Source: Candidatus Fermentithermobacillaceae bacterium (GTDB lineage: Bacteria; Bacillota; Sulfobacillia; Fermentithermobacillales; Fermentithermobacillaceae). Taken from it: a stretch of 64,000 nucleotides of DNA. Under the pieces are notes generated by a model. That model saw nothing but the letters and a program-made list of their open reading frames with translations, was not told the origin of the DNA and made no database searches. Each line of letters begins with the position of its first letter. Within the stretch, counting starts at the first letter, position 1. Positions 1-64,000 of this stretch are shown here, piece after piece. The position numbers and the translations under genes are program-made. The stretch covers positions 1-64,000 of the forward strand of contig DUSI01000032.1 of assembly GCA_012842685.1 (NCBI GenBank). Direction: 5' to 3'.

Positions 1-135
1 CCAGCTACAACCTGTTCCATGACGTAAACTCTTCTTGCTTCCTTCGTAGACAAGAAAACGTCTCCTCTCGCCATGGTGACATTGTCTCTGTCTAGTTATG
101 GGGTGACAATATCACTGTCCCGTAGCACTTCTATG
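1..135. other. Left edge without a recognised gene
   Basis: No convincing coding region is visible upstream of the ribU promoter. Two short imperfect palindromes lie here: GACATTGTC at about 78-86 and GTGACAATATCAC at about 103-115. They could be operator half-sites, but this is only suggested by symmetry. A minus-strand ATG at 21 runs off the left edge after six codons. It has no clear ribosome binding site next to it and is too short to judge. Confidence 0.4.
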
Positions 136-144
136 TGCTATAAT
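136..144 (+). promoter_or_regulatory. Extended -10 promoter of ribU
   Basis: TGCTATAAT is a perfect TATAAT hexamer (139-144) with the TGn extension, typical of an extended -10 promoter recognised by the main sigma factor. No good -35 box is seen at 16-18 bp upstream, which fits an extended -10 promoter. The predicted transcription start near 151 lies about 10 nt before the FMN aptamer, so aptamer and ribU would be one short transcript. Confidence 0.65.
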
Positions 145-159
145 GGGCGCCAAAAAGAA

Positions 160-300
160 GTCTTCGGGGCAGGGTGGAATCCCCGACCGGCGGTAATACC
201 CCTCCGCTTTGACCGGTGGAGAGGGTCGAGCCCGACAGCCCCAGCGGTTGAGTCCGGTGAGATCCCGGCGCCGACGGTAACAGTCCGAATGGGAGGAGAC
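160..300 (+). promoter_or_regulatory. FMN riboswitch (RFN element)
   Basis: The conserved RFN blocks occur in order: TCTTCGGGGCAGGGTGGAAT (161-180), CCCGACCGGCGGTAAT from about 182, the variable arm, then GATCCCGGCGCCGACGGTAA (271-290) and the closing AGTCCGAATGGGAGGAG. These match the FMN aptamer of Bacillus ribD and ribU leaders. The outer P1 helix can form between GTCTTC (160-165) and GGAGAC (295-300). The ribU Shine-Dalgarno GGAGG (292-296) sits on the 3' strand of P1, so FMN binding would directly mask the ribosome site. No terminator is seen between aptamer and gene, so translational control is inferred. Confidence 0.93.
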
Positions 301-306
301 TTAACG

Positions 307-786
307 ATGAGAGAAAGGCGTCTTATCCTATTTGCCATGGTTTCGTCCCTCGTAACGGTCGCCACGGCCTTCCTCAAGCTGCCGACACCCACCGGTTACA
401 TCCACCTGGGAGACGGCGTGATCTATGCGGCGGCTCTGGCGTACGGAGCTTCTTTCGGCGCCGTTTCGGGAGCCCTGGGCTCGACCCTCGCCGATGTAAT
501 AGGCGGCTATGTCATCTGGGCCCCCTGGACCTTCGCCATAAAAGGAGTGGCCGGATGGATCGTAGGTCGGATGGGCCACGGGAAAACGAGGTCCGCCGGG
601 ATCCTTTCAATGATGATCGCCGGCATGTGGACCATAGCCGGCTATGCCGTAGGCACCGCCGTGCTATACTCGCCTTCTGCGGTCCCCGCCGAGATCCTGG
701 GAAATGTAGTGCAGGTAGGGTCCGGCCTGGTTATAGGAGCAGTGCTCGGACCCGTACTCAAGTCCATATCCGAAGGCTGGAGGTAA
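307..786 (+). CDS. ribU: Riboflavin ECF transporter S component (RibU-type)
   Basis: A 159-residue, very hydrophobic protein with about five to six membrane segments and the compact architecture of ECF S components, including the early 'TGYIHLGDGVIYAAAL' segment and a GALGSTLADVIGGY loop. The FMN riboswitch directly upstream assigns riboflavin or a flavin analogue as substrate. Without that context the substrate could not be read from the sequence. The start ATG at 307 is preceded by GGAGG with 10 nt spacing; the open frame extends upstream only through the riboswitch. No EcfA1/A2/T genes are in the window, so it presumably shares a group II energizing module encoded elsewhere. It converges on the tryptophanase-like gene, with 4 bp between the two stop codons. 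Confidence 0.85.
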   Translation: MRERRLILFAMVSSLVTVATAFLKLPTPTGYIHLGDGVIYAAALAYGASFGAVSGALGSTLADVIGGYVIWAPWTFAIKGVAGWIVGRMGHGKTRSAGILSMMIAGMWTIAGYAVGTAVLYSPSAVPAEILGNVVQVGSGLVIGAVLGPVLKSISEGWR

Positions 787-790
787 GGCC

Positions 791-2173
791 TTATACCCTC
801 TCGAACCGGGCGGTGAAATGCCTGAGGACGGGAGCTTGGTACACGAGCCTGAGGCCCCGTACCGATGAAGCTCGCTCCCTCACTCTCGCCAAGGCCTTGG
901 CCACCTGCATCATGTGCCTGTCGGTGTAGACGCGCCGGGGTATCGCCAGCCTCACCAGCTCAAAGGCGGGCCATATCTCTTCACCCGTCTCGGGGTCCAC
1001 GCGGCCGAAGGCGCAACCGCCCAGCTCAACTCCTCTGATCCCGCCTTCTATGTAGAGCTCCACAACGAGGGCCTGGGCCGGGAACTCCCTCCTGGGGATG
1101 TGAGGGAACATGGCGGCAGCGTCAATGTAGACCCCGTGGCCTCCCGTGGGCCTCACTATGGGGATACCCACCTCTATGAGGAGGTCGCCCAGGTATTTCA
1201 CCTGGCCGATGCGGTCTTCTAGGTAAGCTTCGTCGACGACTTCCCTGAGTCCCCTGGCCATAGCCTCCATGTCCCGTCCCGCGAGACCGCCGTAGGTGGC
1301 GAAACCTTCGAAGGGTATCTGCCACTCTATTGCCTTCCTGTACATCGCCTCGTCGCGGAAAGCCAGGAAGCCTCCTATGTTGACCAGGGCGTCCTTCTTG
1401 GCGCTCATGGTACAGCCGTCGCCGTAAGAGAACATCTCCCGGGCTATCTCCTTGATGGACTTGTCCGCGTAGCCCGGCTCCAGCTTCTTTATGAACCAGC
1501 AGTTCTCGGCGAACCTGGCGGCGTCAAAGAATACCGGGATCCCGTACCTTCTGGCTATCTCGCTTACCCCGCGGATGTTCTCCATGGATACCGGCTGGCC
1601 GCCGTTATTGTTGCATGTCACGGTTATGAGGATGAGAGGCACCCTCTCCGGGTCTTTCTGTATCTCTTCTTCCAGCTTTCTGAGGTCGAAGTTTCCCTTG
1701 AACGGAGCTTCTTCGCCGATGCGGTAACCCTCTTCCGCCAGGCAGTTCACCGGTTCGGCGCCCCGGAGGAGGACGTGACCTTCGGTAGTATCGAAATGCA
1801 TGTTGGCCAGGACACGGTCGCCTTCCTTGACCAGCATGTTCATGAGGATGTGTTCGGCGCCTCTCCCCTGGTGTGCCGGCGCCACATACTCGAAGCCCAT
1901 GATCTCCTTCACGGACTCCACCAGGTTGAAATAGTTCCTGCTCCCCGCGTAGGCCTCATCGCCAAGCATGAGGCCGGCCCACTGCCAGTCGGACATGGCC
2001 GAAGTACCGCTGTCGGTAAGGAGGTCTATGTACACGGCGTCCGACGGCAGGGAGAAGATGTTGTAGCCGGCATCTCGCACGAGCCGCTCGCGCTCTTCAC
2101 GGGTAGTCTGCCTTAGCCTCTCCACCATCTTGATGCGGAAAGGCTCTGCGTACTCGTCCCTCGAACGGAACAT
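791..2173 (-). CDS. tnaA: Tryptophanase (tyrosine phenol-lyase family)
   Basis: A PLP-dependent beta-eliminating lyase of about 460 residues, the usual size for TnaA and Tpl. Family blocks are clear: EPFRIK near the N-terminus, IDLLTDSGT, GDEAYAGSR, HQGRGAEH, PLP-binding Lys260 in SAKKDA and Asp217 in FFDAAR. Two positions separate the subfamilies. FDTTEGH carries Asp128, as in tryptophanase, where Tpl has Thr. IRGVELG has Leu384 where Tpl has its phenol-binding Arg381 and TnaA has Ile. I therefore favour L-tryptophan to indole, pyruvate and ammonia. The start is placed at ATG 2173; GTG or TTG codons just upstream (2182, 2179) are alternatives. The frame stays open further upstream, probably by chance. 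Confidence 0.88.
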   Translation of the reverse strand: MFRSRDEYAEPFRIKMVERLRQTTREERERLVRDAGYNIFSLPSDAVYIDLLTDSGTSAMSDWQWAGLMLGDEAYAGSRNYFNLVESVKEIMGFEYVAPAHQGRGAEHILMNMLVKEGDRVLANMHFDTTEGHVLLRGAEPVNCLAEEGYRIGEEAPFKGNFDLRKLEEEIQKDPERVPLILITVTCNNNGGQPVSMENIRGVSEIARRYGIPVFFDAARFAENCWFIKKLEPGYADKSIKEIAREMFSYGDGCTMSAKKDALVNIGGFLAFRDEAMYRKAIEWQIPFEGFATYGGLAGRDMEAMARGLREVVDEAYLEDRIGQVKYLGDLLIEVGIPIVRPTGGHGVYIDAAAMFPHIPRREFPAQALVVELYIEGGIRGVELGGCAFGRVDPETGEEIWPAFELVRLAIPRRVYTDRHMMQVAKALARVRERASSVRGLRLVYQAPVLRHFTARFERV

Positions 2174-2344
2174 CCTCAACACCCCATCCTTGTTTGCGTT
2201 TTGAGCAGGGTCAGCCCATTTTGCAAATACCTCATCAGTATTCCACGCGTTGAAAGGGCTTTCCTTTCTATCCCGCGTTATGTCGCCTTCCAGGTGCCAT
2301 CTGAATAGAATAGAGCGCCACAAACGGAAGAGGAGGCGCACTCA

Positions 2345-2758
2345 ATGAGGCTCGAAGACTTCACCGGGATCCCGTTTCGCTTCGGAGGGCGCGGCAGAGA
2401 CGGCATAGACTGCCTGGGACTCGTATGCGCTTTCCAGAGGGCCAGGGGATACTACATCCCCGACAGCGACGGGCTTCCGATGGAACACGACCGGCAACCC
2501 GACTACCTCGAAAGAGCCATGAAGACCCTCTCGAAGTACTGCGTGCAGGTGGAAGAAGTACAGCCCGGAGACATCATCCTCATGCGCCTTCCCGGCGGTT
2601 ACACCCATATGGGTGTGATGGTCGACGAGACAAACATGCTTCACGTGCTCAAGGACCGGCCAAGCGGGATCGAGCCCGTGCTTAAGTACGGGAGAAGGGT
2701 GGTGGCGGTGTTCAGGCCCGTGACGCCCCTCCGGCACAGAGGCCGCTTGCTCAGATGA
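2345..2758 (+). CDS. Stand-alone NlpC/P60 family protein
   Basis: A 137-residue single-domain protein with the NlpC/P60 cysteine-peptidase pattern. Catalytic Cys23 lies in the block IDCLGLV, His88 in GYTHMGVMVD, and His100 in MLHVLK is a likely third residue. The family cleaves cell-wall peptides (gamma-D-Glu to diamino acid) or acts as a phage-tail hydrolase or amidase. There is no signal peptide, SH3 or LysM domain, so a cytoplasmic role (recycling of wall peptides, or another amide) is as likely as wall lysis. A good RBS (GAGGAGG) precedes ATG 2345. The gene is divergent from tnaA, and the roughly 170 bp between them must hold both promoters. The following exporter gene is convergent. Confidence 0.8.
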   Translation: MRLEDFTGIPFRFGGRGRDGIDCLGLVCAFQRARGYYIPDSDGLPMEHDRQPDYLERAMKTLSKYCVQVEEVQPGDIILMRLPGGYTHMGVMVDETNMLHVLKDRPSGIEPVLKYGRRVVAVFRPVTPLRHRGRLLR

Positions 2759-2763
2759 AAGCC

Positions 2764-4146
2764 TCACATCTCCGAGCCTCTCGCGTCTTGGCACTGCATC
2801 TCGGGCTCTCCATCCCAGCCCCCGAGAGGCATCTTTTCGCGCCTCAGGTACTGGGAGGTCTCAGGTAAGACCGCGCTGTACCTGTAAGAGAACATGACCT
2901 CGACCAAGGTCCCCAAGGCTACGGCGAGGGCACCCGCAATTCCACCTGCTTGGGGCAAGAGCCTCGCCGCAACCATGGCCGCCGCGGAAGTCGCCGCCAC
3001 GTTGAACATCTTCGCCGCCGTGACGAGGCCTGAATGCTTGTGAAGCATGAGTATCCCGTCGTAGAACTCGGCGCACGCCAAGAGGAAGGGAGTTGCGGCT
3101 AGCACGGCGAGGGTCCTCACCGCCTCCTGGGAGATGTCTTGCGGGGCGCCGATGGCTTTACCGAAGATGAAGCTCCCCGGCCCGGGAAAACTCGCTATGA
3201 GGAGGAGCGAAGAAGCGATTACCCCTATGCCTAACACGAAATTCCTGACTTTCCTGAAGGACGGGCGGTCCTTAACGAAGACCACCATGACATGGTAGAT
3301 ATTGTAGGTCGCCGCCGCAAAAATGTAGGAAAAGCTGGATGCCACCTGATAACCCGCCAGCGTGGTCTCCGGGTTGGCTGTCCTGGAGAGGGCAGCGGTG
3401 ACGACCGGCTTCGCGACCGTCTGGACCGACGCAGCCAGGGTCAGGGGAAGCATGAAGGCAAGTACCTGAGAAGGGCGCACCTCGGGGATATCGTCGTCGC
3501 CGTCCTCAAGCGGCGGGACTAACCACTGGGATGCAACAAAAGCGAGGAGCGCCTCGACACAGAGCCCCGCCATCAGCAAGACCGAACCCACCGGGCCCTC
3601 AGGCATGATCCTTGGAAGCGCCGCGGCGAGCACGAACATGAGACCTACCCGCAGCACCATGTTGACCGTGAGCCAGTAGGTCCTCTTGCTCATGACCACT
3701 TTGGACTGGAAGACAGATCTCAGGCCCGAAGCCACCGGCCAGAGCAGAAATATCTTGAGGTTCAGCCTTGCCTGGGGGATGAGCACTTCGCTGAGCCCGA
3801 GGAGGTCCGTGAAAATGACCGACGAGATGGGCGACCAGGCCATAAGGATATACACCGTGGCGATGGCCGCGAGTACTCTAAGCACTACAAACGCCGTCGT
3901 CCTGAATGACCGCCTATCACGCGAGAACGTAAGGACCATCTTCTGCATGGCATAGCAAGGCGACTCCAGCACCTGTCCCACACCGTAGGCGGCGGAATAG
4001 GCCGCCAGGGTGATCGCAGGACTCAGGGTCCTCGCCATAGCCCCCGAGACCAGGGAATGGGTAACCATCATGAGGATCGAGGTCGCCGCTAGCGGCAAGT
4101 AGAACTTGAGTATCGATACCAGATCAGTCTGTGTCCTTTTCTCCAC
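2764..4146 (-). CDS. MATE-like multidrug/metabolite exporter (MOP superfamily)
   Basis: A polytopic membrane protein of about 460 residues with some 12 hydrophobic segments in two similar halves. The N-half 'LPLAATSILMMVTHSLVSG' and the C-half 'MLPLTLAASVQTVAKPVV' are equivalent positions of an inverted MOP-type fold. Family members export drugs, metabolites or lipid-linked precursors using ion gradients. Resemblance to bacterial ANKH/MATE-like proteins is suggested but not firm, and the substrate is unknown. The start is set at GTG 4146 because GGAGGAG lies 4-5 nt upstream. A longer frame from 4218 exists but its N-terminus is Gly/Pro-rich and unlike the family. It is divergent from the C45 hydrolase gene, so the two may be functionally linked. 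Confidence 0.7.
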   Translation of the reverse strand: MEKRTQTDLVSILKFYLPLAATSILMMVTHSLVSGAMARTLSPAITLAAYSAAYGVGQVLESPCYAMQKMVLTFSRDRRSFRTTAFVVLRVLAAIATVYILMAWSPISSVIFTDLLGLSEVLIPQARLNLKIFLLWPVASGLRSVFQSKVVMSKRTYWLTVNMVLRVGLMFVLAAALPRIMPEGPVGSVLLMAGLCVEALLAFVASQWLVPPLEDGDDDIPEVRPSQVLAFMLPLTLAASVQTVAKPVVTAALSRTANPETTLAGYQVASSFSYIFAAATYNIYHVMVVFVKDRPSFRKVRNFVLGIGVIASSLLLIASFPGPGSFIFGKAIGAPQDISQEAVRTLAVLAATPFLLACAEFYDGILMLHKHSGLVTAAKMFNVAATSAAAMVAARLLPQAGGIAGALAVALGTLVEVMFSYRYSAVLPETSQYLRREKMPLGGWDGEPEMQCQDARGSEM

Positions 4147-4358
4147 GTCGCTCCTCCGGCTACCGGGCTCCGCGCCGCCCCAAGACCCGGGAGGCTTCTC
4201 CCCGCCCGCTTTCTCCACCGGCCCACTCCAGGTACCGATGTAAAAACAATGATATCAGGCATTTCGCTGAAACGCACCAGGTAACCGCAGGACGGCAGGT
4301 CGGGAACTCGCCTATGGAGAAACATACTTGAGGGGCTTCAAAGGATGGAGGACCCAAA

Positions 4359-5534
4359 GTGAGCAGCGGGACTTCCCGGCCGGGCACAAGAGAACGAGAG
4401 AATCTTGAGCAGGAGCAGACTGCAGACTACAGGCAATACGTCTTGGCCGGTTCTCCCGGAAGGCTCGGGAGGGCGCTGGCAGCCCACCATCCCGGCGCCG
4501 AAAGACCCAGGCTGCACGAGCTGACTGCTGATCAGGTCGCATTCTCCCGCGCGTGCGCCAGAGAAGCCCGGCTCATCTATCCTCCGATCGTCGAAGAGCT
4601 GGAGGCGTGGGCCGAAGCCCTATCTATCCCCTTGGATGAGGCATATTTCTACCTTTCCGTGGGCATGACCGAGACTTCGGGGCAAAGCCGCAGCCGGGCG
4701 ACGTCCACCCTGGTCGCGGCCCAAGAAAACCGCCAGTGCAGCACGGTAGGCGTCATCGCTCCTCAGGGGCCCGTGGTGGGAAGGAATTTTGACCTCTTCT
4801 ACAGAGTGAGGGTGCGCCACCAGATCACGACGAAACCCGAAGTAGGCTTCTCCCACGTGGGAATGTATGACGGGCTCGTAGCGGGCAGGACAGACGGCCT
4901 GAACGAACGTGGTCTCTTCTTGAGCCTGCACACCGTCCGCTCTAGGCCGCCAGAGAGGCGCAAGCCGGGGCTCTTTTGCGTTCACATAGCGCGGCTCGTG
5001 CTGGAGACCTGCTCTACGGCTCAAGAGGCCGCGGCGAAGATAGCACTCCTGCCCCATCTCGCTTCCTACAACTACTTCCTCGCGGACCGCCACGAGATGC
5101 TGGTGGTTGAGGCCCATCCCGAAAGGGTGAGGGTGCGGGCAGCCGAAGGCGGGGTCCTCGCATGCGCAAACCACTACATACACCCGGATACCGCCGCCCT
5201 CATGCGGGCGGTGCCCCCGAAAAGCCGGGCGCGGCAGGAGTTTCTTGAGCAAGGAGCCCGCGAGGTCCTCCGGGAACTTGGCGGCCAGGCATCGGAGGGG
5301 GAAGGGCCGAAGAAACAGAAAAGACCCACCCAGAGCCTCCTCCCCGAAGCGGCTACCGCCTTTGCGGTTTCCCGGGTGGCGGAGCTGATGCGGGATCACA
5401 CCGTACCGGTATGCGGCCACGCCGACGGCATGGCAACCCTGTGGTCTTCCATAGCCGTCCCTGGCCTCGGGTGGATCGCCTTTTCCCGGGGCGCCCCTTG
5501 CCGGAACGGATACATCGAAACGCGCATTACCTGA
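4359..5534 (+). CDS. Ntn-hydrolase, C45/acyl-CoA:6-APA acyltransferase family
   Basis: A 391-residue protein resembling the isopenicillin-N acyltransferase / peptidase C45 family of N-terminal nucleophile hydrolases. The signature is Cys127 in ENRQCSTVG, followed by 'GPVVGRNFDLFYRV', 'MYDGLVAGRTDGLNERGL' and ASYNYFLADRHEM. By analogy, autocatalytic cleavage before Cys127 would expose the nucleophile and leave a helical propeptide (residues 1-126). Members hydrolyse or transfer linear amide bonds (penicillins, bile-acid or acyl-amino-acid conjugates); the substrate here is unknown. GTG 4359 has GGAGG about 7 nt upstream. No signal peptide is seen. The C-terminal region has a charged, Gln/Lys-rich insertion at about 310-330 (QASEGEGPKKQKRPTQS) that is probably a surface loop. 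Confidence 0.8.
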   Translation: MSSGTSRPGTRERENLEQEQTADYRQYVLAGSPGRLGRALAAHHPGAERPRLHELTADQVAFSRACAREARLIYPPIVEELEAWAEALSIPLDEAYFYLSVGMTETSGQSRSRATSTLVAAQENRQCSTVGVIAPQGPVVGRNFDLFYRVRVRHQITTKPEVGFSHVGMYDGLVAGRTDGLNERGLFLSLHTVRSRPPERRKPGLFCVHIARLVLETCSTAQEAAAKIALLPHLASYNYFLADRHEMLVVEAHPERVRVRAAEGGVLACANHYIHPDTAALMRAVPPKSRARQEFLEQGAREVLRELGGQASEGEGPKKQKRPTQSLLPEAATAFAVSRVAELMRDHTVPVCGHADGMATLWSSIAVPGLGWIAFSRGAPCRNGYIETRIT

Positions 5535-5611
5535 GCGATGACAGAACCTCCCGTCCTCCGTGCCGGAGCGCACATCCCAGGAGCGAAGCCGCCCGATGCG
5601 GGTATGGCCCG

Positions 5612-6238
5612 CTAGAGGATCTTCACTCCAAACCCGTCCCTGGACGCGCTGTTGTCGTAGATCTCCTTGATCCTTATCACGTAAGCAGGTCTCGAAGCCC
5701 AGCGCTCCTTGTTAGGCTTGTGGTACACGTCGTGCTGGGCGTTGAGGTAAAGCTGGTATATCCCGTCCCGGTGGATCTCCACCTCGCCCCTGACTTCGAA
5801 GCTCACCATCGGGGGCTGGTAGAAAAGGAGTGTCACGTCGCTCTTCACCTGAAGGTTTGTCCAGGTATGTTTGAAGCCCATTTCCAGCGAGCCCAGGAGC
5901 GAAAAATCGATGCGGTCTTTGCACTCGGGAGCCCACAGGTACTTGACCAGTAGCTGGAGCCCTTCCTGTGAGTAGCCCTCGCGCCAGCCTCGGTCTATGT
6001 GCTTGAGATATGCCTCCAGAGTCTCCTCGAGGTACTCCCTCTTTGGGATGAACCCCACGCCCTTGATCGAACCGTTGAGCCCGGCGGGGCCGCTGGTTAT
6101 GAAGGCGGGGTTGTGGCGGGTGAAGCCCAAAAACAGAGTCTCAGGCCTCACTTCTTCTCCTTGGGCCATGCGCCTCACCATGGCCGCCCTATCCTCGTAG
6201 ACCCATTTGAAGAACTTCTCGGGAAGAGCGAAGTCCAT
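5612..6238 (-). CDS. Conserved hypothetical protein, last gene of vWA-kinase operon
   Basis: A 208-residue soluble protein that I do not recognise. It has no signal peptide, membrane segment or catalytic motif that I can name. It contains several aromatic-rich beta-like stretches (VTLLFYQPPMVSFEVRG, GIYQLYLNAQHDVYHK) and ends in basic/hydrophobic sequence. It starts 6 nt after the DUF1232 gene stops and is clearly in the same transcription unit. Codon use resembles its neighbours. A ligand-binding or adaptor role within the phospho-signalling operon is possible from context only. Confidence 0.6.
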   Translation of the reverse strand: MDFALPEKFFKWVYEDRAAMVRRMAQGEEVRPETLFLGFTRHNPAFITSGPAGLNGSIKGVGFIPKREYLEETLEAYLKHIDRGWREGYSQEGLQLLVKYLWAPECKDRIDFSLLGSLEMGFKHTWTNLQVKSDVTLLFYQPPMVSFEVRGEVEIHRDGIYQLYLNAQHDVYHKPNKERWASRPAYVIRIKEIYDNSASRDGFGVKIL

Positions 6239-6244
6239 CTCCGG

Positions 6245-6775
6245 TCACCCTCTCTTTCGAAATCTCATGAGAAGGCCGCCCACGATACGCCGGTTAAGGA
6301 TTTCGGGGGCCACCTCCAGGACGGTTTGTATGAGCTCGATAACATCCTCATTCCCGCTCCAGTGCGAATGCACGACCTCCTTCGGAGTGACCGTCAGGAG
6401 GTCCCGGAGGACCAGCGCGGCGCCAATTAGGTCGTCCATCCGGCCCACGACAGGTATGACGTCAGGGACCAAGTCGATTGGGCTGGCAAAGTATGCGGCA
6501 AACACCGCCAGTTTCACCTTCGCCCGGAGGGGCACTCTCCGGTCTCTGAGGAGCCTGAAGATCAGCACGATCAGGTCTGGAAGGGCAAGCAGGAGCTCGG
6601 CGGCTTTCTGGAGACCAGGCGGGGCTTTACCCCGGACGGCCTCCGCCACCTTACTCCTCATCTTGTCGTATACCCGCCTTTCGCGGGCATCGAGGCAAAG
6701 ATCCGCCCCGTCTCCGTGAGGCCCGGCTTCCTCTACCTTTGACGGTACCCCGTAATCCTTCGTCTCAGGCATCAT
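6245..6775 (-). CDS. DUF1232 (YkvA-type) membrane-associated protein
   Basis: 176 residues. The C-terminal half has the DUF1232 core: VPLRAKVKLAVFAAYFASP, then IDLVPDVIPVVGRMDDL and a short hydrophobic segment. This matches YkvA-like proteins of unknown biochemical role, which carry one or two hydrophobic helices. The N-terminal 80 residues are charged and probably helical. The start ATG (6775) overlaps the stop of the upstream lipoprotein gene by 4 nt (ATGA), indicating translational coupling and a shared function with the membrane-anchored propeller protein. Confidence 0.8.
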   Translation of the reverse strand: MMPETKDYGVPSKVEEAGPHGDGADLCLDARERRVYDKMRSKVAEAVRGKAPPGLQKAAELLLALPDLIVLIFRLLRDRRVPLRAKVKLAVFAAYFASPIDLVPDVIPVVGRMDDLIGAALVLRDLLTVTPKEVVHSHWSGNEDVIELIQTVLEVAPEILNRRIVGGLLMRFRKRG

Positions 6776-8352
6776 TCATACACCGAGATAACCAGTACTT
6801 TGGCAGGCAGTGCCTCTTCTTTGCAGAAGAGGAGGATCGTATCTTCATCGAAAGCCAAGAGCCTTACAGACGCCGCGTCCCAGCCTCCTGCCTTCAGCCT
6901 CTCGGGTCCCAGGAACCAGAGTTCAGTCGTCTCGTCGCCTGATATAAGGGCGCCCAAGTACTCGCCGAATTTAGGGTTGGCGTACTGGAGGTGCCAGTAG
7001 CCCCTGGCGATTTCGACGGGAGAAGGCCCGCTCCCTGATTCTCCCGCTCTCCCCGGAGCGGCATACCAGACCGAGTTCATCTCCATGTCACCGTACTGGT
7101 AGAAAACACCCTCGCTAGATACGTCAAAGTCGCACGGGTAAACGAAGGACATCCCTGAGGCGGCAGACGTATCCAACGAAGCAACCTGCAGCGGCGCGCT
7201 ACGAGCATCCGTCCTGGCTATAAAGACCCCGTCCCACTTTATGTCAGGTATCCCCATCTCGTCGTACGGGTTCTCCGCAGCGCTGAGCTTATCTCCCGTG
7301 ACAAAAGCTATGGCCCTTGAGTCGGGAGCCCACCTCATATTGGCCAGGTATTTGCCCTCGACGCGGATCTCCTGGACCACCCTGCCCGAGGTATCCACGA
7401 CCGTGATGGCCGAGGCAACGGGCAAAGGACCTGCCGTCCCCAGGAAACAGTCGTAAACCTCGAGGGAAGTACCGCTCGCTCCCGGCTTGCGGTCAGCGGT
7501 ATACACGGCCACATATTTCCCGTCAGGCGACCACTGGGGCACAAAGCTGAAAGTCGGTCCCGCAGGCAGGAGGGCCTCCTCCTTCCCGGTCTCGGCGTCT
7601 AAGATGTAGACTCCCATCTTGTCTTCATCGTAGAGCTCGTATACGAAATACCTTCCATCCGGAGACAGGTTCGCGTAGAACAGCCCGTCGTAGGTTGGAA
7701 GACCGGTTCTAACCTCGCTCACCTTGCCTCGGCGGAGGTCGTAAGAATAGATGGCCGTTGACACCGAGATAAAGACCTTGTCCTGCCCAGGTATATAGGT
7801 AGAAGAATGGAAGTTGCCGCGGGGCAGGTCGATGAACGCGAGTTCTTCGGCGGGCTTTTCGCCCGAGCCTCCCGCCCAGATGGCAACGCCCCTCTTACCC
7901 ACGTTGGGCCCCCTGTTCTGGTAGCCGAAAACCACGAAAAGGGGGGTACCGTCTTTCGTCCAGCCGAGGGTCCGGTAGTCCAGCCCGTCCAGTTCGACCC
8001 AGCCGGCGGGAGCCTCATGGAGTATCCTCACTTCGTGGGTTTCGCCCTCGACCGGCGCTACGGCCACAGCTTTCCGCTCCTCGTTGTTCAAGATGAGGAG
8101 CACTTCTTTGCCGTCTGGAGATATGACATTTGAGGGATCGTCTGTCCACACCCACCCCTGGACTTCAAATTCTGTCACTATCCTCGGGCTAACCGCACGG
8201 GAAACCTGTGGGGTTTCGGTCTTTTTCCCGAAACAAGCCGCCATGGCGATTGACATGACAATAAGCCAGATTACGAGCGCTGGCAAAGCAGAGATCCTCT
8301 TGATCCGGCTTGTCCGGAAAGACCCAACAATACGCTCAGGCAAGTTCTTCAC
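6772..8352 (-). CDS. Beta-propeller (TolB/WD40-like) putative lipoprotein
   Basis: 526 residues. A basic N-terminus and one hydrophobic helix end in MAAC at residues 37-40, so Cys40 is a likely lipidation site and the protein would sit outside the cytoplasmic membrane. The rest shows repeated PD40/TolB-type blades with SPDG signatures: ISPDGKEVLL, LSPDGRYFVYELY, WSPDGKYVAVYT and WAPDSRAIAFVTG. Such propellers bind peptides or partner proteins and are not enzymes by themselves. Position in the operon between the kinase and DUF1232 genes suggests an extracytoplasmic sensor domain working with the membrane-anchored kinase. The lipobox is not canonical (Met at -3), so a simple membrane anchor is the alternative. 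Confidence 0.75.
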   Translation of the reverse strand: MKNLPERIVGSFRTSRIKRISALPALVIWLIVMSIAMAACFGKKTETPQVSRAVSPRIVTEFEVQGWVWTDDPSNVISPDGKEVLLILNNEERKAVAVAPVEGETHEVRILHEAPAGWVELDGLDYRTLGWTKDGTPLFVVFGYQNRGPNVGKRGVAIWAGGSGEKPAEELAFIDLPRGNFHSSTYIPGQDKVFISVSTAIYSYDLRRGKVSEVRTGLPTYDGLFYANLSPDGRYFVYELYDEDKMGVYILDAETGKEEALLPAGPTFSFVPQWSPDGKYVAVYTADRKPGASGTSLEVYDCFLGTAGPLPVASAITVVDTSGRVVQEIRVEGKYLANMRWAPDSRAIAFVTGDKLSAAENPYDEMGIPDIKWDGVFIARTDARSAPLQVASLDTSAASGMSFVYPCDFDVSSEGVFYQYGDMEMNSVWYAAPGRAGESGSGPSPVEIARGYWHLQYANPKFGEYLGALISGDETTELWFLGPERLKAGGWDAASVRLLAFDEDTILLFCKEEALPAKVLVISVYE

Positions 8353-8414
8353 CTCTCATGACTCTCGGGGGACAACCCAAGGCTCCTCTCCGCCGTCCAA
8401 GCGCCCCGGCCGCC

Positions 8415-10325
8415 CTAACGCCTCCAGATAAGGGCTACCCGGCGCAGGTAAGCCCCGAAGCTCACTTCAGAGTAGATCTTCAGCTCCCGGGAGAGCCTCA
8501 CCTCGGTCTCGCGCAAAGATAAAAGCCGCGTGTTTTCACTTGCTATTTTCTTGTCCAGCTCCCCGGCATCCTTTCCAAAGCTCATCCTAACTTCCGCCAG
8601 CCTGGCATGTAACATCTGGCTGATCTCCGAGTATTTCAGGCGTATCCTGTCTCTCTTCTTCTCTGCTTGAAGTCTGAGCTTTTCTTCCTTCCTGAGCAGC
8701 GGCTCGCGCCTCCGGCGGTAGTGTTCCATTATGGCAGAAGCCTTCTTCCTGAGGAACGGAAGCGCGACGGTATTCGCCGCCCTGGCCAATTCCTCTGCCT
8801 CAGCCTTATTGAGAGCCTCCCTGGCTTCGGATATGCTTTTCATCCGGTCGCCGAGCCACGCCTGTACGCGCGCCATCTCCTCCTGTTCTTCGGCAGCCAG
8901 GAGGCTCAGGCGGTGCATGATGTTATCGGTGCTCCTCCGCTCTCTCTCCAGTAGGGCTTCTTTTTCCTTCTGGAGCTTCCCCATGGTGTTCTCGACGCGC
9001 CTCGCTTCGCTCCTCACGCCCTTAAGCTGAGCGAGGAGGGCTTTCTTCTGCTTGAGCTCGGGCCGCCCCAGAAACCTCCAGAGCAAGACAGCCCCTGACC
9101 CCACGAGGCTTCCGGCCCCGCACCAAAGAGCCGCCTTAATGGACAGGTAACCGGCGATCTGGAACCTGAAAAGGGCGAACAAGACCCCGATGCAGCCGCC
9201 CATCACGGCGCGGTCCAGCGTGAACGGAGGTGAAAACTGCACCGTCTCGGGCTCCAAGTAGTCGCTCAGCCACGACGGAACAGATCCCGCGCTCGTCGCC
9301 GCCACCAGAGCGCCAGGTCCTGCCCCTTCCTGGGAAGGCTCTTGGCCCCCCACCCACGGCGGCTTGACTTTCCTTACCAACTTCCCGAGCACTGCGCTGG
9401 GTTGCGGAAGCCACAGCCCGCGCGACCGGACGTGGGCTAGACCGAGGACCTCATCCGGCGGGGGAAGCGAGGAAAGGTCGTCTATCATTATGACTTTCAT
9501 AAACTCGTCGCCCATCTTCCTGAGTAACGGGTCGCCCGATTCTCTCAGGAGCTTAAGCACCCTCGAGCCGTGGGGATCGACGAAGTCTTTCCGGGCGAAG
9601 AGGAGCTGCTCGTCCCCTACCTGGAGCCTGTCCCACAGCTCCGGGCTCACAGAGAGCGCCGCCAGAGAGACATAAATCACCCACTCGGAGAAGGAATCGA
9701 GGTACGGCCCGAAGTGGTCCTTACCACGCTTCGGGTGCTGGTAGTTTGGGTGTCCCATCTCGTGGCTGGGAAAACCTTCAAGGCCAGGGACGTACATGCC
9801 GTCGTAGTCAACGAGCTTGAGCGTCCCGTGAGCTACCAGTATGTTTCCGTGCTGGAGGTCGCCGTGTGCTATGGATTTCGCCCGGAGCTCCCGGCACATT
9901 TCGGAAAAGGCTTCCGCCAGGTCCCTCAGCGCCTCTGGACTAGATCTGTTTCTCGCCACGTAGGCGTGGAGGGGCTCGCCTTCTGCCCATTCCATCTTCA
10001 AGACAGGGTACCACTTGTCGCTTATGCGGATGCCTTCTCTAAGGTACTGAAACTGGACTGTGTACGGGAGACGGGCATTCGAGAGCACCCTACCGATCAC
10101 CGCGTATCGCTGTTCGCTGTCCTGGTGGTGTCTGAGAAAACAACGCACGGCCCACTTCGTCCCGCCGCTCACTACCTGGTACACGCTGGCGAATCCGCCC
10201 GTTATGGGCCTCGGCAGCCCCAAACCGTCCGTCACGGGGACCCCTGTCCGGAGGCCCGGGTCTTTGAACGCCAGCGCCGGGTTCTGCATGGCGTCCTGAT
10301 AGTCGCTCATGGTGGGCCACTGCAT
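8415..10325 (-). CDS. Membrane-anchored protein kinase-like protein with coiled coil
   Basis: 636 residues in three parts. Residues 35-290 form a kinase-like fold: glycine loop ITGGFASVYQV (41-51), catalytic block AHGDLQHGN (Asp156, Asn161) and metal-binding LVDYDG (Asp173, replacing DFG). The usual beta-3 lysine is Arg61 in WAVRCF, so catalysis may be altered. Residues 373-417 hold two hydrophobic helices forming a membrane hairpin. Residues 424-620 are a long charged coiled coil. Kinases with the HGDLQHGN form sit beside vWA and PP2C genes in TerY-P-like triads (established comparison; homology here is inferred). ATG 10325 lies 13 nt after the phosphatase stop. It probably phosphorylates operon partners and is reversed by the PP2C protein. 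Confidence 0.8.
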   Translation of the reverse strand: MQWPTMSDYQDAMQNPALAFKDPGLRTGVPVTDGLGLPRPITGGFASVYQVVSGGTKWAVRCFLRHHQDSEQRYAVIGRVLSNARLPYTVQFQYLREGIRISDKWYPVLKMEWAEGEPLHAYVARNRSSPEALRDLAEAFSEMCRELRAKSIAHGDLQHGNILVAHGTLKLVDYDGMYVPGLEGFPSHEMGHPNYQHPKRGKDHFGPYLDSFSEWVIYVSLAALSVSPELWDRLQVGDEQLLFARKDFVDPHGSRVLKLLRESGDPLLRKMGDEFMKVIMIDDLSSLPPPDEVLGLAHVRSRGLWLPQPSAVLGKLVRKVKPPWVGGQEPSQEGAGPGALVAATSAGSVPSWLSDYLEPETVQFSPPFTLDRAVMGGCIGVLFALFRFQIAGYLSIKAALWCGAGSLVGSGAVLLWRFLGRPELKQKKALLAQLKGVRSEARRVENTMGKLQKEKEALLERERRSTDNIMHRLSLLAAEEQEEMARVQAWLGDRMKSISEAREALNKAEAEELARAANTVALPFLRKKASAIMEHYRRRREPLLRKEEKLRLQAEKKRDRIRLKYSEISQMLHARLAEVRMSFGKDAGELDKKIASENTRLLSLRETEVRLSRELKIYSEVSFGAYLRRVALIWRR

Positions 10326-10338
10326 TTCCCCGTCCCCT

Positions 10339-11106
10339 CTACACCACCCGTATGCAGGTTACGGTGACGTCGTCATTGCGGACAAGGCCTTCATCTCGAA
10401 GGCGGTCCACAAGGTCTTGGAAATCCGAACCTTCAAGCGCCGCCCACGGCGTGTTGCCGCTTTCGTGCTCTCTCAGGAACCAGGCCGCCATGGCGTCGGT
10501 CATGAGGTAGAGCCTGTCGCCGGAAAGACATTCCCCTGCACCGAGCTCCAGCCTCGACAGGGCAGTCCCGTTCTTGTCAGGCCTAGACGATATGAGGACC
10601 GGGCGGCTCCCGAACTCTCTTGAGTTTCCTATGGCAAAGTTTGCTATGAGGGCGCCATCCCGAACCTGAAAGAGACAGCTGTCTCCCAAGCTCACGGCTT
10701 CCCATCTCAGGCTTTCGCCGGTAGGGTCAGAAGCCAGGGAAAGCCCCAGGAGCGTAGCGTATGCCCCCGCCTGGAGGCCAGGTTCTTCGTACCACTGGAC
10801 CGGTCGCCCTTCTCTCTCCCGGCGTCTCAGGTACTCTTCGAGCCAAGACTCATACGCCTTGGCCGCCCTGGCGACGATGCCTCTCACAGAAACGGCCGTC
10901 ACCGGCGCTGAGCTCCTGCAGAAGGTCTTGACCAGGATCTCGGCCCAGGGGCCGGAGAGCATGGACTCGCTCGCCCCGTCGGATACGGCGAACCTCCAGG
11001 CCCCTTTCCGGCTCCTGGGTACCCCCTTGGGATAGAAGGCGTCTTCGTATTCGGAAATCTGGTTGCCCTTCTTGGGGAGCCAGTACGTTTTCGCTTCGAC
11101 TTTCAT
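10339..11106 (-). CDS. PP2C-type Ser/Thr protein phosphatase
   Basis: 255 residues spanning one PP2C (PPM) domain. Metal-site motifs are visible in order: YEDAF (Asp22), AVSDGAS (Asp43-Gly44), GAYATLL in place of the GSTA block, LGDSCLF (Asp142), LMTDAMA (Asp204, where most members have DG) and RNDDVTV (Asp245, Asp246). It should dephosphorylate Ser/Thr residues with Mn/Mg. It lies between the vWA and kinase genes, the classical phosphatase position of a vWA-PP2C-kinase triad. No membrane segment is present, so it is cytoplasmic. Confidence 0.87.
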   Translation of the reverse strand: MKVEAKTYWLPKKGNQISEYEDAFYPKGVPRSRKGAWRFAVSDGASESMLSGPWAEILVKTFCRSSAPVTAVSVRGIVARAAKAYESWLEEYLRRREREGRPVQWYEEPGLQAGAYATLLGLSLASDPTGESLRWEAVSLGDSCLFQVRDGALIANFAIGNSREFGSRPVLISSRPDKNGTALSRLELGAGECLSGDRLYLMTDAMAAWFLREHESGNTPWAALEGSDFQDLVDRLRDEGLVRNDDVTVTCIRVV

Positions 11107-11148
11107 CTCTCGCTCCCGCGTATGCCGGGGATCGCCTGCTAAGCCCCG

Positions 11149-12006
11149 TCACCTGAGGTTTGCAGGCCTTGTCCCGATGTCCAGGAACCTGATCACGGAA
11201 ACCAGGTCTCCGTTGAAGACAAAACCCCGCGTGTTCTCGGTGGTCTTGTACCCTTCTTCTTCGGCGAACCCTCGCATGTACTCCGGAAGTCTTGACGACA
11301 TGCCGAAGAGCAACTTGGCATAGCTATCGGGCAAGTTCTCGTCGGAATCGGGAAACTCGATGGGCGCCGCCTTATTGGAAGAAAGGTGCAAGTTGAAGAG
11401 GAGCACGTTGCCGTCTGTAGAGGCAAGGCTCTGGAGGTCTTGCGCCGGACCTTGGGGGTTTCCGTCGGTGGCTTCTCCGTCGGTGATGTTGATGACTATG
11501 GGCGGGAAACAGTCAGGGTGCTGGGATATGAAACCCCGCACGATATCCTTGGCGCGGGAAAGGGCATTGCACATCGGAGTCCCACCGTTTGCCACGGGAT
11601 CAAACCAGACCGGGAACTTCACTTTCTGCTCTACGAGGCCGCCTGCTCCGTCCTCTACTTTCCGCGTCCTCTCCTCCACCCTGGCAGGGTTGGCGGCCAC
11701 CTCGCTTATGGGCACCAGCTCCCGGCCGGCCAGACTCCCGCCGAAAGCAGGACCCGACCTGTGGCCATATCCCAGGACGCCGACGTAGTAGTAGTCGCGG
11801 ACTCCTTCGGCCTTGGCGCACTTTATGACCAAGTTCTGGAGGAGCCGGTTTATGGCATCCGCCACTCCGTCGGCTTTACGCCTGGAAGGATCTAACCCGA
11901 AGGGGTCTCTCATCGAACCTGACTGGTCGATGAGGAACAGGAAGCAAGAAGGGTTGGCACGGCTTATTTCGGCTATGTACGGCACTCTAAGTTCCTCCTC
12001 TCCCAT
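11149..12006 (-). CDS. von Willebrand factor A (TerY-like) protein
   Basis: 285 residues, a single vWA domain with an intact MIDAS: DQSGS (Asp27, Ser29, Ser31), Thr143 in NGGTPM and Asp176 in ITDGE. vWA proteins bind partner proteins through a metal ion. The TerY branch is linked to phosphatase and kinase genes in stress-response and conflict systems. This is the first gene of the minus-strand operon, followed after 42 nt by the PP2C gene. Directly upstream of ATG 12006 is a perfect GCCGGC-6 nt-GCCGGC hairpin whose loop holds the only weak ribosome-binding stretch (AAG), which may limit translation. Confidence 0.87.
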   Translation of the reverse strand: MGEEELRVPYIAEISRANPSCFLFLIDQSGSMRDPFGLDPSRRKADGVADAINRLLQNLVIKCAKAEGVRDYYYVGVLGYGHRSGPAFGGSLAGRELVPISEVAANPARVEERTRKVEDGAGGLVEQKVKFPVWFDPVANGGTPMCNALSRAKDIVRGFISQHPDCFPPIVINITDGEATDGNPQGPAQDLQSLASTDGNVLLFNLHLSSNKAAPIEFPDSDENLPDSYAKLLFGMSSRLPEYMRGFAEEEGYKTTENTRGFVFNGDLVSVIRFLDIGTRPANLR

Positions 12007-12024
12007 GCCGGCCTTAGAGCCGGC
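12007..12024 (-). promoter_or_regulatory. Hairpin abutting the vWA start codon
   Basis: GCCGGC (12007-12012) and GCCGGC (12019-12024) form a six-pair all-GC stem with a six-nt loop immediately before the ATG of the vWA gene. In the mRNA this hairpin would occlude ribosome binding. Whether it is regulatory or accidental cannot be told from one sequence. Confidence 0.4.
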
Positions 12025-12075
12025 GCCTGCAGGAAGTAGTGGTGGGTTCCAACCGTTCCTTACGACGCATGCCCC

Positions 12076-12098
12076 TCAGGGTATGAGAATTACCCTGA
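12076..12098. promoter_or_regulatory. 23-bp palindrome, candidate operator
   Basis: TCAGGGTA (12076-12083), a 7-nt spacer, then TACCCTGA (12091-12098) form a perfect 8-bp inverted repeat. It lies in the 194-bp divergent region between the vWA-kinase operon and the metal exporter-ger operon. The size and symmetry fit a dimeric repressor site serving one or both directions. There is no T tract, so it is unlikely to be a terminator. The regulator is unknown. Confidence 0.5.
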
Positions 12099-12200
12099 AC
12101 CACTTCATTTCTTAAAGGTCTTCATCAGAAAAATCAAGGAATATCTTCTCCGCTCCCGACAAACATTACTTCTATAGATAAGACGTCCGTGGAGGTCCTT

Positions 12201-13118
12201 ATGGCTCACACGTTTCCCGAACTCCTGAGGGAAATCCTTTCAGAGAGCCTGCTCCACTCTGTCAGGATGCTGCCTGTCTTGGTCGTTACCTTCGGCGTCG
12301 TCGAAGCGGTTTCCCACCGCGCCGGGATGACGTGGCTGAAAAAAGGGATGGCCCATCCTTTTCTAGGTCCGGTTGCGGCGGCCGCGCTGGGGCTGCTTCC
12401 GCAGTGCGGTTTTTCGGTGGCGACCACGTCTCTTTACGTTGAAGGGCTGATCCCCACAGGGTCGCTCCTGGCATCGTACATAGCCACGTCAGACGAAGCG
12501 TTACCCATCCTCATGGCCAACCCGGACACCATCGCTTGGGTGCTTCCCCTAATGGGCACTAAGCTGGTCTGGGGAGCCATATTCGGCATCGCGGTGAACT
12601 ACGGCATGCGGAAAGCCAGATCCCCGGCGGAACGCCTCGTGAGACACCGGGCGATGGGAGACGGAGGAGATCTGAGCGTTGAGGGACTCTCACGCAGGCA
12701 TACTTGCGTCGGCACAGGGGGCACCATCGGGCAGATCATCCCCCACGCCATCTCCAGAGCCCTACGGGTTGCCGCCATGGTATTCGTGCTTGCTTCCCTA
12801 TTTGACACGTTTGGCCACTTTTTCGCCGAGAGGCTGGCCGGGGACGCATCTCCGGTGCAGGGAGCCATAAACCCGCTGGCCGCTTCCTTTCTGGGACTCA
12901 TCCCATCCTGCGCAACGTCGGTCATCCTCGCAGAGGGGTTCAGCTCGGGGTTCGTTTCCTTCCCGGCCCTAGTGAGCGGGCTCACGGCTAACGCGGGTGT
13001 CGGGCTCCTCGTGCTCATCAAAGAGTCCCGCAGCCTATCCCGCACCGTGGGTGTCATCATCTTGCTCGTGCTCTCCGCGCTCATCTCCGGTTTCTTGGCA
13101 TCCCTGGGAACACCTTGA
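12201..13118 (+). CDS. Putative 10-TM heavy-metal/manganese exporter (ArsP_2-like)
   Basis: 305 residues and about ten membrane segments in two repeats. Each repeat has a Gly/Pro-Cys motif: LGLLPQCGFSVATTSLYVEG in the first half and LIPSCATSVILAEGF in the second. This duplicated pattern is that of the ArsP_2 (DUF2899) family of putative heavy-metal or manganese exporters. The central loop is His/Arg-rich (VRHRAMGDGG, LSRRHTCVG). The start is ATG 12201 with GGAGG 5 nt upstream; a GTG at 12189 is less likely. The gene ends 13 nt before gerA, so it is probably the first gene of the germination operon, which is an unusual pairing. Confidence 0.72.
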   Translation: MAHTFPELLREILSESLLHSVRMLPVLVVTFGVVEAVSHRAGMTWLKKGMAHPFLGPVAAAALGLLPQCGFSVATTSLYVEGLIPTGSLLASYIATSDEALPILMANPDTIAWVLPLMGTKLVWGAIFGIAVNYGMRKARSPAERLVRHRAMGDGGDLSVEGLSRRHTCVGTGGTIGQIIPHAISRALRVAAMVFVLASLFDTFGHFFAERLAGDASPVQGAINPLAASFLGLIPSCATSVILAEGFSSGFVSFPALVSGLTANAGVGLLVLIKESRSLSRTVGVIILLVLSALISGFLASLGTP

Positions 13119-13131
13119 TGGGAGGCAAAGC

Positions 13132-14937
13132 ATGAAGCCTTTCTCCTTCGTAAAGAGGCTCATTTGGCCGCGGCGCGCATCCTCGCTCGGCAGGACCGGG
13201 AAACCGGGGATCCCGGGCGGGGGCGAAGACATTGTGAGGGGCAAGTATCTGGAAAGACCCCCTTACGCCACGCCTCAAGCGAAAGAGGCCGAACGAGATC
13301 TGTGGTCCACGACGGGCGGACAGTGGGGAAAACCTTCCCGGCCCGATAGCAACAGCCCTCCCCGGAGATCTCCTTTTGGAGCGATGAGTCAGGAGAAAAG
13401 GAAGATCCTGGCGAGCGATATTTCAACTTCCCTCGATAGGAACCTAGAGGTCGTCATGGACATCTTCCACGCCCCCAGGAACGGGGGGCTCATCATCAGA
13501 GGGATCGAAGTCAGGACCGACAGGGGGCCCGTGAGAGTCGCTCTGGTTTATATGGAGGGACTCATCGACGGAGACACCATAAAGGACTTCATTATTTCCC
13601 CGCTCAACCGCCTTAACACCCTGGACAAACCGGTGCGGTTCGGTTCTGAGACGGCCTTACAGCATATAGCAGAGGCCCAAGTATACACCGCCAGGAAGTA
13701 CAGCCAGGTGGTCATGGCCATCGTCGAGGGCGAGTGTGTCATCTTCATAGACGGCGAACGAGAAGCTCTCACCGCCGACACCAGGGCCATCAGCCACAGG
13801 CAAGTTGAAGAGTCTCCCACGGAAGCGGTAGTGAGGGGCCCTCACGAAGGTTTTGTGGAGAACCTCCGGGAAAACATCGCCCTCATCCGCAGGAGGCTGT
13901 CCACCCCGGACCTCGTTGCCGAAAGGCACTTTGTTGGAGCCAGGAGCCACACGCCCGTCGATATAGTCTACCTTGAAGGCGTCGTGAACCCCAAGCTCGT
14001 GGATGAGGTGCGGAAGGCCATAGATTCCATAAGCGTCGACCTGGTGCCCGCCGGAGACGTCTCAAAGTGGCTGCAGCCAGTGAAGTGGTTCCCGTTTCCC
14101 ACTCACATAACCACGGAAAGGCCCGACCGGGCTTCGGCCATGATCGCCGAGGGGCATATAGCCATCGTCAACGACTCGCCGAACGTGCTTCTTGTCCCGG
14201 CGACCATAATCGGGCTCATGAATTCGGCTGAAGACTACTATGTCCATCCGGTGCCGGCATCTTTGCTCCGCATGATCAGGTACTTCGCTTTCTTCGTCAC
14301 TCTCTACGCTTCGGCCATGTACGTGGCCATAACCACCTTCCACCCCGAGATGATCCCCACCGAGCTCATGTTTGCGATCGCTTCGGCCCGGGAGATCGTG
14401 CCCTTCCCCACGGCCGTGGAGGTCGTCCTCATGGAAATCGCCTTTGAGCTGATAAGAGAAGCAGGAGTGCGAATCCCCTCGGTAATAGGCCCCACCATCG
14501 GCATCGTGGGCGCGGTGGTGCTCGGACAGGCGGCGGTGCAGGCGAGCATAGTGAGCCCGATCCCCGTGGTTGTCGTGTCGGTCTCAGGCCTCGGTTCATT
14601 CGCGATCCCCAACTACGACCTGAGCCTGTTCGCGAGGACGGTCAGGTTCTTGTTGATCCTGGTAGCCGCGATTTTCGGCATCCCCGGCCTCACCCTCGTC
14701 AGCCTGATCCTCCTTGCCGAGCTCTTCTCCGTAAGGTCACTGGGCCAACCCATAACCGCGCCGGTCATCCCTGCCTGGCGGAGGAACTTAGACGACATAT
14801 TCCTCGCTCCCCTCCCCAAACTGACGAGGCGTCCGGCCTTCTTGCGCACCCAGGAGGTCCGGTCGGCAGACGAAAGGCCGTCTGCTGAGACTTCACCGGA
14901 GGGCCCAGCTCCTGCAAATGAAGACGAGGGAGGCTGA
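13132..14937 (+). CDS. gerAA: Spore germinant receptor A subunit (GerA family)
   Basis: 601 residues. After a basic, Pro/Gly-rich, probably disordered N-terminus (1-95), the GerA core begins with soluble ligand-binding repeats and ends with about five membrane helices ('RYFAFFVTLYASAMYVAITT' to 'IFGIPGLTLVSLILLAELFS'). Diagnostic stretches include RGPHEGFVENLRENIALIRR, YLEGVVNPKLVDEV, HPEMIPTELMFAIASARE and SVIGPTIGIVGAVVLGQA. It forms the inner-membrane germinant receptor with the B and C subunits, sensing nutrients in dormant spores. GGGAGG precedes ATG 13132. It is followed 4 nt later by gerB. Forespore (sigma-G) expression would be expected, but I could not identify a convincing promoter. 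Confidence 0.95.
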   Translation: MKPFSFVKRLIWPRRASSLGRTGKPGIPGGGEDIVRGKYLERPPYATPQAKEAERDLWSTTGGQWGKPSRPDSNSPPRRSPFGAMSQEKRKILASDISTSLDRNLEVVMDIFHAPRNGGLIIRGIEVRTDRGPVRVALVYMEGLIDGDTIKDFIISPLNRLNTLDKPVRFGSETALQHIAEAQVYTARKYSQVVMAIVEGECVIFIDGEREALTADTRAISHRQVEESPTEAVVRGPHEGFVENLRENIALIRRRLSTPDLVAERHFVGARSHTPVDIVYLEGVVNPKLVDEVRKAIDSISVDLVPAGDVSKWLQPVKWFPFPTHITTERPDRASAMIAEGHIAIVNDSPNVLLVPATIIGLMNSAEDYYVHPVPASLLRMIRYFAFFVTLYASAMYVAITTFHPEMIPTELMFAIASAREIVPFPTAVEVVLMEIAFELIREAGVRIPSVIGPTIGIVGAVVLGQAAVQASIVSPIPVVVVSVSGLGSFAIPNYDLSLFARTVRFLLILVAAIFGIPGLTLVSLILLAELFSVRSLGQPITAPVIPAWRRNLDDIFLAPLPKLTRRPAFLRTQEVRSADERPSAETSPEGPAPANEDEGG

Positions 14938-14941
14938 GGGG

Positions 14942-16159
14942 ATGGCCGGTCGGAAGGATAGTGGGGTCCTTCAGAAGTTCGGCCACGGGCATATAGACAC
15001 CCTCGGCCTCGCGTCCGTGCTGTTTGTATACGTGGTAGCAGGCGCCTTCCTGGCCTTCCCCACCCGTCTGGCCAAGTCGGCCCAGACGGCGGCCTGGACC
15101 GTGCCCATCTTCTCTGGCGTCCTGTGCGCGCTGTGGCTGGCTCCACTCGTATACGTGCACCCGAGGTATCCCGGGAAAACGATCGTGGAGATCACGAGGG
15201 ACCTCGCGGGGAAAGCCGTGGCGGCTATCTTCGGCGTTTTTTTCTTCGTGGCCAACACTGGGATGGTCTGCAGCATAGCCAGACAGCTCTGTGAAACCCT
15301 CACCACAGTGGTCGTCCCTCTCACGCCCATCACGTTCACCCTTACCGTCGTCTGCGCGACTGGCATCTATCTGGCCCTGAAGGGGACGGAGATCCTGAGC
15401 AGGCTTTCCATAATCATCACCGTGGCTACCATCCTAAACGTGACCCTTTCGTCGGCGCTTACATACCACGCATGGCATATTGATGACATCTATCCCCTGC
15501 TGGGTCCGGGGCTCCCGGATCTCGCCAAGTCTTACTTCATAGGACAGACGATGTACCTGGAGCTCATGGCCCTGGGGATACTTGCCCCGTACCTCAGAAA
15601 ACGGTCTAGCCTGGGGAAAGCGACTCTCGCGGGCACGGTCCTGTCCATGGTCATGCTATCTCTGGTGACCCTCACCTGCCTCATGATGTTCCCATATCCG
15701 TCCCTGACCCGAGTCCACCTCCCGTTTCTCCGGACAGTCCGGATCATATACCTCAGCAGGTTTCTGCAGCGCTTCGACGCGGTTTTCGTCGTCCTTTGGC
15801 TGAGCGCCGGTACCCTGTTTGTGGCCATAGGAGCATGGATCAACTCTCACCTGATCGCGTCGTTGACGGGACTCGGGGCCTACCGGATAGGGGTCCTGAT
15901 ATCGGGCGTGCTGATCCTCGCGGGCGCTTTCCTGCCGTCAAACATAGCGGAGGCCATCAGCGTACACTCCACGGTCATAAGGACGTACAGCCTACTCCTA
16001 CTGTACCCATGGTCTTACACTCTGCTCGTCCTCCAGCTCATGAGAGAGAAAAAGCGAAAGACCGTTGGCGGTAGCGGGACCGGGAGAGAACCGCACGGAG
16101 CTCGGGCCGGCGCATCAGGCGACGCTACAACGCGCGGAGGGGGCGGCGAAGAAGCGTGA
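14942..16159 (+). CDS. gerAB: Spore germinant receptor B subunit (GerB family permease)
   Basis: 405 residues with ten predicted membrane helices and the APC-type fold of endospore germination permeases. Typical features are the early ASVLFVYVVAGAFLAFPTRL helix, GLPDLAKSYFIGQTMYLELM and the final LLLYPWSYTLLVLQLM helix. It binds small germinants within the membrane as part of the GerABC complex. The start is placed at ATG 14942 (GGAGG 9 nt upstream) rather than the ATG at 14918 inside gerA. The tail after residue 370 is Gly/Arg-rich and cytosolic. The stop TGA overlaps the GTG start of gerC by 4 nt. Confidence 0.93.
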   Translation: MAGRKDSGVLQKFGHGHIDTLGLASVLFVYVVAGAFLAFPTRLAKSAQTAAWTVPIFSGVLCALWLAPLVYVHPRYPGKTIVEITRDLAGKAVAAIFGVFFFVANTGMVCSIARQLCETLTTVVVPLTPITFTLTVVCATGIYLALKGTEILSRLSIIITVATILNVTLSSALTYHAWHIDDIYPLLGPGLPDLAKSYFIGQTMYLELMALGILAPYLRKRSSLGKATLAGTVLSMVMLSLVTLTCLMMFPYPSLTRVHLPFLRTVRIIYLSRFLQRFDAVFVVLWLSAGTLFVAIGAWINSHLIASLTGLGAYRIGVLISGVLILAGAFLPSNIAEAISVHSTVIRTYSLLLLYPWSYTLLVLQLMREKKRKTVGGSGTGREPHGARAGASGDATTRGGGGEEA

Positions 16160-17550
16160 AACCCATCAAGAAGACATCCCTGCTACTCGTCATTCTCCTG
16201 GCCTTCAGCGCGTCCTCGACCGGGTGCTGGGACAGGATAGAGCTGGAGGACATCGCCTGGGTCCAGGCCATGGGATTTGACGCAGGCATAGATGGGTACC
16301 TGGCGACGACGGTGCAGATAGGCATCCCTCACAGCCTGAGGAGCTCCACTGTGGCGGGCGGGGGTCCGGGAGGAGACCCGGAGTACTTGACGGTTACGGT
16401 ACATTCCAAGACCGCCCTAGAGGCCCTAGACCTCATATGCACAAACCTCGGGCGGCGTGTATCTCTCGAGCACGCCCAGCTTTTCCTGTTCGGTGAAGAC
16501 TTTGCCCGCTCCGGGCTCAGGAGCCTGGCGGGCGCTTTGGACCGCTACCGGGAAGTACGCGGCTCCGCCCTGGTAGCCGTAGCCAAGGGGCGGGCCGAAG
16601 ACCTCCTGCGCATCAACACCTCGCCCCTCGAAGTGAGCCCCAGCAGGTTCATACAGACGGTCTTGCAGCAGCATATCTACACCGGACTATTCAAGGCAGC
16701 GACCCTCGCGAGGGATTTCGTCAACCTCACCGAGTCCAGCTCTGTGGCGCCCGCCGTTCCCCTCCTGGGCATTTCCGCAGACTTCGAGCCGCCCGGCAAT
16801 CAGAGCGGGACAGGCGGGCAGGGAAACCAGCTGGAGTCCAATCCCGGCGAGCAGTATCCTTCAACCCCCCAGTTGGGAGAACGGCTGGAACCCGGTGACG
16901 TCCCTCCGGGCCTCATAAACCCCGAAGGCGGCGCCACCCACGGCGAAGGGGGCGTGATCCCGAAGACCGGAGGGGGCCCAGTGAGTTTCTTGGGTCTCGC
17001 GGTCTTCAGAGGAGACAAAATGGTGGGCACCTTGAGCGCAGAGGAAGCCCGCGCCGTGCTCGCCGTGCACGGAGACCTTGAGAGGGCATCCTTCGCCGTG
17101 CCTGACCCCGAGAAACCGGACGAGGTCAAGTACTCGCTGGGCTTCACGGTGCAATCGGCATCCAGCAGGGTAAGTGTCAGGCGAACCGGCGAAGACGTGG
17201 AGCTCGACGTCAAGGTAAACCTGGAAGTGTCTTACGTCTCACCGAAAACCCAGACCGACTACACCGATCCACGCATGGTCTACGTCGCAGAGGGTGCCCT
17301 GGCGAGTTACTTCAAAACGGTGCTCGACGGCGCCATCCAAAAAACCCAAGACATGGGCGCGGACGTCTTCGGATTCGGGAGGAGGGTAAAGATGACTTTC
17401 CTCACGTGGCCCGAATTCGAAGCTTTCGAGTGGCCTAACCGGTACAAAGACGCCAGGATCGCCACTTCGGTGGAAGTCAAGGTCAGGAGGACAGGGCTGG
17501 TCCTGGGGCCCCTCAACGTCCCCAGGTGGGAAGCCGAAGAGACGAAGTGA
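16156..17550 (+). CDS. gerAC: Spore germinant receptor C lipoprotein (Ger(x)C family)
   Basis: 464 residues with a signal peptide ending in the lipobox SSTGCWDR, the signature GerC N-terminus (lipidated Cys about residue 23). Conserved GerC elements follow: VQAMGFDAG, a central FLGLAVFRGDKMVG and the C-terminal DVFGFGRRVKM with trailing W and F residues. It is the spore inner-membrane lipoprotein of the germinant receptor. Residues about 210-280 are an unusual Gly/Pro/Gln-rich low-complexity insertion between the two folded domains. GTG 16156 overlaps the gerB stop (GTGA), so the two are translationally coupled. It is the last gene of the ger operon; a new promoter follows. Confidence 0.93.
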   Translation: MKPIKKTSLLLVILLAFSASSTGCWDRIELEDIAWVQAMGFDAGIDGYLATTVQIGIPHSLRSSTVAGGGPGGDPEYLTVTVHSKTALEALDLICTNLGRRVSLEHAQLFLFGEDFARSGLRSLAGALDRYREVRGSALVAVAKGRAEDLLRINTSPLEVSPSRFIQTVLQQHIYTGLFKAATLARDFVNLTESSSVAPAVPLLGISADFEPPGNQSGTGGQGNQLESNPGEQYPSTPQLGERLEPGDVPPGLINPEGGATHGEGGVIPKTGGGPVSFLGLAVFRGDKMVGTLSAEEARAVLAVHGDLERASFAVPDPEKPDEVKYSLGFTVQSASSRVSVRRTGEDVELDVKVNLEVSYVSPKTQTDYTDPRMVYVAEGALASYFKTVLDGAIQKTQDMGADVFGFGRRVKMTFLTWPEFEAFEWPNRYKDARIATSVEVKVRRTGLVLGPLNVPRWEAEETK

Positions 17551-17574
17551 TGCCGGGGCAGGGACGGCTCCAGA

Positions 17575-17606
17575 GGTCGATCGCGGGACACACCCCGTGA
17601 TATACT
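17575..17606 (+). promoter_or_regulatory. Promoter of the ABC-F gene
   Basis: TATACT (17601-17606) carries the TGn extension (TGATATACT). A weak -35 (GGTCGA or GTCGAT, about 17575-17581) is at suitable distance. Transcription would start near 17613, giving the ABC-F gene a leader of about 150 nt independent of the ger operon. Confidence 0.55.
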
Positions 17607-17612
17607 GTAGAT

Positions 17613-17761
17613 ACACAGGACCTTCCAGGGAGGATATTCTGCTCACTCCGATGATCACTCGCTAGTCTGTATTCCTTAAGCAGGTTCCGGATCAGCCGGA
17701 CCTCTAGGTCGGCCGGCCCCCCGGCACGGCCAGGCATTTGGCGAGCATTGGAGTGAGTGCG
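17613..17761 (+). promoter_or_regulatory. Structured leader of the ABC-F gene, possible attenuator
   Basis: The leader holds a GGAGG at about 17630-17634 followed by a very short frame ending ATGATCACTCGCTAG (17651-17665), then two GC-rich inverted repeats: AGGTTCCGG-ATCAG-CCGGACCT (about 17682-17703) and a GGCCGG/CCGGC stack (about 17710-17730). Antibiotic-resistance ABC-F genes are often controlled by ribosome stalling on a leader peptide that refolds such hairpins. That mechanism is inferred here. The stem is not followed by a clear T tract, so the case is incomplete. Confidence 0.4.
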
Positions 17762-19498
17762 ATGACGGTCCTCAGGCTTTCGAACATCTCCATCACCTAC
17801 CAGGGAAACCCTGTCCTGAGAGACGTTTCGGCAGTTCTTTCACCGGGTGACCGCATAGGCATCGTGGGGCCCAACGGGAGCGGAAAGACGACCCTCCTAA
17901 GGCTCATATTGGGCGAAATCATGCCAGATACTGGGACCGTGGACTGGGTCAAGAGACCCCGCATAGGTTATGTCCCCCAGACCTTTAGGGATGATGAGTC
18001 CATGACCCCTCTCGACCTGATAGGCCACGACAAGGCGGAGTACCTCGGGCAGTGCGGTATCGGAAAGTCCCTGTGGGATAGACCCGCCGGTAATATGAGC
18101 GGCGGCGAAAAGACCAGGCTTTCCCTGGCCATCGCCCTCTCGGAAAGGCCGGAGATCCTGATCTTGGACGAGCCCACAAACCACCTGGATATCCCCGGGA
18201 TTGAATGGCTGGAGAAGCTCCTTTCTTTGTACCGGGGAAGCGTCATGGTCGTATCCCACGATCGCTCGTTCCTGGATGCGGTGGCGAAGAAGATCTGGGA
18301 AGTCCGCGAGACCCGGCTCAGGGTCTACCAGGGCAACTATTCTGCATACATGAGGGAACTCACCGCAAGGCTTGCCCACGAACGCCGCGAGTACGCCAAG
18401 TGGTCCCGGGAGATCCAAGGGCTCAAAGAAGAGATCCGCGCCCGCAGGCAGTGGTACGAGAAAGCCCACAAAGACGCGGGGCAAAACGACTTCTTGAGGC
18501 GCAAAGCCAAGAAACACGCGAGGCAATTCCAAGCCAAAGAATCGGAGCTGGCGAGGCTCATGGCGAGAAAGCCGGAGGTCACCAAGGACGACCTTCCGGT
18601 TATCGCGGGCATCTCCCACGCCGGCATAAGGACGGAGACGCTGGCACGAGCCGAAAGGCTCTGTTTCGCCTATCTGGATCCCGGGCAGGCTGGTCCGGCG
18701 CTACCATCTCCTTTCGCAGCGGGAAAAAACAGGGCCGGGCGAACCGTTATAGACAACGCCTCTTTTCATATCGGGCCCGGCCAGAAGATAGGCCTTATCG
18801 GGAGAAACGGCTCTGGCAAGACCACCCTCCTGCGCCTCATTGCGGGCGAGCTCGCGCCAGGTTCAGGATCCCTCTGGGTAAATCCGGGAGCCAAGGTGGG
18901 GTATCTGGCGCAAGTGCTCGAAGACCTTGATCCAGAAAGATCTGCCGCAGAAAACGTGAGTATTAAGACAGGCCTCCCACTTCCTCCGTCCAGAGACCTC
19001 CTCGGGCGCCTCGGCGTGTCCGGCGACAAACAGATGAGGCCCCTGGGCACCCTGAGCATGGGTGAGCGCACGCGGGTCGCCGTGGCGTGCCTGTGCTTCG
19101 GCGCCTTCGACCTGCTCCTTCTCGACGAGCCCACAAACCACCTGGACGTCCAGGCGAGAGAGGCGGTGGAAGAAGCCCTGGGCTCCTACCGAGGGACCCT
19201 GGTCGTGGCCACCCACGACAGGTACCTGCTGGACCGAGTCTCGAACACCATATGGCATCTGGATTCAGGGAGGCTGACCATCCACCAGGGGACGTACGGC
19301 GACTTCAGAAGAAGACTCTCCGACAATCTCCCTGCGGAAGTGAAGGACCGAAGCGCAGAGGAGCTGGCACTCAAGGCAGAGCTGGCCTATGTGGTTTCCC
19401 TGATCTCCGCGGCGAAAGACGAAGCAGAGAAAGCAGACCTGGACAGGAGGTACGGAGAGATCCTTGCGAAACTGAAGGATCTCAGGAAAGGGAAATAG
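17762..19498 (+). CDS. ABC-F family ATP-binding protein (ribosomal protection-like)
   Basis: 578 residues, two fused ABC ATPase domains and no membrane segment. First domain: Walker A GPNGSGKTT (about 36-44), signature MSGGEKTR, Walker B LILDEPTNHLD. Second domain: GRNGSGKTT, LSMGERTR, LLLDEPTNHLD. The charged helical linker between them (about 205-290) and the C-terminal helical hairpin are the ABC-F hallmarks. ABC-F proteins bind the ribosomal E site and rescue or tune translation; the subfamily (housekeeping or antibiotic protection of the Vga/Lsa/Msr type) cannot be fixed by eye. ATG 17762 has GGAG 8 nt upstream; a TTG at 17738 is possible. A structured leader favours regulated expression. 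Confidence 0.88.
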   Translation: MTVLRLSNISITYQGNPVLRDVSAVLSPGDRIGIVGPNGSGKTTLLRLILGEIMPDTGTVDWVKRPRIGYVPQTFRDDESMTPLDLIGHDKAEYLGQCGIGKSLWDRPAGNMSGGEKTRLSLAIALSERPEILILDEPTNHLDIPGIEWLEKLLSLYRGSVMVVSHDRSFLDAVAKKIWEVRETRLRVYQGNYSAYMRELTARLAHERREYAKWSREIQGLKEEIRARRQWYEKAHKDAGQNDFLRRKAKKHARQFQAKESELARLMARKPEVTKDDLPVIAGISHAGIRTETLARAERLCFAYLDPGQAGPALPSPFAAGKNRAGRTVIDNASFHIGPGQKIGLIGRNGSGKTTLLRLIAGELAPGSGSLWVNPGAKVGYLAQVLEDLDPERSAAENVSIKTGLPLPPSRDLLGRLGVSGDKQMRPLGTLSMGERTRVAVACLCFGAFDLLLLDEPTNHLDVQAREAVEEALGSYRGTLVVATHDRYLLDRVSNTIWHLDSGRLTIHQGTYGDFRRRLSDNLPAEVKDRSAEELALKAELAYVVSLISAAKDEAEKADLDRRYGEILAKLKDLRKGK

Positions 19499-19563
19499 CC
19501 CCGGACACTTGAATGAGCAGTCTTCGGAGACACATAGTTTCGCGAGGCAAGGGGGGTATTGAC

Positions 19564-19905
19564 ATGGCTACTTACGACAAAGCATACGAACTCGCGCGAG
19601 AACTCAAGGCGAGCGAGGAGTACAAGGAATACCAGAAGGCCAAGCAGGCGATTTTGGCCAACGAAACGGCTATGTCAATCCTGAGGGATTTCCGGGAAAA
19701 GCAGCTCCGGTACGAGATGGAGATATTGAGCGGCAAAGAGCCCGATGAGAAGACCAGGGAAGAAATGCAGAAGCTCACCGACCTCGTGAACTTGCACGGC
19801 GACGTGCAGCGGTTCCTGGAAGCCGAAAGGCGGATACTCATCGTCATGAGCGACATACAGAGAATCCTCACCGACGCCCTGAACCTCTTGGATTATTCGC
19901 GGTAG
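19564..19905 (+). CDS. YlbF/YmcA family regulator
   Basis: 113 residues, almost entirely helical and charged, matching the Com_YlbF domain: AYELARELKASEEYKEYQKA, AMSILRDFREKQLRYEMEI and RILTDALNLL. In Bacillus, YlbF, YmcA and YaaT form a complex that affects RNA processing (RNase Y), competence, biofilm and sporulation. Which paralogue this is cannot be told. It lacks the C-terminal Cys residues seen in Bacillus YlbF, as far as I recall. A strong GGGGGG ribosome site precedes ATG 19564. It is probably co-transcribed with the ABC-F gene (65 nt gap) and the small peptide gene downstream. Confidence 0.8.
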   Translation: MATYDKAYELARELKASEEYKEYQKAKQAILANETAMSILRDFREKQLRYEMEILSGKEPDEKTREEMQKLTDLVNLHGDVQRFLEAERRILIVMSDIQRILTDALNLLDYSR

Positions 19906-19964
19906 CTCTCGGGGTCCAATCTACATAACATGAGCTGCAACAAATGAACCAAGGGGGAGATTCC

Positions 19965-20060
19965 ATGTCTGGCACCGGACCGGTCTGCGGCAATAACTGG
20001 GCGTTCATCCTGTTCCTGATCCTCATCCTCCTAGTTTTCTGCTGCTTCTGCTTCATCTAA
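19965..20060 (+). CDS. 31-residue Cys-rich small membrane peptide (YjcZ-like)
   Basis: A 31-codon frame with an excellent ribosome site (AAGGGGGAGA, 19951-19960). The product begins MSGTGPVCGNNWAF, then a single hydrophobic helix rich in Leu/Ile, and ends VFCCFCFI. The layout (short polar Gly/Asn head, one helix, C-terminal Cys cluster) resembles small YjcZ-type sporulation membrane peptides of Bacillota, although sequence identity is low. The gene lies between ylbF and a strong terminator, so expression is well supported. Function is unknown. Confidence 0.65.
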   Translation: MSGTGPVCGNNWAFILFLILILLVFCCFCFI

Positions 20061-20080
20061 CGTAGGCAGAATCCAAAGCG

Positions 20081-20115
20081 ACGGGCGGCCTGACTAAAGG
20101 GCCGCCCGTTTCCTA
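20081..20115 (+). terminator. Rho-independent terminator
   Basis: ACGGGCGGCC (20081-20090), a 9-nt loop, and GGCCGCCCGT (20100-20109) form a perfect 10-bp stem followed by TTCCTATCT. It closes the ABC-F/ylbF/small-peptide transcription unit. Confidence 0.85.
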
Positions 20116-20252
20116 TCTCGGCGCAAGAAGGCTCCCTCCCCAGCCTCTTCCGCCGCCGTGGAGCCCATCCCACCGGTCTTAGGGTGGACAGCCCTTTATT
20201 TCGGATTTAGAATCAACAGTGCTGGCGACTTAGGTTTGGTCGGAGGTCGAGC

Positions 20253-20996
20253 ATGTCTTTTCCAGGCATCATTCTTCTATCTGCAGTAGTGGGCGTTGTG
20301 GGAACCGGCGCGGGCGGCCTCATCGTCTCCATCAAAGGAAACCCCAGCAGGAAGCTCCTCTCCCTCTTCCTTGGCTATTCCGGAGGCGTGATGGTATCCC
20401 TCGTCGCTTTCGACCTCATGCCCGAAGCGGTAGAACTCGGCGGCACCTTCTTACCTCTGGTTTTCATGGTCGCCGGTGCGGTGACCATCATGATCTTCGA
20501 CATGCTTCTTCCCCACAGCCACCACTTCTCTTGCGACCAAGAAAGCATGCGCTACGCCAGGACCGCCTACGTCGTCGCCATAGGGATCGCCATGCACGAC
20601 CTGCCTGAAGGGCTTGCCGTGGGAGCGGGCCTAGCGTCGGGGCTTTCCCTCGGGTTCAGGGTCGCGGCGCTCATGTTCCTGCACAACGTGCCCGAAGGGA
20701 TGGCCGTCGCCGGGCCTCTGGCCTGCATCGGGAGGAAGAGGTCGAACATCATCCTCGTGAGCTCGCTCACGGGCCTGCCCTCCGTTGCCGGCGCGGCTGT
20801 CGGCGCCCTGTTTGGCACCCTGTCTCCGAAAGTCGTGGCGGCTGCCCTAGCCTTCGCCGCAGGCGCCATGCTTTTTGTCACGTTCGATGAGGTCATCCCC
20901 GATGCTGAGGAGCTCTCAGAAGGAGGGCACAGCGGTACCCTCGGCGCCGTCGCAGGCGTCCTGACCAGCATCGTCCTAAGCCAGTTGCTCCACTAG
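20253..20996 (+). CDS. ZIP family divalent metal transporter
   Basis: 247 residues, about eight membrane helices. The two ZIP metal-binding helices carry HDLPEG (115-120) and HNVPEG (144-149). A His-rich loop LPHSHHFSCDQ (87-97) lies between helices 3 and 4. This is the GufA/ZupT branch, which imports zinc, iron or manganese. The C-terminal FDEVIPDAEEL block is also typical. GGAGG precedes ATG 20253. It stands alone between the upstream terminator and the Pro-repeat protein, and no Zur or MntR box was recognised. Confidence 0.9.
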   Translation: MSFPGIILLSAVVGVVGTGAGGLIVSIKGNPSRKLLSLFLGYSGGVMVSLVAFDLMPEAVELGGTFLPLVFMVAGAVTIMIFDMLLPHSHHFSCDQESMRYARTAYVVAIGIAMHDLPEGLAVGAGLASGLSLGFRVAALMFLHNVPEGMAVAGPLACIGRKRSNIILVSSLTGLPSVAGAAVGALFGTLSPKVVAAALAFAAGAMLFVTFDEVIPDAEELSEGGHSGTLGAVAGVLTSIVLSQLLH

Positions 20997-21165
20997 CGAA
21001 GCATCTCAGGCCGGGCCTTTTCCAGGAGGTTTTTCCTCATCCCCTCAACTCGGAGAGATTGGCTGACGTTATATAGAGTAAGAGGCGGGGTGAGGTACGT
21101 CGGTTAGAGGACTCCTATCCGGGCTTCGTTCTCCGGCGCGCCCCACAGGGCGCAGGCACCTGATT

Positions 21166-22125
21166 TTGGCCTTGACGCTCCCCTTCTTGGCAGTTCTCCT
21201 CGCGACAGCCGCGGCCGCTCCACCGGAGTCCACAGACGACCTGGAGATCGCCAGGGCAATCCGCAGGTACATTGAAGGGCGTTCCGAACGACTCCTGCTG
21301 CAGGTCGATTCCGTGAAGCTCACCAAGCTGCGGGGAGAGATCCGCGAAGGTACTTACGTCTCGACTTGGGAAGTCACCCTCCGGTTCAGGGCCGCCTACA
21401 ACCGCCCCGACGAAGACCCGTACCTCTCGGGTATGCTGAGGTGCCTCGAAGAACTCCGGCTATCTGCCGGCGGCTCCTGGGTCGAGTGGGCCGAAAACGA
21501 AATCGAAAGGCGGCGCTCTGAAGTCCGCGATCTGATAATGTACATTCAAGAGAAAAACGAGACTGTTACCGCCCATGCAGGGCTAGACGCCTCGGGACGC
21601 GTCATGACGAGCGCCGTAAAACTCGAGGTCCAGGGCATCGCCGGGGCCCACGGTATAGAGGAGCTGCTCAGGGCTGTCCCCCTTCCCGAGCGTTTTGAGG
21701 AAGCGGGGTACAGGTATCTCTTGAGCGGCAAAGACCCTCAGGGAAGGCCCAGCCAGGAGAATGAACAAGGTCTTACACCCGGAATGTCAGGCGCGACACC
21801 AGGCACTTCTAAAGAAACCCCCGGAACCGGCGGTGAGTCAAGCCCGTCTTCCGGGACACCCGCTGACCCAGTTGAGCCAGTAGGTCCTGTCGAGCCCATC
21901 CAGCCCGTGCAACCTATTGAGCCCGTACAGCCCATACAACCTCTCGAGCCGGTGACGCCCCAGGGGACGACGCCCGTGAGACGGCCTTCGGTCGGAGGTG
22001 CCCGCAGCGCCTCGGACCGGACAGACCTGCTTTACTGGGCGCTGGGGCTCATCGCGGCCCTGCTCGCCATACTGGTCTGGGGAGAGGTCTACAACCAGAG
22101 GAAAAAGGCATCGAGACGCAAGTGA
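21166..22125 (+). CDS. Secreted/membrane-tethered protein with Pro tripeptide repeats
   Basis: About 319 residues, not recognised. An N-terminal hydrophobic segment ending AAAAPPES looks like a signal peptide. A soluble domain (about 25-190) follows, with charged helices and mixed strands. Residues about 195-280 are Gly/Ser/Pro-rich and include a run of xxP tripeptides (VEP, VGP, IQP, VQP, LEP). A C-terminal helix (LLYWALGLIAALLAILVWG) and a basic tail anchor the protein with the domain outside. The Pro repeat would span the cell wall. The start is uncertain: TTG 21166 is used, but it lacks an RBS, and the open frame upstream encodes an Arg-rich stretch that would suit a signal peptide better. 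Confidence 0.6.
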   Translation: MALTLPFLAVLLATAAAAPPESTDDLEIARAIRRYIEGRSERLLLQVDSVKLTKLRGEIREGTYVSTWEVTLRFRAAYNRPDEDPYLSGMLRCLEELRLSAGGSWVEWAENEIERRRSEVRDLIMYIQEKNETVTAHAGLDASGRVMTSAVKLEVQGIAGAHGIEELLRAVPLPERFEEAGYRYLLSGKDPQGRPSQENEQGLTPGMSGATPGTSKETPGTGGESSPSSGTPADPVEPVGPVEPIQPVQPIEPVQPIQPLEPVTPQGTTPVRRPSVGGARSASDRTDLLYWALGLIAALLAILVWGEVYNQRKKASRRK

Positions 22126-22163
22126 CGGGACCGGATTCTTCAGGCTTCGCATGCCTTCTCCGG

Positions 22164-22289
22164 ACTTCTCACGGTTCTCGGGGTTCTCAGGGTTGTCAGG
22201 GTTCTCGAGGTTCTCAGGGTTGTGAGGTTTCCCAGGGTTCTCAGGGTTTCCAGGGTTCCCAGGGTTTCCAGGGTTCCCAGAGTTCCCAG
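22164..22289. repeat. 9-bp tandem repeat, about 14 units
   Basis: About fourteen consecutive 9-bp units with consensus GGTTCTCAG. Variants include GGTTGTCAG, GGTTTCCAG and GGTTCCCAG; units start at 22173, 22182, 22191 and so on to 22281, with one degenerate unit at 22164. The array fills nearly the whole 166-bp convergent gap between the Pro-repeat protein and cca. Read on the minus strand it would encode xNP tripeptides (GNP, ENP), but it lies downstream of the cca stop. Variation is mostly C/T at positions 5-7, as in a slipping minisatellite. Confidence 0.9.
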
Positions 22290-22291
22290 GA

Positions 22292-23707
22292 CTACATGCT
22301 GCCACCAATGCCAGTTTCCCTTTTCGTCTCCCCCCGGAGCTCCTCGAATATGCCGCGCAGCCTTTCTTTCGTGTTCAGCGAGGGATCCTCCAGGACCCTA
22401 TCCAGCATGGCTTTGAGGACATCGCCTATTTCCTTCCCCTCTTCCATGCCCCACTCGATAAGGTCGGCGCCCTTCACCGCCAAGTCCTTCACGGTTATGG
22501 GGTCGCCGGATGCCAGGATACCTTCCACGCCTTCCTTGAGCCTCAAGACTTCGGATAGGTCGCCGGGGTGTCCCGAAGCTTTCACATCGGCCATCTGGAG
22601 ATCAAGAAGCTCGTGGATGAGGTCCTTCCCTACCCGGGCGATCAGCCTTTTGAGACCCTTGGGGCCCATACGTGAGTGTCTGGTCATGTGTTCTCTAATG
22701 AGCGTGCACACCGAAGAAACGGTGTGGGAGTCAAACCTCAGGCGCTTGAGGACCTCCTCCGCCATCTCCGCACTCTTCACGCTGTGGCCGTAGAAGTGCC
22801 CCTCACCGTCGGGCCCAAGGCTGAAGGTCTCGGCCTTGCCCACGTCGTGCAGGAGGGCCGCGAGCCTCACGCGCAGCTTCTTCGGAGAGGATTCCACGGC
22901 GGCAATCGTGTGTTCGAACACGTCCTTATCGTGGTGCCTATTCCACTGTTTGAACCCGTAACAGTCGGCGAGCTCCGGAAGGATGTACTCCAGGAGGCGA
23001 GAATCGTAGAGGTCCCTGAGGACGCCGGGGCTCTCGCTCATAAGTATCCGTACGAGCTCATCCCTGATCCGCTCCCAAGAGACTTGCAGGATCAGGTGGG
23101 CGTTTTCGGTAATGGCCTGGAGGGTGCGTGGCTCTATGCGGAAGCCTTGGCCAAGCTCCGCGACAAGCCTGTGGGCCCTGAGCATCCTGAGTGCATCTTC
23201 CCTGAAGCGTTCACCGGGATCGCCGACGCAGCGCACGAGCCGGTTCCTCAGGTCCTCAAGACCATTTACAAAGTCCAGCACGTTTCCTACCCTGTCTGCC
23301 GCGAGGGCGTTGATGGTGAAATCCCTTCTGACAAGGTCTTCTTCAATGGTTGAAGAAAACTCCACGCTCTCGGGTCTTCTGCCGTCAAGGTACCGGCCGT
23401 CCTTCCTGAACGTGGTAACTTCGACGGGCATCTCCCCCAGGACGGTTACGGTGCCGTACTTCTCCCCGGTCGGGACGGTGCGTTCAAATAGCGCGCGGAC
23501 GACAGAAGGGGTAGCATCGGTGGCCACATCCCAGTCGTTGGGCTCACGACCGAGGATAAGGTCCCTGATCGAGCCGCCTACCACGTAGGCCCGGTAACCT
23601 GCCCGTTCCAGAGTACCCATGATGCTAAGGACAAAAGGATGTATCGGGATTTGCACGCCGGGTTTCGCCTCGCCGCTTTCGTTACTACTTGAGTACGGTT
23701 TGAGCAT
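22292..23707 (-). CDS. cca: CCA tRNA nucleotidyltransferase with HD domain
   Basis: 471 residues. The class II nucleotidyltransferase head shows GGSIRD (44-49), catalytic NDWDVATDA (Asp58, Asp60) and RRDFTINA (127-134). The C-terminal part has an HD phosphohydrolase domain: HHDKDVFEHT and AALLHDVGK. The enzyme adds or repairs the 3' CCA of tRNAs; some relatives are poly(A) polymerases or A- or CC-adding enzymes, and the exact activity is not certain. The ribosome site is weak (GGGTG), and a perfect 9-bp inverted repeat lies just upstream of ATG 23707. Confidence 0.9.
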   Translation of the reverse strand: MLKPYSSSNESGEAKPGVQIPIHPFVLSIMGTLERAGYRAYVVGGSIRDLILGREPNDWDVATDATPSVVRALFERTVPTGEKYGTVTVLGEMPVEVTTFRKDGRYLDGRRPESVEFSSTIEEDLVRRDFTINALAADRVGNVLDFVNGLEDLRNRLVRCVGDPGERFREDALRMLRAHRLVAELGQGFRIEPRTLQAITENAHLILQVSWERIRDELVRILMSESPGVLRDLYDSRLLEYILPELADCYGFKQWNRHHDKDVFEHTIAAVESSPKKLRVRLAALLHDVGKAETFSLGPDGEGHFYGHSVKSAEMAEEVLKRLRFDSHTVSSVCTLIREHMTRHSRMGPKGLKRLIARVGKDLIHELLDLQMADVKASGHPGDLSEVLRLKEGVEGILASGDPITVKDLAVKGADLIEWGMEEGKEIGDVLKAMLDRVLEDPSLNTKERLRGIFEELRGETKRETGIGGSM

Positions 23708-23715
23708 GCACCCAC

Positions 23716-23762
23716 GTGAGCCACGCTGCCTGCCAACAATCTCCGCCTCGCCAGTGGCTCAC
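23716..23762 (-). promoter_or_regulatory. Long-range inverted repeat upstream of cca
   Basis: GTGAGCCAC (23716-23724) and GTGGCTCAC (23754-23762) are a perfect 9-bp inverted repeat with a 29-nt spacer. The proximal arm ends 8 nt before the cca start codon, so the RNA hairpin would press against the ribosome site. A regulatory role is inferred from position only. Confidence 0.4.
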
Positions 23763-23825
23763 CCTTCCGGCGGGAGCGCGGACTCTGGCCGCCCCCCGCT
23801 CATCCATAGACTGCCACAACCGTGC

Positions 23826-23843
23826 AGCGGTGAAAACACCGCT
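23826..23843 (-). terminator. Hairpin after the SLC13 gene
   Basis: AGCGGTG (23826-23832), AAAA loop, CACCGCT (23837-23843), about 20 nt downstream of the SLC13 stop on the minus strand. A strong short stem without a U tract; it could act as an mRNA 3' end. Confidence 0.4.
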
Positions 23844-23863
23844 TCCGCGAGAATCTCAACTCC

Positions 23864-25123
23864 TCAGAAAGGAAACACCTTGGGTATTAGGAGCGTGAGG
23901 GTGAGCGCCCCCAGGATGAAAAGGGGCACTCCGGTCTTCACGAAGTCAATGAACTTGTAGCCGCCACGCTGGTAGACTATGACGTTCGGCGGGGTGCCGA
24001 TGGGAGTCGCCACCGCTATCGACGTAGCGTGGCAAAGGGCCATGAGGAGCGGAGCGGGATTCACTCCAAGCTCTTGTGCTATCGCCACGCAGACCGGGGC
24101 AAGTACGCTGGTAGCCGCCGTGTGGGACATGAACTGTCCGAGTAGCCCTGCCCCGAGGACTATAAGCCCGGTCACCAGGTAAGGATTAGGCTCGCTTATG
24201 GCCCGAGTGAGGAACCCTGCCAGCAGCTGAGAGGCTCCCGTCCGCTGCATCGCGGCCCCCAGCGGCTGCATGCCGCCCATAAGGAGGACCGAGGACCACT
24301 CAATGCTCGTCGTAAACTCGCTCATGGTGATGCACCCGGTCACTACGGTAAGCACCGCCCCGATCATGGCGACTATGGGGAGGCTCAAGCCGTAGGCAGA
24401 GAGCCTGCTTTCAAAGAACATCCCTACTACTACCAAGACGAGGATCAGCAGCGACATGCCCATCTTGTTCGTTCGGAACTCGTGCTTCTCGGCCGGCGAG
24501 GGCTCTGCCACCGACCTGGTCGCGAGCAGTTTTCTCCCCACGAACATCATGTAGATGACCGATACCGCGACACAAGGCAGAGAGACTTTCCCGAAATCGA
24601 AAAACCCGAAGGACTTGCCGGCGGCTTCCTTGAGGGCCCCCTGTACGATGGCGTTGGGAGGAGTTCCGACCAGGGTAAGCATCCCGCCGAAGGACGCTCC
24701 GAAAGCGAGGGGAAGGAGCAAGGTCCCCGCGCTTACCCCTGCCTCACGGGCTACCGAGACGATCAAGGGCGCCATGACGATGGTTGTGCCCGTGTTGCTG
24801 GTGAAAGCCGAGAGCACCGCGGCGGCCAGCATCACGAGCCCAATGAGCCGTACTTCGTTCCTCCCGGCGATCTTTATGACTTTCTTGCCGATGAATTCAC
24901 ACACGCCCGTCCGAAAAAGCGCTTCGCCCACCGGGAACATGAAAAGCACCATCACCGTTGTATCGTTCGAGAACCCGGTGAGGACATCCTTAACCGGCAG
25001 TACCCCGGTAACGGCCAGGCTTGAGAGGACTATGAGAGGCGTAATCCCCAAGGGGACGAGTTCGGTGACGAACAAGACCAGTGCCCCGGCGAGGATGACG
25101 AGCGTTATGGCAACCTGCGACAT
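23864..25123 (-). CDS. SLC13/DASS-type anion transporter
   Basis: 419 residues and about eleven membrane helices. It shows the two hairpin-loop substrate motifs of the divalent anion/Na+ symporter family: SNTGTTIVMAPL in the first half and SHTAATSVLAPV in the second (SNT changed to SHT), each preceded by a helix. PIGTPPNVIVY and TLVGTPPNAIV are the paired GTPPN loops. Substrates in the family are dicarboxylates, sulfate or phosphate; the substrate here cannot be assigned. The start is ATG 25123 with AGGGGG 6 nt upstream. The longer open frame upstream overlaps the D-aminopeptidase gene and is not credible. It follows that gene by 47 nt and is probably co-transcribed. Confidence 0.85.
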   Translation of the reverse strand: MSQVAITLVILAGALVLFVTELVPLGITPLIVLSSLAVTGVLPVKDVLTGFSNDTTVMVLFMFPVGEALFRTGVCEFIGKKVIKIAGRNEVRLIGLVMLAAAVLSAFTSNTGTTIVMAPLIVSVAREAGVSAGTLLLPLAFGASFGGMLTLVGTPPNAIVQGALKEAAGKSFGFFDFGKVSLPCVAVSVIYMMFVGRKLLATRSVAEPSPAEKHEFRTNKMGMSLLILVLVVVGMFFESRLSAYGLSLPIVAMIGAVLTVVTGCITMSEFTTSIEWSSVLLMGGMQPLGAAMQRTGASQLLAGFLTRAISEPNPYLVTGLIVLGAGLLGQFMSHTAATSVLAPVCVAIAQELGVNPAPLLMALCHATSIAVATPIGTPPNVIVYQRGGYKFIDFVKTGVPLFILGALTLTLLIPKVFPF

Positions 25124-25170
25124 GTGCATCCCCCTGCATCGGACGGGTTTCCCGTTTGTCTTTGCTATGA

Positions 25171-25428
25171 CTATGTTAGGTAGTCCTTCCCTGTAAACTC
25201 GACCGTCACGGGATCTACCCTTACCGCGCCGGGCATGACCGCCGCGCCGTCGGCTTCTCCCGAGGTGTGGAACTGGATCCTCACCGTGGACGGCGCTTCG
25301 GGCACCAGGGGTTTGTAGGAAGCGAGGTTCTCCAGGGCTTTCCGGGCGCCTTCTTTGATGAGCTCCCTGGCCCTCACAGGATGCAGGCACAGCGCCGAGA
25401 ACTGGCTCCTGGGCTCCTTTACAGTCAC
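25171..25428 (-). CDS. C-terminal part of DppA-like D-aminopeptidase, second frame
   Basis: 85 residues corresponding to the C-terminal third of peptidase family M55 (ALCLHPVRARELIKEGARKA, then TVRIQFHTSGEADGAAVMPG). It continues the upstream 171-residue frame after a -1 shift; the two overlap as GTGA. It ends EFTGKDYLT, about 18 residues before the usual end of DppA. Three explanations are possible: a one-base deletion or sequencing error, a decaying gene, or two subunits translationally coupled through GTG 25428. The coding region is otherwise clean, so a recent frameshift or error is most likely. Confidence 0.7.
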   Translation of the reverse strand: MTVKEPRSQFSALCLHPVRARELIKEGARKALENLASYKPLVPEAPSTVRIQFHTSGEADGAAVMPGAVRVDPVTVEFTGKDYLT

Positions 25429-25940
25429 TGTGTGACCACGTCGCCGAGGAGTTCCTGGGCTTCCTTCGTCACCACGCTGTCTCCGGTGACGAGGACCACG
25501 GGCACCCGGTGATAGCCGGCTATTAGGGCGTTCATCCCGGTCTCACCCATCACTTTACCGTTCACCCAGTAATGGGCCACGCGTCCGGTATACGTATGGT
25601 TCAGGACGCCGGTGGACGATGCCCTGGAGTGGTAACCTACGAGGAAGACCGCATCGAAGTCGCCGGTCAGGCCCTCCATCATGGACATGGGCTTTGTGGA
25701 ACCCGTTATGAGCCTCACGTCGGGATGCAGGTCTTCTATGACCACGTTGCGCATGGCGTTGTGGGAATCGTTCACCACTATCTCCTTGGCCCCTGCGGCG
25801 AAAGCGCCTTCTACGGCGGCATTCACTTCTTCGGTCATGAGGCGCCTCATGCGCTCGTAATCCTCTTTGCCGTGCTGGGTCTGATTCCAGTGGACTACCC
25901 CGCAAACGCCTTCCATGTCTACGGATATGAATACCCTCAC
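25425..25940 (-). CDS. dppA: N-terminal part of DppA-like D-aminopeptidase (M55)
   Basis: 171 residues matching the N-terminal two thirds of zinc D-aminopeptidase DppA. The residues known as metal ligands and catalytic residues in Bacillus DppA are all at the same positions: Asp8 and Glu10 (VDMEG), His60 (NDSH), His104 (GYHSR), His115 and Glu133 (MGETG). The enzyme removes N-terminal D-amino acids from wall-derived D-Ala peptides inside the cell. The frame stops at TGA after DVVTQ, and the C-terminal third continues in the -1 frame, so the complete protein would be about 256 residues. It is followed by an SLC13 transporter. GGGAGG precedes ATG 25940. Confidence 0.85.
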   Translation of the reverse strand: MRVFISVDMEGVCGVVHWNQTQHGKEDYERMRRLMTEEVNAAVEGAFAAGAKEIVVNDSHNAMRNVVIEDLHPDVRLITGSTKPMSMMEGLTGDFDAVFLVGYHSRASSTGVLNHTYTGRVAHYWVNGKVMGETGMNALIAGYHRVPVVLVTGDSVVTKEAQELLGDVVTQ

Positions 25941-26012
25941 TGTCGAAACCTCCCGTTCTCACTAGGGATCCTCTACCGAGTTCGCTGTTTCCCGCGTTTA
26001 TCCTGCCGCGCC

Positions 26013-26042
26013 TTGCTAAACAGGCGAGAAACCTGTTATACT
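26013..26042 (+). promoter_or_regulatory. bioY promoter with overlapping palindrome
   Basis: TTGCTA (26013-26018), an 18-bp spacer and TATACT (26037-26042) with TGn extension. AACAGG (26019-26024) and CCTGTT (26032-26037) form a perfect 6-bp inverted repeat inside the spacer, touching the -10. A repressor bound here would block the polymerase. It is not the long GTTAAC-type BirA operator of Bacillus, so if biotin control exists the operator is diverged. Confidence 0.55.
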
Positions 26043-26133
26043 GCTCAAAGCGCACCGGCGCCCGTTCGCGCCGGGAGTTCAGGGACCAGGCCGGAGGTGC
26101 GCCGGGCTTGAGCCGGAGGTTTCCCCTACGAGG

Positions 26134-26712
26134 ATGAACAGCGAAAGCAGGCTTTCCATGATGCTCAAGGCCTCCGTGGCCGCGGCTCTCACCGCGGCCC
26201 TCTCTCTGGTCACCGTGCCTCTGCCGTTGAGCCCTGTCCCGATAACAGGCCAGACCCTCGGAGTATGCCTTTCGGGGCTAATCCTGGGACCGTGGTGGGG
26301 CGCGGCGGCGGTCGCCACTTATCTCCTCTTGAGGGTGGCAGGGCTCCCGGTCTTTTCCGGAGGGAGATCCGGTCTTGGCGTGATACTCGGGCCCACCGGC
26401 GGGTACCTATTGTCTTTCGTCCCCGCAGCCTTCGTATCCGGGCTCATAGCGCTCGGGACACAGAGACGGGGGCCCGCCGGGCAAAGCCATAAGAAGAGAG
26501 GGCCTCACGGATTCGCGCGGTTCTTGGCTGCATCAGTAGTTGGAAGCATCCTGGTGGTCCACGGGATAGGATCTCCCTACCTGGCGTGGCACATGGGGAT
26601 GTCCCTTAGAGAGGCTCTTCTCGCAGGATCCGTGCCATTCTTGCCGGGTGACGCAGCCAAAGCCCTGCTCGCGGCGCTGGTCGCGCTCAGCTACCACAGG
26701 AGGAACCGCTGA
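26134..26712 (+). CDS. bioY: Biotin ECF transporter S component BioY
   Basis: 192 residues, six membrane helices. BioY signatures are present: PLPLSPVPITGQTLGVCLSG after helix 1, then ILGPTGGYLLSF and LPGDAAKALLAA at the end. It captures biotin and works alone or with an EcfAA'T module. The segment 'QRRGPAGQSHKKRGPHGFAR' in the middle is an unusually basic cytosolic loop. A GGAGG lies 14 nt before ATG 26134, longer than usual. The stop codon is part of a palindrome shared with the convergent fapA-like gene. Confidence 0.92.
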   Translation: MNSESRLSMMLKASVAAALTAALSLVTVPLPLSPVPITGQTLGVCLSGLILGPWWGAAAVATYLLLRVAGLPVFSGGRSGLGVILGPTGGYLLSFVPAAFVSGLIALGTQRRGPAGQSHKKRGPHGFARFLAASVVGSILVVHGIGSPYLAWHMGMSLREALLAGSVPFLPGDAAKALLAALVALSYHRRNR

Positions 26713-26727
26713 CGCAGTCTCGCGTCA
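26710..26727. terminator. Palindrome containing both convergent stop codons
   Basis: TGACGC (26710-26715), six nt, GCGTCA (26722-26727). The left TGA is the bioY stop and the right TCA is the reverse complement of the fapA-like gene's TGA stop. The hairpin could act as a bidirectional 3' end, though it has no T tract on either side. Confidence 0.45.
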
Positions 26728-28518
26728 GTCTACCCGCAAAGGCCCAACGGCCGTGTCCACCACCAGGCGGCCATCCACCATGCTCGCTTTGACGTTTCGG
26801 TAGGTATCTTCGGTCCTGTAGCTCTGGGGGCCCACGCTCAGGATCGTGTTGGGATAGACCGTGTTCACGAGGATCTTCCCCTCTAGCCCGACCGCCAGCA
26901 CCGTGGGCGCCACCCCCTGGCCTCCTGCTGCGTTAACCTGGATGAGCTCCCTCGCCCGCGCTTCTCCGCCCCGGATGAGCCCAGGAGAGCCGCTCGTCTT
27001 CACGGCCCTACCGGCGCGCAACACGCAGTAGAACGCTCCCTGACCGGTGATCGTGATATCTCGGGAGGCCTCGATCGTGGAGTTTTGGGCATAGGGGAGG
27101 ATCACGTCGGACTTCCCGCCCATGAGCTCCGAATCCACGTAGAGCCGCGCATCCTGGATGAGTTTCGAGACCCCGTGGGCCCGCTCGAAAACGTCTGCGC
27201 CGGCGCTCATCAGCATCTCTCTTGTGGCCCTCACCTGCGCCGCTATATCTTCGGGGAAGTTTGCCACGTTCTCTTTCAGCAAGTTGGAGAGGGCGACCGC
27301 GAGGTTTCTGAACCTCTCGATCTGGGCCAGCTCGTCCAATATGGTGTCGTCGCCGGGCTCCGGAGACCTGGCCCGCTTCCGCTCAAGGGCCTCCCTGTAG
27401 ATGCCCTCGATGGACAAGATGGCCTCCAGGCGCTCCTCTACCGCCCTCAGGAGTTCGTCCATCTTCGTGACCCAAGTTGTGTCCTTGCCCGCGACCACCG
27501 TGGACTTGAACACGTTGCCGTTTATCCTCACGCTTCCCCCGGCCCTCACCATCGCTTCGGTTACGGCGCCGGAGATCTCCTGGTTACCTTCGGACTCGAC
27601 TTTCATCCCCTCGGTGACTTGCCCGAGGATACACACGCTACCCGAACTCCTTATGTTGCCGGAGGCCATATCGACGTCTCCCCGGTGGGTGTAGACGGGG
27701 TCCACGCTTATGGTCCCCGAGTCCTCGTTGAAGACCGGGCATCCCGAGACGGTCGCGACCGCCACGGTTTTTCCGTCCCGCTCCTGGAATTCCACACCTT
27801 TACCAGCGCGGAATTTGGGGTCTTTCGGGCGCTGCGCCTGGATCACGGCGCCGTTTACCGCTTTACCGGGGCTGCCGGGGACGGGGTGGGTCTTTACGGC
27901 GATCACCTGCCCCTGCTTCACGTCTGGGACCTTGGCGATCTCTCGGAAATCCACCTGGAGGACATCTGCAGGAAGATCGACCACCCTCTCGAGGGGTACC
28001 AAGAAATCTATCTTCCCGTCCTTCCCCGGCTCGGGAGGCTTGCCCCGGGCAACCACGAACACGTGGCGGCCGGGCCTCTCGCGGCATGATTCCACGGCCT
28101 CCATGTCTATGCCGAACTCGACGCCCACCGCTCTTATCGCTTCCAAGAGCTTCTGGGGTTCCGGCACAGCCTTGACCGGTTCTGTCCCAACCTCGAGCTC
28201 AAGCCGTTGGGCAGGCGGCTTGTCTACCAGGTAATATCTAAGGCCGTCCTCCAGCTCGATCCTGGCAACGGCCTCCAGGCCGCCTTTCGCGATCTCGACG
28301 TGATAGTTTACATGGGGTTCCCGGATGGGAAGGCGCACCTCTATCTTGTTCGAAGAAGTAATGGACTCCTCGGACGAAATCCTCTTGCCCGAAACAAAGA
28401 CCTCCACCTCTTTGTGAGGCACGATGGAGGCTGGCTTGCCACCGGGTTTGGGGTCGCTCACAAAGATCTTGCCGTCTTTCACCCATACGGTCCCGTTAAG
28501 CTCGGCTTCTCCTGGCAT
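26725..28518 (-). CDS. FapA-like polymerizing protein (DUF342)
   Basis: About 597 residues. The DUF342/FapA core is recognised by the N-terminal acidic/basic head, the repeated right-handed beta-helix (GDVDMASGNIRSSGSVCILG, AGGSVRINGNVFKSTVVAG), a central coiled coil (about 345-470) and a second beta-helix stretch (STIEASRDITITGQGAFYC). FapA proteins polymerise and anchor or organise flagella, pili or the envelope; the specific role here is unknown. The start is ATG 28518 with GGGGGG upstream; a GTG at 28536 is possible. No motility genes are nearby. Confidence 0.82.
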   Translation of the reverse strand: MPGEAELNGTVWVKDGKIFVSDPKPGGKPASIVPHKEVEVFVSGKRISSEESITSSNKIEVRLPIREPHVNYHVEIAKGGLEAVARIELEDGLRYYLVDKPPAQRLELEVGTEPVKAVPEPQKLLEAIRAVGVEFGIDMEAVESCRERPGRHVFVVARGKPPEPGKDGKIDFLVPLERVVDLPADVLQVDFREIAKVPDVKQGQVIAVKTHPVPGSPGKAVNGAVIQAQRPKDPKFRAGKGVEFQERDGKTVAVATVSGCPVFNEDSGTISVDPVYTHRGDVDMASGNIRSSGSVCILGQVTEGMKVESEGNQEISGAVTEAMVRAGGSVRINGNVFKSTVVAGKDTTWVTKMDELLRAVEERLEAILSIEGIYREALERKRARSPEPGDDTILDELAQIERFRNLAVALSNLLKENVANFPEDIAAQVRATREMLMSAGADVFERAHGVSKLIQDARLYVDSELMGGKSDVILPYAQNSTIEASRDITITGQGAFYCVLRAGRAVKTSGSPGLIRGGEARARELIQVNAAGGQGVAPTVLAVGLEGKILVNTVYPNTILSVGPQSYRTEDTYRNVKASMVDGRLVVDTAVGPLRVD

Positions 28519-28676
28519 GCGCTTCCCCCCTGACACCTAAGAACCTGCGTCCAGGGCCAAGAACACCGTAGGCTCCCCGACCCTCGAACGGCAGGGTATA
28601 CCGGTATCCGACAATCCACCTACTCTATAACATCGAGGATCGGGACGATAGTCGTTAGCGCCCGCGAGAAGAGGTT

Positions 28677-29171
28677 TCACTCTCTCGGCCTAATGCGGCT
28701 CACGATAAGGGGTACAAGGACCACCTGCACCGCCACGCCCGGCAGCGAGCTCACAAGCCCCGCCGTGACGGGGTAGAGAGGCGATACCCTGGGAAGCCCT
28801 ACGAGGGGGAACATGAGATACCCAATCAGCCCGTAGGCGATCCTCCCCACAAGGGCGGAAAGGCCCACCGAAAGCACGGGGTGAAGCCGCAGGCGCCGGT
28901 AGAAAAGGGAAGCCAGGACGGCGTAGATCGGCAGTTCCACCATCATGGTAAACGCCGTAGGAGGCGCGAGGGGCGGCATCCCAGTGAGGACGCCTGACAG
29001 GATTGGGGTAACCGCTCCAACCACCAGGCCGCTTTTCCAGCCTCCGTAGATCCCTGCCAAGAGGACGGGGATGTGCATCGGGAGGAAAGCCCTTCCCAGG
29101 CCCGCAGCGTGAAAAGCCATGGGAAGCACGATCCCCAATGCGATAAACAAGGCTACCTGCGTAAGTCTCAT
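28677..29171 (-). CDS. ECF transporter S component, vitamin substrate unassigned
   Basis: 164 residues with five to six membrane helices. The early motif LPMHIPVLLAGIYGGW and the following 'SGVLTGMPPLAPPTAFTMMV' are those of the PanT/HmpT-like ECF S components. Pantothenate or a pyrimidine precursor is possible, but this cannot be decided. ATG 29171 lacks a Shine-Dalgarno. A palindrome GTGTA-A-TACAC lies 8 nt upstream and overlaps a TATTAC -10-like box, so translation may be from a leaderless or near-leaderless mRNA. It is divergent from a PLP-fold enzyme. Confidence 0.75.
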   Translation of the reverse strand: MRLTQVALFIALGIVLPMAFHAAGLGRAFLPMHIPVLLAGIYGGWKSGLVVGAVTPILSGVLTGMPPLAPPTAFTMMVELPIYAVLASLFYRRLRLHPVLSVGLSALVGRIAYGLIGYLMFPLVGLPRVSPLYPVTAGLVSSLPGVAVQVVLVPLIVSRIRPRE

Positions 29172-29178
29172 GGCGCTA

Positions 29179-29189
29179 GTGTAATACAC
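29179..29189. promoter_or_regulatory. GTGTAATACAC palindrome, candidate operator
   Basis: A perfect 5-1-5 palindrome between the divergent ECF S-component and PLP-fold enzyme genes. On the minus strand it overlaps the -10-like TATTAC of the transporter, as expected of a repressor site. The regulator is not known. Confidence 0.4.
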
Positions 29190-29273
29190 ACGGCTCCCCG
29201 AGCACAAGACGGTATCCTCGAGCCGGAGGGCGGGAAGGATCGCCAGTAGAGAATTCCCCAGGAGATGACCCGG

Positions 29274-30677
29274 ATGGCGCGAGAGAAATACAAGTTCCGG
29301 ATGTACCAGGAGCTCGCCAGATCTGCCCGGACGATCCTTGAAAAAGCCAGTGCTTTGGCGGAGAAGTCGCCCGAGGATGCCGCGCGGCCTTCCCACGCGC
29401 CAGAGTCGCCGCCTAGGCGGATGCCTCCTGAAGGGGAAGCGGGAGATGTCCTGGAACTCGTGGAGAAAATCCGCGGGATCGTGAAAGACGCTTACGGAGA
29501 AGCTTACGACGCGTGCCCGGTAAGCTCGACCGGTTCAGGACTTGCGCTCCTCAGGGCCGCGGCGATACCTTGCTTCGGAGCGGCAGAATCCGAGGGCCTT
29601 CCCGGAGAAGACCGCTGGGCGGTGGTCCTGCGCCAGAAGCCTTCAGAGATGGTCGCGGGTCTCAGGCCGCTCCCACCCAAGTATGCCCTGCTCCCCGAGT
29701 TCACCGCGGCCATAAACCAGAACGCCAAGACACATCCCAGGGCGTTTGTCGTCCCCCTCGCGGGCGCCACCTATTCGTACCACGGTATAATCCCCGCGCC
29801 GGTCGCGATGCTGGCCGGCGCCCATACCGAACCCACCCTCGACGCGGTAGCCGCGGCCGCAGAAGCATGCCTCCCTCACCTCTCGGCTATAATCGCCATG
29901 GGCACGGGTATACCCGGCTGCGGTTTTTCGCCGGTCGACGAAAACGGGCTCCCGGAGCTCCACGCGGGACTCGGGGAGATAGCATCAGAGTATGACGTGC
30001 CCCTTCTCTTGGATAGCAGCACGGCTATCCCGTTTCTGGGGCCCGACCTTTCAAAGCTGAAGGTTGCCGGAGCGGTCTTCGGACCCTTCGGGAAAGGAGG
30101 ACCCGGCATAATCATCGGGACAGAAGAACTGGTTGTCCCACTCCTCGAGATGTCGCCAGGCTCGGGCAGCCACGGGCGCGGCCACTCTGTGCCGGGATAC
30201 GGGCTGGAGCCCCACTTGCCGGGGCCCCACTTCCTAGTTGAAACGCTGGAGCTCGTGAGGTCAGCGCTGGAAGACCCCGAGCTCTTCAAGAAAGCCGTCG
30301 ACAAGCTCTACGACATCGCCGTCGAGGAACTCTCCCCGCTCAAGGATGAGTTCAAGCAGCCTCTTCTCTTCAGGAAAAGCTACGAAACCCTCTCGATTGA
30401 GGTAAACTACGAAGACACCTGGGACGACGGGATTGGCTTCCCCGTGTTTTCTTTCCGGGATATTCGCCACGGGACCCACCTCATCCGCGAAGGCCTGAAG
30501 AGCATGGGGGCTATGAACATCTCGGTCCTGGACGCAAGCATAGTGCTCCAGATACCGAGGAAAACCCTGGCCCAAGCACAAAACCCCCAGGCGGATCTCG
30601 AGACCCTCAGGCAAGACCTCCGCAGCCTAGTCGCCCTGCTCAAGATAATCGGGGAAGAGATAGGCTATCCCGTCTAG
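29274..30677 (+). CDS. Putative PLP fold-type I enzyme (aminotransferase-like)
   Basis: 467 residues. The N-terminal 60 residues are charged and probably extend a helical arm. The main domain carries a fold-type I pattern: STGSGLALLRAAAI, HTEPTLDAVAAAAEACLPHL, VPLLLDSSTAIPFLG (the Asp could hold the PLP ring nitrogen) and VFGPFGKGGPGIIIG (the Lys is a candidate PLP lysine). The C-terminal small domain shows MNISVLDASIVLQIPR. It is distantly like SelA, SepCysS and class V aminotransferase proteins, but I cannot name the reaction. ATG 29274 has AGGAG about 10 nt upstream; ATG 29265 is too close to it. Its 3' end overlaps the convergent M20 gene by 38 bp. Confidence 0.5.
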   Translation: MAREKYKFRMYQELARSARTILEKASALAEKSPEDAARPSHAPESPPRRMPPEGEAGDVLELVEKIRGIVKDAYGEAYDACPVSSTGSGLALLRAAAIPCFGAAESEGLPGEDRWAVVLRQKPSEMVAGLRPLPPKYALLPEFTAAINQNAKTHPRAFVVPLAGATYSYHGIIPAPVAMLAGAHTEPTLDAVAAAAEACLPHLSAIIAMGTGIPGCGFSPVDENGLPELHAGLGEIASEYDVPLLLDSSTAIPFLGPDLSKLKVAGAVFGPFGKGGPGIIIGTEELVVPLLEMSPGSGSHGRGHSVPGYGLEPHLPGPHFLVETLELVRSALEDPELFKKAVDKLYDIAVEELSPLKDEFKQPLLFRKSYETLSIEVNYEDTWDDGIGFPVFSFRDIRHGTHLIREGLKSMGAMNISVLDASIVLQIPRKTLAQAQNPQADLETLRQDLRSLVALLKIIGEEIGYPV

Positions 30678-31974
30678 AAGCGAGGGCAACCAGGGTCCTG
30701 AGTAGGACTTGCGCCCCGGCGGCGCATTGTTCCTTGGACGTCCACTCAAGGGGACTGTGGCTTATCCCACCCCGGCTCGGAACGAAGATCATCCCCGACG
30801 GGACCTTCCTGCCGAAGGTCATGGCATCGTGGCCGGCGCCCGAAGGCATCCTGCGGACAGAAAGACCCAAGGCCCGGGCCTCCGCCTCGATGATATCCTG
30901 TATCTCCGGACACATGGCTGCTCCGGGTGTCACCGACACGGGCGTGAGCTCCACTTTGAGCCCGCGGGCAGAAGCTATGGCCAGCGCCTTTTTTCGCAAG
31001 GATTCCACCACCTTGCCGGCAACCTCTTCGCTCAGGTCCCTGACTTCGACGCTCACTTCCACCCTGCCGGGTATGATGTTCCTGCCGCCGGGCGAGACCT
31101 CAACCCTGCCGCATGTACCTACGGTCCTCCCGGACCCGAGCTCACGGACCGTGGAAGGCACGGAGAGGACCAGCTCCGCCGCTCCCTGGAGAGCATCCTT
31201 CCGGATGTCCATGGGCGTCGTGCCTGCGTGGTTGGCTTCACCTTCGAAGATGGCGTGAAACAGCTGTATGCAGACGATACCTTCTACAACGCCTATGTCC
31301 TCACCGGATCTGTCCAGGATCCCTCCCTGCTCTATGTGGAGCTCGAGGTAGGCTCGAATGGTTTCCGGGTTCAAGGTAGGACCGGGTCCCCCACCTCCGT
31401 CCAATCCGGCTTCTTCAAGGACCGGGTACACCTTGGACCACTCGGACTGGGACACCCCTTCAAGCAGAACCCTCGAACCGAAGGTGCCGGGAGATAGCCT
31501 GGCTCCTTCCTCATTGGCGAAAGCGGCCACTTCCACCGCGCAGGGGAGATCCATCCCGCTCTCTCTCAGGGTCCTCAGGCACTCGAGACCGGCCAGGACA
31601 CCAAGGGCCCCGTCGAACATGCCGCCTTCGGGGACGGTGTCGATGTGGGAACCTACGAGGATCAGCCCGCCTTGATGGCGAGGATCTTCCTTCGGTCTCT
31701 TACCCTCTAGCCTCCCGAAGACATTGCCGTAGCCGTCAATCCTGGCCGGGATCCCCGCCTCCTCAAACTTCCCCATGAGCCACCTCCGGCCTTCCATGTC
31801 GGCCGGGCTGAAGGCCAGCCGCGAAATCCCTTTTTCGCCCCGGCCTATGTGGGAAAGCTCCGTGAGATCCCGCCACAGACGGTCTGCGTTTATCCGCATT
31901 CCGTCACTGCCGGCCTGAGGGTTGGGGCATGGAGGAGTATCCCGGCCCTGGCGCCTACCGGTCTCGCGCGCCAT
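30640..31974 (-). CDS. M20 metallo-amidohydrolase (allantoate/N-carbamoyl amino acid type)
   Basis: 444 residues with the AllC/HyuC metal motifs: VGSHIDTVPEGG and MFDGALG (His, Asp), FANEEGARL (Glu), LHIEQGGIL (His) and GGISHSPLEWT (His). These enzymes hydrolyse ureido or carbamoyl amides: N-carbamoyl-L-amino acids, allantoate or ureidoglycine. The central lid GIVCIQLFHAIFEGEANHAGTTP is normal. The start is ATG 31974 with AAGGTG 6 nt upstream, adding about 25 non-conserved residues before the conserved part; ATG 31899 is an alternative. It begins 12 nt after the second M20 gene and is co-transcribed with it. Confidence 0.87.
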   Translation of the reverse strand: MARETGRRQGRDTPPCPNPQAGSDGMRINADRLWRDLTELSHIGRGEKGISRLAFSPADMEGRRWLMGKFEEAGIPARIDGYGNVFGRLEGKRPKEDPRHQGGLILVGSHIDTVPEGGMFDGALGVLAGLECLRTLRESGMDLPCAVEVAAFANEEGARLSPGTFGSRVLLEGVSQSEWSKVYPVLEEAGLDGGGGPGPTLNPETIRAYLELHIEQGGILDRSGEDIGVVEGIVCIQLFHAIFEGEANHAGTTPMDIRKDALQGAAELVLSVPSTVRELGSGRTVGTCGRVEVSPGGRNIIPGRVEVSVEVRDLSEEVAGKVVESLRKKALAIASARGLKVELTPVSVTPGAAMCPEIQDIIEAEARALGLSVRRMPSGAGHDAMTFGRKVPSGMIFVPSRGGISHSPLEWTSKEQCAAGAQVLLRTLVALASRRDSLSLPRLS

Positions 31975-31986
31975 GTCAGATCACCT

Positions 31987-33204
31987 TCACTTCCTGAGGT
32001 ATGGTCCTTCCTCACCCAAGAAATCGAGGCATGCCTGGACGAAGATGGCGGATCCGATGTAGAGGACATCTTCATCCACGTCAAATTTGGGATGGTGGTT
32101 CGGGTACATGATGCCCTTCGCCTCGTTCCCGGTCCCAATGGCGAAGAACGTGCCAGGGATCTTCTCCAGGTAGTAGGCCATGTCTTCCCCGCCCATGGTC
32201 ATGCCGGCGGTGACCACGTTCTCCTCGCCGACGACTTTGGCGGCGGAAGCCCTCACCCTGTTGGTTAAGTCCTCGTCGTTGACGAGCGGCGGGTAACCGA
32301 AATGGTAGGTAACCTTCGCCTCGGCCCTCATCGCCGCTGCCACGCCGCAGGCGATCTCGGTGATGCGCTTCTTTATGTATGGTCCCAGGTCCCTCTTCAT
32401 GTAGCGGACAGTGCCTTTCATGGTGCACGTGTCGGGGATTATGTTGTTGGCCGTGCCTGCCTGGATGACACCTACGGTGACGACCGCAGGCTCCGTGGGG
32501 CTTATTGCCCTGGAAACTATCGTCTGGAGCGCGGTCACGATGTGGGAACCGACCACGACCGGGTCCACCGAGGCGTGGGGCGCGGCGCCGTGGCCACCTT
32601 TCCCCTGTATGAATATCTCAAAACGGTCGCTGGCGGCCATGAGCGGGCCCGGACGGAAACCTGCCTGGCCGTTCCCAACGTTCCACAGACTCCCCACGTG
32701 CGCACCGATTATGGCGTCGGGCCGCGGGTCTTCCAGGCAGCCGTCCTCGATCATAAGCCTTGCTCCGCCGGCCCCCTCCTCGCCTGGCTGGAAGATAAAC
32801 TTGACGTTGCCCCTGAATTCCTTCCTCATGTCTGAAAGGATCTTGGCCGCCCCCAGGAGCATGGCCACGTGGGCGTCGTGACCGCAGGCATGCATGAGGC
32901 CCGGTATCTCCGACGCGAACGGAAGCCCCGTCTCTTCTTTGACGGGGAGGGCATCCATGTCGGCCCTCAGGGCGATGGTGCGGATGGCTTCGCCGGGGGT
33001 GGAGGGCGCCTCTCCCCTCAGGAGCCCCACAACCCCGTTTCCGCCCACGCCTTCCCGGACCTCTATGCCCATCTCCCTCAAGGCCGAGGATACGAGGGCG
33101 GCGGTCTTAACCGTATCCAGCATGAGTTCGGGATGCCTGTGGACCTCTCTCCTCCAGGCGATGATCTTGTCTTCAATCGCTTTTGCCCTTTCTCTTACCG
33201 TCAC
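31987..33204 (-). CDS. M20D family amidohydrolase (hippurate/IAA-amino acid type)
   Basis: 405 residues. M20D signatures are present: REVHRHPEL, LRADMDALPV, LMHACGHDAHVAML, FQPGEEGAGG, IIGAHVGSLW, GKGGHGAAPH and YPNHHPKFDVDED, covering the two metal sites and the lid. Members deacylate N-acyl or N-acetyl amino acids and peptides. The start is GTG 33204 with AGGGGTG upstream. It forms a two-gene operon with the AllC-like hydrolase and may feed amino acids from the same class of N-blocked substrates. Confidence 0.88.
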   Translation of the reverse strand: MTVRERAKAIEDKIIAWRREVHRHPELMLDTVKTAALVSSALREMGIEVREGVGGNGVVGLLRGEAPSTPGEAIRTIALRADMDALPVKEETGLPFASEIPGLMHACGHDAHVAMLLGAAKILSDMRKEFRGNVKFIFQPGEEGAGGARLMIEDGCLEDPRPDAIIGAHVGSLWNVGNGQAGFRPGPLMAASDRFEIFIQGKGGHGAAPHASVDPVVVGSHIVTALQTIVSRAISPTEPAVVTVGVIQAGTANNIIPDTCTMKGTVRYMKRDLGPYIKKRITEIACGVAAAMRAEAKVTYHFGYPPLVNDEDLTNRVRASAAKVVGEENVVTAGMTMGGEDMAYYLEKIPGTFFAIGTGNEAKGIMYPNHHPKFDVDEDVLYIGSAIFVQACLDFLGEEGPYLRK

Positions 33205-33324
33205 TGGCGGTCACCCCTGTTTCTCAGAAAGTCTATGAACATCGAACTCTTGCCGTCTTACTTGGTCAGACTGATGGGCAACAGCCCCGGGACTCCCCTG
33301 GGAAACGTTCTCCGGCCATGTTTC

Positions 33325-35094
33325 CTATACCTCGATCTCGGCATAGCGCTTTTCCGCCAGAGAAGACGCGGCCTTCGTAAGAAGCGCCCCCGATATTAGG
33401 AGCACGGCCGCCAGGAGCACGTACACGATAGGCATGGAGAGCCCCGCCGAGAGCATGATCTTCACGAGGAAGCCGGCCCCCACGACGTACGCCAGCGAGA
33501 ACAACATTGCCACCAACGTGCCGAAGTTCCCCTTCATGGCGGCATGGGGGTTTTCCCAGTTAAGTTTCGGGTTCACGAGGTCGTTCATCATGCATATCGC
33601 CGTAACCGAGATGGAAGCCAGCGCTCCGAGCACGGCGATCACCGCAAGGTGGAAAGCGTCGACTTTCAGGAGGATGGCCGAACTCGCGAGCAGGATAACG
33701 AGCTGCACCATGGCGAAGAGGAGGTTGTAGACCATCTTCCCCTTAAACTGCTCTTTCGGCGGCACCGGGATCATCTTGGAGGCCCAAAAAGACCTGCCTT
33801 CCCTAGATATGCACGTGGACGCCACCTGGTTTCCCGAAACGATGAAAGCATGGGCGGCCAGGATGATGAGGGTCACGACATCCAGCGCGTAACCTGAGAG
33901 CCCGCTCGTAAGGGCCGACAGCTGTCCCCCTCCGGTCACCGTAGTCAGGATGATTATTAAGGGGAACACCAGTAGGTTCGTGAGCACGGTGAGTAGATGA
34001 TTGGGAGTCCTCACCAGCATGTAGTGGTCCCTTACGGCTATGGCCACCGCTGGGCTCCTCAACTTGAAGGCGAGGGAAGACGCCGTGGCAACTGGGATCC
34101 CATCGCGTCCCTCTCCCGTTGCTTTCCGCCCAACTCCTATAGCGGGCATACCTCTCGGCCTACCGGCCGCCTTGCGATAACCGGCGACCTCGGTCGTGTA
34201 CCCTCCCAGGAACCACTGCTGGGTGAGGGCAGTGACTGCGCCCAAGGCCCCGAATGAGGATCCCACGAACAGGAGGATCCCCGCGAGCCGCCCGAACGGA
34301 GTGTCGGCGGTCAGGGCTAGGGCCGCCCACCTCAGGGGCGGGTAGTACCTGGACGCCGCCCTTATGAGGCCGTTTCGCTCCATGAGCAGGCGTGCTGCCT
34401 CTTCGGGTCCCTTCACGGTGATCGACGTGTTCAGGTAGTTCAGGCATATCACGAGCGCGAAGAAGATGAGTCCCAGGGCAACACGCAGGTTATCCCTCAT
34501 CCTGGAACTCCTCGTCGAGCGCATGATGACGACCGTAGCCAAGAGCGACAAGGCCAGCGGGACCGCAGGCACCGACAGCAGGACAAGCACCATGTAGGGC
34601 CAAAACTCGGGGATGTGCAATTGGACTCCCAGGGCGACGAGGAACGGTCCAGCGAGCACCGCCGCCATAAGGAGCTCCGCCAAATAGGTGACCACCACTT
34701 TGGCCACCATTATCTGTGCCGGTCTGAGAGGCAAGGCAAGCAGTGTCTCAATGTCGTTTTCGTAGTAGAGCACGGACATTACCGAACTCACGCCGAGGAA
34801 GAACACGATAAACTGCCCCGCGGCCACCGAAGTCAGGACAGAAAGCCCGGGCTGTCCGATAGCCACAAACTGGGCTGCCATGGCCTTGCCCGCCGAGTAG
34901 AGCTGGCCTATCAAGGGGATAAACGCGAGGACGAGGAGCGCGACGTAAACGTAAGCGTACTTGCTCCTCCCAAGACCCAGTTTGTCAGAAAGCCCTCTTG
35001 GACCGTAGGCAACCTTGAGCTGCGTCCTGAGGAGCGAGCTGAATGGAGACCTCACCCTTGTCATCCGGGATGCAAAGACGGTTCCTTCTTTCAC
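33325..35094 (-). CDS. ABC-2-type transporter permease
   Basis: 589 residues, about 12 membrane helices in two similar halves, matching large ABC-2 permeases of the ABC_tran_2 type. A cytosolic loop (about 300-350, rich in Gly/Arg) separates the halves, and each half has an LxxLP coupling-like motif (TLLALPLRPAQIM; KMIPVPPKEQF). Gene order is ATPase then permease, 23 nt apart. GTG 35094 has GGGAGG about 8 nt upstream. The substrate (lipid, antibiotic or small molecule export) is unknown. Confidence 0.82.
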   Translation of the reverse strand: MKEGTVFASRMTRVRSPFSSLLRTQLKVAYGPRGLSDKLGLGRSKYAYVYVALLVLAFIPLIGQLYSAGKAMAAQFVAIGQPGLSVLTSVAAGQFIVFFLGVSSVMSVLYYENDIETLLALPLRPAQIMVAKVVVTYLAELLMAAVLAGPFLVALGVQLHIPEFWPYMVLVLLSVPAVPLALSLLATVVIMRSTRSSRMRDNLRVALGLIFFALVICLNYLNTSITVKGPEEAARLLMERNGLIRAASRYYPPLRWAALALTADTPFGRLAGILLFVGSSFGALGAVTALTQQWFLGGYTTEVAGYRKAAGRPRGMPAIGVGRKATGEGRDGIPVATASSLAFKLRSPAVAIAVRDHYMLVRTPNHLLTVLTNLLVFPLIIILTTVTGGGQLSALTSGLSGYALDVVTLIILAAHAFIVSGNQVASTCISREGRSFWASKMIPVPPKEQFKGKMVYNLLFAMVQLVILLASSAILLKVDAFHLAVIAVLGALASISVTAICMMNDLVNPKLNWENPHAAMKGNFGTLVAMLFSLAYVVGAGFLVKIMLSAGLSMPIVYVLLAAVLLISGALLTKAASSLAEKRYAEIEV

Positions 35095-35117
35095 CGGATC
35101 TACCTCCCCTTCTCCAC

Positions 35118-35882
35118 CTACTTGGCCAGCGACGCCAGCTGGTCCTCAGGCAGCTTCGCCTCGGTGACTTTGAGGAAGACCTCTTCGAGGGTCTTGTCGC
35201 CTTCCTGGGAGAACAGGGCGCGTATCTCCTCTACCGTGCCTACGGCTATGAGTTTCCCCTTGTTGATGATACCCACGCGGTCGCACAGCCTCTCGGCGAC
35301 CTCCATCACGTGGGTCGAGAAAAAGACCGACCCGCCTTCCCTGACGTGGGCGCGCATGAGCTCCTTGAGGACGAAAGAAGACCGGGGGTCGAGCCCCATC
35401 ATAGGTTCATCCAGGACCCAGAACTTGGGCCTGTGGAGGAGAGAACCGATGAGGGCGATCTTCTGCCGCATGCCGCGGGAATAGCTTCCTATGGGGTCGG
35501 AGACGGCCTTCGTCATCTCAAAGGTCTCGAGTAGGGTCATGGCCCTCGTCCGGCGGTCCTCCAGGGACACCCCGTAGACATCAGCCATGAAATTCAGGTA
35601 CTCAATCCCCGTGAGCTTATCCCAGAGTTCCGCCTCATCGGGAAGGTACCCAGTCATGAATTTGGCCCGCATGGGATCCTGGGCGAGATCCACCCCACCG
35701 ATCTCGATCCGGCCTTCGTCGGGTCTCAGTATCCCGACGACCATCTTGATCGTGGTGGTCTTTCCCGCGCCGTTGGGACCCAAGAATCCGAAGATCTCCC
35801 CGGGACGGACGTGGAGGTCCAGCTTGTCGACGGCTTTGACTCCCGAGCCGTAGGACTTGGAGACACCGCTCAGCTTAAGCAT
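35118..35882 (-). CDS. ABC transporter ATP-binding protein
   Basis: 254 residues. Walker A GPNGAGKTT (about 37-45), signature SYSRGMRQKI, Walker B FWVLDEPMMGLD and H-loop FFSTHVME are intact. YLPDEAELWDKLTG before the signature and the C-terminal extension after residue 215 fit exporters of the CcmA/NatA-like group. It energises the adjacent permease. GGAAGGGG precedes ATG 35882. An inverted repeat (35930-35948) and the purL terminator lie in its upstream region. Confidence 0.9.
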   Translation of the reverse strand: MLKLSGVSKSYGSGVKAVDKLDLHVRPGEIFGFLGPNGAGKTTTIKMVVGILRPDEGRIEIGGVDLAQDPMRAKFMTGYLPDEAELWDKLTGIEYLNFMADVYGVSLEDRRTRAMTLLETFEMTKAVSDPIGSYSRGMRQKIALIGSLLHRPKFWVLDEPMMGLDPRSSFVLKELMRAHVREGGSVFFSTHVMEVAERLCDRVGIINKGKLIAVGTVEEIRALFSQEGDKTLEEVFLKVTEAKLPEDQLASLAK

Positions 35883-35929
35883 GGCAAAACCCCTTCCTGC
35901 CTCATGTGGGAAACGCTACACTGCTTAAG

Positions 35930-35948
35930 TACGTGGCTTCCCCACGTA
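35930..35948. promoter_or_regulatory. TACGTGG palindrome upstream of ABC transporter
   Basis: TACGTGG (35930-35936), 5 nt, CCACGTA (35942-35948): a perfect 7-bp inverted repeat about 50 bp upstream of the ABC ATPase start and just after the purL terminator. Candidate operator for the transporter operon. Confidence 0.4.
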
Positions 35949-35958
35949 AGTATCCACT

Positions 35959-35996
35959 AAAAAGGCCGCCTGCCGGAAGGGGTCCCGTAGGCGGCC
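35959..35996 (-). terminator. Rho-independent terminator of the purine operon
   Basis: On the minus strand GGCCGCCT and AGGCGGCC (35989-35996 and 35964-35971) pair around a 17-nt loop and are followed by a U5 tract (A5 at 35959-35963 on the plus strand). It lies about 30 nt after the purL stop. Confidence 0.9.
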
Positions 35997-36025
35997 CGGA
36001 TATCTTCAGGAAGTTTGCCGTGCTA

Positions 36026-38287
36026 TCAGCCTTTCAGCGACTTTTCGAGCCCTGTCTTGTACGCGCTGAGGATCTCCTCTACCGAAACTTCAAGGATCCT
36101 CAGCCCGCCGCAGGTCTCAACGGCCAGGCTCGAGCCCTGGACGCTGCCGATCACGGAAAGAGGCACGTTGTGCCGCTTGCAGATCTCGGAAACCTTCTCT
36201 TCCAAATCCGCCGGGAACGAGACGACGGCGGCGGTATTGCATTCTCCAAAGAGCATGCCGTCGACCCTAATGTCTTCCCTTTCTCCGCAGCCCAAAGCTT
36301 TGGGCGACACCGCGCATCCTCTCGCCCCTTCCGCGCCGTGGACGCAGCACTCCGCAAGGGCCACGAGAAGCCCTCCTTCAGAGATGTCCTGGGCCGAGCT
36401 GAAGACCCCTTCTCCGGCGCCTTCGGTGAGGACATCTATGATGCCCCTGGCGAGATCAAGGTCGGGCTCCCTCGGGTCTCCCGCGACCATACCATGCGCG
36501 ATTTCCAGATACTCGCTTCCCGCGAGGGACCGGGCATCTCCCCAGACCTTGCCCAAAACGGCAATGATGTCGCCGGGACGCTTAAAGCCCGGATCAATGC
36601 GCTTCTCAATGTCATCGAGGACGCCGAGCATGCCGACGATGGGAGTCGGGTAGATGGCCTGGTCGTCGGTCTCGTTGTAGAGGCTCACGTTGCCACCTGT
36701 AACCGGGGTCTCAAGGACCCTGCAGGCCTCTCCCATGCCGCGGACGGCTTCCTTGAGCTGCCAGTATATTTCGGGGTTTTCTGGGCTCCCGAAGTTCAGG
36801 CAGTTCGTGATGGCCAGGGGCCTGGCGCCTGTAACAGCCACGTTGAGGGCCGCCTCGGTGACCGCCCAGGCAGCGCCCGCCGCGGGGTTCAGGTAGACCA
36901 GGCGCCCATTGCAGTCGGTGGTAAAAACGAGGCCTTTCTTCGTGCCCTTGACCCGCATGACCGCGGCTCCCTTGCCCGGTCCTTCCACGGTATCGGTCCG
37001 CACCATATAGTCGTACTGCCTGTAGACGGGCTCTTTCGAGGCGATGTTGGGAGAGGCGAGGAGTCTCAGCAATATGTCCTTGAGCTCCCCAAACTCCGGC
37101 GCGCGTATATCTTCGTCCCTGAGGTTTCGCGTTTTCTTCAGGTATTCAGGCTCGCGGGCCTCGGGGGTGTACTCGGGAGCGCCCATGGCGAGGAGGGAAA
37201 CGGGGATGGACGCTTCGAGTTTCCCGTTATGGAATACCTCGAGGTTGCCGCTGTCCGTAACCCTGCCTATCTCAGCAGCGTGGAGTCCCCACTTGGCCCC
37301 TATCCTCTTTACTTCCTCGACCTTGTCGGCGCTCACTATGAGGAGCATGCGCTCCTGGCTCTCGGAGAGCATGACCTCGTAGGCGTTCATCCCTCCTTCC
37401 CGTTGGGGGACCTTCCCCACGTCGATGGCGAGGCCCGTCCCCGCCCTGGCGGCCGTCTCGGCGCAGGAAGACGTGAGACCCGCCGCGCCCATATCCTGGA
37501 TGCCCACTACCGCGCCGGACGCCATCATCTCGAGACACGCCTCGATGAGGAGCTTCTCCATAAACGGGTCGCCCACCTGGACGTTCACCCGCTTGGACTC
37601 GCTGTCCTCGCCCAGTACATCGGAGGCGAATGTGCAGCCGTGGATGCCGTCCCGGCCGGTGGAATGGCCGACCACCATGACCACGTTCCCCACACCGTAG
37701 GCACCTCCCCTGTGGAGGTCCTCGTGCTTCATGAGCCCGGCGCAGAGCACGTTTACCAGGGGATTACCTGCGTAGGGCCTCGCGAAGAACACTTCCCCCC
37801 CAACGGTCGGGATCCCCAGGCAGTTGCCGTAGCCGGCGATGCCCGACACCACGCCGCCGAAAAGGAACCTGGTCCTGGGGTCGTCGGGCGGGCCAAAACG
37901 GAGGGAATCGAGGAGGATCACCGGCCTCGCCCCCATGGCCAGGATGTCCCGGACTATGCCGCCGATGCCCGTAGCGGCTCCCTGGTAGGGCTCAACGGCG
38001 CTCGGGTGGTTGTGGGACTCTATCTTGAAAGCACATGCCAGGTTGTCGCCTATATCGACCACTCCCGCGTTCTCTCCGGGGCCCACGAGCACCCGGGGCC
38101 CTTCGGTCGGGAGGGTCTTAAGGAGCGGCTTGGAGTGCTTGTACGCGCAATGCTCGGACCAGAGCACCGCGAACATGCCCAGCTCGGTGTAGTTGGGTTC
38201 TCGCCCGAGGCGCTCCTTTATGAGTTCGTATTCAGAATCCTTAAGGCCCATCTCGCGCCAGGGCGCCTTTTGGGACGTATCTGCCAT
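36026..38287 (-). CDS. purL: Phosphoribosylformylglycinamidine synthase large subunit PurL
   Basis: 753 residues, the small-PurL type that needs PurS and PurQ. The catalytic His motif [20 protein letters not shown] is at about 90-110. [18 protein letters not shown] and [20 protein letters not shown] match the ATP-binding AIRS halves, and the duplicated C-terminal AIRS domain is complete. Step 4 of purine synthesis: FGAR, ATP and Gln-derived ammonia to FGAM. It follows purQ by 19 nt with AAGGAG before ATG 38287. The stop is followed by a strong terminator, so this is the last gene of the operon. Confidence 0.97.
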
Positions 38288-38306
38288 TCTACCCAGCTCC
38301 TTTTCC

Positions 38307-39017
38307 TCACTTAGACAGGAAAGCGCCTGTCTCGAGGCTCTTTATCATGGAAAGGAATACCCGCCTCCCGTCTTCGCCGCCCAGAAGGGACTCGGAGCAA
38401 CGCTCAGGATGGGGCATTAGGCCGAGGACGTTGCCCTTTTCGTTGATGATCCCGGCTATGTTTCGGGCGGCGCCGTTGGGGTTAGCTTCCCTCGTCGGGT
38501 TCCCGTAAGCATCAACGTACCTGAACACGATCCTTCCGGCGCGCTCCAGCTCATCCAGCACTTCCGGCTCAGCGTAGTAGTTGCCTTCGCCGTGGGCAAT
38601 GGGAACCCTGATCACTTCTCCTGGCTTGTAGAGGTTCGTAAACGGGGTGCTTGTGTTCTCCACCTTCAGATTCACCCACTGGCACCGGAACTCCAGCACG
38701 TCGTTGGGGAGCATCGCCCCCGGGAGGAGTCCTGCCTCCAGGAGGATCTGGAAACCGTTGCAGATGCCAATAACCAGTTTGCCTTCATCCACGAACTTGT
38801 ACACCGAGTCCATGACCGGCGAAAACCTAGCGAGGGCCCCGCACCTCAGGTAATCTCCGTAGGAAAACCCGCCCGGAAGGACGAGGGCGTCAAAACCCGA
38901 TAGATCCCTGCTTTCGTGCCAGACATACTCGCAGTCTGCCCCGATCACGTCTCTGAGCACGTGGTACGCATCCGAATCGCAGTTAGAACCCGGAAAAACC
39001 ACTACGCCGAACTTCAT
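38307..39017 (-). CDS. purQ: FGAM synthase glutaminase subunit PurQ
   Basis: 236 residues, class I glutamine amidotransferase. The nucleophile elbow is IGICNGFQ (Cys about 87), and the His/Glu pair is in LMPHPERC. It provides ammonia to PurL. The start ATG 39017 overlaps the purS stop by 4 nt (ATGA), typical of purSQ. The product length is as expected. Confidence 0.96.
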
Positions 39018-39283
39018 CTCTGAGCACCAGCTTTCTCTTCTTCCACGTAGACCCTGTAGGATTCGGTCACCGGGTTCGCCAGGAGCTTCCGGGCCATGCT
39101 ATCCAGCAGGTCTTTGGCGGCCTCTGGGCTCTCGGCTTCGAGGGTTATCACGATGTTCTTGCCTATCCGCACATTTTCCACTTCCTTAAAGCCCATCGCC
39201 GCCAGCGACCCTTTCACGGCGGCCCCTTGAGGGTCGAAGATGCTTTCCTTGAGCCAGACCGTAACCGTTCCCTTGAACTTCAT
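39014..39283 (-). CDS. purS: FGAM synthase subunit PurS
   Basis: 89 residues. The PurS pattern is a beta-strand start ([18 protein letters not shown]), [16 protein letters not shown] and [14 protein letters not shown]. This small protein joins PurQ and PurL in the ammonia-channel complex. It is translationally coupled to purQ and follows purC by 35 nt. Confidence 0.95.
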
Positions 39284-39318
39284 GTGAGCGCCTCCCGTTC
39301 TCCGTGCTCACCACGGAA

Positions 39319-40065
39319 TTAGTTCGAGATCCTTCTCAGGACTTCCACGTAAGCTTCCCTGACGCCGCCCAGGTCCCGGCGGAACCGGTCCTTATCCAGC
39401 TTCTCGCCGGTGGACTTGTCCCAGAACCTGCACGTGTCCGGGGATATCTCGTCTCCGAGGACAATGGGCCCGAGGACTTCCTCGCCGGCGGGCCCGGAAG
39501 TCACTATCCTGCCGAACTCGAGCTTCATGTCTACGAGCTCGAGCCCCCGCCCTGCGAAAAACTCCCGGAGTATCCCGCTTACCTTGCGGGCCATCTCCTT
39601 GACCTCGGAAAGCTCATCTTCCGTCAAGACGCCGAAAACCAGGACGTGCTCGTCGTTCCACAGGGGATCTCCCAGCTCGTCCGACTTATAGTAGATCTCC
39701 AGGACCGGCCTTGGCAGGGGCGTGCCTTCTTCCCTGCCGGAACGCTTGGAGAGGCTCCCCGCCACGATGTTTCTGACCACCACTTCCACGGGCAGGATCC
39801 TAAGCTTCCTTACCTTGAGGGTGACCTCGTCCACCTTCTCGATGTAATGGGTCTTTATCCCCCGCTCTTCGAGGAGATTGAAGAGGATCGCCGAGATCTC
39901 GGCATTTAGCCGTCCTTTGTCTTCGATGGTCCCTTTTTTCACGCCGTTAAAGGCGGTAGCGCTGTCTTTGAAGACCATATAGACTTCTCCCGGGTTATCG
40001 CCGGGAAATATCATCTTGGCCTTACCTTCGTACAGTTTCTCCTTGCCCGGAAATAGGCTTTCCAT
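39319..40065 (-). CDS. purC: SAICAR synthetase PurC
   Basis: About 248 residues. Motifs YEGKAKMIF, KDSATAFNG, VVVRNIVAGSLSKR, DDEL-type metal site region (YYKSDELGDPLWNDEH) and LELVDMKLEFGR are diagnostic. It ligates aspartate to CAIR (step 8). The start is set at ATG 40065 with GAGGGGG 8 nt before it. A TTG nine codons upstream lacks a good RBS. The gene lies between purB and purS. Confidence 0.95.
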   Translation of the reverse strand: MESLFPGKEKLYEGKAKMIFPGDNPGEVYMVFKDSATAFNGVKKGTIEDKGRLNAEISAILFNLLEERGIKTHYIEKVDEVTLKVRKLRILPVEVVVRNIVAGSLSKRSGREEGTPLPRPVLEIYYKSDELGDPLWNDEHVLVFGVLTEDELSEVKEMARKVSGILREFFAGRGLELVDMKLEFGRIVTSGPAGEEVLGPIVLGDEISPDTCRFWDKSTGEKLDKDRFRRDLGGVREAYVEVLRRISN

Positions 40066-40099
40066 GTCAGAGGCCCCCTCGCTTTGGCTCAAGCCGGAC

Positions 40100-41398
40100 T
40101 CATACGATAAGCCCCAGCCGCCTGAATATGAAATCGACCGACTTCAGAGCTTTTTTCAGGCTGAAGCACTCTTCCAGCCGCTCGCGGCCAACTCTTCCCA
40201 CAATTTCTCCGTCGCCCATGACCCTCTCGCAAAACGAAGGCGGGCCTTCCCACGCCGCCATGGCGTGGGACTGGACCCTGGCATAGGCTTCTTCCCGGCT
40301 CATGCCCGACTCCACGAGGGCGAGGAGCACCTCTTCGGAGAAGACGAGCCCGCCCGTCATCTCCAGATTCATCTGCATCCGCTCGGGATACACCCTCATG
40401 TCTCTGAGGATACCGGTCATCCGGTGGATCATGTAGTCGAGGAGGGTAGTCGCGTCGGGAAGGATGATCCTCTCAACCGACGAGTTGGAGATATCCCTCT
40501 CGTGCCAGAGGAGGTTGTTTTCCAGCGCCGCCTGGGCGTAGCCTCTCATGAGCCTGGCCATGCCGCATATCTGCTCGAGCCCCACCGGGTTCTTCTTGTG
40601 GGGCATGGCCGACGACCCTTTCTGCCCGGCCCGGAAAGGCTCCTCGATCTCCCTGACTTCCGTCCTGGCAAGCCCTCTCAGGTCGTAGGCTATCTTCTCG
40701 AGGGTCGAAGCCGCGACGGCCAGCGCGCACACGCAGGAAGCGTGCCTGTCCCTCTGGACTATCTGGTTGGATATGGGCGCGGGAGAAAGGTCAAGCTTCT
40801 CGCAGACGTACCGTTCGACAAAAGGATCCACGTGGGCGTAGGTACCTACCGCGCCGGAGAGCTTCCCGACAGACACCTCCGCCATGGCCCTCTGGAGCCG
40901 CTCCCTGTTCCTCTTCATCTCCTCATACCAGAGGGCAACCACAAGCCCGAAAGTCATGGGTTCGGCGTGAACCCCGTGGGTGCGGCCGATGCACGGGGTG
41001 TCCTTGTACTTGAGCGCGAGGTCGCGCAAGACTTCTATCATCTCGTCGACGCCCGTGAGTATGGTCTTCAGGGCGTCTCTCAGGAGAGACGAGAGGGCCG
41101 TGTCGACCACGTCGTAGGAGGTGAGCCCGAAGTGGATGTACTTACCTTCCTCTCCCACAGTCTCGGCTACCTGGCTCACGAAGGCGATGACGTCGTGCCT
41201 GACCTCTCTCTCGATCTCGTCGATCCTCTTGGGGTCGACCTTGGCTTTCGCCCTCACCTGGGCCGCGGTGCCCTTGGGAACCGCCCCCAGGATCTCCCAG
41301 GCCTCGAGGGCCAGGATCTCCACTTCCAGCCACCTCATGTACTTGTTCTCGTCGCTCCAGATCTTTTTCATAGGGGCCCGGGTGTACCGCGGGATCAC
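40100..41398 (-). CDS. purB: Adenylosuccinate lyase PurB
   Basis: 432 residues. Fumarase-superfamily motifs are present: TSYDVVDTALS, the GRTHGVHAEPMTFG block with active-site His, and the mobile-loop signature SSAMPHKKNPVGLEQ with the catalytic Ser. It cleaves SAICAR to AICAR and adenylosuccinate to AMP. The start is GTG 41398 (VIPRYTRAPMKKIW) with GGGGAG 8 nt upstream, matching the family N-terminus (IPRYT). The frame upstream reaches into guaA and is not conserved. It follows guaA by 32 nt. Confidence 0.96.
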   Translation of the reverse strand: MIPRYTRAPMKKIWSDENKYMRWLEVEILALEAWEILGAVPKGTAAQVRAKAKVDPKRIDEIEREVRHDVIAFVSQVAETVGEEGKYIHFGLTSYDVVDTALSSLLRDALKTILTGVDEMIEVLRDLALKYKDTPCIGRTHGVHAEPMTFGLVVALWYEEMKRNRERLQRAMAEVSVGKLSGAVGTYAHVDPFVERYVCEKLDLSPAPISNQIVQRDRHASCVCALAVAASTLEKIAYDLRGLARTEVREIEEPFRAGQKGSSAMPHKKNPVGLEQICGMARLMRGYAQAALENNLLWHERDISNSSVERIILPDATTLLDYMIHRMTGILRDMRVYPERMQMNLEMTGGLVFSEEVLLALVESGMSREEAYARVQSHAMAAWEGPPSFCERVMGDGEIVGRVGRERLEECFSLKKALKSVDFIFRRLGLIV

Positions 41399-41430
41399 TG
41401 GCAGTCTCCCCTTTCCAGCGCGCTTTCGCG

Positions 41431-42987
41431 CTACTCCCATTCAATGGTCGACGGGGGCTTGGACGTAATATCCAAGACCACCCTGGTTACGTCGTGCACT
41501 TCGTTGACGATGCGCGTTGACACCCTCTCCAGGACGTCGTAAGGGAGCCTCGCCCAGTCGGCCGTCATGGCGTCTTCGGAGTGGACGGCCCTTATGGCTA
41601 TGACGTGCCCGTAGGTGCGCTTATCCCCCATCACTCCGACTGTGCGGACGCCGGGGAGCACGCAGAAACATTGCCAGAGCCTGTCGTACCAACCGGCGCG
41701 CCGGATCTCTTCGTCGAGTATGGCCTGGGCTTTCCTCACGATGTCCAGTTTCTCGCGGGTAACCTCGCCGAGGACCCTAACCGCGAGTCCCGGCCCAGGG
41801 AAGGGGTGCCGCCCGACGAACTCGTCGGAAAGGCCGAGCTCCTTCCCGAGGAGCCTTACCTCGTCTTTAAAAAGCTCCCTGATGGGCTCCAGGAGCTTGA
41901 GATCCATGCGTTCGGGAAGTCCTCCTACATTGTGGTGGCTCTTTATGACGTTGCGGGTGCGGGTGCCCGACTCAATGACGTCCGGGTAGATGGTTCCCTG
42001 GAGGATGAACTCTACGCCCCCGAGTTTCCTGGCTTCTTCTTCGAAGACCCTGATAAACTCCTCGCCTATGATCTTCCGCTTGCGCTCGGGGTCTAATACC
42101 CCTTCGAGCCTCCCGAGGAACCTCTCCTGGGCGTTTACCAGCTGCACCTTGACGCCCAGCCTGCCCAGGGCTTCCACCACATAGGCCGCCTCATCTTGCC
42201 TCATGAGGCCGTGGTCGACCAAGATCGGGTGAAGCCTGTCTCCTATGGCCCTATGGACCAGCACGGCACACACCGTCGAGTCAACTCCGCCTGAGACGCC
42301 CGCCACGACGTGGGCGTCCCCGACCCTCTCGCGGATCTCCCTGATGGAGCGCTCCACAAAACGCTCCATTGTCCAGTCGGCTTCGAGACCCGCGACCTTG
42401 AACAGGAAGTTCGCCAAGAGATCCCGCCCAAGAGCCGTGTGCTTCACCTCTGGGTGGAACTGGACTCCGTAGAGCTTCCTCGCCGGATCGGCCATCGCAG
42501 CCACTTTCGTCTTCTCTGTGGAACCCGTGATTATGAAGCCGGGCGGCACTTCGTCCACAGTATCGCCGTGGCTCATCCACACCCGGGTTTCGTCGGGGAA
42601 GCCGTCGAATATGCCGTCTTTCGAGAGCACCCTGAGGGCCTGCGGCCCGTATTCCCTGGTCCCGGTGACGCTCCCCTCGACCACTCTGCCGCCCAGAATC
42701 TTGGCCATGGCCTGCATGCCGTAGCAGATCCCCAGGACGGGGCAGCCGAGCCTGAAAACCTCGGGATCCGGCAGGGGGACCCCCTCTTCATAGACGCTGT
42801 CGGGTCCGCCCGACAAAATGATCGCGCCGGGGATATCACGCCCTGAAGGATCGACGCTGGACCGGATCTCGCCAACCGTGGCATCGCCCGGGATCACCTG
42901 GCAGTAGACCTTGAGCTCGCGGACGGTCCTTGCTATGAGCTGGGTATACTGGGCTCCGAAATCGAGGATGATCACTTGGTTTCTCAA
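41431..42987 (-). CDS. guaA: GMP synthase (glutamine-hydrolysing) GuaA
   Basis: 518 residues. An N-terminal class I GATase ([13 protein letters not shown] nucleophile Cys; [10 protein letters not shown] His/Glu) is joined to an ATP-pyrophosphatase ([15 protein letters not shown]-loop) and a C-terminal dimerisation domain ending [13 protein letters not shown], the canonical GuaA end. It makes GMP from XMP. The start is placed at TTG 42987 because GAGGTG is 6 nt upstream; a GTG at 42996 lies too close to the RBS. It is the first gene of guaA-purB-purC-purS-purQ-purL; purF, purM, purN, purH, purD and purE are not in the window. Confidence 0.96.
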
Positions 42988-43038
42988 GTCCCACACCTCT
43001 CCCTGTGGAGGATGGCCCGCTTCCGGGTAAATTGTTTA

Positions 43039-43050
43039 GACATTTATGTC
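43039..43050. promoter_or_regulatory. GACAT-N2-ATGTC palindrome at the guaA promoter
   Basis: GACATTTATGTC is a perfect 5-2-5 palindrome overlapping the second -10 box (CATAAA on the minus strand) of guaA. Candidate operator; it is unlike the paired PurR boxes of Bacillus as I know them. Confidence 0.45.
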
Positions 43051-43111
43051 ACTTTAGATGGAGCACAACAATTCTCATCAAGACTTTATCACCCGCCCGG
43101 CAAACATTCAA
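43043..43111 (-). promoter_or_regulatory. Tandem promoters of the guaA-pur operon
   Basis: Minus strand, distal promoter: TTGAAT (43111-43106), 17-bp spacer, TAAAGT (43088-43083) with TGn extension. Proximal promoter: TTGTTG (43071-43066), 17-bp spacer, CATAAA (43048-43043). The leaders would be about 50-90 nt and contain no purine-riboswitch core. Confidence 0.55.
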
Positions 43112-43217
43112 CAACTTGCGGTGACTAGAGAGGATGAAGGCATCTATGTGAAGAATGACGTAACCAGCATAAAATCCTCCGGGGTAAAGACACTCAAAAG
43201 AATCGGGAGGGTACAGG

Positions 43218-45308
43218 ATGGAAAAGCAAAAGAGACCGCTTGCGTCCCGGGATCTCTGGTCCTTGAGGTTCACGGGAGACCCGGAGCTCTCTCCTTCTGG
43301 GAATGAGCTGGTATGGGTCGAGACGTGGATAAACGCAGAGAAGAACATCTATGAGTCGGCAATCTACATTTCGCGGCGAGACGAGTCTGGCAAGTTCGGG
43401 CCTCCCTCCCGCCTAACCTACGGGAAAAAACCAAATGGAGACGGCGCGATGGATTCCTCGCCCAGGTTTTCGCCGGACGGCAAGTACCTGGCTTTCACCT
43501 CAAACCGGTCGGGGAAAACCCAGCTATACCTCCTGAACATGGAAGAAGGAGGCGAGGCGCGCCAGGTCACCAACTTGGAAGACGGCCTCTCCCAGTTCAC
43601 GTGGTCGCCGGATTCCAAGCGCATAGCCTTCTGCTCGAGAGAACCCAAGCCCAAGAAGGAGACAAAACCGGATGAGATAGACACTTCCAAGGACGTAACC
43701 GTCATAACCCACCTACGCTACAAGATGAACGGCGTACCCGGGGTCGTCGACCCGAGACCGGTACACATCTACACCGTGGAGATCCAGACCGGGGAGATCC
43801 GGCAGGTTACGACCGGCGATTTCCACGACATGGCCCCCGCCTTCTCTCCCGACGGCAAGAGGATCGCCTTCGTCTCGTGCCGGGAACCCGATAGGGAGCT
43901 CAGGATGGTCCCCGACCTCTGGGTAGTCCCGGCCGAAGGAGGCGAAGCCGTAAGGTACACCTTTGGGAAGGGTCCCGTGAGCTCTCCCGTCTTCTCGCCC
44001 GACGGGAAGTGGATCGCTGTCTTGGGCCACGAGCAAGGTGAGAGCGGCACCGCCAATATCGAGGTCATGGTGGTACCCGCCGAGGGCGGGGACGTCGTAC
44101 ACCTCTGGGACATAGACAGGAGCGTCGGTTCGGGGCTCGGATCGGATTCCAGATGGGACAGCGGCCGCTCGGGCCCCTACTGGTCGCGAGACAGCAAGAC
44201 CCTGTACTTCATCCTCACAGACAAGCGGGTCTCCGGGATCTACAAGACCTCCTTGGACAACCCGCACGTGGAGCTCGTGGCGGGTGCGGTACCGGGGAAC
44301 CTGAACTACTGCGGCAAGTTCCCGCCGGTCTGCAACTCCTTTGCCATGAAGGAGCTTTCAAACGGAAACCTGCTCTTCGCCATAAACGGGAACTCGCCCG
44401 TAAACCCGGGCGATATCTTCGCCGTAGAAATACCCGGCCCGGTCTGCGGCCCCGTGAACGAATCCTGCCCGCTCCAGCAAATCACGGCCGTAAACGAAGG
44501 GCTGCTTTCGGAGGTCTTCCTGATCACTCCCGAACCCTTCACCTTCCACTCCACCGACGGGCTCGAGCTGGACGGGTGGATGATGAAGCCGGCGAACTTC
44601 GAAGAAGGCAAGAAGTATCCTGCCATCATACAGATCCACGGCGGACCCCACTCGGCCTACGGCGAAGCCTTCTTCTTCGAGTTCCAGCTCCTCTGCTCCA
44701 AGGGGTTCGGGGTATTCTACTGCAACCCGCGCGGGAGCTCCGGCTACGGCAAGAAGTTCGCCGACGGGGTGATAGGCGACTGGGGCGGCATGGACTACCA
44801 GGACATCATGTCCCTGAAGCGCTACGTGGATAAGGTGCCCTGGGTCCAGACGGACAAGATCGGCGTCACCGGAGGAAGCTACGGCGGCTACATGGTCAAC
44901 TGGATAGTCGGGCACACCGACGAGTTCGCCGCGGCCGTCACCCAGCGGAGCATCTCCAACATGTACACCAAGTACGGGGTCTCGGACATCGGCTGGTTCG
45001 GGAACAAGAGGGGCTTCGGCGGAAGGGACCTCTGGGACAGCGAAGATTTCATCATGGAGCGCTCGCCCATCAGGTACGCGCCGCGGGTGAACACACCCAT
45101 CCTCATAATCCACTCGGATCAGGACTACCGGTGCCCGCTGGAGCAGGCGGAGCAGTGGTACGTGGCCCTCAAGAGGCTGGGCAAGACGGTGGAGTTCGTG
45201 AAGTTCACCGGCGAAAACCACGAGCTCTCCCGCTCGGGCAAACCCTGGAACAGGGTCGAAAGGCTGGACCACATACTCCGGTGGTTCGAGAAGTACCTCA
45301 AGGGATAA
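43218..45308 (+). CDS. S9 family acylaminoacyl-peptidase/prolyl oligopeptidase
   Basis: 696 residues. The N-terminal half is a TolB-like beta-propeller with SPDGK repeats (FSPDGKYLAF, FSPDGKRIAFVS, FSPDGKWIAVLG). The C-terminal alpha/beta-hydrolase has nucleophile Ser554 in GGSYGGYMVNW, Asp636 in HSDQDYRCP and His668 in ENHELS. The oxyanion segment is HGGPHSAYGEAFF. No signal peptide, so a cytosolic peptidase that trims acylated or short peptides is likely. GGGAGG precedes ATG 43218. A terminator follows 17 nt after the stop. Confidence 0.93.
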   Translation: MEKQKRPLASRDLWSLRFTGDPELSPSGNELVWVETWINAEKNIYESAIYISRRDESGKFGPPSRLTYGKKPNGDGAMDSSPRFSPDGKYLAFTSNRSGKTQLYLLNMEEGGEARQVTNLEDGLSQFTWSPDSKRIAFCSREPKPKKETKPDEIDTSKDVTVITHLRYKMNGVPGVVDPRPVHIYTVEIQTGEIRQVTTGDFHDMAPAFSPDGKRIAFVSCREPDRELRMVPDLWVVPAEGGEAVRYTFGKGPVSSPVFSPDGKWIAVLGHEQGESGTANIEVMVVPAEGGDVVHLWDIDRSVGSGLGSDSRWDSGRSGPYWSRDSKTLYFILTDKRVSGIYKTSLDNPHVELVAGAVPGNLNYCGKFPPVCNSFAMKELSNGNLLFAINGNSPVNPGDIFAVEIPGPVCGPVNESCPLQQITAVNEGLLSEVFLITPEPFTFHSTDGLELDGWMMKPANFEEGKKYPAIIQIHGGPHSAYGEAFFFEFQLLCSKGFGVFYCNPRGSSGYGKKFADGVIGDWGGMDYQDIMSLKRYVDKVPWVQTDKIGVTGGSYGGYMVNWIVGHTDEFAAAVTQRSISNMYTKYGVSDIGWFGNKRGFGGRDLWDSEDFIMERSPIRYAPRVNTPILIIHSDQDYRCPLEQAEQWYVALKRLGKTVEFVKFTGENHELSRSGKPWNRVERLDHILRWFEKYLKG

Positions 45309-45324
45309 CCCCGTGACACAAGTG

Positions 45325-45359
45325 GGACCGGCAGTACCCGTGCGGGCTGCCGGTCCTTT
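45325..45359 (+). terminator. Terminator after the S9 peptidase
   Basis: GGACCGGCAG (45325-45334) and CTGCCGGTCC (45347-45356) form a perfect 10-bp stem with a 12-nt loop, followed by TTT. Closes the S9 peptidase unit. Confidence 0.75.
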
Positions 45360-45418
45360 GCATTCGGTCACGGATTCGTGCTTTTCCGGGACTCGCGGCG
45401 GCCATCGCCACCGGGAGG

Positions 45419-47152
45419 TTATCTCGCCGCCGCCTGCTTCTTCCTGAAGATGTCCAGTATCCTCTCTATCCGGATCTCTTCGGGGATGGGTTTTCGCGTC
45501 TTAGGATCGATTGCCACGCAGGCCCCGTCGACCATAGAGGTGACGATCTCCCCACAGGCGCTCGGGTTCCCTTTGAGATGGGGCGCATCGAGTATCCCGA
45601 GCGCGATGGCGGTGGAAAGGGTCACGGGATCCGCGAACGGGTCGGGCCCGATCTCGAAATATCCCTCCCGTTTAGGCACCGGTATGGCCCCTTCCATGAG
45701 GAGCCTGTGGACTTCGGCTATCCCGGCGAGGAGGACCATCGCGTCCGTGACCAGCCGTTCACGCCTGGCGATAACCCTCTCGTCCAGAGCCAGATCGGGC
45801 ATGCCTTCCAGGCACAACCGGATAGCGCCGCGGGCGATCTTGCAGCTCTCGATCACCTCTTCTGCGCTGGCCAGGTGATCCGCCTCGCAATAACCAACCA
45901 CGTGTACGATGTGGGGCTTCACCGCCATAGAGACCGTCGTGGACAGGGCCAGATGGCCTTTGGCCTGGTCCAGGTCGACCGGGAAGCTGGCGAGCCCTGC
46001 CCGCACCTGCCGGTACACTTTGAAGTCATCTCCGGCAAGGGATTCTACGAGCTTGATTTTCGCAAGCATCTTGCCCAGGTCCATGACCGGGCTCGTGCCC
46101 GGCGGCGTGTTGAACATAAGCTGGGCGACGTACTCTCTCACGCCTGCCTTCTTTGCGTTGTAAGCCGCAAGGTACGCCGCGGCGACCGCAACCACGTCGG
46201 GCGCGTCCCTGAGGCTCCAGTGATGGGCCTCGTTCACTTCGACCGGTATGCCCCTTTGGGCGTGCCAGGCCATGAGCTCCTGACCTTCGGCGATGGACTG
46301 CACGACAGGCCTGGGCCCCCGGCCGTCCAGGACGTTGTACCAGCAAAGGGGAATAGCCGCCCATGCGTTCTTTATCGTGCTCGCGAGGAGCTCCGCGAAA
46401 CGGAAGACGTCCCGGGTGCCGCTATAGCAGCGCATGAGAGGGTAGTTCCCCGTCCTCGAAGCAGCGTAGAGCTTTTCAAAATCCTCCCTCGACCGCACCG
46501 CGGTCCCCCCGGATCCGTCCTGGTCGTGGTCCATCTCTTCGGGGCGGAAGAAGCTCTCCTGGGCGTTTTGGTCGGGGCCCAAAGAGATAACGTCCAACAC
46601 GCCTGACCCGGCTATCCTCTTTATGCCTTCCGCCGTCTCGTCCACAGACGGAAGGCCGAAGTGGTGCCTGAGGATCGGGTAAGGCTGCTTCCATTCGATC
46701 CTCTCGCCAAGCCTATCCGGGTACCGGGATATCTCTTTGAGGACCGGCTTCCCCCGCAGGTAGGCTATTATCTCATCTATGTCTTCCTTCCCTGAGAAGA
46801 CGGCATCAAAGCCTCCCTCTTCTCTGGCCACTTGGGCCACAGGAGGAGTGCCGCCTAAGAGGAGTTTCACCGAACAGCCCCTTTTCTCCAGGGCAGACTT
46901 CAGCCTCCTTATGAGGTTTCTAGCCGCCTCCGGGTCGAGGCGGTAACCGACCGCCAGGTAATCCACTTTATTGGCTTTGGCCATGGCCGCAAGGTCCTCA
47001 GGCGAGACGGCGGTCCCTGCGAACTCCGCACGGTACCCCTGACTTTCGGCGAGCCTCAGGAAACTCAGGACACCAGCCACATGGACGCAATCGCCCATAG
47101 ATGCGCCCAATATCTTCTTGCCCGCTCGGGGCCTAATTTCGTTCACTGTCAT
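45419..47152 (-). CDS. Cobalamin-binding mutase-like enzyme (MutE-like barrel)
   Basis: About 577 residues. The N-terminal 120 residues look like a B12-binding Rossmann domain: ILGASMGDCVHVAGVLSFLR (a DxxHxxG variant of the base-off DxHxxG motif), GTAVSPEDLAA and VKLLLGGTPP (GG motif). Residues about 170-560 resemble the glutamate-mutase E type TIM barrel (VVQSIAEGQELMAWHAQRG, YVAQLMFNTPPGTSP, HIVHVVGYCEADHLASAEEV). A carbon-skeleton rearrangement or a cobalamin-dependent transfer is likely; the substrate is unknown. The start ATG 47152 overlaps the opine-dehydrogenase stop (ATGA) with GGAGGTG upstream. It is the last gene of the c-di-AMP-riboswitch operon. Confidence 0.65.
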   Translation of the reverse strand: MTVNEIRPRAGKKILGASMGDCVHVAGVLSFLRLAESQGYRAEFAGTAVSPEDLAAMAKANKVDYLAVGYRLDPEAARNLIRRLKSALEKRGCSVKLLLGGTPPVAQVAREEGGFDAVFSGKEDIDEIIAYLRGKPVLKEISRYPDRLGERIEWKQPYPILRHHFGLPSVDETAEGIKRIAGSGVLDVISLGPDQNAQESFFRPEEMDHDQDGSGGTAVRSREDFEKLYAASRTGNYPLMRCYSGTRDVFRFAELLASTIKNAWAAIPLCWYNVLDGRGPRPVVQSIAEGQELMAWHAQRGIPVEVNEAHHWSLRDAPDVVAVAAAYLAAYNAKKAGVREYVAQLMFNTPPGTSPVMDLGKMLAKIKLVESLAGDDFKVYRQVRAGLASFPVDLDQAKGHLALSTTVSMAVKPHIVHVVGYCEADHLASAEEVIESCKIARGAIRLCLEGMPDLALDERVIARRERLVTDAMVLLAGIAEVHRLLMEGAIPVPKREGYFEIGPDPFADPVTLSTAIALGILDAPHLKGNPSACGEIVTSMVDGACVAIDPKTRKPIPEEIRIERILDIFRKKQAAAR

Positions 47153-48273
47153 CTCCAGCACACCTCCTGGACCACGTGTTCGATGAGTTCACGGGCCGAA
47201 AGGCCCGCAATCCCCATGCTCTCTGCGGTCCGGCCCGTAGTCATGTAGTCTTCGCCCATGAGGGCGGAAGCCATGTCCACCGCTGCCCGGATCACGGGGA
47301 CATCCACCCCTGCGATCTCCGCCAGGGCCAGCATCGGGACGAGGCTGAAGGGGACATCTTCCGTGATATAGCGACATTCAATCGTGTCCGGAGCCACTAT
47401 CCCGCGGTAGGCTTTGTTGGCCCGTATGGCTTCGTAAAGGTTCTCCGCCTTTATGCCGTAGCTCTCCCCGAGCCACTCCAGGGCTCCCCTGGCGGGTACG
47501 CCCAAAGCACTCGCGATGGCCAGCCGCTCGCGGTCGAGGGCTTCCAGGACCGAAGCCACTCGCGGTGAGATGCCCTCGGTGTAATGCTCAAAAGGTAGGG
47601 ACGAGTCTACCCTCGCTGCGTTCAGAAGGGTAGGGACGGGGTGGAACACCGCGCCCATGTTGTCAAGGCTCGTGACCATGACGTTTTCTACCGGCACGAA
47701 CTGGGGAAACACGGGCTTCAAGGCTCTTAGCACCTGCATGATCCTCGCGGCCGGAAGGGCGGCTATGCTTACCGACTTCTTTATCCCGAACACGCGGGAA
47801 CGCCCGGGCCCCACTGTCCTGCTGGCGTACACGAAGGTGTTGGTCTCGGCCACGGTAACAGAAGCGCGGCAACCTTCCCTCAGCAAGGTCGCGCGGAAGG
47901 CCAGGGCCCCTCCCGTCCTCCCGGGGTTTAGGACCACGATCTGGCCATCCCGCAGGTAAGGCGCCATGAGACGGGCCACGGCCTCGTGCCCTGAAGCCGG
48001 CACCGTCACCATTATCACGGGGACGCCTTTCACGGCTTCTTCCATATCGGTCGTGACCTTGCTTGGCGCGGCCACGCCTCTTATTTCACCTTCGAGGGAT
48101 ATGCCCCCGCACGACTCTATTTCCTCGATGGTTTTCCCAGACCTGTTCCACAGGTTTACGCCGTACCCCCTAAGGGCCAGGTAACCTGCCATGGCTACAC
48201 CGCCGTTCCCGGCGCCTATCACGGCGAAGTCCCCGTTCTCTAGTCCAGCGTGCTCTCTTAGCTCTTCTGCCAT
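47149..48273 (-). CDS. Opine/octopine dehydrogenase-family NAD(P) enzyme
   Basis: 374 residues. The N-terminal Rossmann fold (FAVIGAGNGGVAMAGYLALRG) and the C-terminal domain with the opine-dehydrogenase His/Asp region (NMGAVFHPVPTLLNA, about 205-220) fit the NAD/NADP octopine/nopaline dehydrogenase family. Such enzymes reductively join an amino acid amine to an alpha-keto acid, or act as related imine reductases; staphylopine-type enzymes belong to the same fold. The start is ATG 48273 with AGGAGG 6 nt upstream. It lies between the ATP-grasp ligase and the cobalamin enzyme, coupled to the latter. Confidence 0.8.
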   Translation of the reverse strand: MAEELREHAGLENGDFAVIGAGNGGVAMAGYLALRGYGVNLWNRSGKTIEEIESCGGISLEGEIRGVAAPSKVTTDMEEAVKGVPVIMVTVPASGHEAVARLMAPYLRDGQIVVLNPGRTGGALAFRATLLREGCRASVTVAETNTFVYASRTVGPGRSRVFGIKKSVSIAALPAARIMQVLRALKPVFPQFVPVENVMVTSLDNMGAVFHPVPTLLNAARVDSSLPFEHYTEGISPRVASVLEALDRERLAIASALGVPARGALEWLGESYGIKAENLYEAIRANKAYRGIVAPDTIECRYITEDVPFSLVPMLALAEIAGVDVPVIRAAVDMASALMGEDYMTTGRTAESMGIAGLSARELIEHVVQEVCWR

Positions 48274-48321
48274 CGGGAGACCTCCTTTCTCTCGTTTCAA
48301 AGGAACAATCCTGCATGGGGC

Positions 48322-49338
48322 TTAAGCGCCTCTCGCCGCGCCGTCTGCCTTAGGAGCCCCGGGTAGTTCCCGGCTCCGGGCTCTCTCCGCGGCGGCTTGG
48401 ATGAGAGTCTTCACGATGTCCGTGTAAGTAAGCCCCGCCTTTGCGGCTATGCGTGGGTACTCGCTGTAATCCGGGATGAGACCGGGAAGGGTGTTGACCT
48501 CAAGCACGTAGGGAACCCCGCCATCGCTCAGGCGTATGTCAACCCTCGCAAAGTCCCTGCAGCCGACGGCAGCCGCGGACCTCACGGCCGCGTCTTGCAA
48601 GAGGCGAGCGAGGTCCTCAGGTACCTCGGCCGGACATTTCACGGTCACGCTGTCCAGCCTCTTGACTTTGTAGGAGAAAAGGTCCCCTTCTTTGAAGATG
48701 ATCTCCTGGACGGGAAGGGCCCTGAGACTTGGATATCCCAGGAGCGCAACGGTGAATTCCCTTCCCGGAATGAACTCTTCGATCAAGACCGGCGGGCCAA
48801 ACTCGTCGATCAGCCTCGCTGCCACGCGCGCCGCACCTTCCGCGGTGGAAACCACGCTTTCCTCGGTGATGCCAAGGCTCGCACCCTCCGCGGCAGGCTT
48901 GACGATGGCGGGGAGCTTGAGACCCCGGGTGAGGTCCCGGCGCAGATCTTCCTTCCCGAGGACCACCTGGAATGGAGGGGTCCTTATGCCCGCGGCCTCC
49001 ATGGCCATCTTGGCGACGTGCTTGTAGAGCCCCACTACGTGGCCATGGGACGAGGCTCCCGTGAATGGGATCCCGCTCATCTCCAAGATCGCCGCTATGT
49101 TCGCCTGGTCTTTCTTGGACCGGTACCCTGTAGCGAGGTTGAGGATCACATCTGGCCCCAAGGTCTCGATCTCCAGGAGCATGGCCGGGCCCGCTTCCAC
49201 CACGCTCGCGTCATGGCCCAGCTCCTCAAGGCTCTTCAGCACGGCATCCCTCGTCCTCACCGTGTGTTCGGCGGCATGAGGATCCTGCCGGTTCAGAGGA
49301 CAGTCGCCGGTTGGAGCGGTTACGACGCATACGCGCAT
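48322..49338 (-). CDS. Ddl-like ATP-grasp ligase
   Basis: 338 residues. The ATP-grasp core is intact: LPAIVKPAAEGASLGI (nucleotide lysine), PVLIEEFIPGREFTVALLG and FARVDIRLSDGGVPYVLEVN (metal-binding Glu/Asn). It aligns with D-Ala-D-Ala ligase, but where Ddl has the HGxxGEDG substrate loop this protein has LATGYRSKKDQANIAA, so the N-terminal acceptor pocket differs. It most probably ligates an amino acid or amino acid derivative by acyl phosphate. ATG 49338 has GGGAGG 7 nt upstream. It is the first gene after the c-di-AMP riboswitch and is followed after 48 nt by the opine-dehydrogenase-like gene. Confidence 0.8.
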   Translation of the reverse strand: MRVCVVTAPTGDCPLNRQDPHAAEHTVRTRDAVLKSLEELGHDASVVEAGPAMLLEIETLGPDVILNLATGYRSKKDQANIAAILEMSGIPFTGASSHGHVVGLYKHVAKMAMEAAGIRTPPFQVVLGKEDLRRDLTRGLKLPAIVKPAAEGASLGITEESVVSTAEGAARVAARLIDEFGPPVLIEEFIPGREFTVALLGYPSLRALPVQEIIFKEGDLFSYKVKRLDSVTVKCPAEVPEDLARLLQDAAVRSAAAVGCRDFARVDIRLSDGGVPYVLEVNTLPGLIPDYSEYPRIAAKAGLTYTDIVKTLIQAAAERARSRELPGAPKADGAARGA

Positions 49339-49371
49339 GGCTCTCCCTCCCTGTGAGATTCAGGCAGTGGG

Positions 49372-49549
49372 AAAAAAGGCACATAGAAACCCAGGCCTCT
49401 GGCACAACAAGGCATAAGCCCACGCCATAAGGCGCATTCCCAGTGAGTGCAGGGCGTGTTTTCCGGAGGCTTAAGGCCCCCGCGTGCGAAAACTGGCCTT
49501 TGGCCGGTGCCTTAGGGGAAGACGAAGAGCTGCGGTAGGGCGCAGCAAC
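49372..49549 (-). promoter_or_regulatory. Expression platform of the c-di-AMP riboswitch
   Basis: No gene is seen here. On the minus strand GGAAGACG (49562-49555, the aptamer's 3' end) can pair with CGTCTTCC (49524-49517), enclosing a perfect GCTGCG/CGCAGC inner stem. This structure would compete with aptamer closing helix P1. Further down are a GGCC-AAA-GGCC stem followed by AGTTTT (about 49506-49488) and a weak stem before U6 (A6 at 49372-49377 on the plus strand) about 35 nt before the start codon; either may be the terminator. The on/off direction is not decided by sequence alone. Confidence 0.55.
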
Positions 49550-49694
49550 GTAGCCGTCTTCCTTTTCCACGCTTACGAGGTTAGCTGACGGGCTCGGGCC
49601 GAAAAGGTGTGGCCCTACGCTTTCGCGATTAGCCCCAGAGATCTGGGTCCCCCGCTCTCCCCGTCAGGGGAGATTCAGCGATCAGGCGTGCTAC
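49550..49694 (-). promoter_or_regulatory. c-di-AMP riboswitch (ydaO/yuaA type)
   Basis: Minus-strand blocks match the ydaO consensus in order: ATCGCTGAATC, GCGGGGGACCCA, GGGGCTAATCGCGAAAGCGT, AGGG, CCCGAGCCCGTCAGCTAACC and TCGTAAGCGT. Outer helix P1 forms from GTAGC (49694-49690) and GCTAC (49554-49550). The element senses cyclic di-AMP and normally controls potassium and osmolyte transport or cell-wall genes in Bacillota (established). Here it leads an ATP-grasp, opine-dehydrogenase, cobalamin-enzyme operon. Confidence 0.93.
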
Positions 49695-49717
49695 CCACTG
49701 CTCAACGTGGGTTTTAT

Positions 49718-49745
49718 ATTATCGCTACTTTCCAGCGAATGTCAA
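49718..49745 (-). promoter_or_regulatory. Promoter of the c-di-AMP riboswitch operon
   Basis: Minus strand: TTGACA (49745-49740), a 16-bp spacer, GATAAT (49723-49718). The -35 is a perfect match and the -10 a 5/6 match. It overlaps the stop codon of the MFS gene. RNA would start near 49711, then form a CCCAC/GTGGG hairpin and the aptamer, giving a leader of about 370 nt. Confidence 0.8.
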
Positions 49746-50992
49746 GCGGCTGCTTGTCCTCTAATCTCCCGGTCGTAGTGCCTGAAGGCCCGCCAGTACA
49801 CGATGCTTGCGAGGCAGTACAATACGGCGGTGAAGAAGTACGGGATCTCGTAGCTCCAGTTCTCCATGATGTAGCCTGCCACGGCGGCGCTCGCCGACCT
49901 CGTGAGGTTGTCGGCGATGCGCATGAGGCTGGACATCTTTCCCCTCTTCTCCGGGCCGACTATCTCCATGGAAAATCCCGAGGCTACCGGGTTCGACATG
50001 TTCATGAGGGCTGACCTCATGAAGAGGGCAAAGGAGACGAGGTATATGTTGGGCGGCAGGGCGATAAGGAGCAGAAACGGTATGGACGCAAGCTGCGTCC
50101 CGACTACCGTCGGGATCCTGCCGTATCTCGTCGCCAGGACCGGAGCGATCAGACCAGCGACCGCGGTGGCACCATTGGTGAGGGACAATATGAGACCCAC
50201 CAGGTCGGTGGTGATCTCCAGCTTCTTGGTGAGGAAAACGTTGAAGTAGGGGACAACCATCCCCGCCCCAAAACCGATCAAGATGTTGTAGAAGAGTAGG
50301 TTCCATACCTCCCGGATACGTGCCGTCTCGAGCAGCTCTCGTACCTCGTCTTTGGCGGCACCGGCCAGCTCTCCCATTCGAGCCTTGGACTTCTTTTCCT
50401 CCTGTATCTTGAAGGTGGGCGTGACGCCCAAGAGGGTAACCAGGGAGAAAACGGCTAGGGAAATCCTGTACGACCTCACCAGGCCGAGAGAGCGGAACCT
50501 TTCGGGCAGGAAACCTCCAAGGAGGCTCCCTACCATGTTCACCCCCATGGACAGGGAGAAGTTCACACCGAAAAGCCTTTGCCTGTCTTCGGGCGTGCTC
50601 GACTCCGCGAGAAGGGGCGCTCCCGAGGTCATCTGGCAGGCTTCGGCGCATCCTAGGATACACGAGAAAAGCACCATCAGGGCCGGCGAAGAAGAAACCG
50701 CCATCCCCAGGTAACCCACGGTCGTGAGGAGCCCGGCGGCTATGAGGACCGGCCTCCTGCCCACCCTGTCCGAGAACATCCCGGCAGGGATGGAAAAGGC
50801 GGCAGCCGACAGCATCCTGGCCGAGAGGATGGTACCCAGGACCGTCTCGCTGAAGCCGAGGGACAGTATGTAGAGCCCCTGGATCACTCCGAACGCGCCC
50901 TTGGCGAGGGCGCTCATGGACACTGACTGGAGATACAAATAGGCGTTCCGCTGAAACCTCATAACATGGACTAATACTACATCGCACTTCAA
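49742..50992 (-). CDS. MFS transporter
   Basis: About 416 residues, twelve membrane helices. Motif A between helices 2 and 3 is GMFSDRVGRRPVL; a second-half equivalent is VLATRYGRIPTVV. Central loop 'QEEKKSKARMGELAGAAKDE' is charged and helical. Drug/H+ antiporter-like, substrate unknown. The start is unclear: TTG 50992 has AAGGGAT nearby, while ATG 50962 lacks a ribosome site. Divergent from the HD-GYP gene. Its stop codon lies within the -35 of the downstream riboswitch operon. Confidence 0.85.
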   Translation of the reverse strand: MKCDVVLVHVMRFQRNAYLYLQSVSMSALAKGAFGVIQGLYILSLGFSETVLGTILSARMLSAAAFSIPAGMFSDRVGRRPVLIAAGLLTTVGYLGMAVSSSPALMVLFSCILGCAEACQMTSGAPLLAESSTPEDRQRLFGVNFSLSMGVNMVGSLLGGFLPERFRSLGLVRSYRISLAVFSLVTLLGVTPTFKIQEEKKSKARMGELAGAAKDEVRELLETARIREVWNLLFYNILIGFGAGMVVPYFNVFLTKKLEITTDLVGLILSLTNGATAVAGLIAPVLATRYGRIPTVVGTQLASIPFLLLIALPPNIYLVSFALFMRSALMNMSNPVASGFSMEIVGPEKRGKMSSLMRIADNLTRSASAAVAGYIMENWSYEIPYFFTAVLYCLASIVYWRAFRHYDREIRGQAAA

Positions 50993-51112
50993 TATCCCTT
51001 TCGCCTGCGCATCTTAATCGCCATCTCTCGGTTTCGATAACCATACTGGGCAATCGCAGCCGATAGACCATAGAACGCTGCGTTCTTCGCGCATGAGAAG
51101 AGAGGAGAACAA

Positions 51113-52276
51113 ATGAGGGTAGTCGCACTACATGACAAGCTGGTGGGCGAACGCCTGGCCATGCCCGTCCACGGCGACGGCGGACGCCTCATGCTTGCCA
51201 AAGGGATGAAGCTGACCCCCGCACTCATAGACTTGCTCCGCGCCCGCGGCTACACCCGGGTCGCAGTGGAGGACAGCCTGACCGCCGACGCGGAGATCGA
51301 CGCGTCCATCCAGGAAGAGACGCGCCAGATGACCATAAGAGTCATGGATACGGTAATGAAAAACATCTTGCGCGGCAGCCCCGGAGACATAAGACCCGTA
51401 AGAGAAGCAGTCGACGCGATTATCGAAGACCTCAGAAACAACCCCAAAGCCACCATAGGACTTTACTCACTTTGCGCCTTCGACGAGGAGACTTACACCC
51501 ACAGCATCAACGTGTGCATACTCAGCCTGTGCATCGCGGGAACTCTGGGATGGCCCGTCCACCGGCTGAAAGACTTGGGACTCGGCGCTCTTCTTCACGA
51601 CGTTGGGAAAGTGCTCATCCCCAAACACATCATAAACAAGCCTAGCCTTCTCACCGACGAAGAGTACCAGCTTGTCAAGACCCACCCCGCGAAAGGTTTT
51701 GAGCTCCTCCAGCAGTGCTACAACGTGGGGCCGGTTGTCGCCCATGCCGCACTGGACCACCACGAGAGGCTGGACGGTTCCGGGTACCCCAGGAGAATAA
51801 CGGGAAACAAGATAAGCGATTTCGGCCGCGTTGTGGCTGTGGCAGACGTCTATGAAGCCATGACCGCCAACAGGCCCCAGCGCAGGGCGGTATTGCCCGA
51901 GGCAGTGCAGGCGTTTCTCATGGAAAAACGCGGGAGCCTCTTTGACGGCGACATGGTGGAAGCCATGTTCGAGAGGATAGTCCTCTATCCTGCCGGCACC
52001 ATACTCTCTCTTTGGGGCGGGTACGTCGGAGTGGTCATAAAACAAGACCCGAGGGCCAACCACAGGCCGGTAGTAAGGATCGTAAGCGGGCCGGGCATAC
52101 ACAAGGCTACCGATGTGGCCCTATACGAACGCCCGGAGATGACAATAAACCTTGTCCTGGACGACTATCCTCCCGAGACCCGGAGACTGATAGCCGACCT
52201 GGGACCGCTCCCTGTGCCGGGCCCGGACCCTTGTCAGGGGAGGTTTCGTAAGGCAGAAACCTCGTCCCGGCGATAA
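51113..52276 (+). CDS. HD-GYP domain cyclic di-GMP phosphodiesterase
   Basis: 387 residues. The N-terminal 110 residues are an uncharacterised helical region (LAMPVHGDGGRLMLAKGMKL is the common N-terminal segment of such proteins). The HD-GYP domain follows, with LLHDVGK (His162-Asp163), HP at 191 and HHERLDGSGYP (216-226), then DVYEAMT. These residues hydrolyse c-di-GMP. A C-terminal PilZ-like or beta-barrel extension (about 290-360: GTILSLWGGYVGVVI) is typical of Bacillota HD-GYP proteins. No sensor domain is present. A hairpin follows the stop codon. Confidence 0.93.
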   Translation: MRVVALHDKLVGERLAMPVHGDGGRLMLAKGMKLTPALIDLLRARGYTRVAVEDSLTADAEIDASIQEETRQMTIRVMDTVMKNILRGSPGDIRPVREAVDAIIEDLRNNPKATIGLYSLCAFDEETYTHSINVCILSLCIAGTLGWPVHRLKDLGLGALLHDVGKVLIPKHIINKPSLLTDEEYQLVKTHPAKGFELLQQCYNVGPVVAHAALDHHERLDGSGYPRRITGNKISDFGRVVAVADVYEAMTANRPQRRAVLPEAVQAFLMEKRGSLFDGDMVEAMFERIVLYPAGTILSLWGGYVGVVIKQDPRANHRPVVRIVSGPGIHKATDVALYERPEMTINLVLDDYPPETRRLIADLGPLPVPGPDPCQGRFRKAETSSRR

Positions 52277-52298
52277 GTCGATCTTAACGCGCCACCCG

Positions 52299-52339
52299 GC
52301 GGCTTTCAGGCTTCCGCTCTTCCGGGCGCCTAAAGCCGC
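52299..52339. terminator. Hairpin between HD-GYP and kbl
   Basis: GCGGCTTT (52299-52306) and AAAGCCGC (52332-52339) with inner AGGC/GCCT pairing. It sits between convergent genes and could end transcripts from either side; T tracts are short. Confidence 0.45.
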
Positions 52340-52351
52340 TTGGCCTTGCGG

Positions 52352-53533
52352 CTACTTGATAACTCCGAGAGCCTTGCCGACGGCTTCGAATTTCTCGAGC
52401 GCGAAATCCAGGTCGCTCTTTTCGTGGGCCGCCGACAGCATGCAGCGGATGCGCGCCTTGCCTCTCGGGACCGTCGGATATGTAATACCCGAAGCGAAGA
52501 TCCCTTCTTCGTAAAGCCGCTTGGAGAACTCGCCCGCTATCTTTTCGTCGCCCAGCATGACGGGGGTTATCGGGGTCTGGGTCTTGCCCGTGTCAAACCC
52601 GATCTTCTTTAGGCCCTCCTGGAAGTAACGGGCGTTGTCCCAGAGCTTCCTAACCAGCGCGTCGGACTTAAGGAGCACGTCTACGGCGGCTATGGCCGCA
52701 GCCGTGTCGGGAGGTGTAAGGCCCGTGCTGAACAGGAACGGCCTGCCTCTCTGTTTGAGGTAGTCGATCAGGACCTCTTCTCCTGTCACATATCCTCCCA
52801 TGACGCCGAAAGCCTTGGAAAGGGTGCCGACTTCGATGTCAACCCTGCCCTCAAGCTTGAAGTAGTTGACGATCCCGCGGCCGCTGTCCCCCAGGACTCC
52901 CTCACCGTGGGCGTCGTCTACCATGACCATGGCTCCGAACTCATCGGCGACATCGCATATCTCCGGAAGCGGAGCTATGTCTCCGTCCATGCTGAAGACA
53001 CCGTCGGTCACGATCAGCATGCGGCGGGCACTATCCTTATGCTCCAAGATCTTGGCCCTGAGATCTTCTACGTCGTTGTGGGCGTATCTCACCACTTGCG
53101 CCTTGGAGAGCCTGCAGCCGTCGATGATGCTTGCGTGGTTGAGCTCGTCTGAGAAGATCACGTCGCCCTGTCCGGTGATGGTTGGGATCACTACGGTATT
53201 GGCGGTGAAACCTGCCTGGACGACAATGCACGCCGGGGCGTGTTTGAACTCGGCGAGCTTTTTCTCGAGGGCTATGTGGAGCTCCTGGGTACCCGAGATC
53301 GTGCGAACGGCGCCCGGACCGACTCCCCATTCGTCAATGGCCTTCTTGGCGGCTTCCTTGAGCTCGGGCATGTTGGCAAGTCCCAGGTAGTTGTTGGAGC
53401 AGAGGTTTAGGACTTTCCTGCCGTCGACCACAAACCAGGCGCCCTGGGGCCCGCTTATGGTCCGGATGTGGTTGTAAAGCCCTGCCTCCTTGAGGTTCTT
53501 AATCTCCTCACGTAGGAAATCCAGTTTAGACAT
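52352..53533 (-). CDS. kbl: Glycine C-acetyltransferase (2-amino-3-ketobutyrate CoA ligase)
   Basis: 393 residues, alpha-oxoamine synthase family. [12 protein letters not shown] near the N-terminus, [25 protein letters not shown] and PLP lysine in [13 protein letters not shown] are present. Converts 2-amino-3-ketobutyrate and CoA to glycine and acetyl-CoA. The start ATG 53533 overlaps the tdh stop by one nt (TAATG), so the pair is translationally coupled and threonine catabolism is the clear role. Confidence 0.96.
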
Positions 53534-54618
53534 TATTTCAACCCCTCCGGATAAAGGATAACCTTACCGCAGTTTCCTTCAGTCATGAGGTCCATCCCTC
53601 GCGCAAAGTCGGCAAGGTCCAGGTGGTGAGTGATGATGGGTTCTACATTGAGCTTGCCCGAACGCAAGAGCTCTCGGGTCATAACCCAGGTATCCCACAT
53701 GCGGCGTCCGGTAATCCCCTGCAGGGTGACTCCGCGCATCACGATATCGTCGGAGAAATTGACGGTAAGCGGCCTGGACGGAAGGCCCAAGAGGGCTATG
53801 CGTCCTCCGGGTCTTACGACCTTCACCATCTGCTGGTAAACAGGCGCCGCTCCGGCCATCTCCAGCACCACGTCGACGCCCACTCCTTTGGTGGCGTCCA
53901 GGATGGCCTGGACGGGATCGTCCTTGAGGCTGTTTATGACCAGGTCGGCCCCCATGGCCCGAGCCAGCTCGAGCCTGTACTCATTGATGTCGCAGGCGAC
54001 CACCCAGGTCCCGCCTACGGCCTTTGCCACCGCAACGGACATGAGTCCTATGGGGCCGCATCCAAAGACGGCGAAAGTCTTTCCGCGGGTTTCGCCCGCC
54101 ATGACCGTGTGGACCGCGTTTCCGAGGGGCTCCTGGACCGACGCGACATGAGGCGGGATCGACGGGTCGTTATACCAGAGATTCTCCTCGGGGACCACAG
54201 CGTACTCGGCGAAGACGCCATCGGTGTCTACCCCGAGAATCCGGGTATTCTGGCAAACGTGTTTTTCGCCCAACATGCACTGGACGCAGAGGCCGCAGAC
54301 GATGTGAGTTTCGGCGGATACGTAGTCGCCCACTTTGGCCTTGAGGCAGCCGCTTCCGAGCTCGACCACTTCTCCGGCAAACTCATGCCCCATTATCCTG
54401 GGGGGCTTTATCCGGTTTTGTGCCCACTCATTCCACACGTAGATATGATGGTCGGTGCCGCAAATGGATGTAGCCTTGATCTTCACGAGGACCTCGCCCG
54501 GCCCCGGTTTCGGCACGGGGATATCCACCAAGACAGCACCGGGAGCAGGATCCTTCTTGAGAACGGCTCTCAACTCAACATCCTCCCTCTCCAATACGAC
54601 TGCGCGCAGGCCGCTCAT
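53533..54618 (-). CDS. tdh: L-threonine 3-dehydrogenase
   Basis: 361 residues, zinc-dependent medium-chain dehydrogenase. Catalytic zinc motifs [10 protein letters not shown] and GHEFAGEV, the structural zinc Cys cluster [15 protein letters not shown], and the NAD-binding [15 protein letters not shown] are all present. It oxidises threonine to 2-amino-3-ketobutyrate for Kbl. The N-terminus has about 20 extra residues before [19 protein letters not shown] 54618 has only a weak ribosome site (GCGAGG). Confidence 0.93.
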
Positions 54619-54748
54619 GGCCTCGCCGGGCCACCAGTTTTTGCATTCTGGTTTTCGACATAGGATCCCCGGACTCCTCCGGATGGAAACACTTGGGAGC
54701 CCTGCGCCCGGTCCCCCGGACCTGAATCCCTCCGCCAGCCTCTCCCTG

Positions 54749-56131
54749 TCAATCCGAAGTCTTCCGGATGATCCGGCCTCCCCAGCCGATGGCCCAGACC
54801 GTGCCCAAGGCGTCCTTCCAGAACTTCACTTCCAGATCCTGCCCGTTAATGTGGACGGTCCCCACAGAGTCGCTATCGCGCCGCACTTCGTACTCGTCCT
54901 TGTCCACGGACGCCATCAGCTTATTGCCCCTCTGGAACAGCTTGAAAGTGGAACCTTCCCCTGACTTGAACGTGCCGGTGTAGAGCGGGATCATCTCTAC
55001 CGGCCAGTCTTCCTTCTTGTAGACGCTCCTCGGAGTCTCGACAGGAAGCCCCATGAGGAGGTTCACGGCAGCCAGGAAAGCCCGGGACGACGGGGTACCC
55101 GTGAGGTTCGAGAGCACCGCGACGGCAAGGTCTTTTTCAGGGACGAAACCTACGTGGGACGCCACACCCCTCAGGCTCCCACTGTGTTCTATGAGGGATA
55201 CGCCGTGGTAATTGTGGAGCAGGACAAAACCGTAACCGTAATAGCGATCGCGGGAATATTGTGCGTGAGGATAGACCATGGCCTCCACTCCGGAGGGCGA
55301 CAGGATCCGCCTTCCGTTGAACTCTCCTTTGCCCAGGTACATCCTCAGGTAGTTGGCCAGGTCGAGGACGGTCGACTTAAGCCACCCGCAGGCCGTGAGC
55401 GGCGGAGCGACCTGCCAGTACCGTTTGTGCTTCACTTCGTCATCTTCCTTGATGTAAAGCGAGGTTACGTCATCGAACTTCTCGAGGTCGCTGAGGTCGT
55501 ACATGCTCCTCTTCATGTCGAGGGGCATGAGCACGTTCTCCCTCATGTAGTCCTCGAACCTCTGGCCGGTGACCTTCTCGATTATGGCTCCCAGGAGGCC
55601 GTAGGAGTCGTTGGAGTAGCTCAGGTACCGGCCCGGCTCGCCCAGGACTTCGTAGTCGGCCGTCCTGATGTAGTCGATGAGCTGGTCGTAAGTGTCTATC
55701 CTCGGGAAAGACTCATCGTTTGACTCTTCTCCGTTTTCCTTCGGGGTGTTCCCGCGGATGGAGTAGTTGAGCGAAGGTAGGGGCGGTATCCCCGCGGTGT
55801 GGGTCATGAGGTGGTGGATGGTGACCCTTTCGCCACCCCGACCCGGCAGGTCGAAACCGGGAAGGTACTTCTTTACGGGGTCGTGGGGAGAAAGCTTCCC
55901 CGCTTCGGCAAGCTGCATAATGGCGAGACACGTGAAGGACTTGGACACAGACGCCACTCCGAAAATCGTCTCAGGGGTTACGGGCTCGCCCGTCTCCAGG
56001 TCCTTCACGCCGAACCCGCGGGCATATACGACTTCCCCCTTGGACACCACTGCGACTGCCATCCCCGGCGCCTTTGTCTCTTCGAGAAAATCTTTCATGA
56101 AACGTTCAAATTCGGCTTCGAAATGTTTCAT
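54749..56131 (-). CDS. Serine beta-lactamase-family hydrolase (class C/PBP4*-like)
   Basis: 460 residues. SxxK nucleophile SVSKS (about 66-70), Tyr-Ser-Asn triad block YLSYSNDSYG and HSG at EHSGSLRG are all present. A C-terminal lipocalin-like strand domain (about 360-460: YTGTFKSGEGSTFKLF) follows, as in DD-peptidase-like and esterase members of the S12 family. No signal peptide, so it is probably cytosolic. GGAGGAG precedes ATG 56131 by 5 nt. Substrate (D-amino peptide or ester) unknown. Confidence 0.88.
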   Translation of the reverse strand: MKHFEAEFERFMKDFLEETKAPGMAVAVVSKGEVVYARGFGVKDLETGEPVTPETIFGVASVSKSFTCLAIMQLAEAGKLSPHDPVKKYLPGFDLPGRGGERVTIHHLMTHTAGIPPLPSLNYSIRGNTPKENGEESNDESFPRIDTYDQLIDYIRTADYEVLGEPGRYLSYSNDSYGLLGAIIEKVTGQRFEDYMRENVLMPLDMKRSMYDLSDLEKFDDVTSLYIKEDDEVKHKRYWQVAPPLTACGWLKSTVLDLANYLRMYLGKGEFNGRRILSPSGVEAMVYPHAQYSRDRYYGYGFVLLHNYHGVSLIEHSGSLRGVASHVGFVPEKDLAVAVLSNLTGTPSSRAFLAAVNLLMGLPVETPRSVYKKEDWPVEMIPLYTGTFKSGEGSTFKLFQRGNKLMASVDKDEYEVRRDSDSVGTVHINGQDLEVKFWKDALGTVWAIGWGGRIIRKTSD

Positions 56132-56275
56132 TGGGCTCCTCCTCAACTCGTGTCCGGTTGTCTATTTTTCGGCCGCGTCGCCCCGCCCGAAGCTCCGGGA
56201 CCGGCAGCCAATCCTTCACGTTCTTCTTTACGATAACCGGGAGTTCCTGCGGGGGAGTCCAGTTTTCTTGGGGAT

Positions 56276-58912
56276 CTACACAAGGGACGAGGGGCCCTCG
56301 CGGAAAAGGGCCAGCGCGTAATTGATGACGCGGAGTAGTGAGATTCTCCTGAGCTCGAAAGCGCCGATATCCCTAAACAGGGTGGCAGGCTTTGAGTTGA
56401 CCTCAATGAGCCAGGGCTTGCCCGTTCTGTCTATCCCCAGGTCTACCGAAACCTCGCCGCCCCTCCCCGAGGCCTTTTCGAGGAGGCGCGGGATCGTGCT
56501 TGAAAGGCGCCTTATCTCGGCCTTTATTTCCTCCGACCTCCCGGGCAGAGCCGCCTCCAGGATCTCTCCTGTCCTGCGGTGGACCTCTATCCCAGGGACC
56601 ACAAAACCCTCGGCCTCGGGGTTCGCCCGGACCACCATACCGGTCCTGAGCCACACTCCCGCCCCGCCCTTCTGGTATATAACCCGCACCTCGAAGGCGC
56701 TTCCGGCCCCTGCGGGAAGGGGCGCGAGATCTATACCTTCTTGGATGATGTATTCGGGTCCGGTCCCGCCACCGGCCTCAGTCCCGCTTTCGGGCGCCCT
56801 GAGGACACCGGTGAGGAATCTGAGCAGCCCGTCCCGCCCGGACACCTCATCCACTCTGGGAGGGACACCTTTCTCGCGCCTTGTGACGCGGAAGGAAGAT
56901 CCCAGGTTTTCTACAAGGATAAGCCCCTTCGTGCCCGTGCCGAAGCGCGGTTTCAAGAAAGACCTGGGGCAGGACGAAGCGAAACGCACGGCATCCAGAG
57001 GCTTCAGGACGGGCTCGGTCTGGGGGAGATGCCGCCCGACTCCGGGTGCCTCCGATAAGACCTCGTAGGCCCTCAGCTTGTCCCTGCAGATCTCCACGAA
57101 GGGGAGAGAGTTTAGGAATATCGTCTGGGGAAAAGCCCGGGCAAACTCGAGCGTCAAATCCTTACGCTCCTGCGCGACGGGAGGTATGTAACGGTCGTAT
57201 ACCACGTCGGGCACGGGGACGGTCTCCTCCACCCAGCCGCGGCGGTCCCTGTAGGTAAAGCCCCTGATCACTCCGTCTGATATGGCCGGCGCTCCGGCCT
57301 CTCCCGAGAGAAACTCGGGGAAAAACACGTAGACCATAAGGCCCATCTCGGCGCCCATCCTCACCATGTGCCTAAAGCGGTCGGTTTCTACGCCGAACCT
57401 ACCGCCCTTTGAGAGCTTGGGCGCCATGATCCCGATGACCGGACCTATGCGCAGGCATTTTCCTCCCGGTCGCGGCGAAGCCCTGAATATCCCATCCTCA
57501 GAAAGCGCCAGGATGCGAGCGGCCTCTCGGTTCGGCCTAACGAGGACGCCGGGCGCCCACGCGGTACCCGGTCCGTCGAAATCTTCCGCTTCCAGCGGGT
57601 CAGGAGGCAAGAGGTCCTCCGGAGCGAGCCTCACGCTCTTAGAACCGGCGGTCAGGATGACGCCTGTCCGCCGGTCTCGTGGGGCTACGCTCAGACGGCT
57701 TCCTACGGTCACACATGGAGGGCAGGGCGAGGGAACATAGAGCCCCCAGCTCGCCCGGAAGTCCTGTTCGAAGGCCTCGCGGGGAGAGGAAAGGTCCTCC
57801 GGGCCGAGGCCCATCTCCTCGCGGAAGAAAGCCTTGTCCGCGTGGTAATAGGCCCGCTGACGGCGGTAGAGCTCTTCCAGCCTCGCGGCCCAGCCCCGGG
57901 GCAAGTCGCCGCCGGGCGAGCTTCCCGGAGAAAACCCGGAGGCTCCCGGTAGTTCACTCAGATCGCCCGCGGACACACAGGTCTCGTTGTACTTTTCGAT
58001 TTCCCGGGATACGGTCTCGCAGAGGATTTTCATGGCCCGAGGGTCCCCGAGGAGGCTGGGCGCAGCCGTATATTCGAAAGTGCCGTCGCCTAGATCGCGG
58101 TAAGAGCCCAGAAGCCCCTCTCCAGAACCGGTCCTTTCCCTCGCTTCGTGGGGCGGGGCAAACATCATCCCCAGTATAGCGAGAGACCCATCCAGTACCC
58201 TGAGGAGCGAAGACGTAGGTTTCCCCCGGAACACGAACCGGGTCGAAAGAGGCATCTCCCTGCGGGGGTAGGGAGACGATATCCACAAGAACTCCGGCGG
58301 GGCGCATGCCCCGGAAAAGCAGCCCTCCCCCTCTTCCGGGGGGACCATCTCCCCTTCGGGAGTCAGCAATACGTGGAAAAACCTGCTCAGAGTCCTACCG
58401 CTCTGGGGATCCACGGCTATATACTCCGCCCTGGCGCCCAGGAAACGCACGGGGGTCCTCGGCGTAAGTCTCGGAGCAACTCCCGGACATACGGGCCTCA
58501 CATCCAGGACCCAGGGTCCGCCCCGCCCGAAACCGATGGTGGCCTCCGCCCAATCGAGCCCGAGGGCGTAGGCGGCCCGCACGGCCAGAGAAACGGCTTC
58601 TCCGGCCTGTCCTCCGGGGGTCTCGCCGCCTTTCAAGAGAAGCTGCCCGCCGAGACCGGCTACCTGGACGCGCGCAGTACCCGTAACCGGGAGGATCTCC
58701 ATGAAGAAGTCCTCACTGCCACCGGCTTCAGGGGATCCGGCCACCCGCTTGGAAAGGGCTTTCGCTTCTCCCAGGTCATCGGCAACCGTCTCTAGGCCCC
58801 CGGTATCAACGTGGAGCACAGGAAATCTTGTGGCCGGGCCGGGGACAATTACCCGGGGTGACGGGATGAGGTTAAGGCCCAGTATCCGGAGCACAAGCTC
58901 TTTCTGCTGCAT
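56276..58912 (-). CDS. YheC/D-type ATP-grasp fused to amidoligase-like domain
   Basis: 878 residues in three parts. (1) 1-140: an ATP-grasp C-half remnant (LAVRAAYALGLDWAEATIG, PWVLDVRPVCP). (2) 157-311: a COOH-NH2 amidoligase type 2-like region (FLGARAEYIAVDPQSGRTLS, LLRVLDGSLAILG, GSYRDLGDGTFEYTAAPS); the usual GADPE is GARAE and the acid near ELRP is missing, so this domain may be inactive. (3) about 440-878: YheC/D ATP-grasp with VVYDRYIPP, FLKPRFGTGTKGLILVE and IEVNSKPATL. YheC/D proteins are linked to the spore coat. The start is ATG 58912, two nt after the GTPase stop; it has no own RBS, so it is translated by coupling. Confidence 0.72.
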   Translation of the reverse strand: MQQKELVLRILGLNLIPSPRVIVPGPATRFPVLHVDTGGLETVADDLGEAKALSKRVAGSPEAGGSEDFFMEILPVTGTARVQVAGLGGQLLLKGGETPGGQAGEAVSLAVRAAYALGLDWAEATIGFGRGGPWVLDVRPVCPGVAPRLTPRTPVRFLGARAEYIAVDPQSGRTLSRFFHVLLTPEGEMVPPEEGEGCFSGACAPPEFLWISSPYPRREMPLSTRFVFRGKPTSSLLRVLDGSLAILGMMFAPPHEARERTGSGEGLLGSYRDLGDGTFEYTAAPSLLGDPRAMKILCETVSREIEKYNETCVSAGDLSELPGASGFSPGSSPGGDLPRGWAARLEELYRRQRAYYHADKAFFREEMGLGPEDLSSPREAFEQDFRASWGLYVPSPCPPCVTVGSRLSVAPRDRRTGVILTAGSKSVRLAPEDLLPPDPLEAEDFDGPGTAWAPGVLVRPNREAARILALSEDGIFRASPRPGGKCLRIGPVIGIMAPKLSKGGRFGVETDRFRHMVRMGAEMGLMVYVFFPEFLSGEAGAPAISDGVIRGFTYRDRRGWVEETVPVPDVVYDRYIPPVAQERKDLTLEFARAFPQTIFLNSLPFVEICRDKLRAYEVLSEAPGVGRHLPQTEPVLKPLDAVRFASSCPRSFLKPRFGTGTKGLILVENLGSSFRVTRREKGVPPRVDEVSGRDGLLRFLTGVLRAPESGTEAGGGTGPEYIIQEGIDLAPLPAGAGSAFEVRVIYQKGGAGVWLRTGMVVRANPEAEGFVVPGIEVHRRTGEILEAALPGRSEEIKAEIRRLSSTIPRLLEKASGRGGEVSVDLGIDRTGKPWLIEVNSKPATLFRDIGAFELRRISLLRVINYALALFREGPSSLV

Positions 58913-58914
58913 GG

Positions 58915-59892
58915 CTACGTGTAGAAGGCAATGACGTCGCCGTCTTTCAACACGTGGTCGCGGGGCACCATCTGGCCGTCGAACACGTCTTTCCCCCACA
59001 CCCTCGCGTACTTGAGCGTCTCGGCGATCTCCTTGTGTACCTCACGCGCGGCATCGATCACCGTCGTGCCCCTAGGGAGTATGAACGGCTGGGAGAAATC
59101 GGGTTTCTTCCCAGGAGGCCTGGTATAGACCCTTATCTTCTCTAAGACATCGAAGAAAACCTTGGACAGGACTAAATCGAGCCCCTCGCCGGTGAGGGCC
59201 GAACAGGGCACTATGTCCAGCTTGTCTCCTATTATCTCCCGCAATAGCTCTATCCGTTCGCCGGCGCCAGGCAGATCGCACTTGTTCGCCGCGCATATGG
59301 CTTTTTTCTCTTTGAAGTTCCTCTCGCCTTCGTTCTTTATGAAGACGTTGTTCTCTTCCATGAAGGCAAGCAGGTTCTCCGCGTGGTCGAGGACGTCGTC
59401 GTCGCCCGCGTCAAGGACTATGAGAAGCCCGTCGGACATCCTGAGCATGGCCCAGACCCAAGACTGGGATGTCTCAGGCGCTATGGGAGGCATGTCGATG
59501 AGCTGGAGCTGGACGTTCTCCCACTGGGCCATCCCGCATAGCGGCATCCGGGTCGTAAATGGGTAATCGGCCACCTCGGGCTCGGCACGGGAAGTCGCCT
59601 TGAGCACGGAAGACTTTCCCGAGTTGGGAGGACCGACCAGAACTATCTGACCCGCGCCTTCCTTTTCAATGCGGTAGAAATCCTTCCGTTTGGGTCCCTT
59701 TGAGCCGGCCTTCATCGCTTCCCGGAGCCTGGCCATGCGGCGCTTTATGTCCGCCTGCATCTTCTCGGTCCCCTTGTGCTTGGGGATGGTGGCCAACATC
59801 TCCTCTAGGGCGGCCAGCTTCTCCTCATCGGTGACGGCCTGCCGGTACCGTTCTTCCGCGGCCAGATACTGAGGTCCCAAATTAGCGGGCAA
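58915..59892 (-). CDS. DRG/Obg-like GTPase with C-terminal TGS domain
   Basis: 325 residues. A helical N-terminus (1-75) precedes the GTPase domain: G1 GPPNSGKSS (87-95), G2/G3 region VADYPFTTRM and DMPPIAPE (replacing DxxG), G4 NKCD and G5 CSALTGEG. Residues about 245-325 form a TGS domain (ILPRGTTVIDAAREVHKEI). DRG/Obg-type factors act on ribosomes or RNA. The start is TTG 59892 with the strong site GGAGGTG 8 nt upstream. It leads the amidoligase gene with a 2-nt gap. Confidence 0.88.
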   Translation of the reverse strand: MPANLGPQYLAAEERYRQAVTDEEKLAALEEMLATIPKHKGTEKMQADIKRRMARLREAMKAGSKGPKRKDFYRIEKEGAGQIVLVGPPNSGKSSVLKATSRAEPEVADYPFTTRMPLCGMAQWENVQLQLIDMPPIAPETSQSWVWAMLRMSDGLLIVLDAGDDDVLDHAENLLAFMEENNVFIKNEGERNFKEKKAICAANKCDLPGAGERIELLREIIGDKLDIVPCSALTGEGLDLVLSKVFFDVLEKIRVYTRPPGKKPDFSQPFILPRGTTVIDAAREVHKEIAETLKYARVWGKDVFDGQMVPRDHVLKDGDVIAFYT

Positions 59893-60020
59893 GGGCCTTC
59901 ACCTCCGAGAGATGCTGCTTTCAAGGCAAAAGTCCAATAATATGGTACGGACAAAGACCGGGTAAGGCAACCAGGGTAAGAGACGGGCATCCCCAGGGTA
60001 GGGGGTCCCGGAGGGCCTTT

Positions 60021-63000
60021 CTACGTAAGGCCCCGGGAGCCAACGTATCCCCGCCAGTCTACCTCTTCTTCCACCTGCGGGCCGAGGAAGAAGATGGACG
60101 CTTTTTTCACGGGCTTCTCCAGTATGCTCTCGGCCGCCAGGGCATAGATCGCAACCTGGGGAGTGTAGAAGAGGGCGCGCTCGCCTGCTCTGTCTCTCGG
60201 GATGTCGTCGGTCTTGAAATCGAGCACGACCAAGCCGTCTGGCTCATAGAGGAGCATGTCGATGACGCCCTGGGCTACCACAAACTCGTCCCGAACGCCC
60301 GGCGCGTCCAGGAACGCCCCGGCGGGAAGCTTTAGGGTGAAGGGCACCTCCCTGAGGACGCGTCCCCTGCATTCTACCGCGGCCTGCCCTGCGGGCGAAG
60401 AGAAGAAGCCGGCGACGAGGGCAAGGTCCTCGGGTGAGACTCCGGGCGGTCTCAGGAAGCCCGCTTCCACCAGCCTCGCGTTCTCCGCGGCCACCGCCTC
60501 GGGGCTGTGGGCCATATCCAGCCTCATGCGCGCGAGAAGGGTGTGGACCGCTATGCCCCGCTCGACGGCGCTGGAGTGCTGCCGGGAATCGTCCATCCCC
60601 ATCCGCCTCGTCGGGCGCGGGAGAAACCAAGGGAACTCTTCTTCTTCCCGCTCAAGCCGCCTCTTGATCTCACCCACAGGCATTTTCGCCCGGACGGTCG
60701 TGAGGAAGCCGTACGGGTACCTCCACTCGAGCCTCCGCCTGACTTCGCGGCTCACCTCGGGATCTCCGGGCGGAGGAGGAAGCAGCCTCTTGATCTCGCT
60801 GAGACTCAGATCGGGCGACTGGGAGACCTCGTAGGATGGAGGCGGCACCGGCTCTCCGTCAGGGGTACCCCAGACTTTCACGGAGAACAACCCTTTCCCC
60901 GCGTCCCGGAGAACCACCGGACACACCCAGTCCAGGTAGGTCCCCGCCCTCTCGGGATCGCTCCTCCGCCACCGGGAAATAGCCCCCTCAAGGCCCCTCA
61001 CTGACCCGATCATGACCAGCTTTTCCTTAGCCCTGGTAAGGGCCACGTAGAGCACCCGCATCTCCTCTGCCGTGTTTTCACGGTCGATCCTCTCGGCTAT
61101 CGCCTGGTATAGGGCGGTGGGGTATTTGACCCTCTTCTCCAGGTCCACAAGATAAGAACCAATCCCGAACTCCCTGTGGAACAAGACGTCGCTCCTCAGA
61201 TCGTCCTTGTTGAACCTCTTACCGAGGTCAAGGACTATCACAACGGGGAACTCCAGGCCCTTGGCCTTGTGGATGGACATGAGCCTGACCACGTCCTCGT
61301 GCTCTCCCAGGGCCCGTGCCGTGCCCAGGTCGCCCTCGGACTCGCGCAGGCGCTCAACGAACCTTAGGAACCGGCCAAGCCCGTGGCGGCCGAAGGAGTC
61401 AAACTGCCGCGCCCTGTCGCAAAGGGCCCTGAGGTTCGCCTGGCGCTGGCCTCCCCCCGGAAGCCCGCCCACGTAGTCGTGGTAACCGGTCTCCCTTAGG
61501 ATCTTCCAGAGCGTCTCGGCCAGTGGGCGCCTCCTGGCGAGCGTCCGCCATCGCTCTAGGTTCTCGAGGAACTTCCCGAGGACGTCCCTGAGGTGAGGGT
61601 CGGAGCTATCGGTCTTGGCGAAAGAGCAGACGGCGTCGTAAAAGGTCCCCTCCTTGACGGTCGCCCTGATCAAGGCGAGGTCCTGTGGCTCGAGCCCGAC
61701 GATAGGCGAGCGGAGGACCGCGGCGAGGGGTATGTCCTGCAGCGGGTTGTCGATCACCGAAAGGAGGGAGAGGGCGACCTCGACCTCCCGCGCCTGGAAG
61801 TATCCGGTAGCAGATTCGGCGTAACACGGGATATCGCACCTGGACATGATTTCGGCCACGGCGTTGGCCCTGTCCTTGGTAGACCTCATGAGTATCGCGA
61901 TGTCCCGGTAAGAACAGGGACGGCTCGTCTTGGTCTTTGGATCCCATACCATAAGGGGATTTCGTGGATCCACCATTTCCTTAATGCGACGGGCGGCCAC
62001 AAGAGCTTCTTTCTCCAGGGCCTCATACTCCTCCATGTCCCCCGATGACCCCGCCGGTGAACCGGGAAGACCTGCCTCGCCTTGCCCGCCGTCGTAGGTG
62101 TCCTCGTCGCTATTTTCCTCTTGAGCAGACTGGGCGAGCCGCTCGACGAGGTGTAGCTCCACGCTGTGCTCGCCTCCTGACGGCGGGTATGTCGCTCCGG
62201 GAAGGAGTTCGTGACCATCCCTGTAGTCTATCCCCGCCAGGTCTTCCTTCATAATATCCGAGAAGATGGCGTTTACCGCCTCAAGCACCTGGGACCTGCT
62301 CCTGAAATTCCTGGTCAGGTCTATGCGGACGCCCGGTGACTTCTCCTCCCCCGGGCTCCCGCAAGGGACATATGACCTCAGTTTCTCCAGGAAAAGGGCC
62401 GGTTCGGCGAGCCTGAACCGGTAGATGCTCTGCTTGACGTCTCCCACCATGAAAACATTTCCCGAGGTAGGGCTTACCCTGGAAACCAAGGTGAGGATCC
62501 TCTCCTGGAGGGGGTTCGTGTCCTGGTACTCATCGATGAGGAGCCAGTCGAACTCCTTTCTCACGTCTCCGGCGATCTTTCCGCCGTCCATCTCGAGCAC
62601 CTGGAGGCAATACCTCTCGAGGTCCGAAAAATCCACTCCGCCCCGCTCTCGCTTCGCGGCCGTATAGCGTCTGTCCAGTTCCTCCACGATGTCGCACAGG
62701 CCTGATATAAGGGGCGCCACTACGGCCATCTCGGCAACAACCTCGTCAAGAGGCCTCGTGAACGCGTATTCCTTCACCCCGGAGAAAACATCCTTTGCGA
62801 GGTTCCTCAGGGAAGCGGCCTCTTCCCTAAGTCCCGGGTCGCAGTCTCGGGCGGCGGAGAGCCTCGTGAAGGATGCCGACAAGAGGCACGAAGAGGTTCC
62901 CGCGGCTATTTCCCGCAAGGCGTCTGTCAGGCCGCTCCCCTTGGCTACCGCTTCTTCCGCCTCTTTGAGGAGGCCTTCTAGCCACACTCCGGCCTCTGAG

Positions 63001-63767
63001 AAAAGGGTTAGATCGTCCCGGAGGGCCTTGAGGTAGGCCCCCGGCCCGCCCGGCCTCCCGCATATCTCGATGGCTTCCTGAACCAAAGCCTTAGCCCGCC
63101 TTACGTCTTTAAGGGCGCGTCTCGCCAGGGGAGGTAGCCAAGTGAGGTCCCTGCCTGTAGCCCTTTCCCTGGCCATCTGCAGGAAGCCGCCCATAGAAGG
63201 AAGCGTGAGGGCGAAGCTGTGGAGCCTCAGCACCGTGGACTTGAACCCTTCGTCAAAGGCCTTTCCGCCGAAGCTTGCTACCAGCGAGCGGAAGACTTCG
63301 CCCCTTTGGCTGGGATCGTCGTAGAGGTCCTCGAACAGCCCGTCCAAGGTCTCCATCCTCATGAGTTCGGCTTCGTTCTCATCCAGGACCCTGAAAGACG
63401 GGTCCAGGTTCACTTTGAAGTAGTACCTCCGCAGCACGCGAAGGCAGAAAGAGTGGATCGTCGATATCTGGGCCCTGTCGAGGAGGGCAAGCTGGTACCT
63501 GACGCGGGGGTTTTCCGGAGCCTTCCTTAGGGCCTCCTCAAGGGCAGACCGTATCCTCTCTTTCATCTCCGCGGCAGCTTTCTCTGTGAAAGTGACGACC
63601 AGAAGCCTCCCGAGATCCAGGGGATCTTCCAGAGACAGCACCCTGCGGATGATGCGCTCGACCAGGACCGACGTCTTCCCGGCCCCGGCCGCGGCCGAGA
63701 CGAGCACGTTTTTCCCGGAGAAAGTTATGGCAAGCTCCTGCTCCTTAGTCCAAACCGCGTCAGCCAT
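60021..63767 (-). CDS. addA: ATP-dependent helicase/nuclease subunit AddA
   Basis: About 1248 residues, the expected AddA size. UvrD-type motif I SAAAGAGKTSVLVERI, motif II LLIDEYQDTNPLQ, motif III/IV blocks (MVGDVKQSIYRFR), motif VI VLYVALTRAKEKL, and a C-terminal RecB-type nuclease with GIAVHTLLARM and VVLDFKTDDI (Asp/Lys catalytic) are all present. AddAB resects double-strand breaks and loads RecA at Chi. The start is ATG 63767 with GGAGGAGG upstream; a GTG at 63776 is possible. The 5' end overlaps the addB stop by 8 nt. Confidence 0.96.
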   Translation of the reverse strand: MADAVWTKEQELAITFSGKNVLVSAAAGAGKTSVLVERIIRRVLSLEDPLDLGRLLVVTFTEKAAAEMKERIRSALEEALRKAPENPRVRYQLALLDRAQISTIHSFCLRVLRRYYFKVNLDPSFRVLDENEAELMRMETLDGLFEDLYDDPSQRGEVFRSLVASFGGKAFDEGFKSTVLRLHSFALTLPSMGGFLQMARERATGRDLTWLPPLARRALKDVRRAKALVQEAIEICGRPGGPGAYLKALRDDLTLFSEAGVWLEGLLKEAEEAVAKGSGLTDALREIAAGTSSCLLSASFTRLSAARDCDPGLREEAASLRNLAKDVFSGVKEYAFTRPLDEVVAEMAVVAPLISGLCDIVEELDRRYTAAKRERGGVDFSDLERYCLQVLEMDGGKIAGDVRKEFDWLLIDEYQDTNPLQERILTLVSRVSPTSGNVFMVGDVKQSIYRFRLAEPALFLEKLRSYVPCGSPGEEKSPGVRIDLTRNFRSRSQVLEAVNAIFSDIMKEDLAGIDYRDGHELLPGATYPPSGGEHSVELHLVERLAQSAQEENSDEDTYDGGQGEAGLPGSPAGSSGDMEEYEALEKEALVAARRIKEMVDPRNPLMVWDPKTKTSRPCSYRDIAILMRSTKDRANAVAEIMSRCDIPCYAESATGYFQAREVEVALSLLSVIDNPLQDIPLAAVLRSPIVGLEPQDLALIRATVKEGTFYDAVCSFAKTDSSDPHLRDVLGKFLENLERWRTLARRRPLAETLWKILRETGYHDYVGGLPGGGQRQANLRALCDRARQFDSFGRHGLGRFLRFVERLRESEGDLGTARALGEHEDVVRLMSIHKAKGLEFPVVIVLDLGKRFNKDDLRSDVLFHREFGIGSYLVDLEKRVKYPTALYQAIAERIDRENTAEEMRVLYVALTRAKEKLVMIGSVRGLEGAISRWRRSDPERAGTYLDWVCPVVLRDAGKGLFSVKVWGTPDGEPVPPPSYEVSQSPDLSLSEIKRLLPPPPGDPEVSREVRRRLEWRYPYGFLTTVRAKMPVGEIKRRLEREEEEFPWFLPRPTRRMGMDDSRQHSSAVERGIAVHTLLARMRLDMAHSPEAVAAENARLVEAGFLRPPGVSPEDLALVAGFFSSPAGQAAVECRGRVLREVPFTLKLPAGAFLDAPGVRDEFVVAQGVIDMLLYEPDGLVVLDFKTDDIPRDRAGERALFYTPQVAIYALAAESILEKPVKKASIFFLGPQVEEEVDWRGYVGSRGLT

Positions 63768-64000
63768 CCACGCCACCTCCTCCCCGGATCTCCTGCCAGA
63801 TGCCTCCGGGCGGCGGCGCGATGACCCTGTACCTGTTTCCCGGGAGCAATACGTCGAACCAGCACAGCGGCCCGTACGGGCAGAAAGTACAGGCCCTCAC
63901 CTCGCCCCGGCGGAAGGGCGCGATCTCTATGTCGCCCGCGAATATCCTCCGGCACATCTCCCCGACCTTGCGTTTCACGTGCCTGAGGAGGGCCTCGAAA
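63760..64000 (-). CDS. addB: AddB C-terminus, truncated by window edge
   Basis: The last 79 residues of AddB; the 5' part lies beyond the right end. CTFCPYGPLCWFD carries a Cys-x2-Cys-x5-Cys group, three of the four ligands of the AddB 4Fe-4S cluster; the fourth would be further upstream. Stop TGA lies within the addA ribosome-site and start region (ATGGCTGA overlap), so addBA is translationally coupled. Confidence 0.85.
   Translation of the reverse strand, partial: FEALLRHVKRKVGEMCRRIFAGDIEIAPFRRGEVRACTFCPYGPLCWFDVLLPGNRYRVIAPPPGGIWQEIRGGGGVDG

Follow-up and report, generated by a model that had tools for sequence, protein, structure and literature searches.

A c-di-AMP riboswitch with an opine dehydrogenase and a cobalamin mutase-like protein in a Fermentithermobacillaceae operon, and its recurrence in other lineages

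The window, the whole stretch of DNA analysed here (64,000 nucleotides of contig DUSI01000032.1 from a Candidatus Fermentithermobacillaceae bacterium), contains on its minus strand three co-directional genes packed behind a leader. They code for an ATP-grasp ligase, an opine dehydrogenase (ODH) and a protein with a B12 domain. Gene 1 (48322-49338, 338 aa) is a Ddl-like ATP-grasp ligase (PF07478, 3e-39). Gene 2 (47149-48273, 374 aa, with its ATG at 48273) was assigned by profile (PF02317, 8e-47) and alignment to the Octopine_DH family, and overlaps through an ATGA with gene 3 (45419-47152, 577 aa), in which a B12 domain (PF02310, 7e-10) is fused to a barrel as in adenosylcobalamin (AdoCbl) mutases. 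Domain searches confirmed the gene content given in a first-pass annotation of this DNA, namely a three-gene operon with neither transporter nor hydrolase. The interval that it had assigned (48322-49745) does hold the leader and the first gene, but the operon runs on to 45419.

The leader carries a c-di-AMP (ydaO) riboswitch aptamer at 49555-49690 (-), found as an RF00379 match of 88.8 bits (E 2e-19; gathering score 38) that spans model positions 1-134, the whole model. Aligned with 23 riboswitches from related genomes, the window aptamer retains every position that is invariant among them. The covariance search therefore bears out the ydaO-type aptamer first proposed at 49550-49694, limits that include the outer P1 strand GUAGC (49690-49694, -) and its partner GCUAC (49550-49554), both read by eye. 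This outer pairing is also present in the congeners of the window organism, with a G-U pair in one of them. At the sequence level the identity of the element heading the operon as a c-di-AMP riboswitch is certain, and ligand binding is predicted. It shares with its class the full aptamer, the conserved nucleotides and the position in a leader. The reported targets of ydaO riboswitches are transporters, wall-remodelling and osmotic-shock genes (PMC3766115, PMC7266159), whereas here the genes led are those of enzymes.

Upstream of the aptamer, the promoter region (49716-49745, -) was delimited by a search for promoter-like sites and by comparison with congeners. Between 45000 and 51000 the only such sites were TTGACA-16-GATAAT (11/12; 49745-49718) and the overlapping TTGACA-18-TAATAT (49745-49716), with a score that is weak taken alone, since shuffled sequence yields 1.1 sites on average. 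TTGACA is conserved in three congeners and the -10 box of all three lies at spacing 18, so that the 18 register (TAATAT) is at least as likely as the 16 register. Of the strong TTGACA-16-GATAAT promoter initially described, the conserved TTGACA site stands, while the spacing is open to revision. The -35 box is also where a co-directional MFS gene (49742-50992) ends, and some read-through from it into the operon is possible.

The expression platform or 5' UTR (49339-49554, -) shows no clear terminator of the intrinsic type, which several other lineages do have in their leaders, and the same scan of 45000-51000 found no promoter-like site between the aptamer and the genes. Nothing recognised here thus splits the riboswitch from the operon it was said to control. 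What the leader does contain is a hairpin, GGAAGACG...CGUCUUCC (49517-49562, -), which overlaps the 3' strand of P1 and is a candidate expression-platform switch. It is kept in four congeners, in some of which the inner stem is altered on both sides (by eye), and a longer leader, with this conserved hairpin over P1 and no clear terminator, characterises the genus of the window organism. In Thermoanaerobacter wiegelii, Caldanaerobacter and Thermoanaerobacterium, on the other hand, a strong hairpin followed by a U-run, that is, a terminator, lies between the aptamer and the ODH gene. By eye, the 3' strand of P1 in these three can pair either with the P1 5' strand or with an arm of the terminator. 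In T. wiegelii the stretch that pairs with the terminator arm GCUAUAG overlaps the P1 strand (AAUGCUA/UAGCAUU), again by eye. As far as sequence can tell, the Thermoanaerobacter relatives, with terminator and P1 in competition, have the architecture of an OFF switch responding to c-di-AMP. Control of the operon by c-di-AMP is well supported at the sequence level, and from the relatives we infer repression by c-di-AMP in the window organism.

The ligase encoded by gene 1 shares the ATP-grasp C-domain (PF07478) with D-Ala-D-Ala ligases, but falls far under the NCBIfam Ddl cut-offs. The motif HGxxGEDG, which we take to be the signature of D-Ala-D-Ala ligases, is absent from 16 of 16 operon ligases, gene 1 included, and present in E. 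coli Ddl and in the other, stronger Ddl of the genome (contig C46). Gene 1 was therefore ruled out as the housekeeping Ddl. Gene 2 has both the NAD-binding N domain and the Octopine_DH domain, and its nearest solved structure is 1bg6, N-(1-D-carboxylethyl)-L-norvaline dehydrogenase (CENDH; E 9e-91). PF02317 is common to gene 2, CENDH and octopine dehydrogenase (3c7a), and judging from its family gene 2 would form opines. The operon ODH differs from both known enzymes by its linkage to a B12 enzyme and to a riboswitch and by an invariant Arg119, found in 37 of 37 family members, where 1bg6 has Ala and an unlinked paralogue, the only one examined, has Asp. One may guess that Arg119 binds an acidic substrate.

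In gene 3 Pfam detects only the B12 domain and NCBIfam gives no match. An AlphaFold2 model built from 53 relatives (pLDDT 91.9) found as best PDB folds with Foldseek 6h9e_B and 1cb7_B, both glutamate mutase (E 1.6e-14, probability 1.00), followed by ornithine and lysine aminomutases and methylmalonyl-CoA mutase. The GlmE profile PF06368 does not match the window protein, and two other family members (G055, at 1.1e-7, and G008) are above its cut-off. Glutamate mutase (GlmS plus GlmE) has the B12 domain and the barrel in common with gene 3, and the reactivase GlmL is encoded beside some members of the family. Gene 3, in contrast, has both parts in one chain, headed by the B12 domain, and is about 16% identical, with the substrate residues mostly replaced. 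The cobalamin motif, DxHxxG in glutamate mutase, is CxHxxG in 48 of the 53 members and DxHxxG in the other 5, with His and Gly invariant. In the Clostridium cochlearium structure of glutamate mutase the substrate residues are R66, R100, R149, E171, Y177 and Y181. In a low-confidence profile alignment the family has H, Y, P and D at the positions of R66, R149, E171 and Y181, and keeps Y177 in 52 and R100 in 31 of 53 members. With four of these residues replaced in such an alignment, the substrate may not be glutamate itself, and the assignment of gene 3 as a plain glutamate mutase is weakened. Ornithine 4,5- and lysine 5,6-aminomutase also combine an AdoCbl domain with a barrel, and hold PLP by a lysine of the B12 domain. 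At positions 1-140, in the B12 domain, the 53 members have no lysine that is invariant or close to it, and the assignment to PLP-dependent B12 aminomutases (OraE, KamDE) was rejected. Fold and domain content suggest that gene 3 probably works like glutamate mutase, yet it should not be classed as one. In two genomes, frames of ~1225-1253 aa (G325:C117, G328:C73) match both the mutase and MutL and may be mutase-reactivase fusions.

The mutase family occurs in Bacillota, Armatimonadota, Thorarchaeota and others. We compared the neighbourhoods of 80 loci fetched by the mutase alone (1.14 Mb in total). The ODH gene adjoins the mutase gene in 78 of them (76 upstream, 2 downstream), frequently with the same ATGA overlap. 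Furthermore, among 26 close relatives ODH is present in exactly the 21 that have the mutase and in none of the 5 without it (Fisher p 1.5e-5, a value that ignores the shared ancestry of relatives that are not independent). The ODH-mutase pair is the core of the operon. Around it the accessory genes vary: Ddl-like ligase, asparagine synthetase (for example L087, L101 and L130), GlmL, the AdoCbl-mutase reactivase (L111, L123, L210), dapF-dapL or a V-ATPase operon. In one genome (G024, locus L210) riboswitch, ODH, ligase, thioesterase, GlmL and mutase follow each other in one run, with GlmL at 606 bits against a cut-off of 475. The GlmL-like protein of the window's own genome was considered as a dedicated partner of the mutase and rejected; it sits in an ornithine pathway and scores as Or-4.

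The riboswitch lies directly upstream and on the operon strand in 30 of the 80 loci, from separate lineages and one per locus (the L130 copy is cut by the contig end), and no copy was found elsewhere in the 1.14 Mb. This count comes from a covariance model trained on related riboswitches; several of the loci contributed sites to the training and so match necessarily, but Rfam's own RF00379 model also finds the sites tested among those loci. When the presence of the riboswitch was mapped on the mutase tree, at least 9 changes were needed, 5 of them forced by well-supported branches, so that the riboswitch-operon pairing recurs and is not one inherited block. In addition, in a sample of 299 genomes of the phylum, 17 among the best ~150 RF00379 matches were just upstream of a PF02317 gene against ~0.02 expected, figures that were matched by eye, assume 2500 genes per genome and give an order of magnitude, not a census. 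The initial proposal that here the riboswitch leads metabolic enzymes instead of its usual targets thus gains from a recurrence in distant lineages, which argues that the operon is a real member of the c-di-AMP regulon. In one genome two tandem c-di-AMP riboswitches are found upstream of the ODH-mutase operon (G045:C37:42548-42937, -). Control by c-di-AMP is not universal, because no riboswitch was found in 50 of the 80 loci, and in one clade the ODH-mutase pair instead precedes a V-type ATPase operon. Ten loci (L076, L080, L084, L085, L088, L093, L096, L098, L113 and L115) have the ODH-mutase pair ahead of a V-type ATPase-like operon, whose genes were named by eye, from representatives of clusters and not from profiles, and none of the ten has a c-di-AMP riboswitch.

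That c-di-AMP regulates K+ and solute homeostasis is established (PMC8092236, PMC10243994). The recurrence of its sensor with these enzymes across many anaerobic bacteria suggests an undescribed pathway for an osmotic solute or K+ counter-ion. Our preferred reading, which we hold with even confidence, is that the operon is a biosynthetic unit repressed by c-di-AMP, whose product is an opine-type solute or a counter-ion for K+. At high levels of K+ and c-di-AMP the second messenger would bind the leader, P1 would close and transcription of the enzymes would stop; when both fall, the enzymes would be made. The architecture of this switch was seen in the relatives and is extended to the window. 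The reactions are proposed from the protein families. The opine dehydrogenase would use NAD(P)H to condense an amino acid reductively with a 2-oxo acid. The cobalamin protein would catalyse an adenosylcobalamin radical rearrangement of either the amino acid or the opine, and the product would be capped with an amide by the ATP-grasp ligase, whose place asparagine synthetase takes elsewhere. The product would accumulate most likely as an osmolyte or organic K+ counter-ion, a role that we infer, and a compatible solute is plausible. More tentatively, the product could represent an undescribed class of osmolyte or K+ counter-ion, a rearranged, amide-capped opine made by ODH and a new family of single-chain CxHxxG cobalamin mutases, with c-di-AMP as the off signal for its synthesis in many lineages of anaerobes.

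A catabolic or redox use, rather unlikely in our judgement, would make the operon a fermentation branch in which the B12 mutase rearranges an amino acid and ODH disposes of reducing power, as the opine dehydrogenases of anoxic invertebrates do. The hosts are related to anaerobes and glutamate mutase is itself a fermentation enzyme. Amino-acid fermentation is moreover at home in this genome, because it carries the OraE/Or-4 ornithine pathway. Against this use stand the recurrent control by c-di-AMP and the partners that form amides (ligase, asparagine synthetase); methylaspartate ammonia-lyase was not seen by eye beside the operon in the inspected neighbourhoods.

It is quite unlikely that the operon makes an envelope precursor, with the Ddl-like ligase joining an unusual amino acid or dipeptide destined for peptidoglycan and with c-di-AMP control explained by wall synthesis following turgor. 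Wall-remodelling genes are known under ydaO riboswitches (PMC3766115), the operon does contain such a ligase, and in L112 and G274 the mutase is followed by dapF-dapL, with a dapF-like gene in L090. These dap genes, however, are near few members only, and a ligase on the same strand is found in just 16 of the 80 loci, and 17 of the 30 loci with a riboswitch lack the ligase. Without the Ddl motif that the stronger Ddl of the genome has, the ligase leaves an amino-acid-derived solute or K+ counter-ion as a better fit to the enzymes than a wall building block.

The dehydrogenase alone might belong to the c-di-AMP regulon, with mutase and ligase behind it through operon history. In G274 and G321 the riboswitch leads ODH without the mutase, so the two enzymes need not share one pathway. 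The exact match of ODH and mutase presence in the 26 relatives and their adjacency in nearly all the loci make this very unlikely. In G321 (G321:C11:9000-16500, L211) riboswitch and ODH are accompanied by a class III aminotransferase of the putrescine/acetylornithine type, and the mutase and a second ODH are found elsewhere in the genome with no riboswitch match. Synthesis of a staphylopine-like opine metallophore, which would also combine an opine dehydrogenase with other amino-acid enzymes, is highly improbable given control by c-di-AMP and not by metal, the lack of any recognised nicotianamine-synthase-like gene, exporter or metal importer in the inspected neighbourhoods, and the score of G274 DapF to CntK (27 bits against a cut-off of 300).

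If the biosynthetic reading is true, c-di-AMP, reported mainly for K+/solute transport and wall genes, would also control solute synthesis, and an uncharacterised family of cobalamin enzymes would gain a physiological role. Our search found no literature joining either c-di-AMP or glutamate mutase with opine dehydrogenase; the gene lists of Nelson 2013 and Block 2010 lay outside it, so that the novelty of the riboswitch-ODH association is not established. The system is present in culturable thermophiles, Thermoanaerobacter and Thermoanaerobacterium, where the idea is testable.

The genome of the window organism encodes a diadenylate cyclase, and its two other c-di-AMP riboswitches precede targets that look conventional, as judged by eye an oligopeptide ABC transporter operon and a wall-hydrolase-like gene. 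Elsewhere in the window, adjoining genes at 52352-54618 (-) resemble by eye glycine C-acetyltransferase (Kbl) and threonine dehydrogenase (Tdh). An FMN riboswitch (RF00050, 80.9 bits) is found at 156-304 (+), and the first frame downstream of it reads by eye as the membrane component of an ECF transporter.
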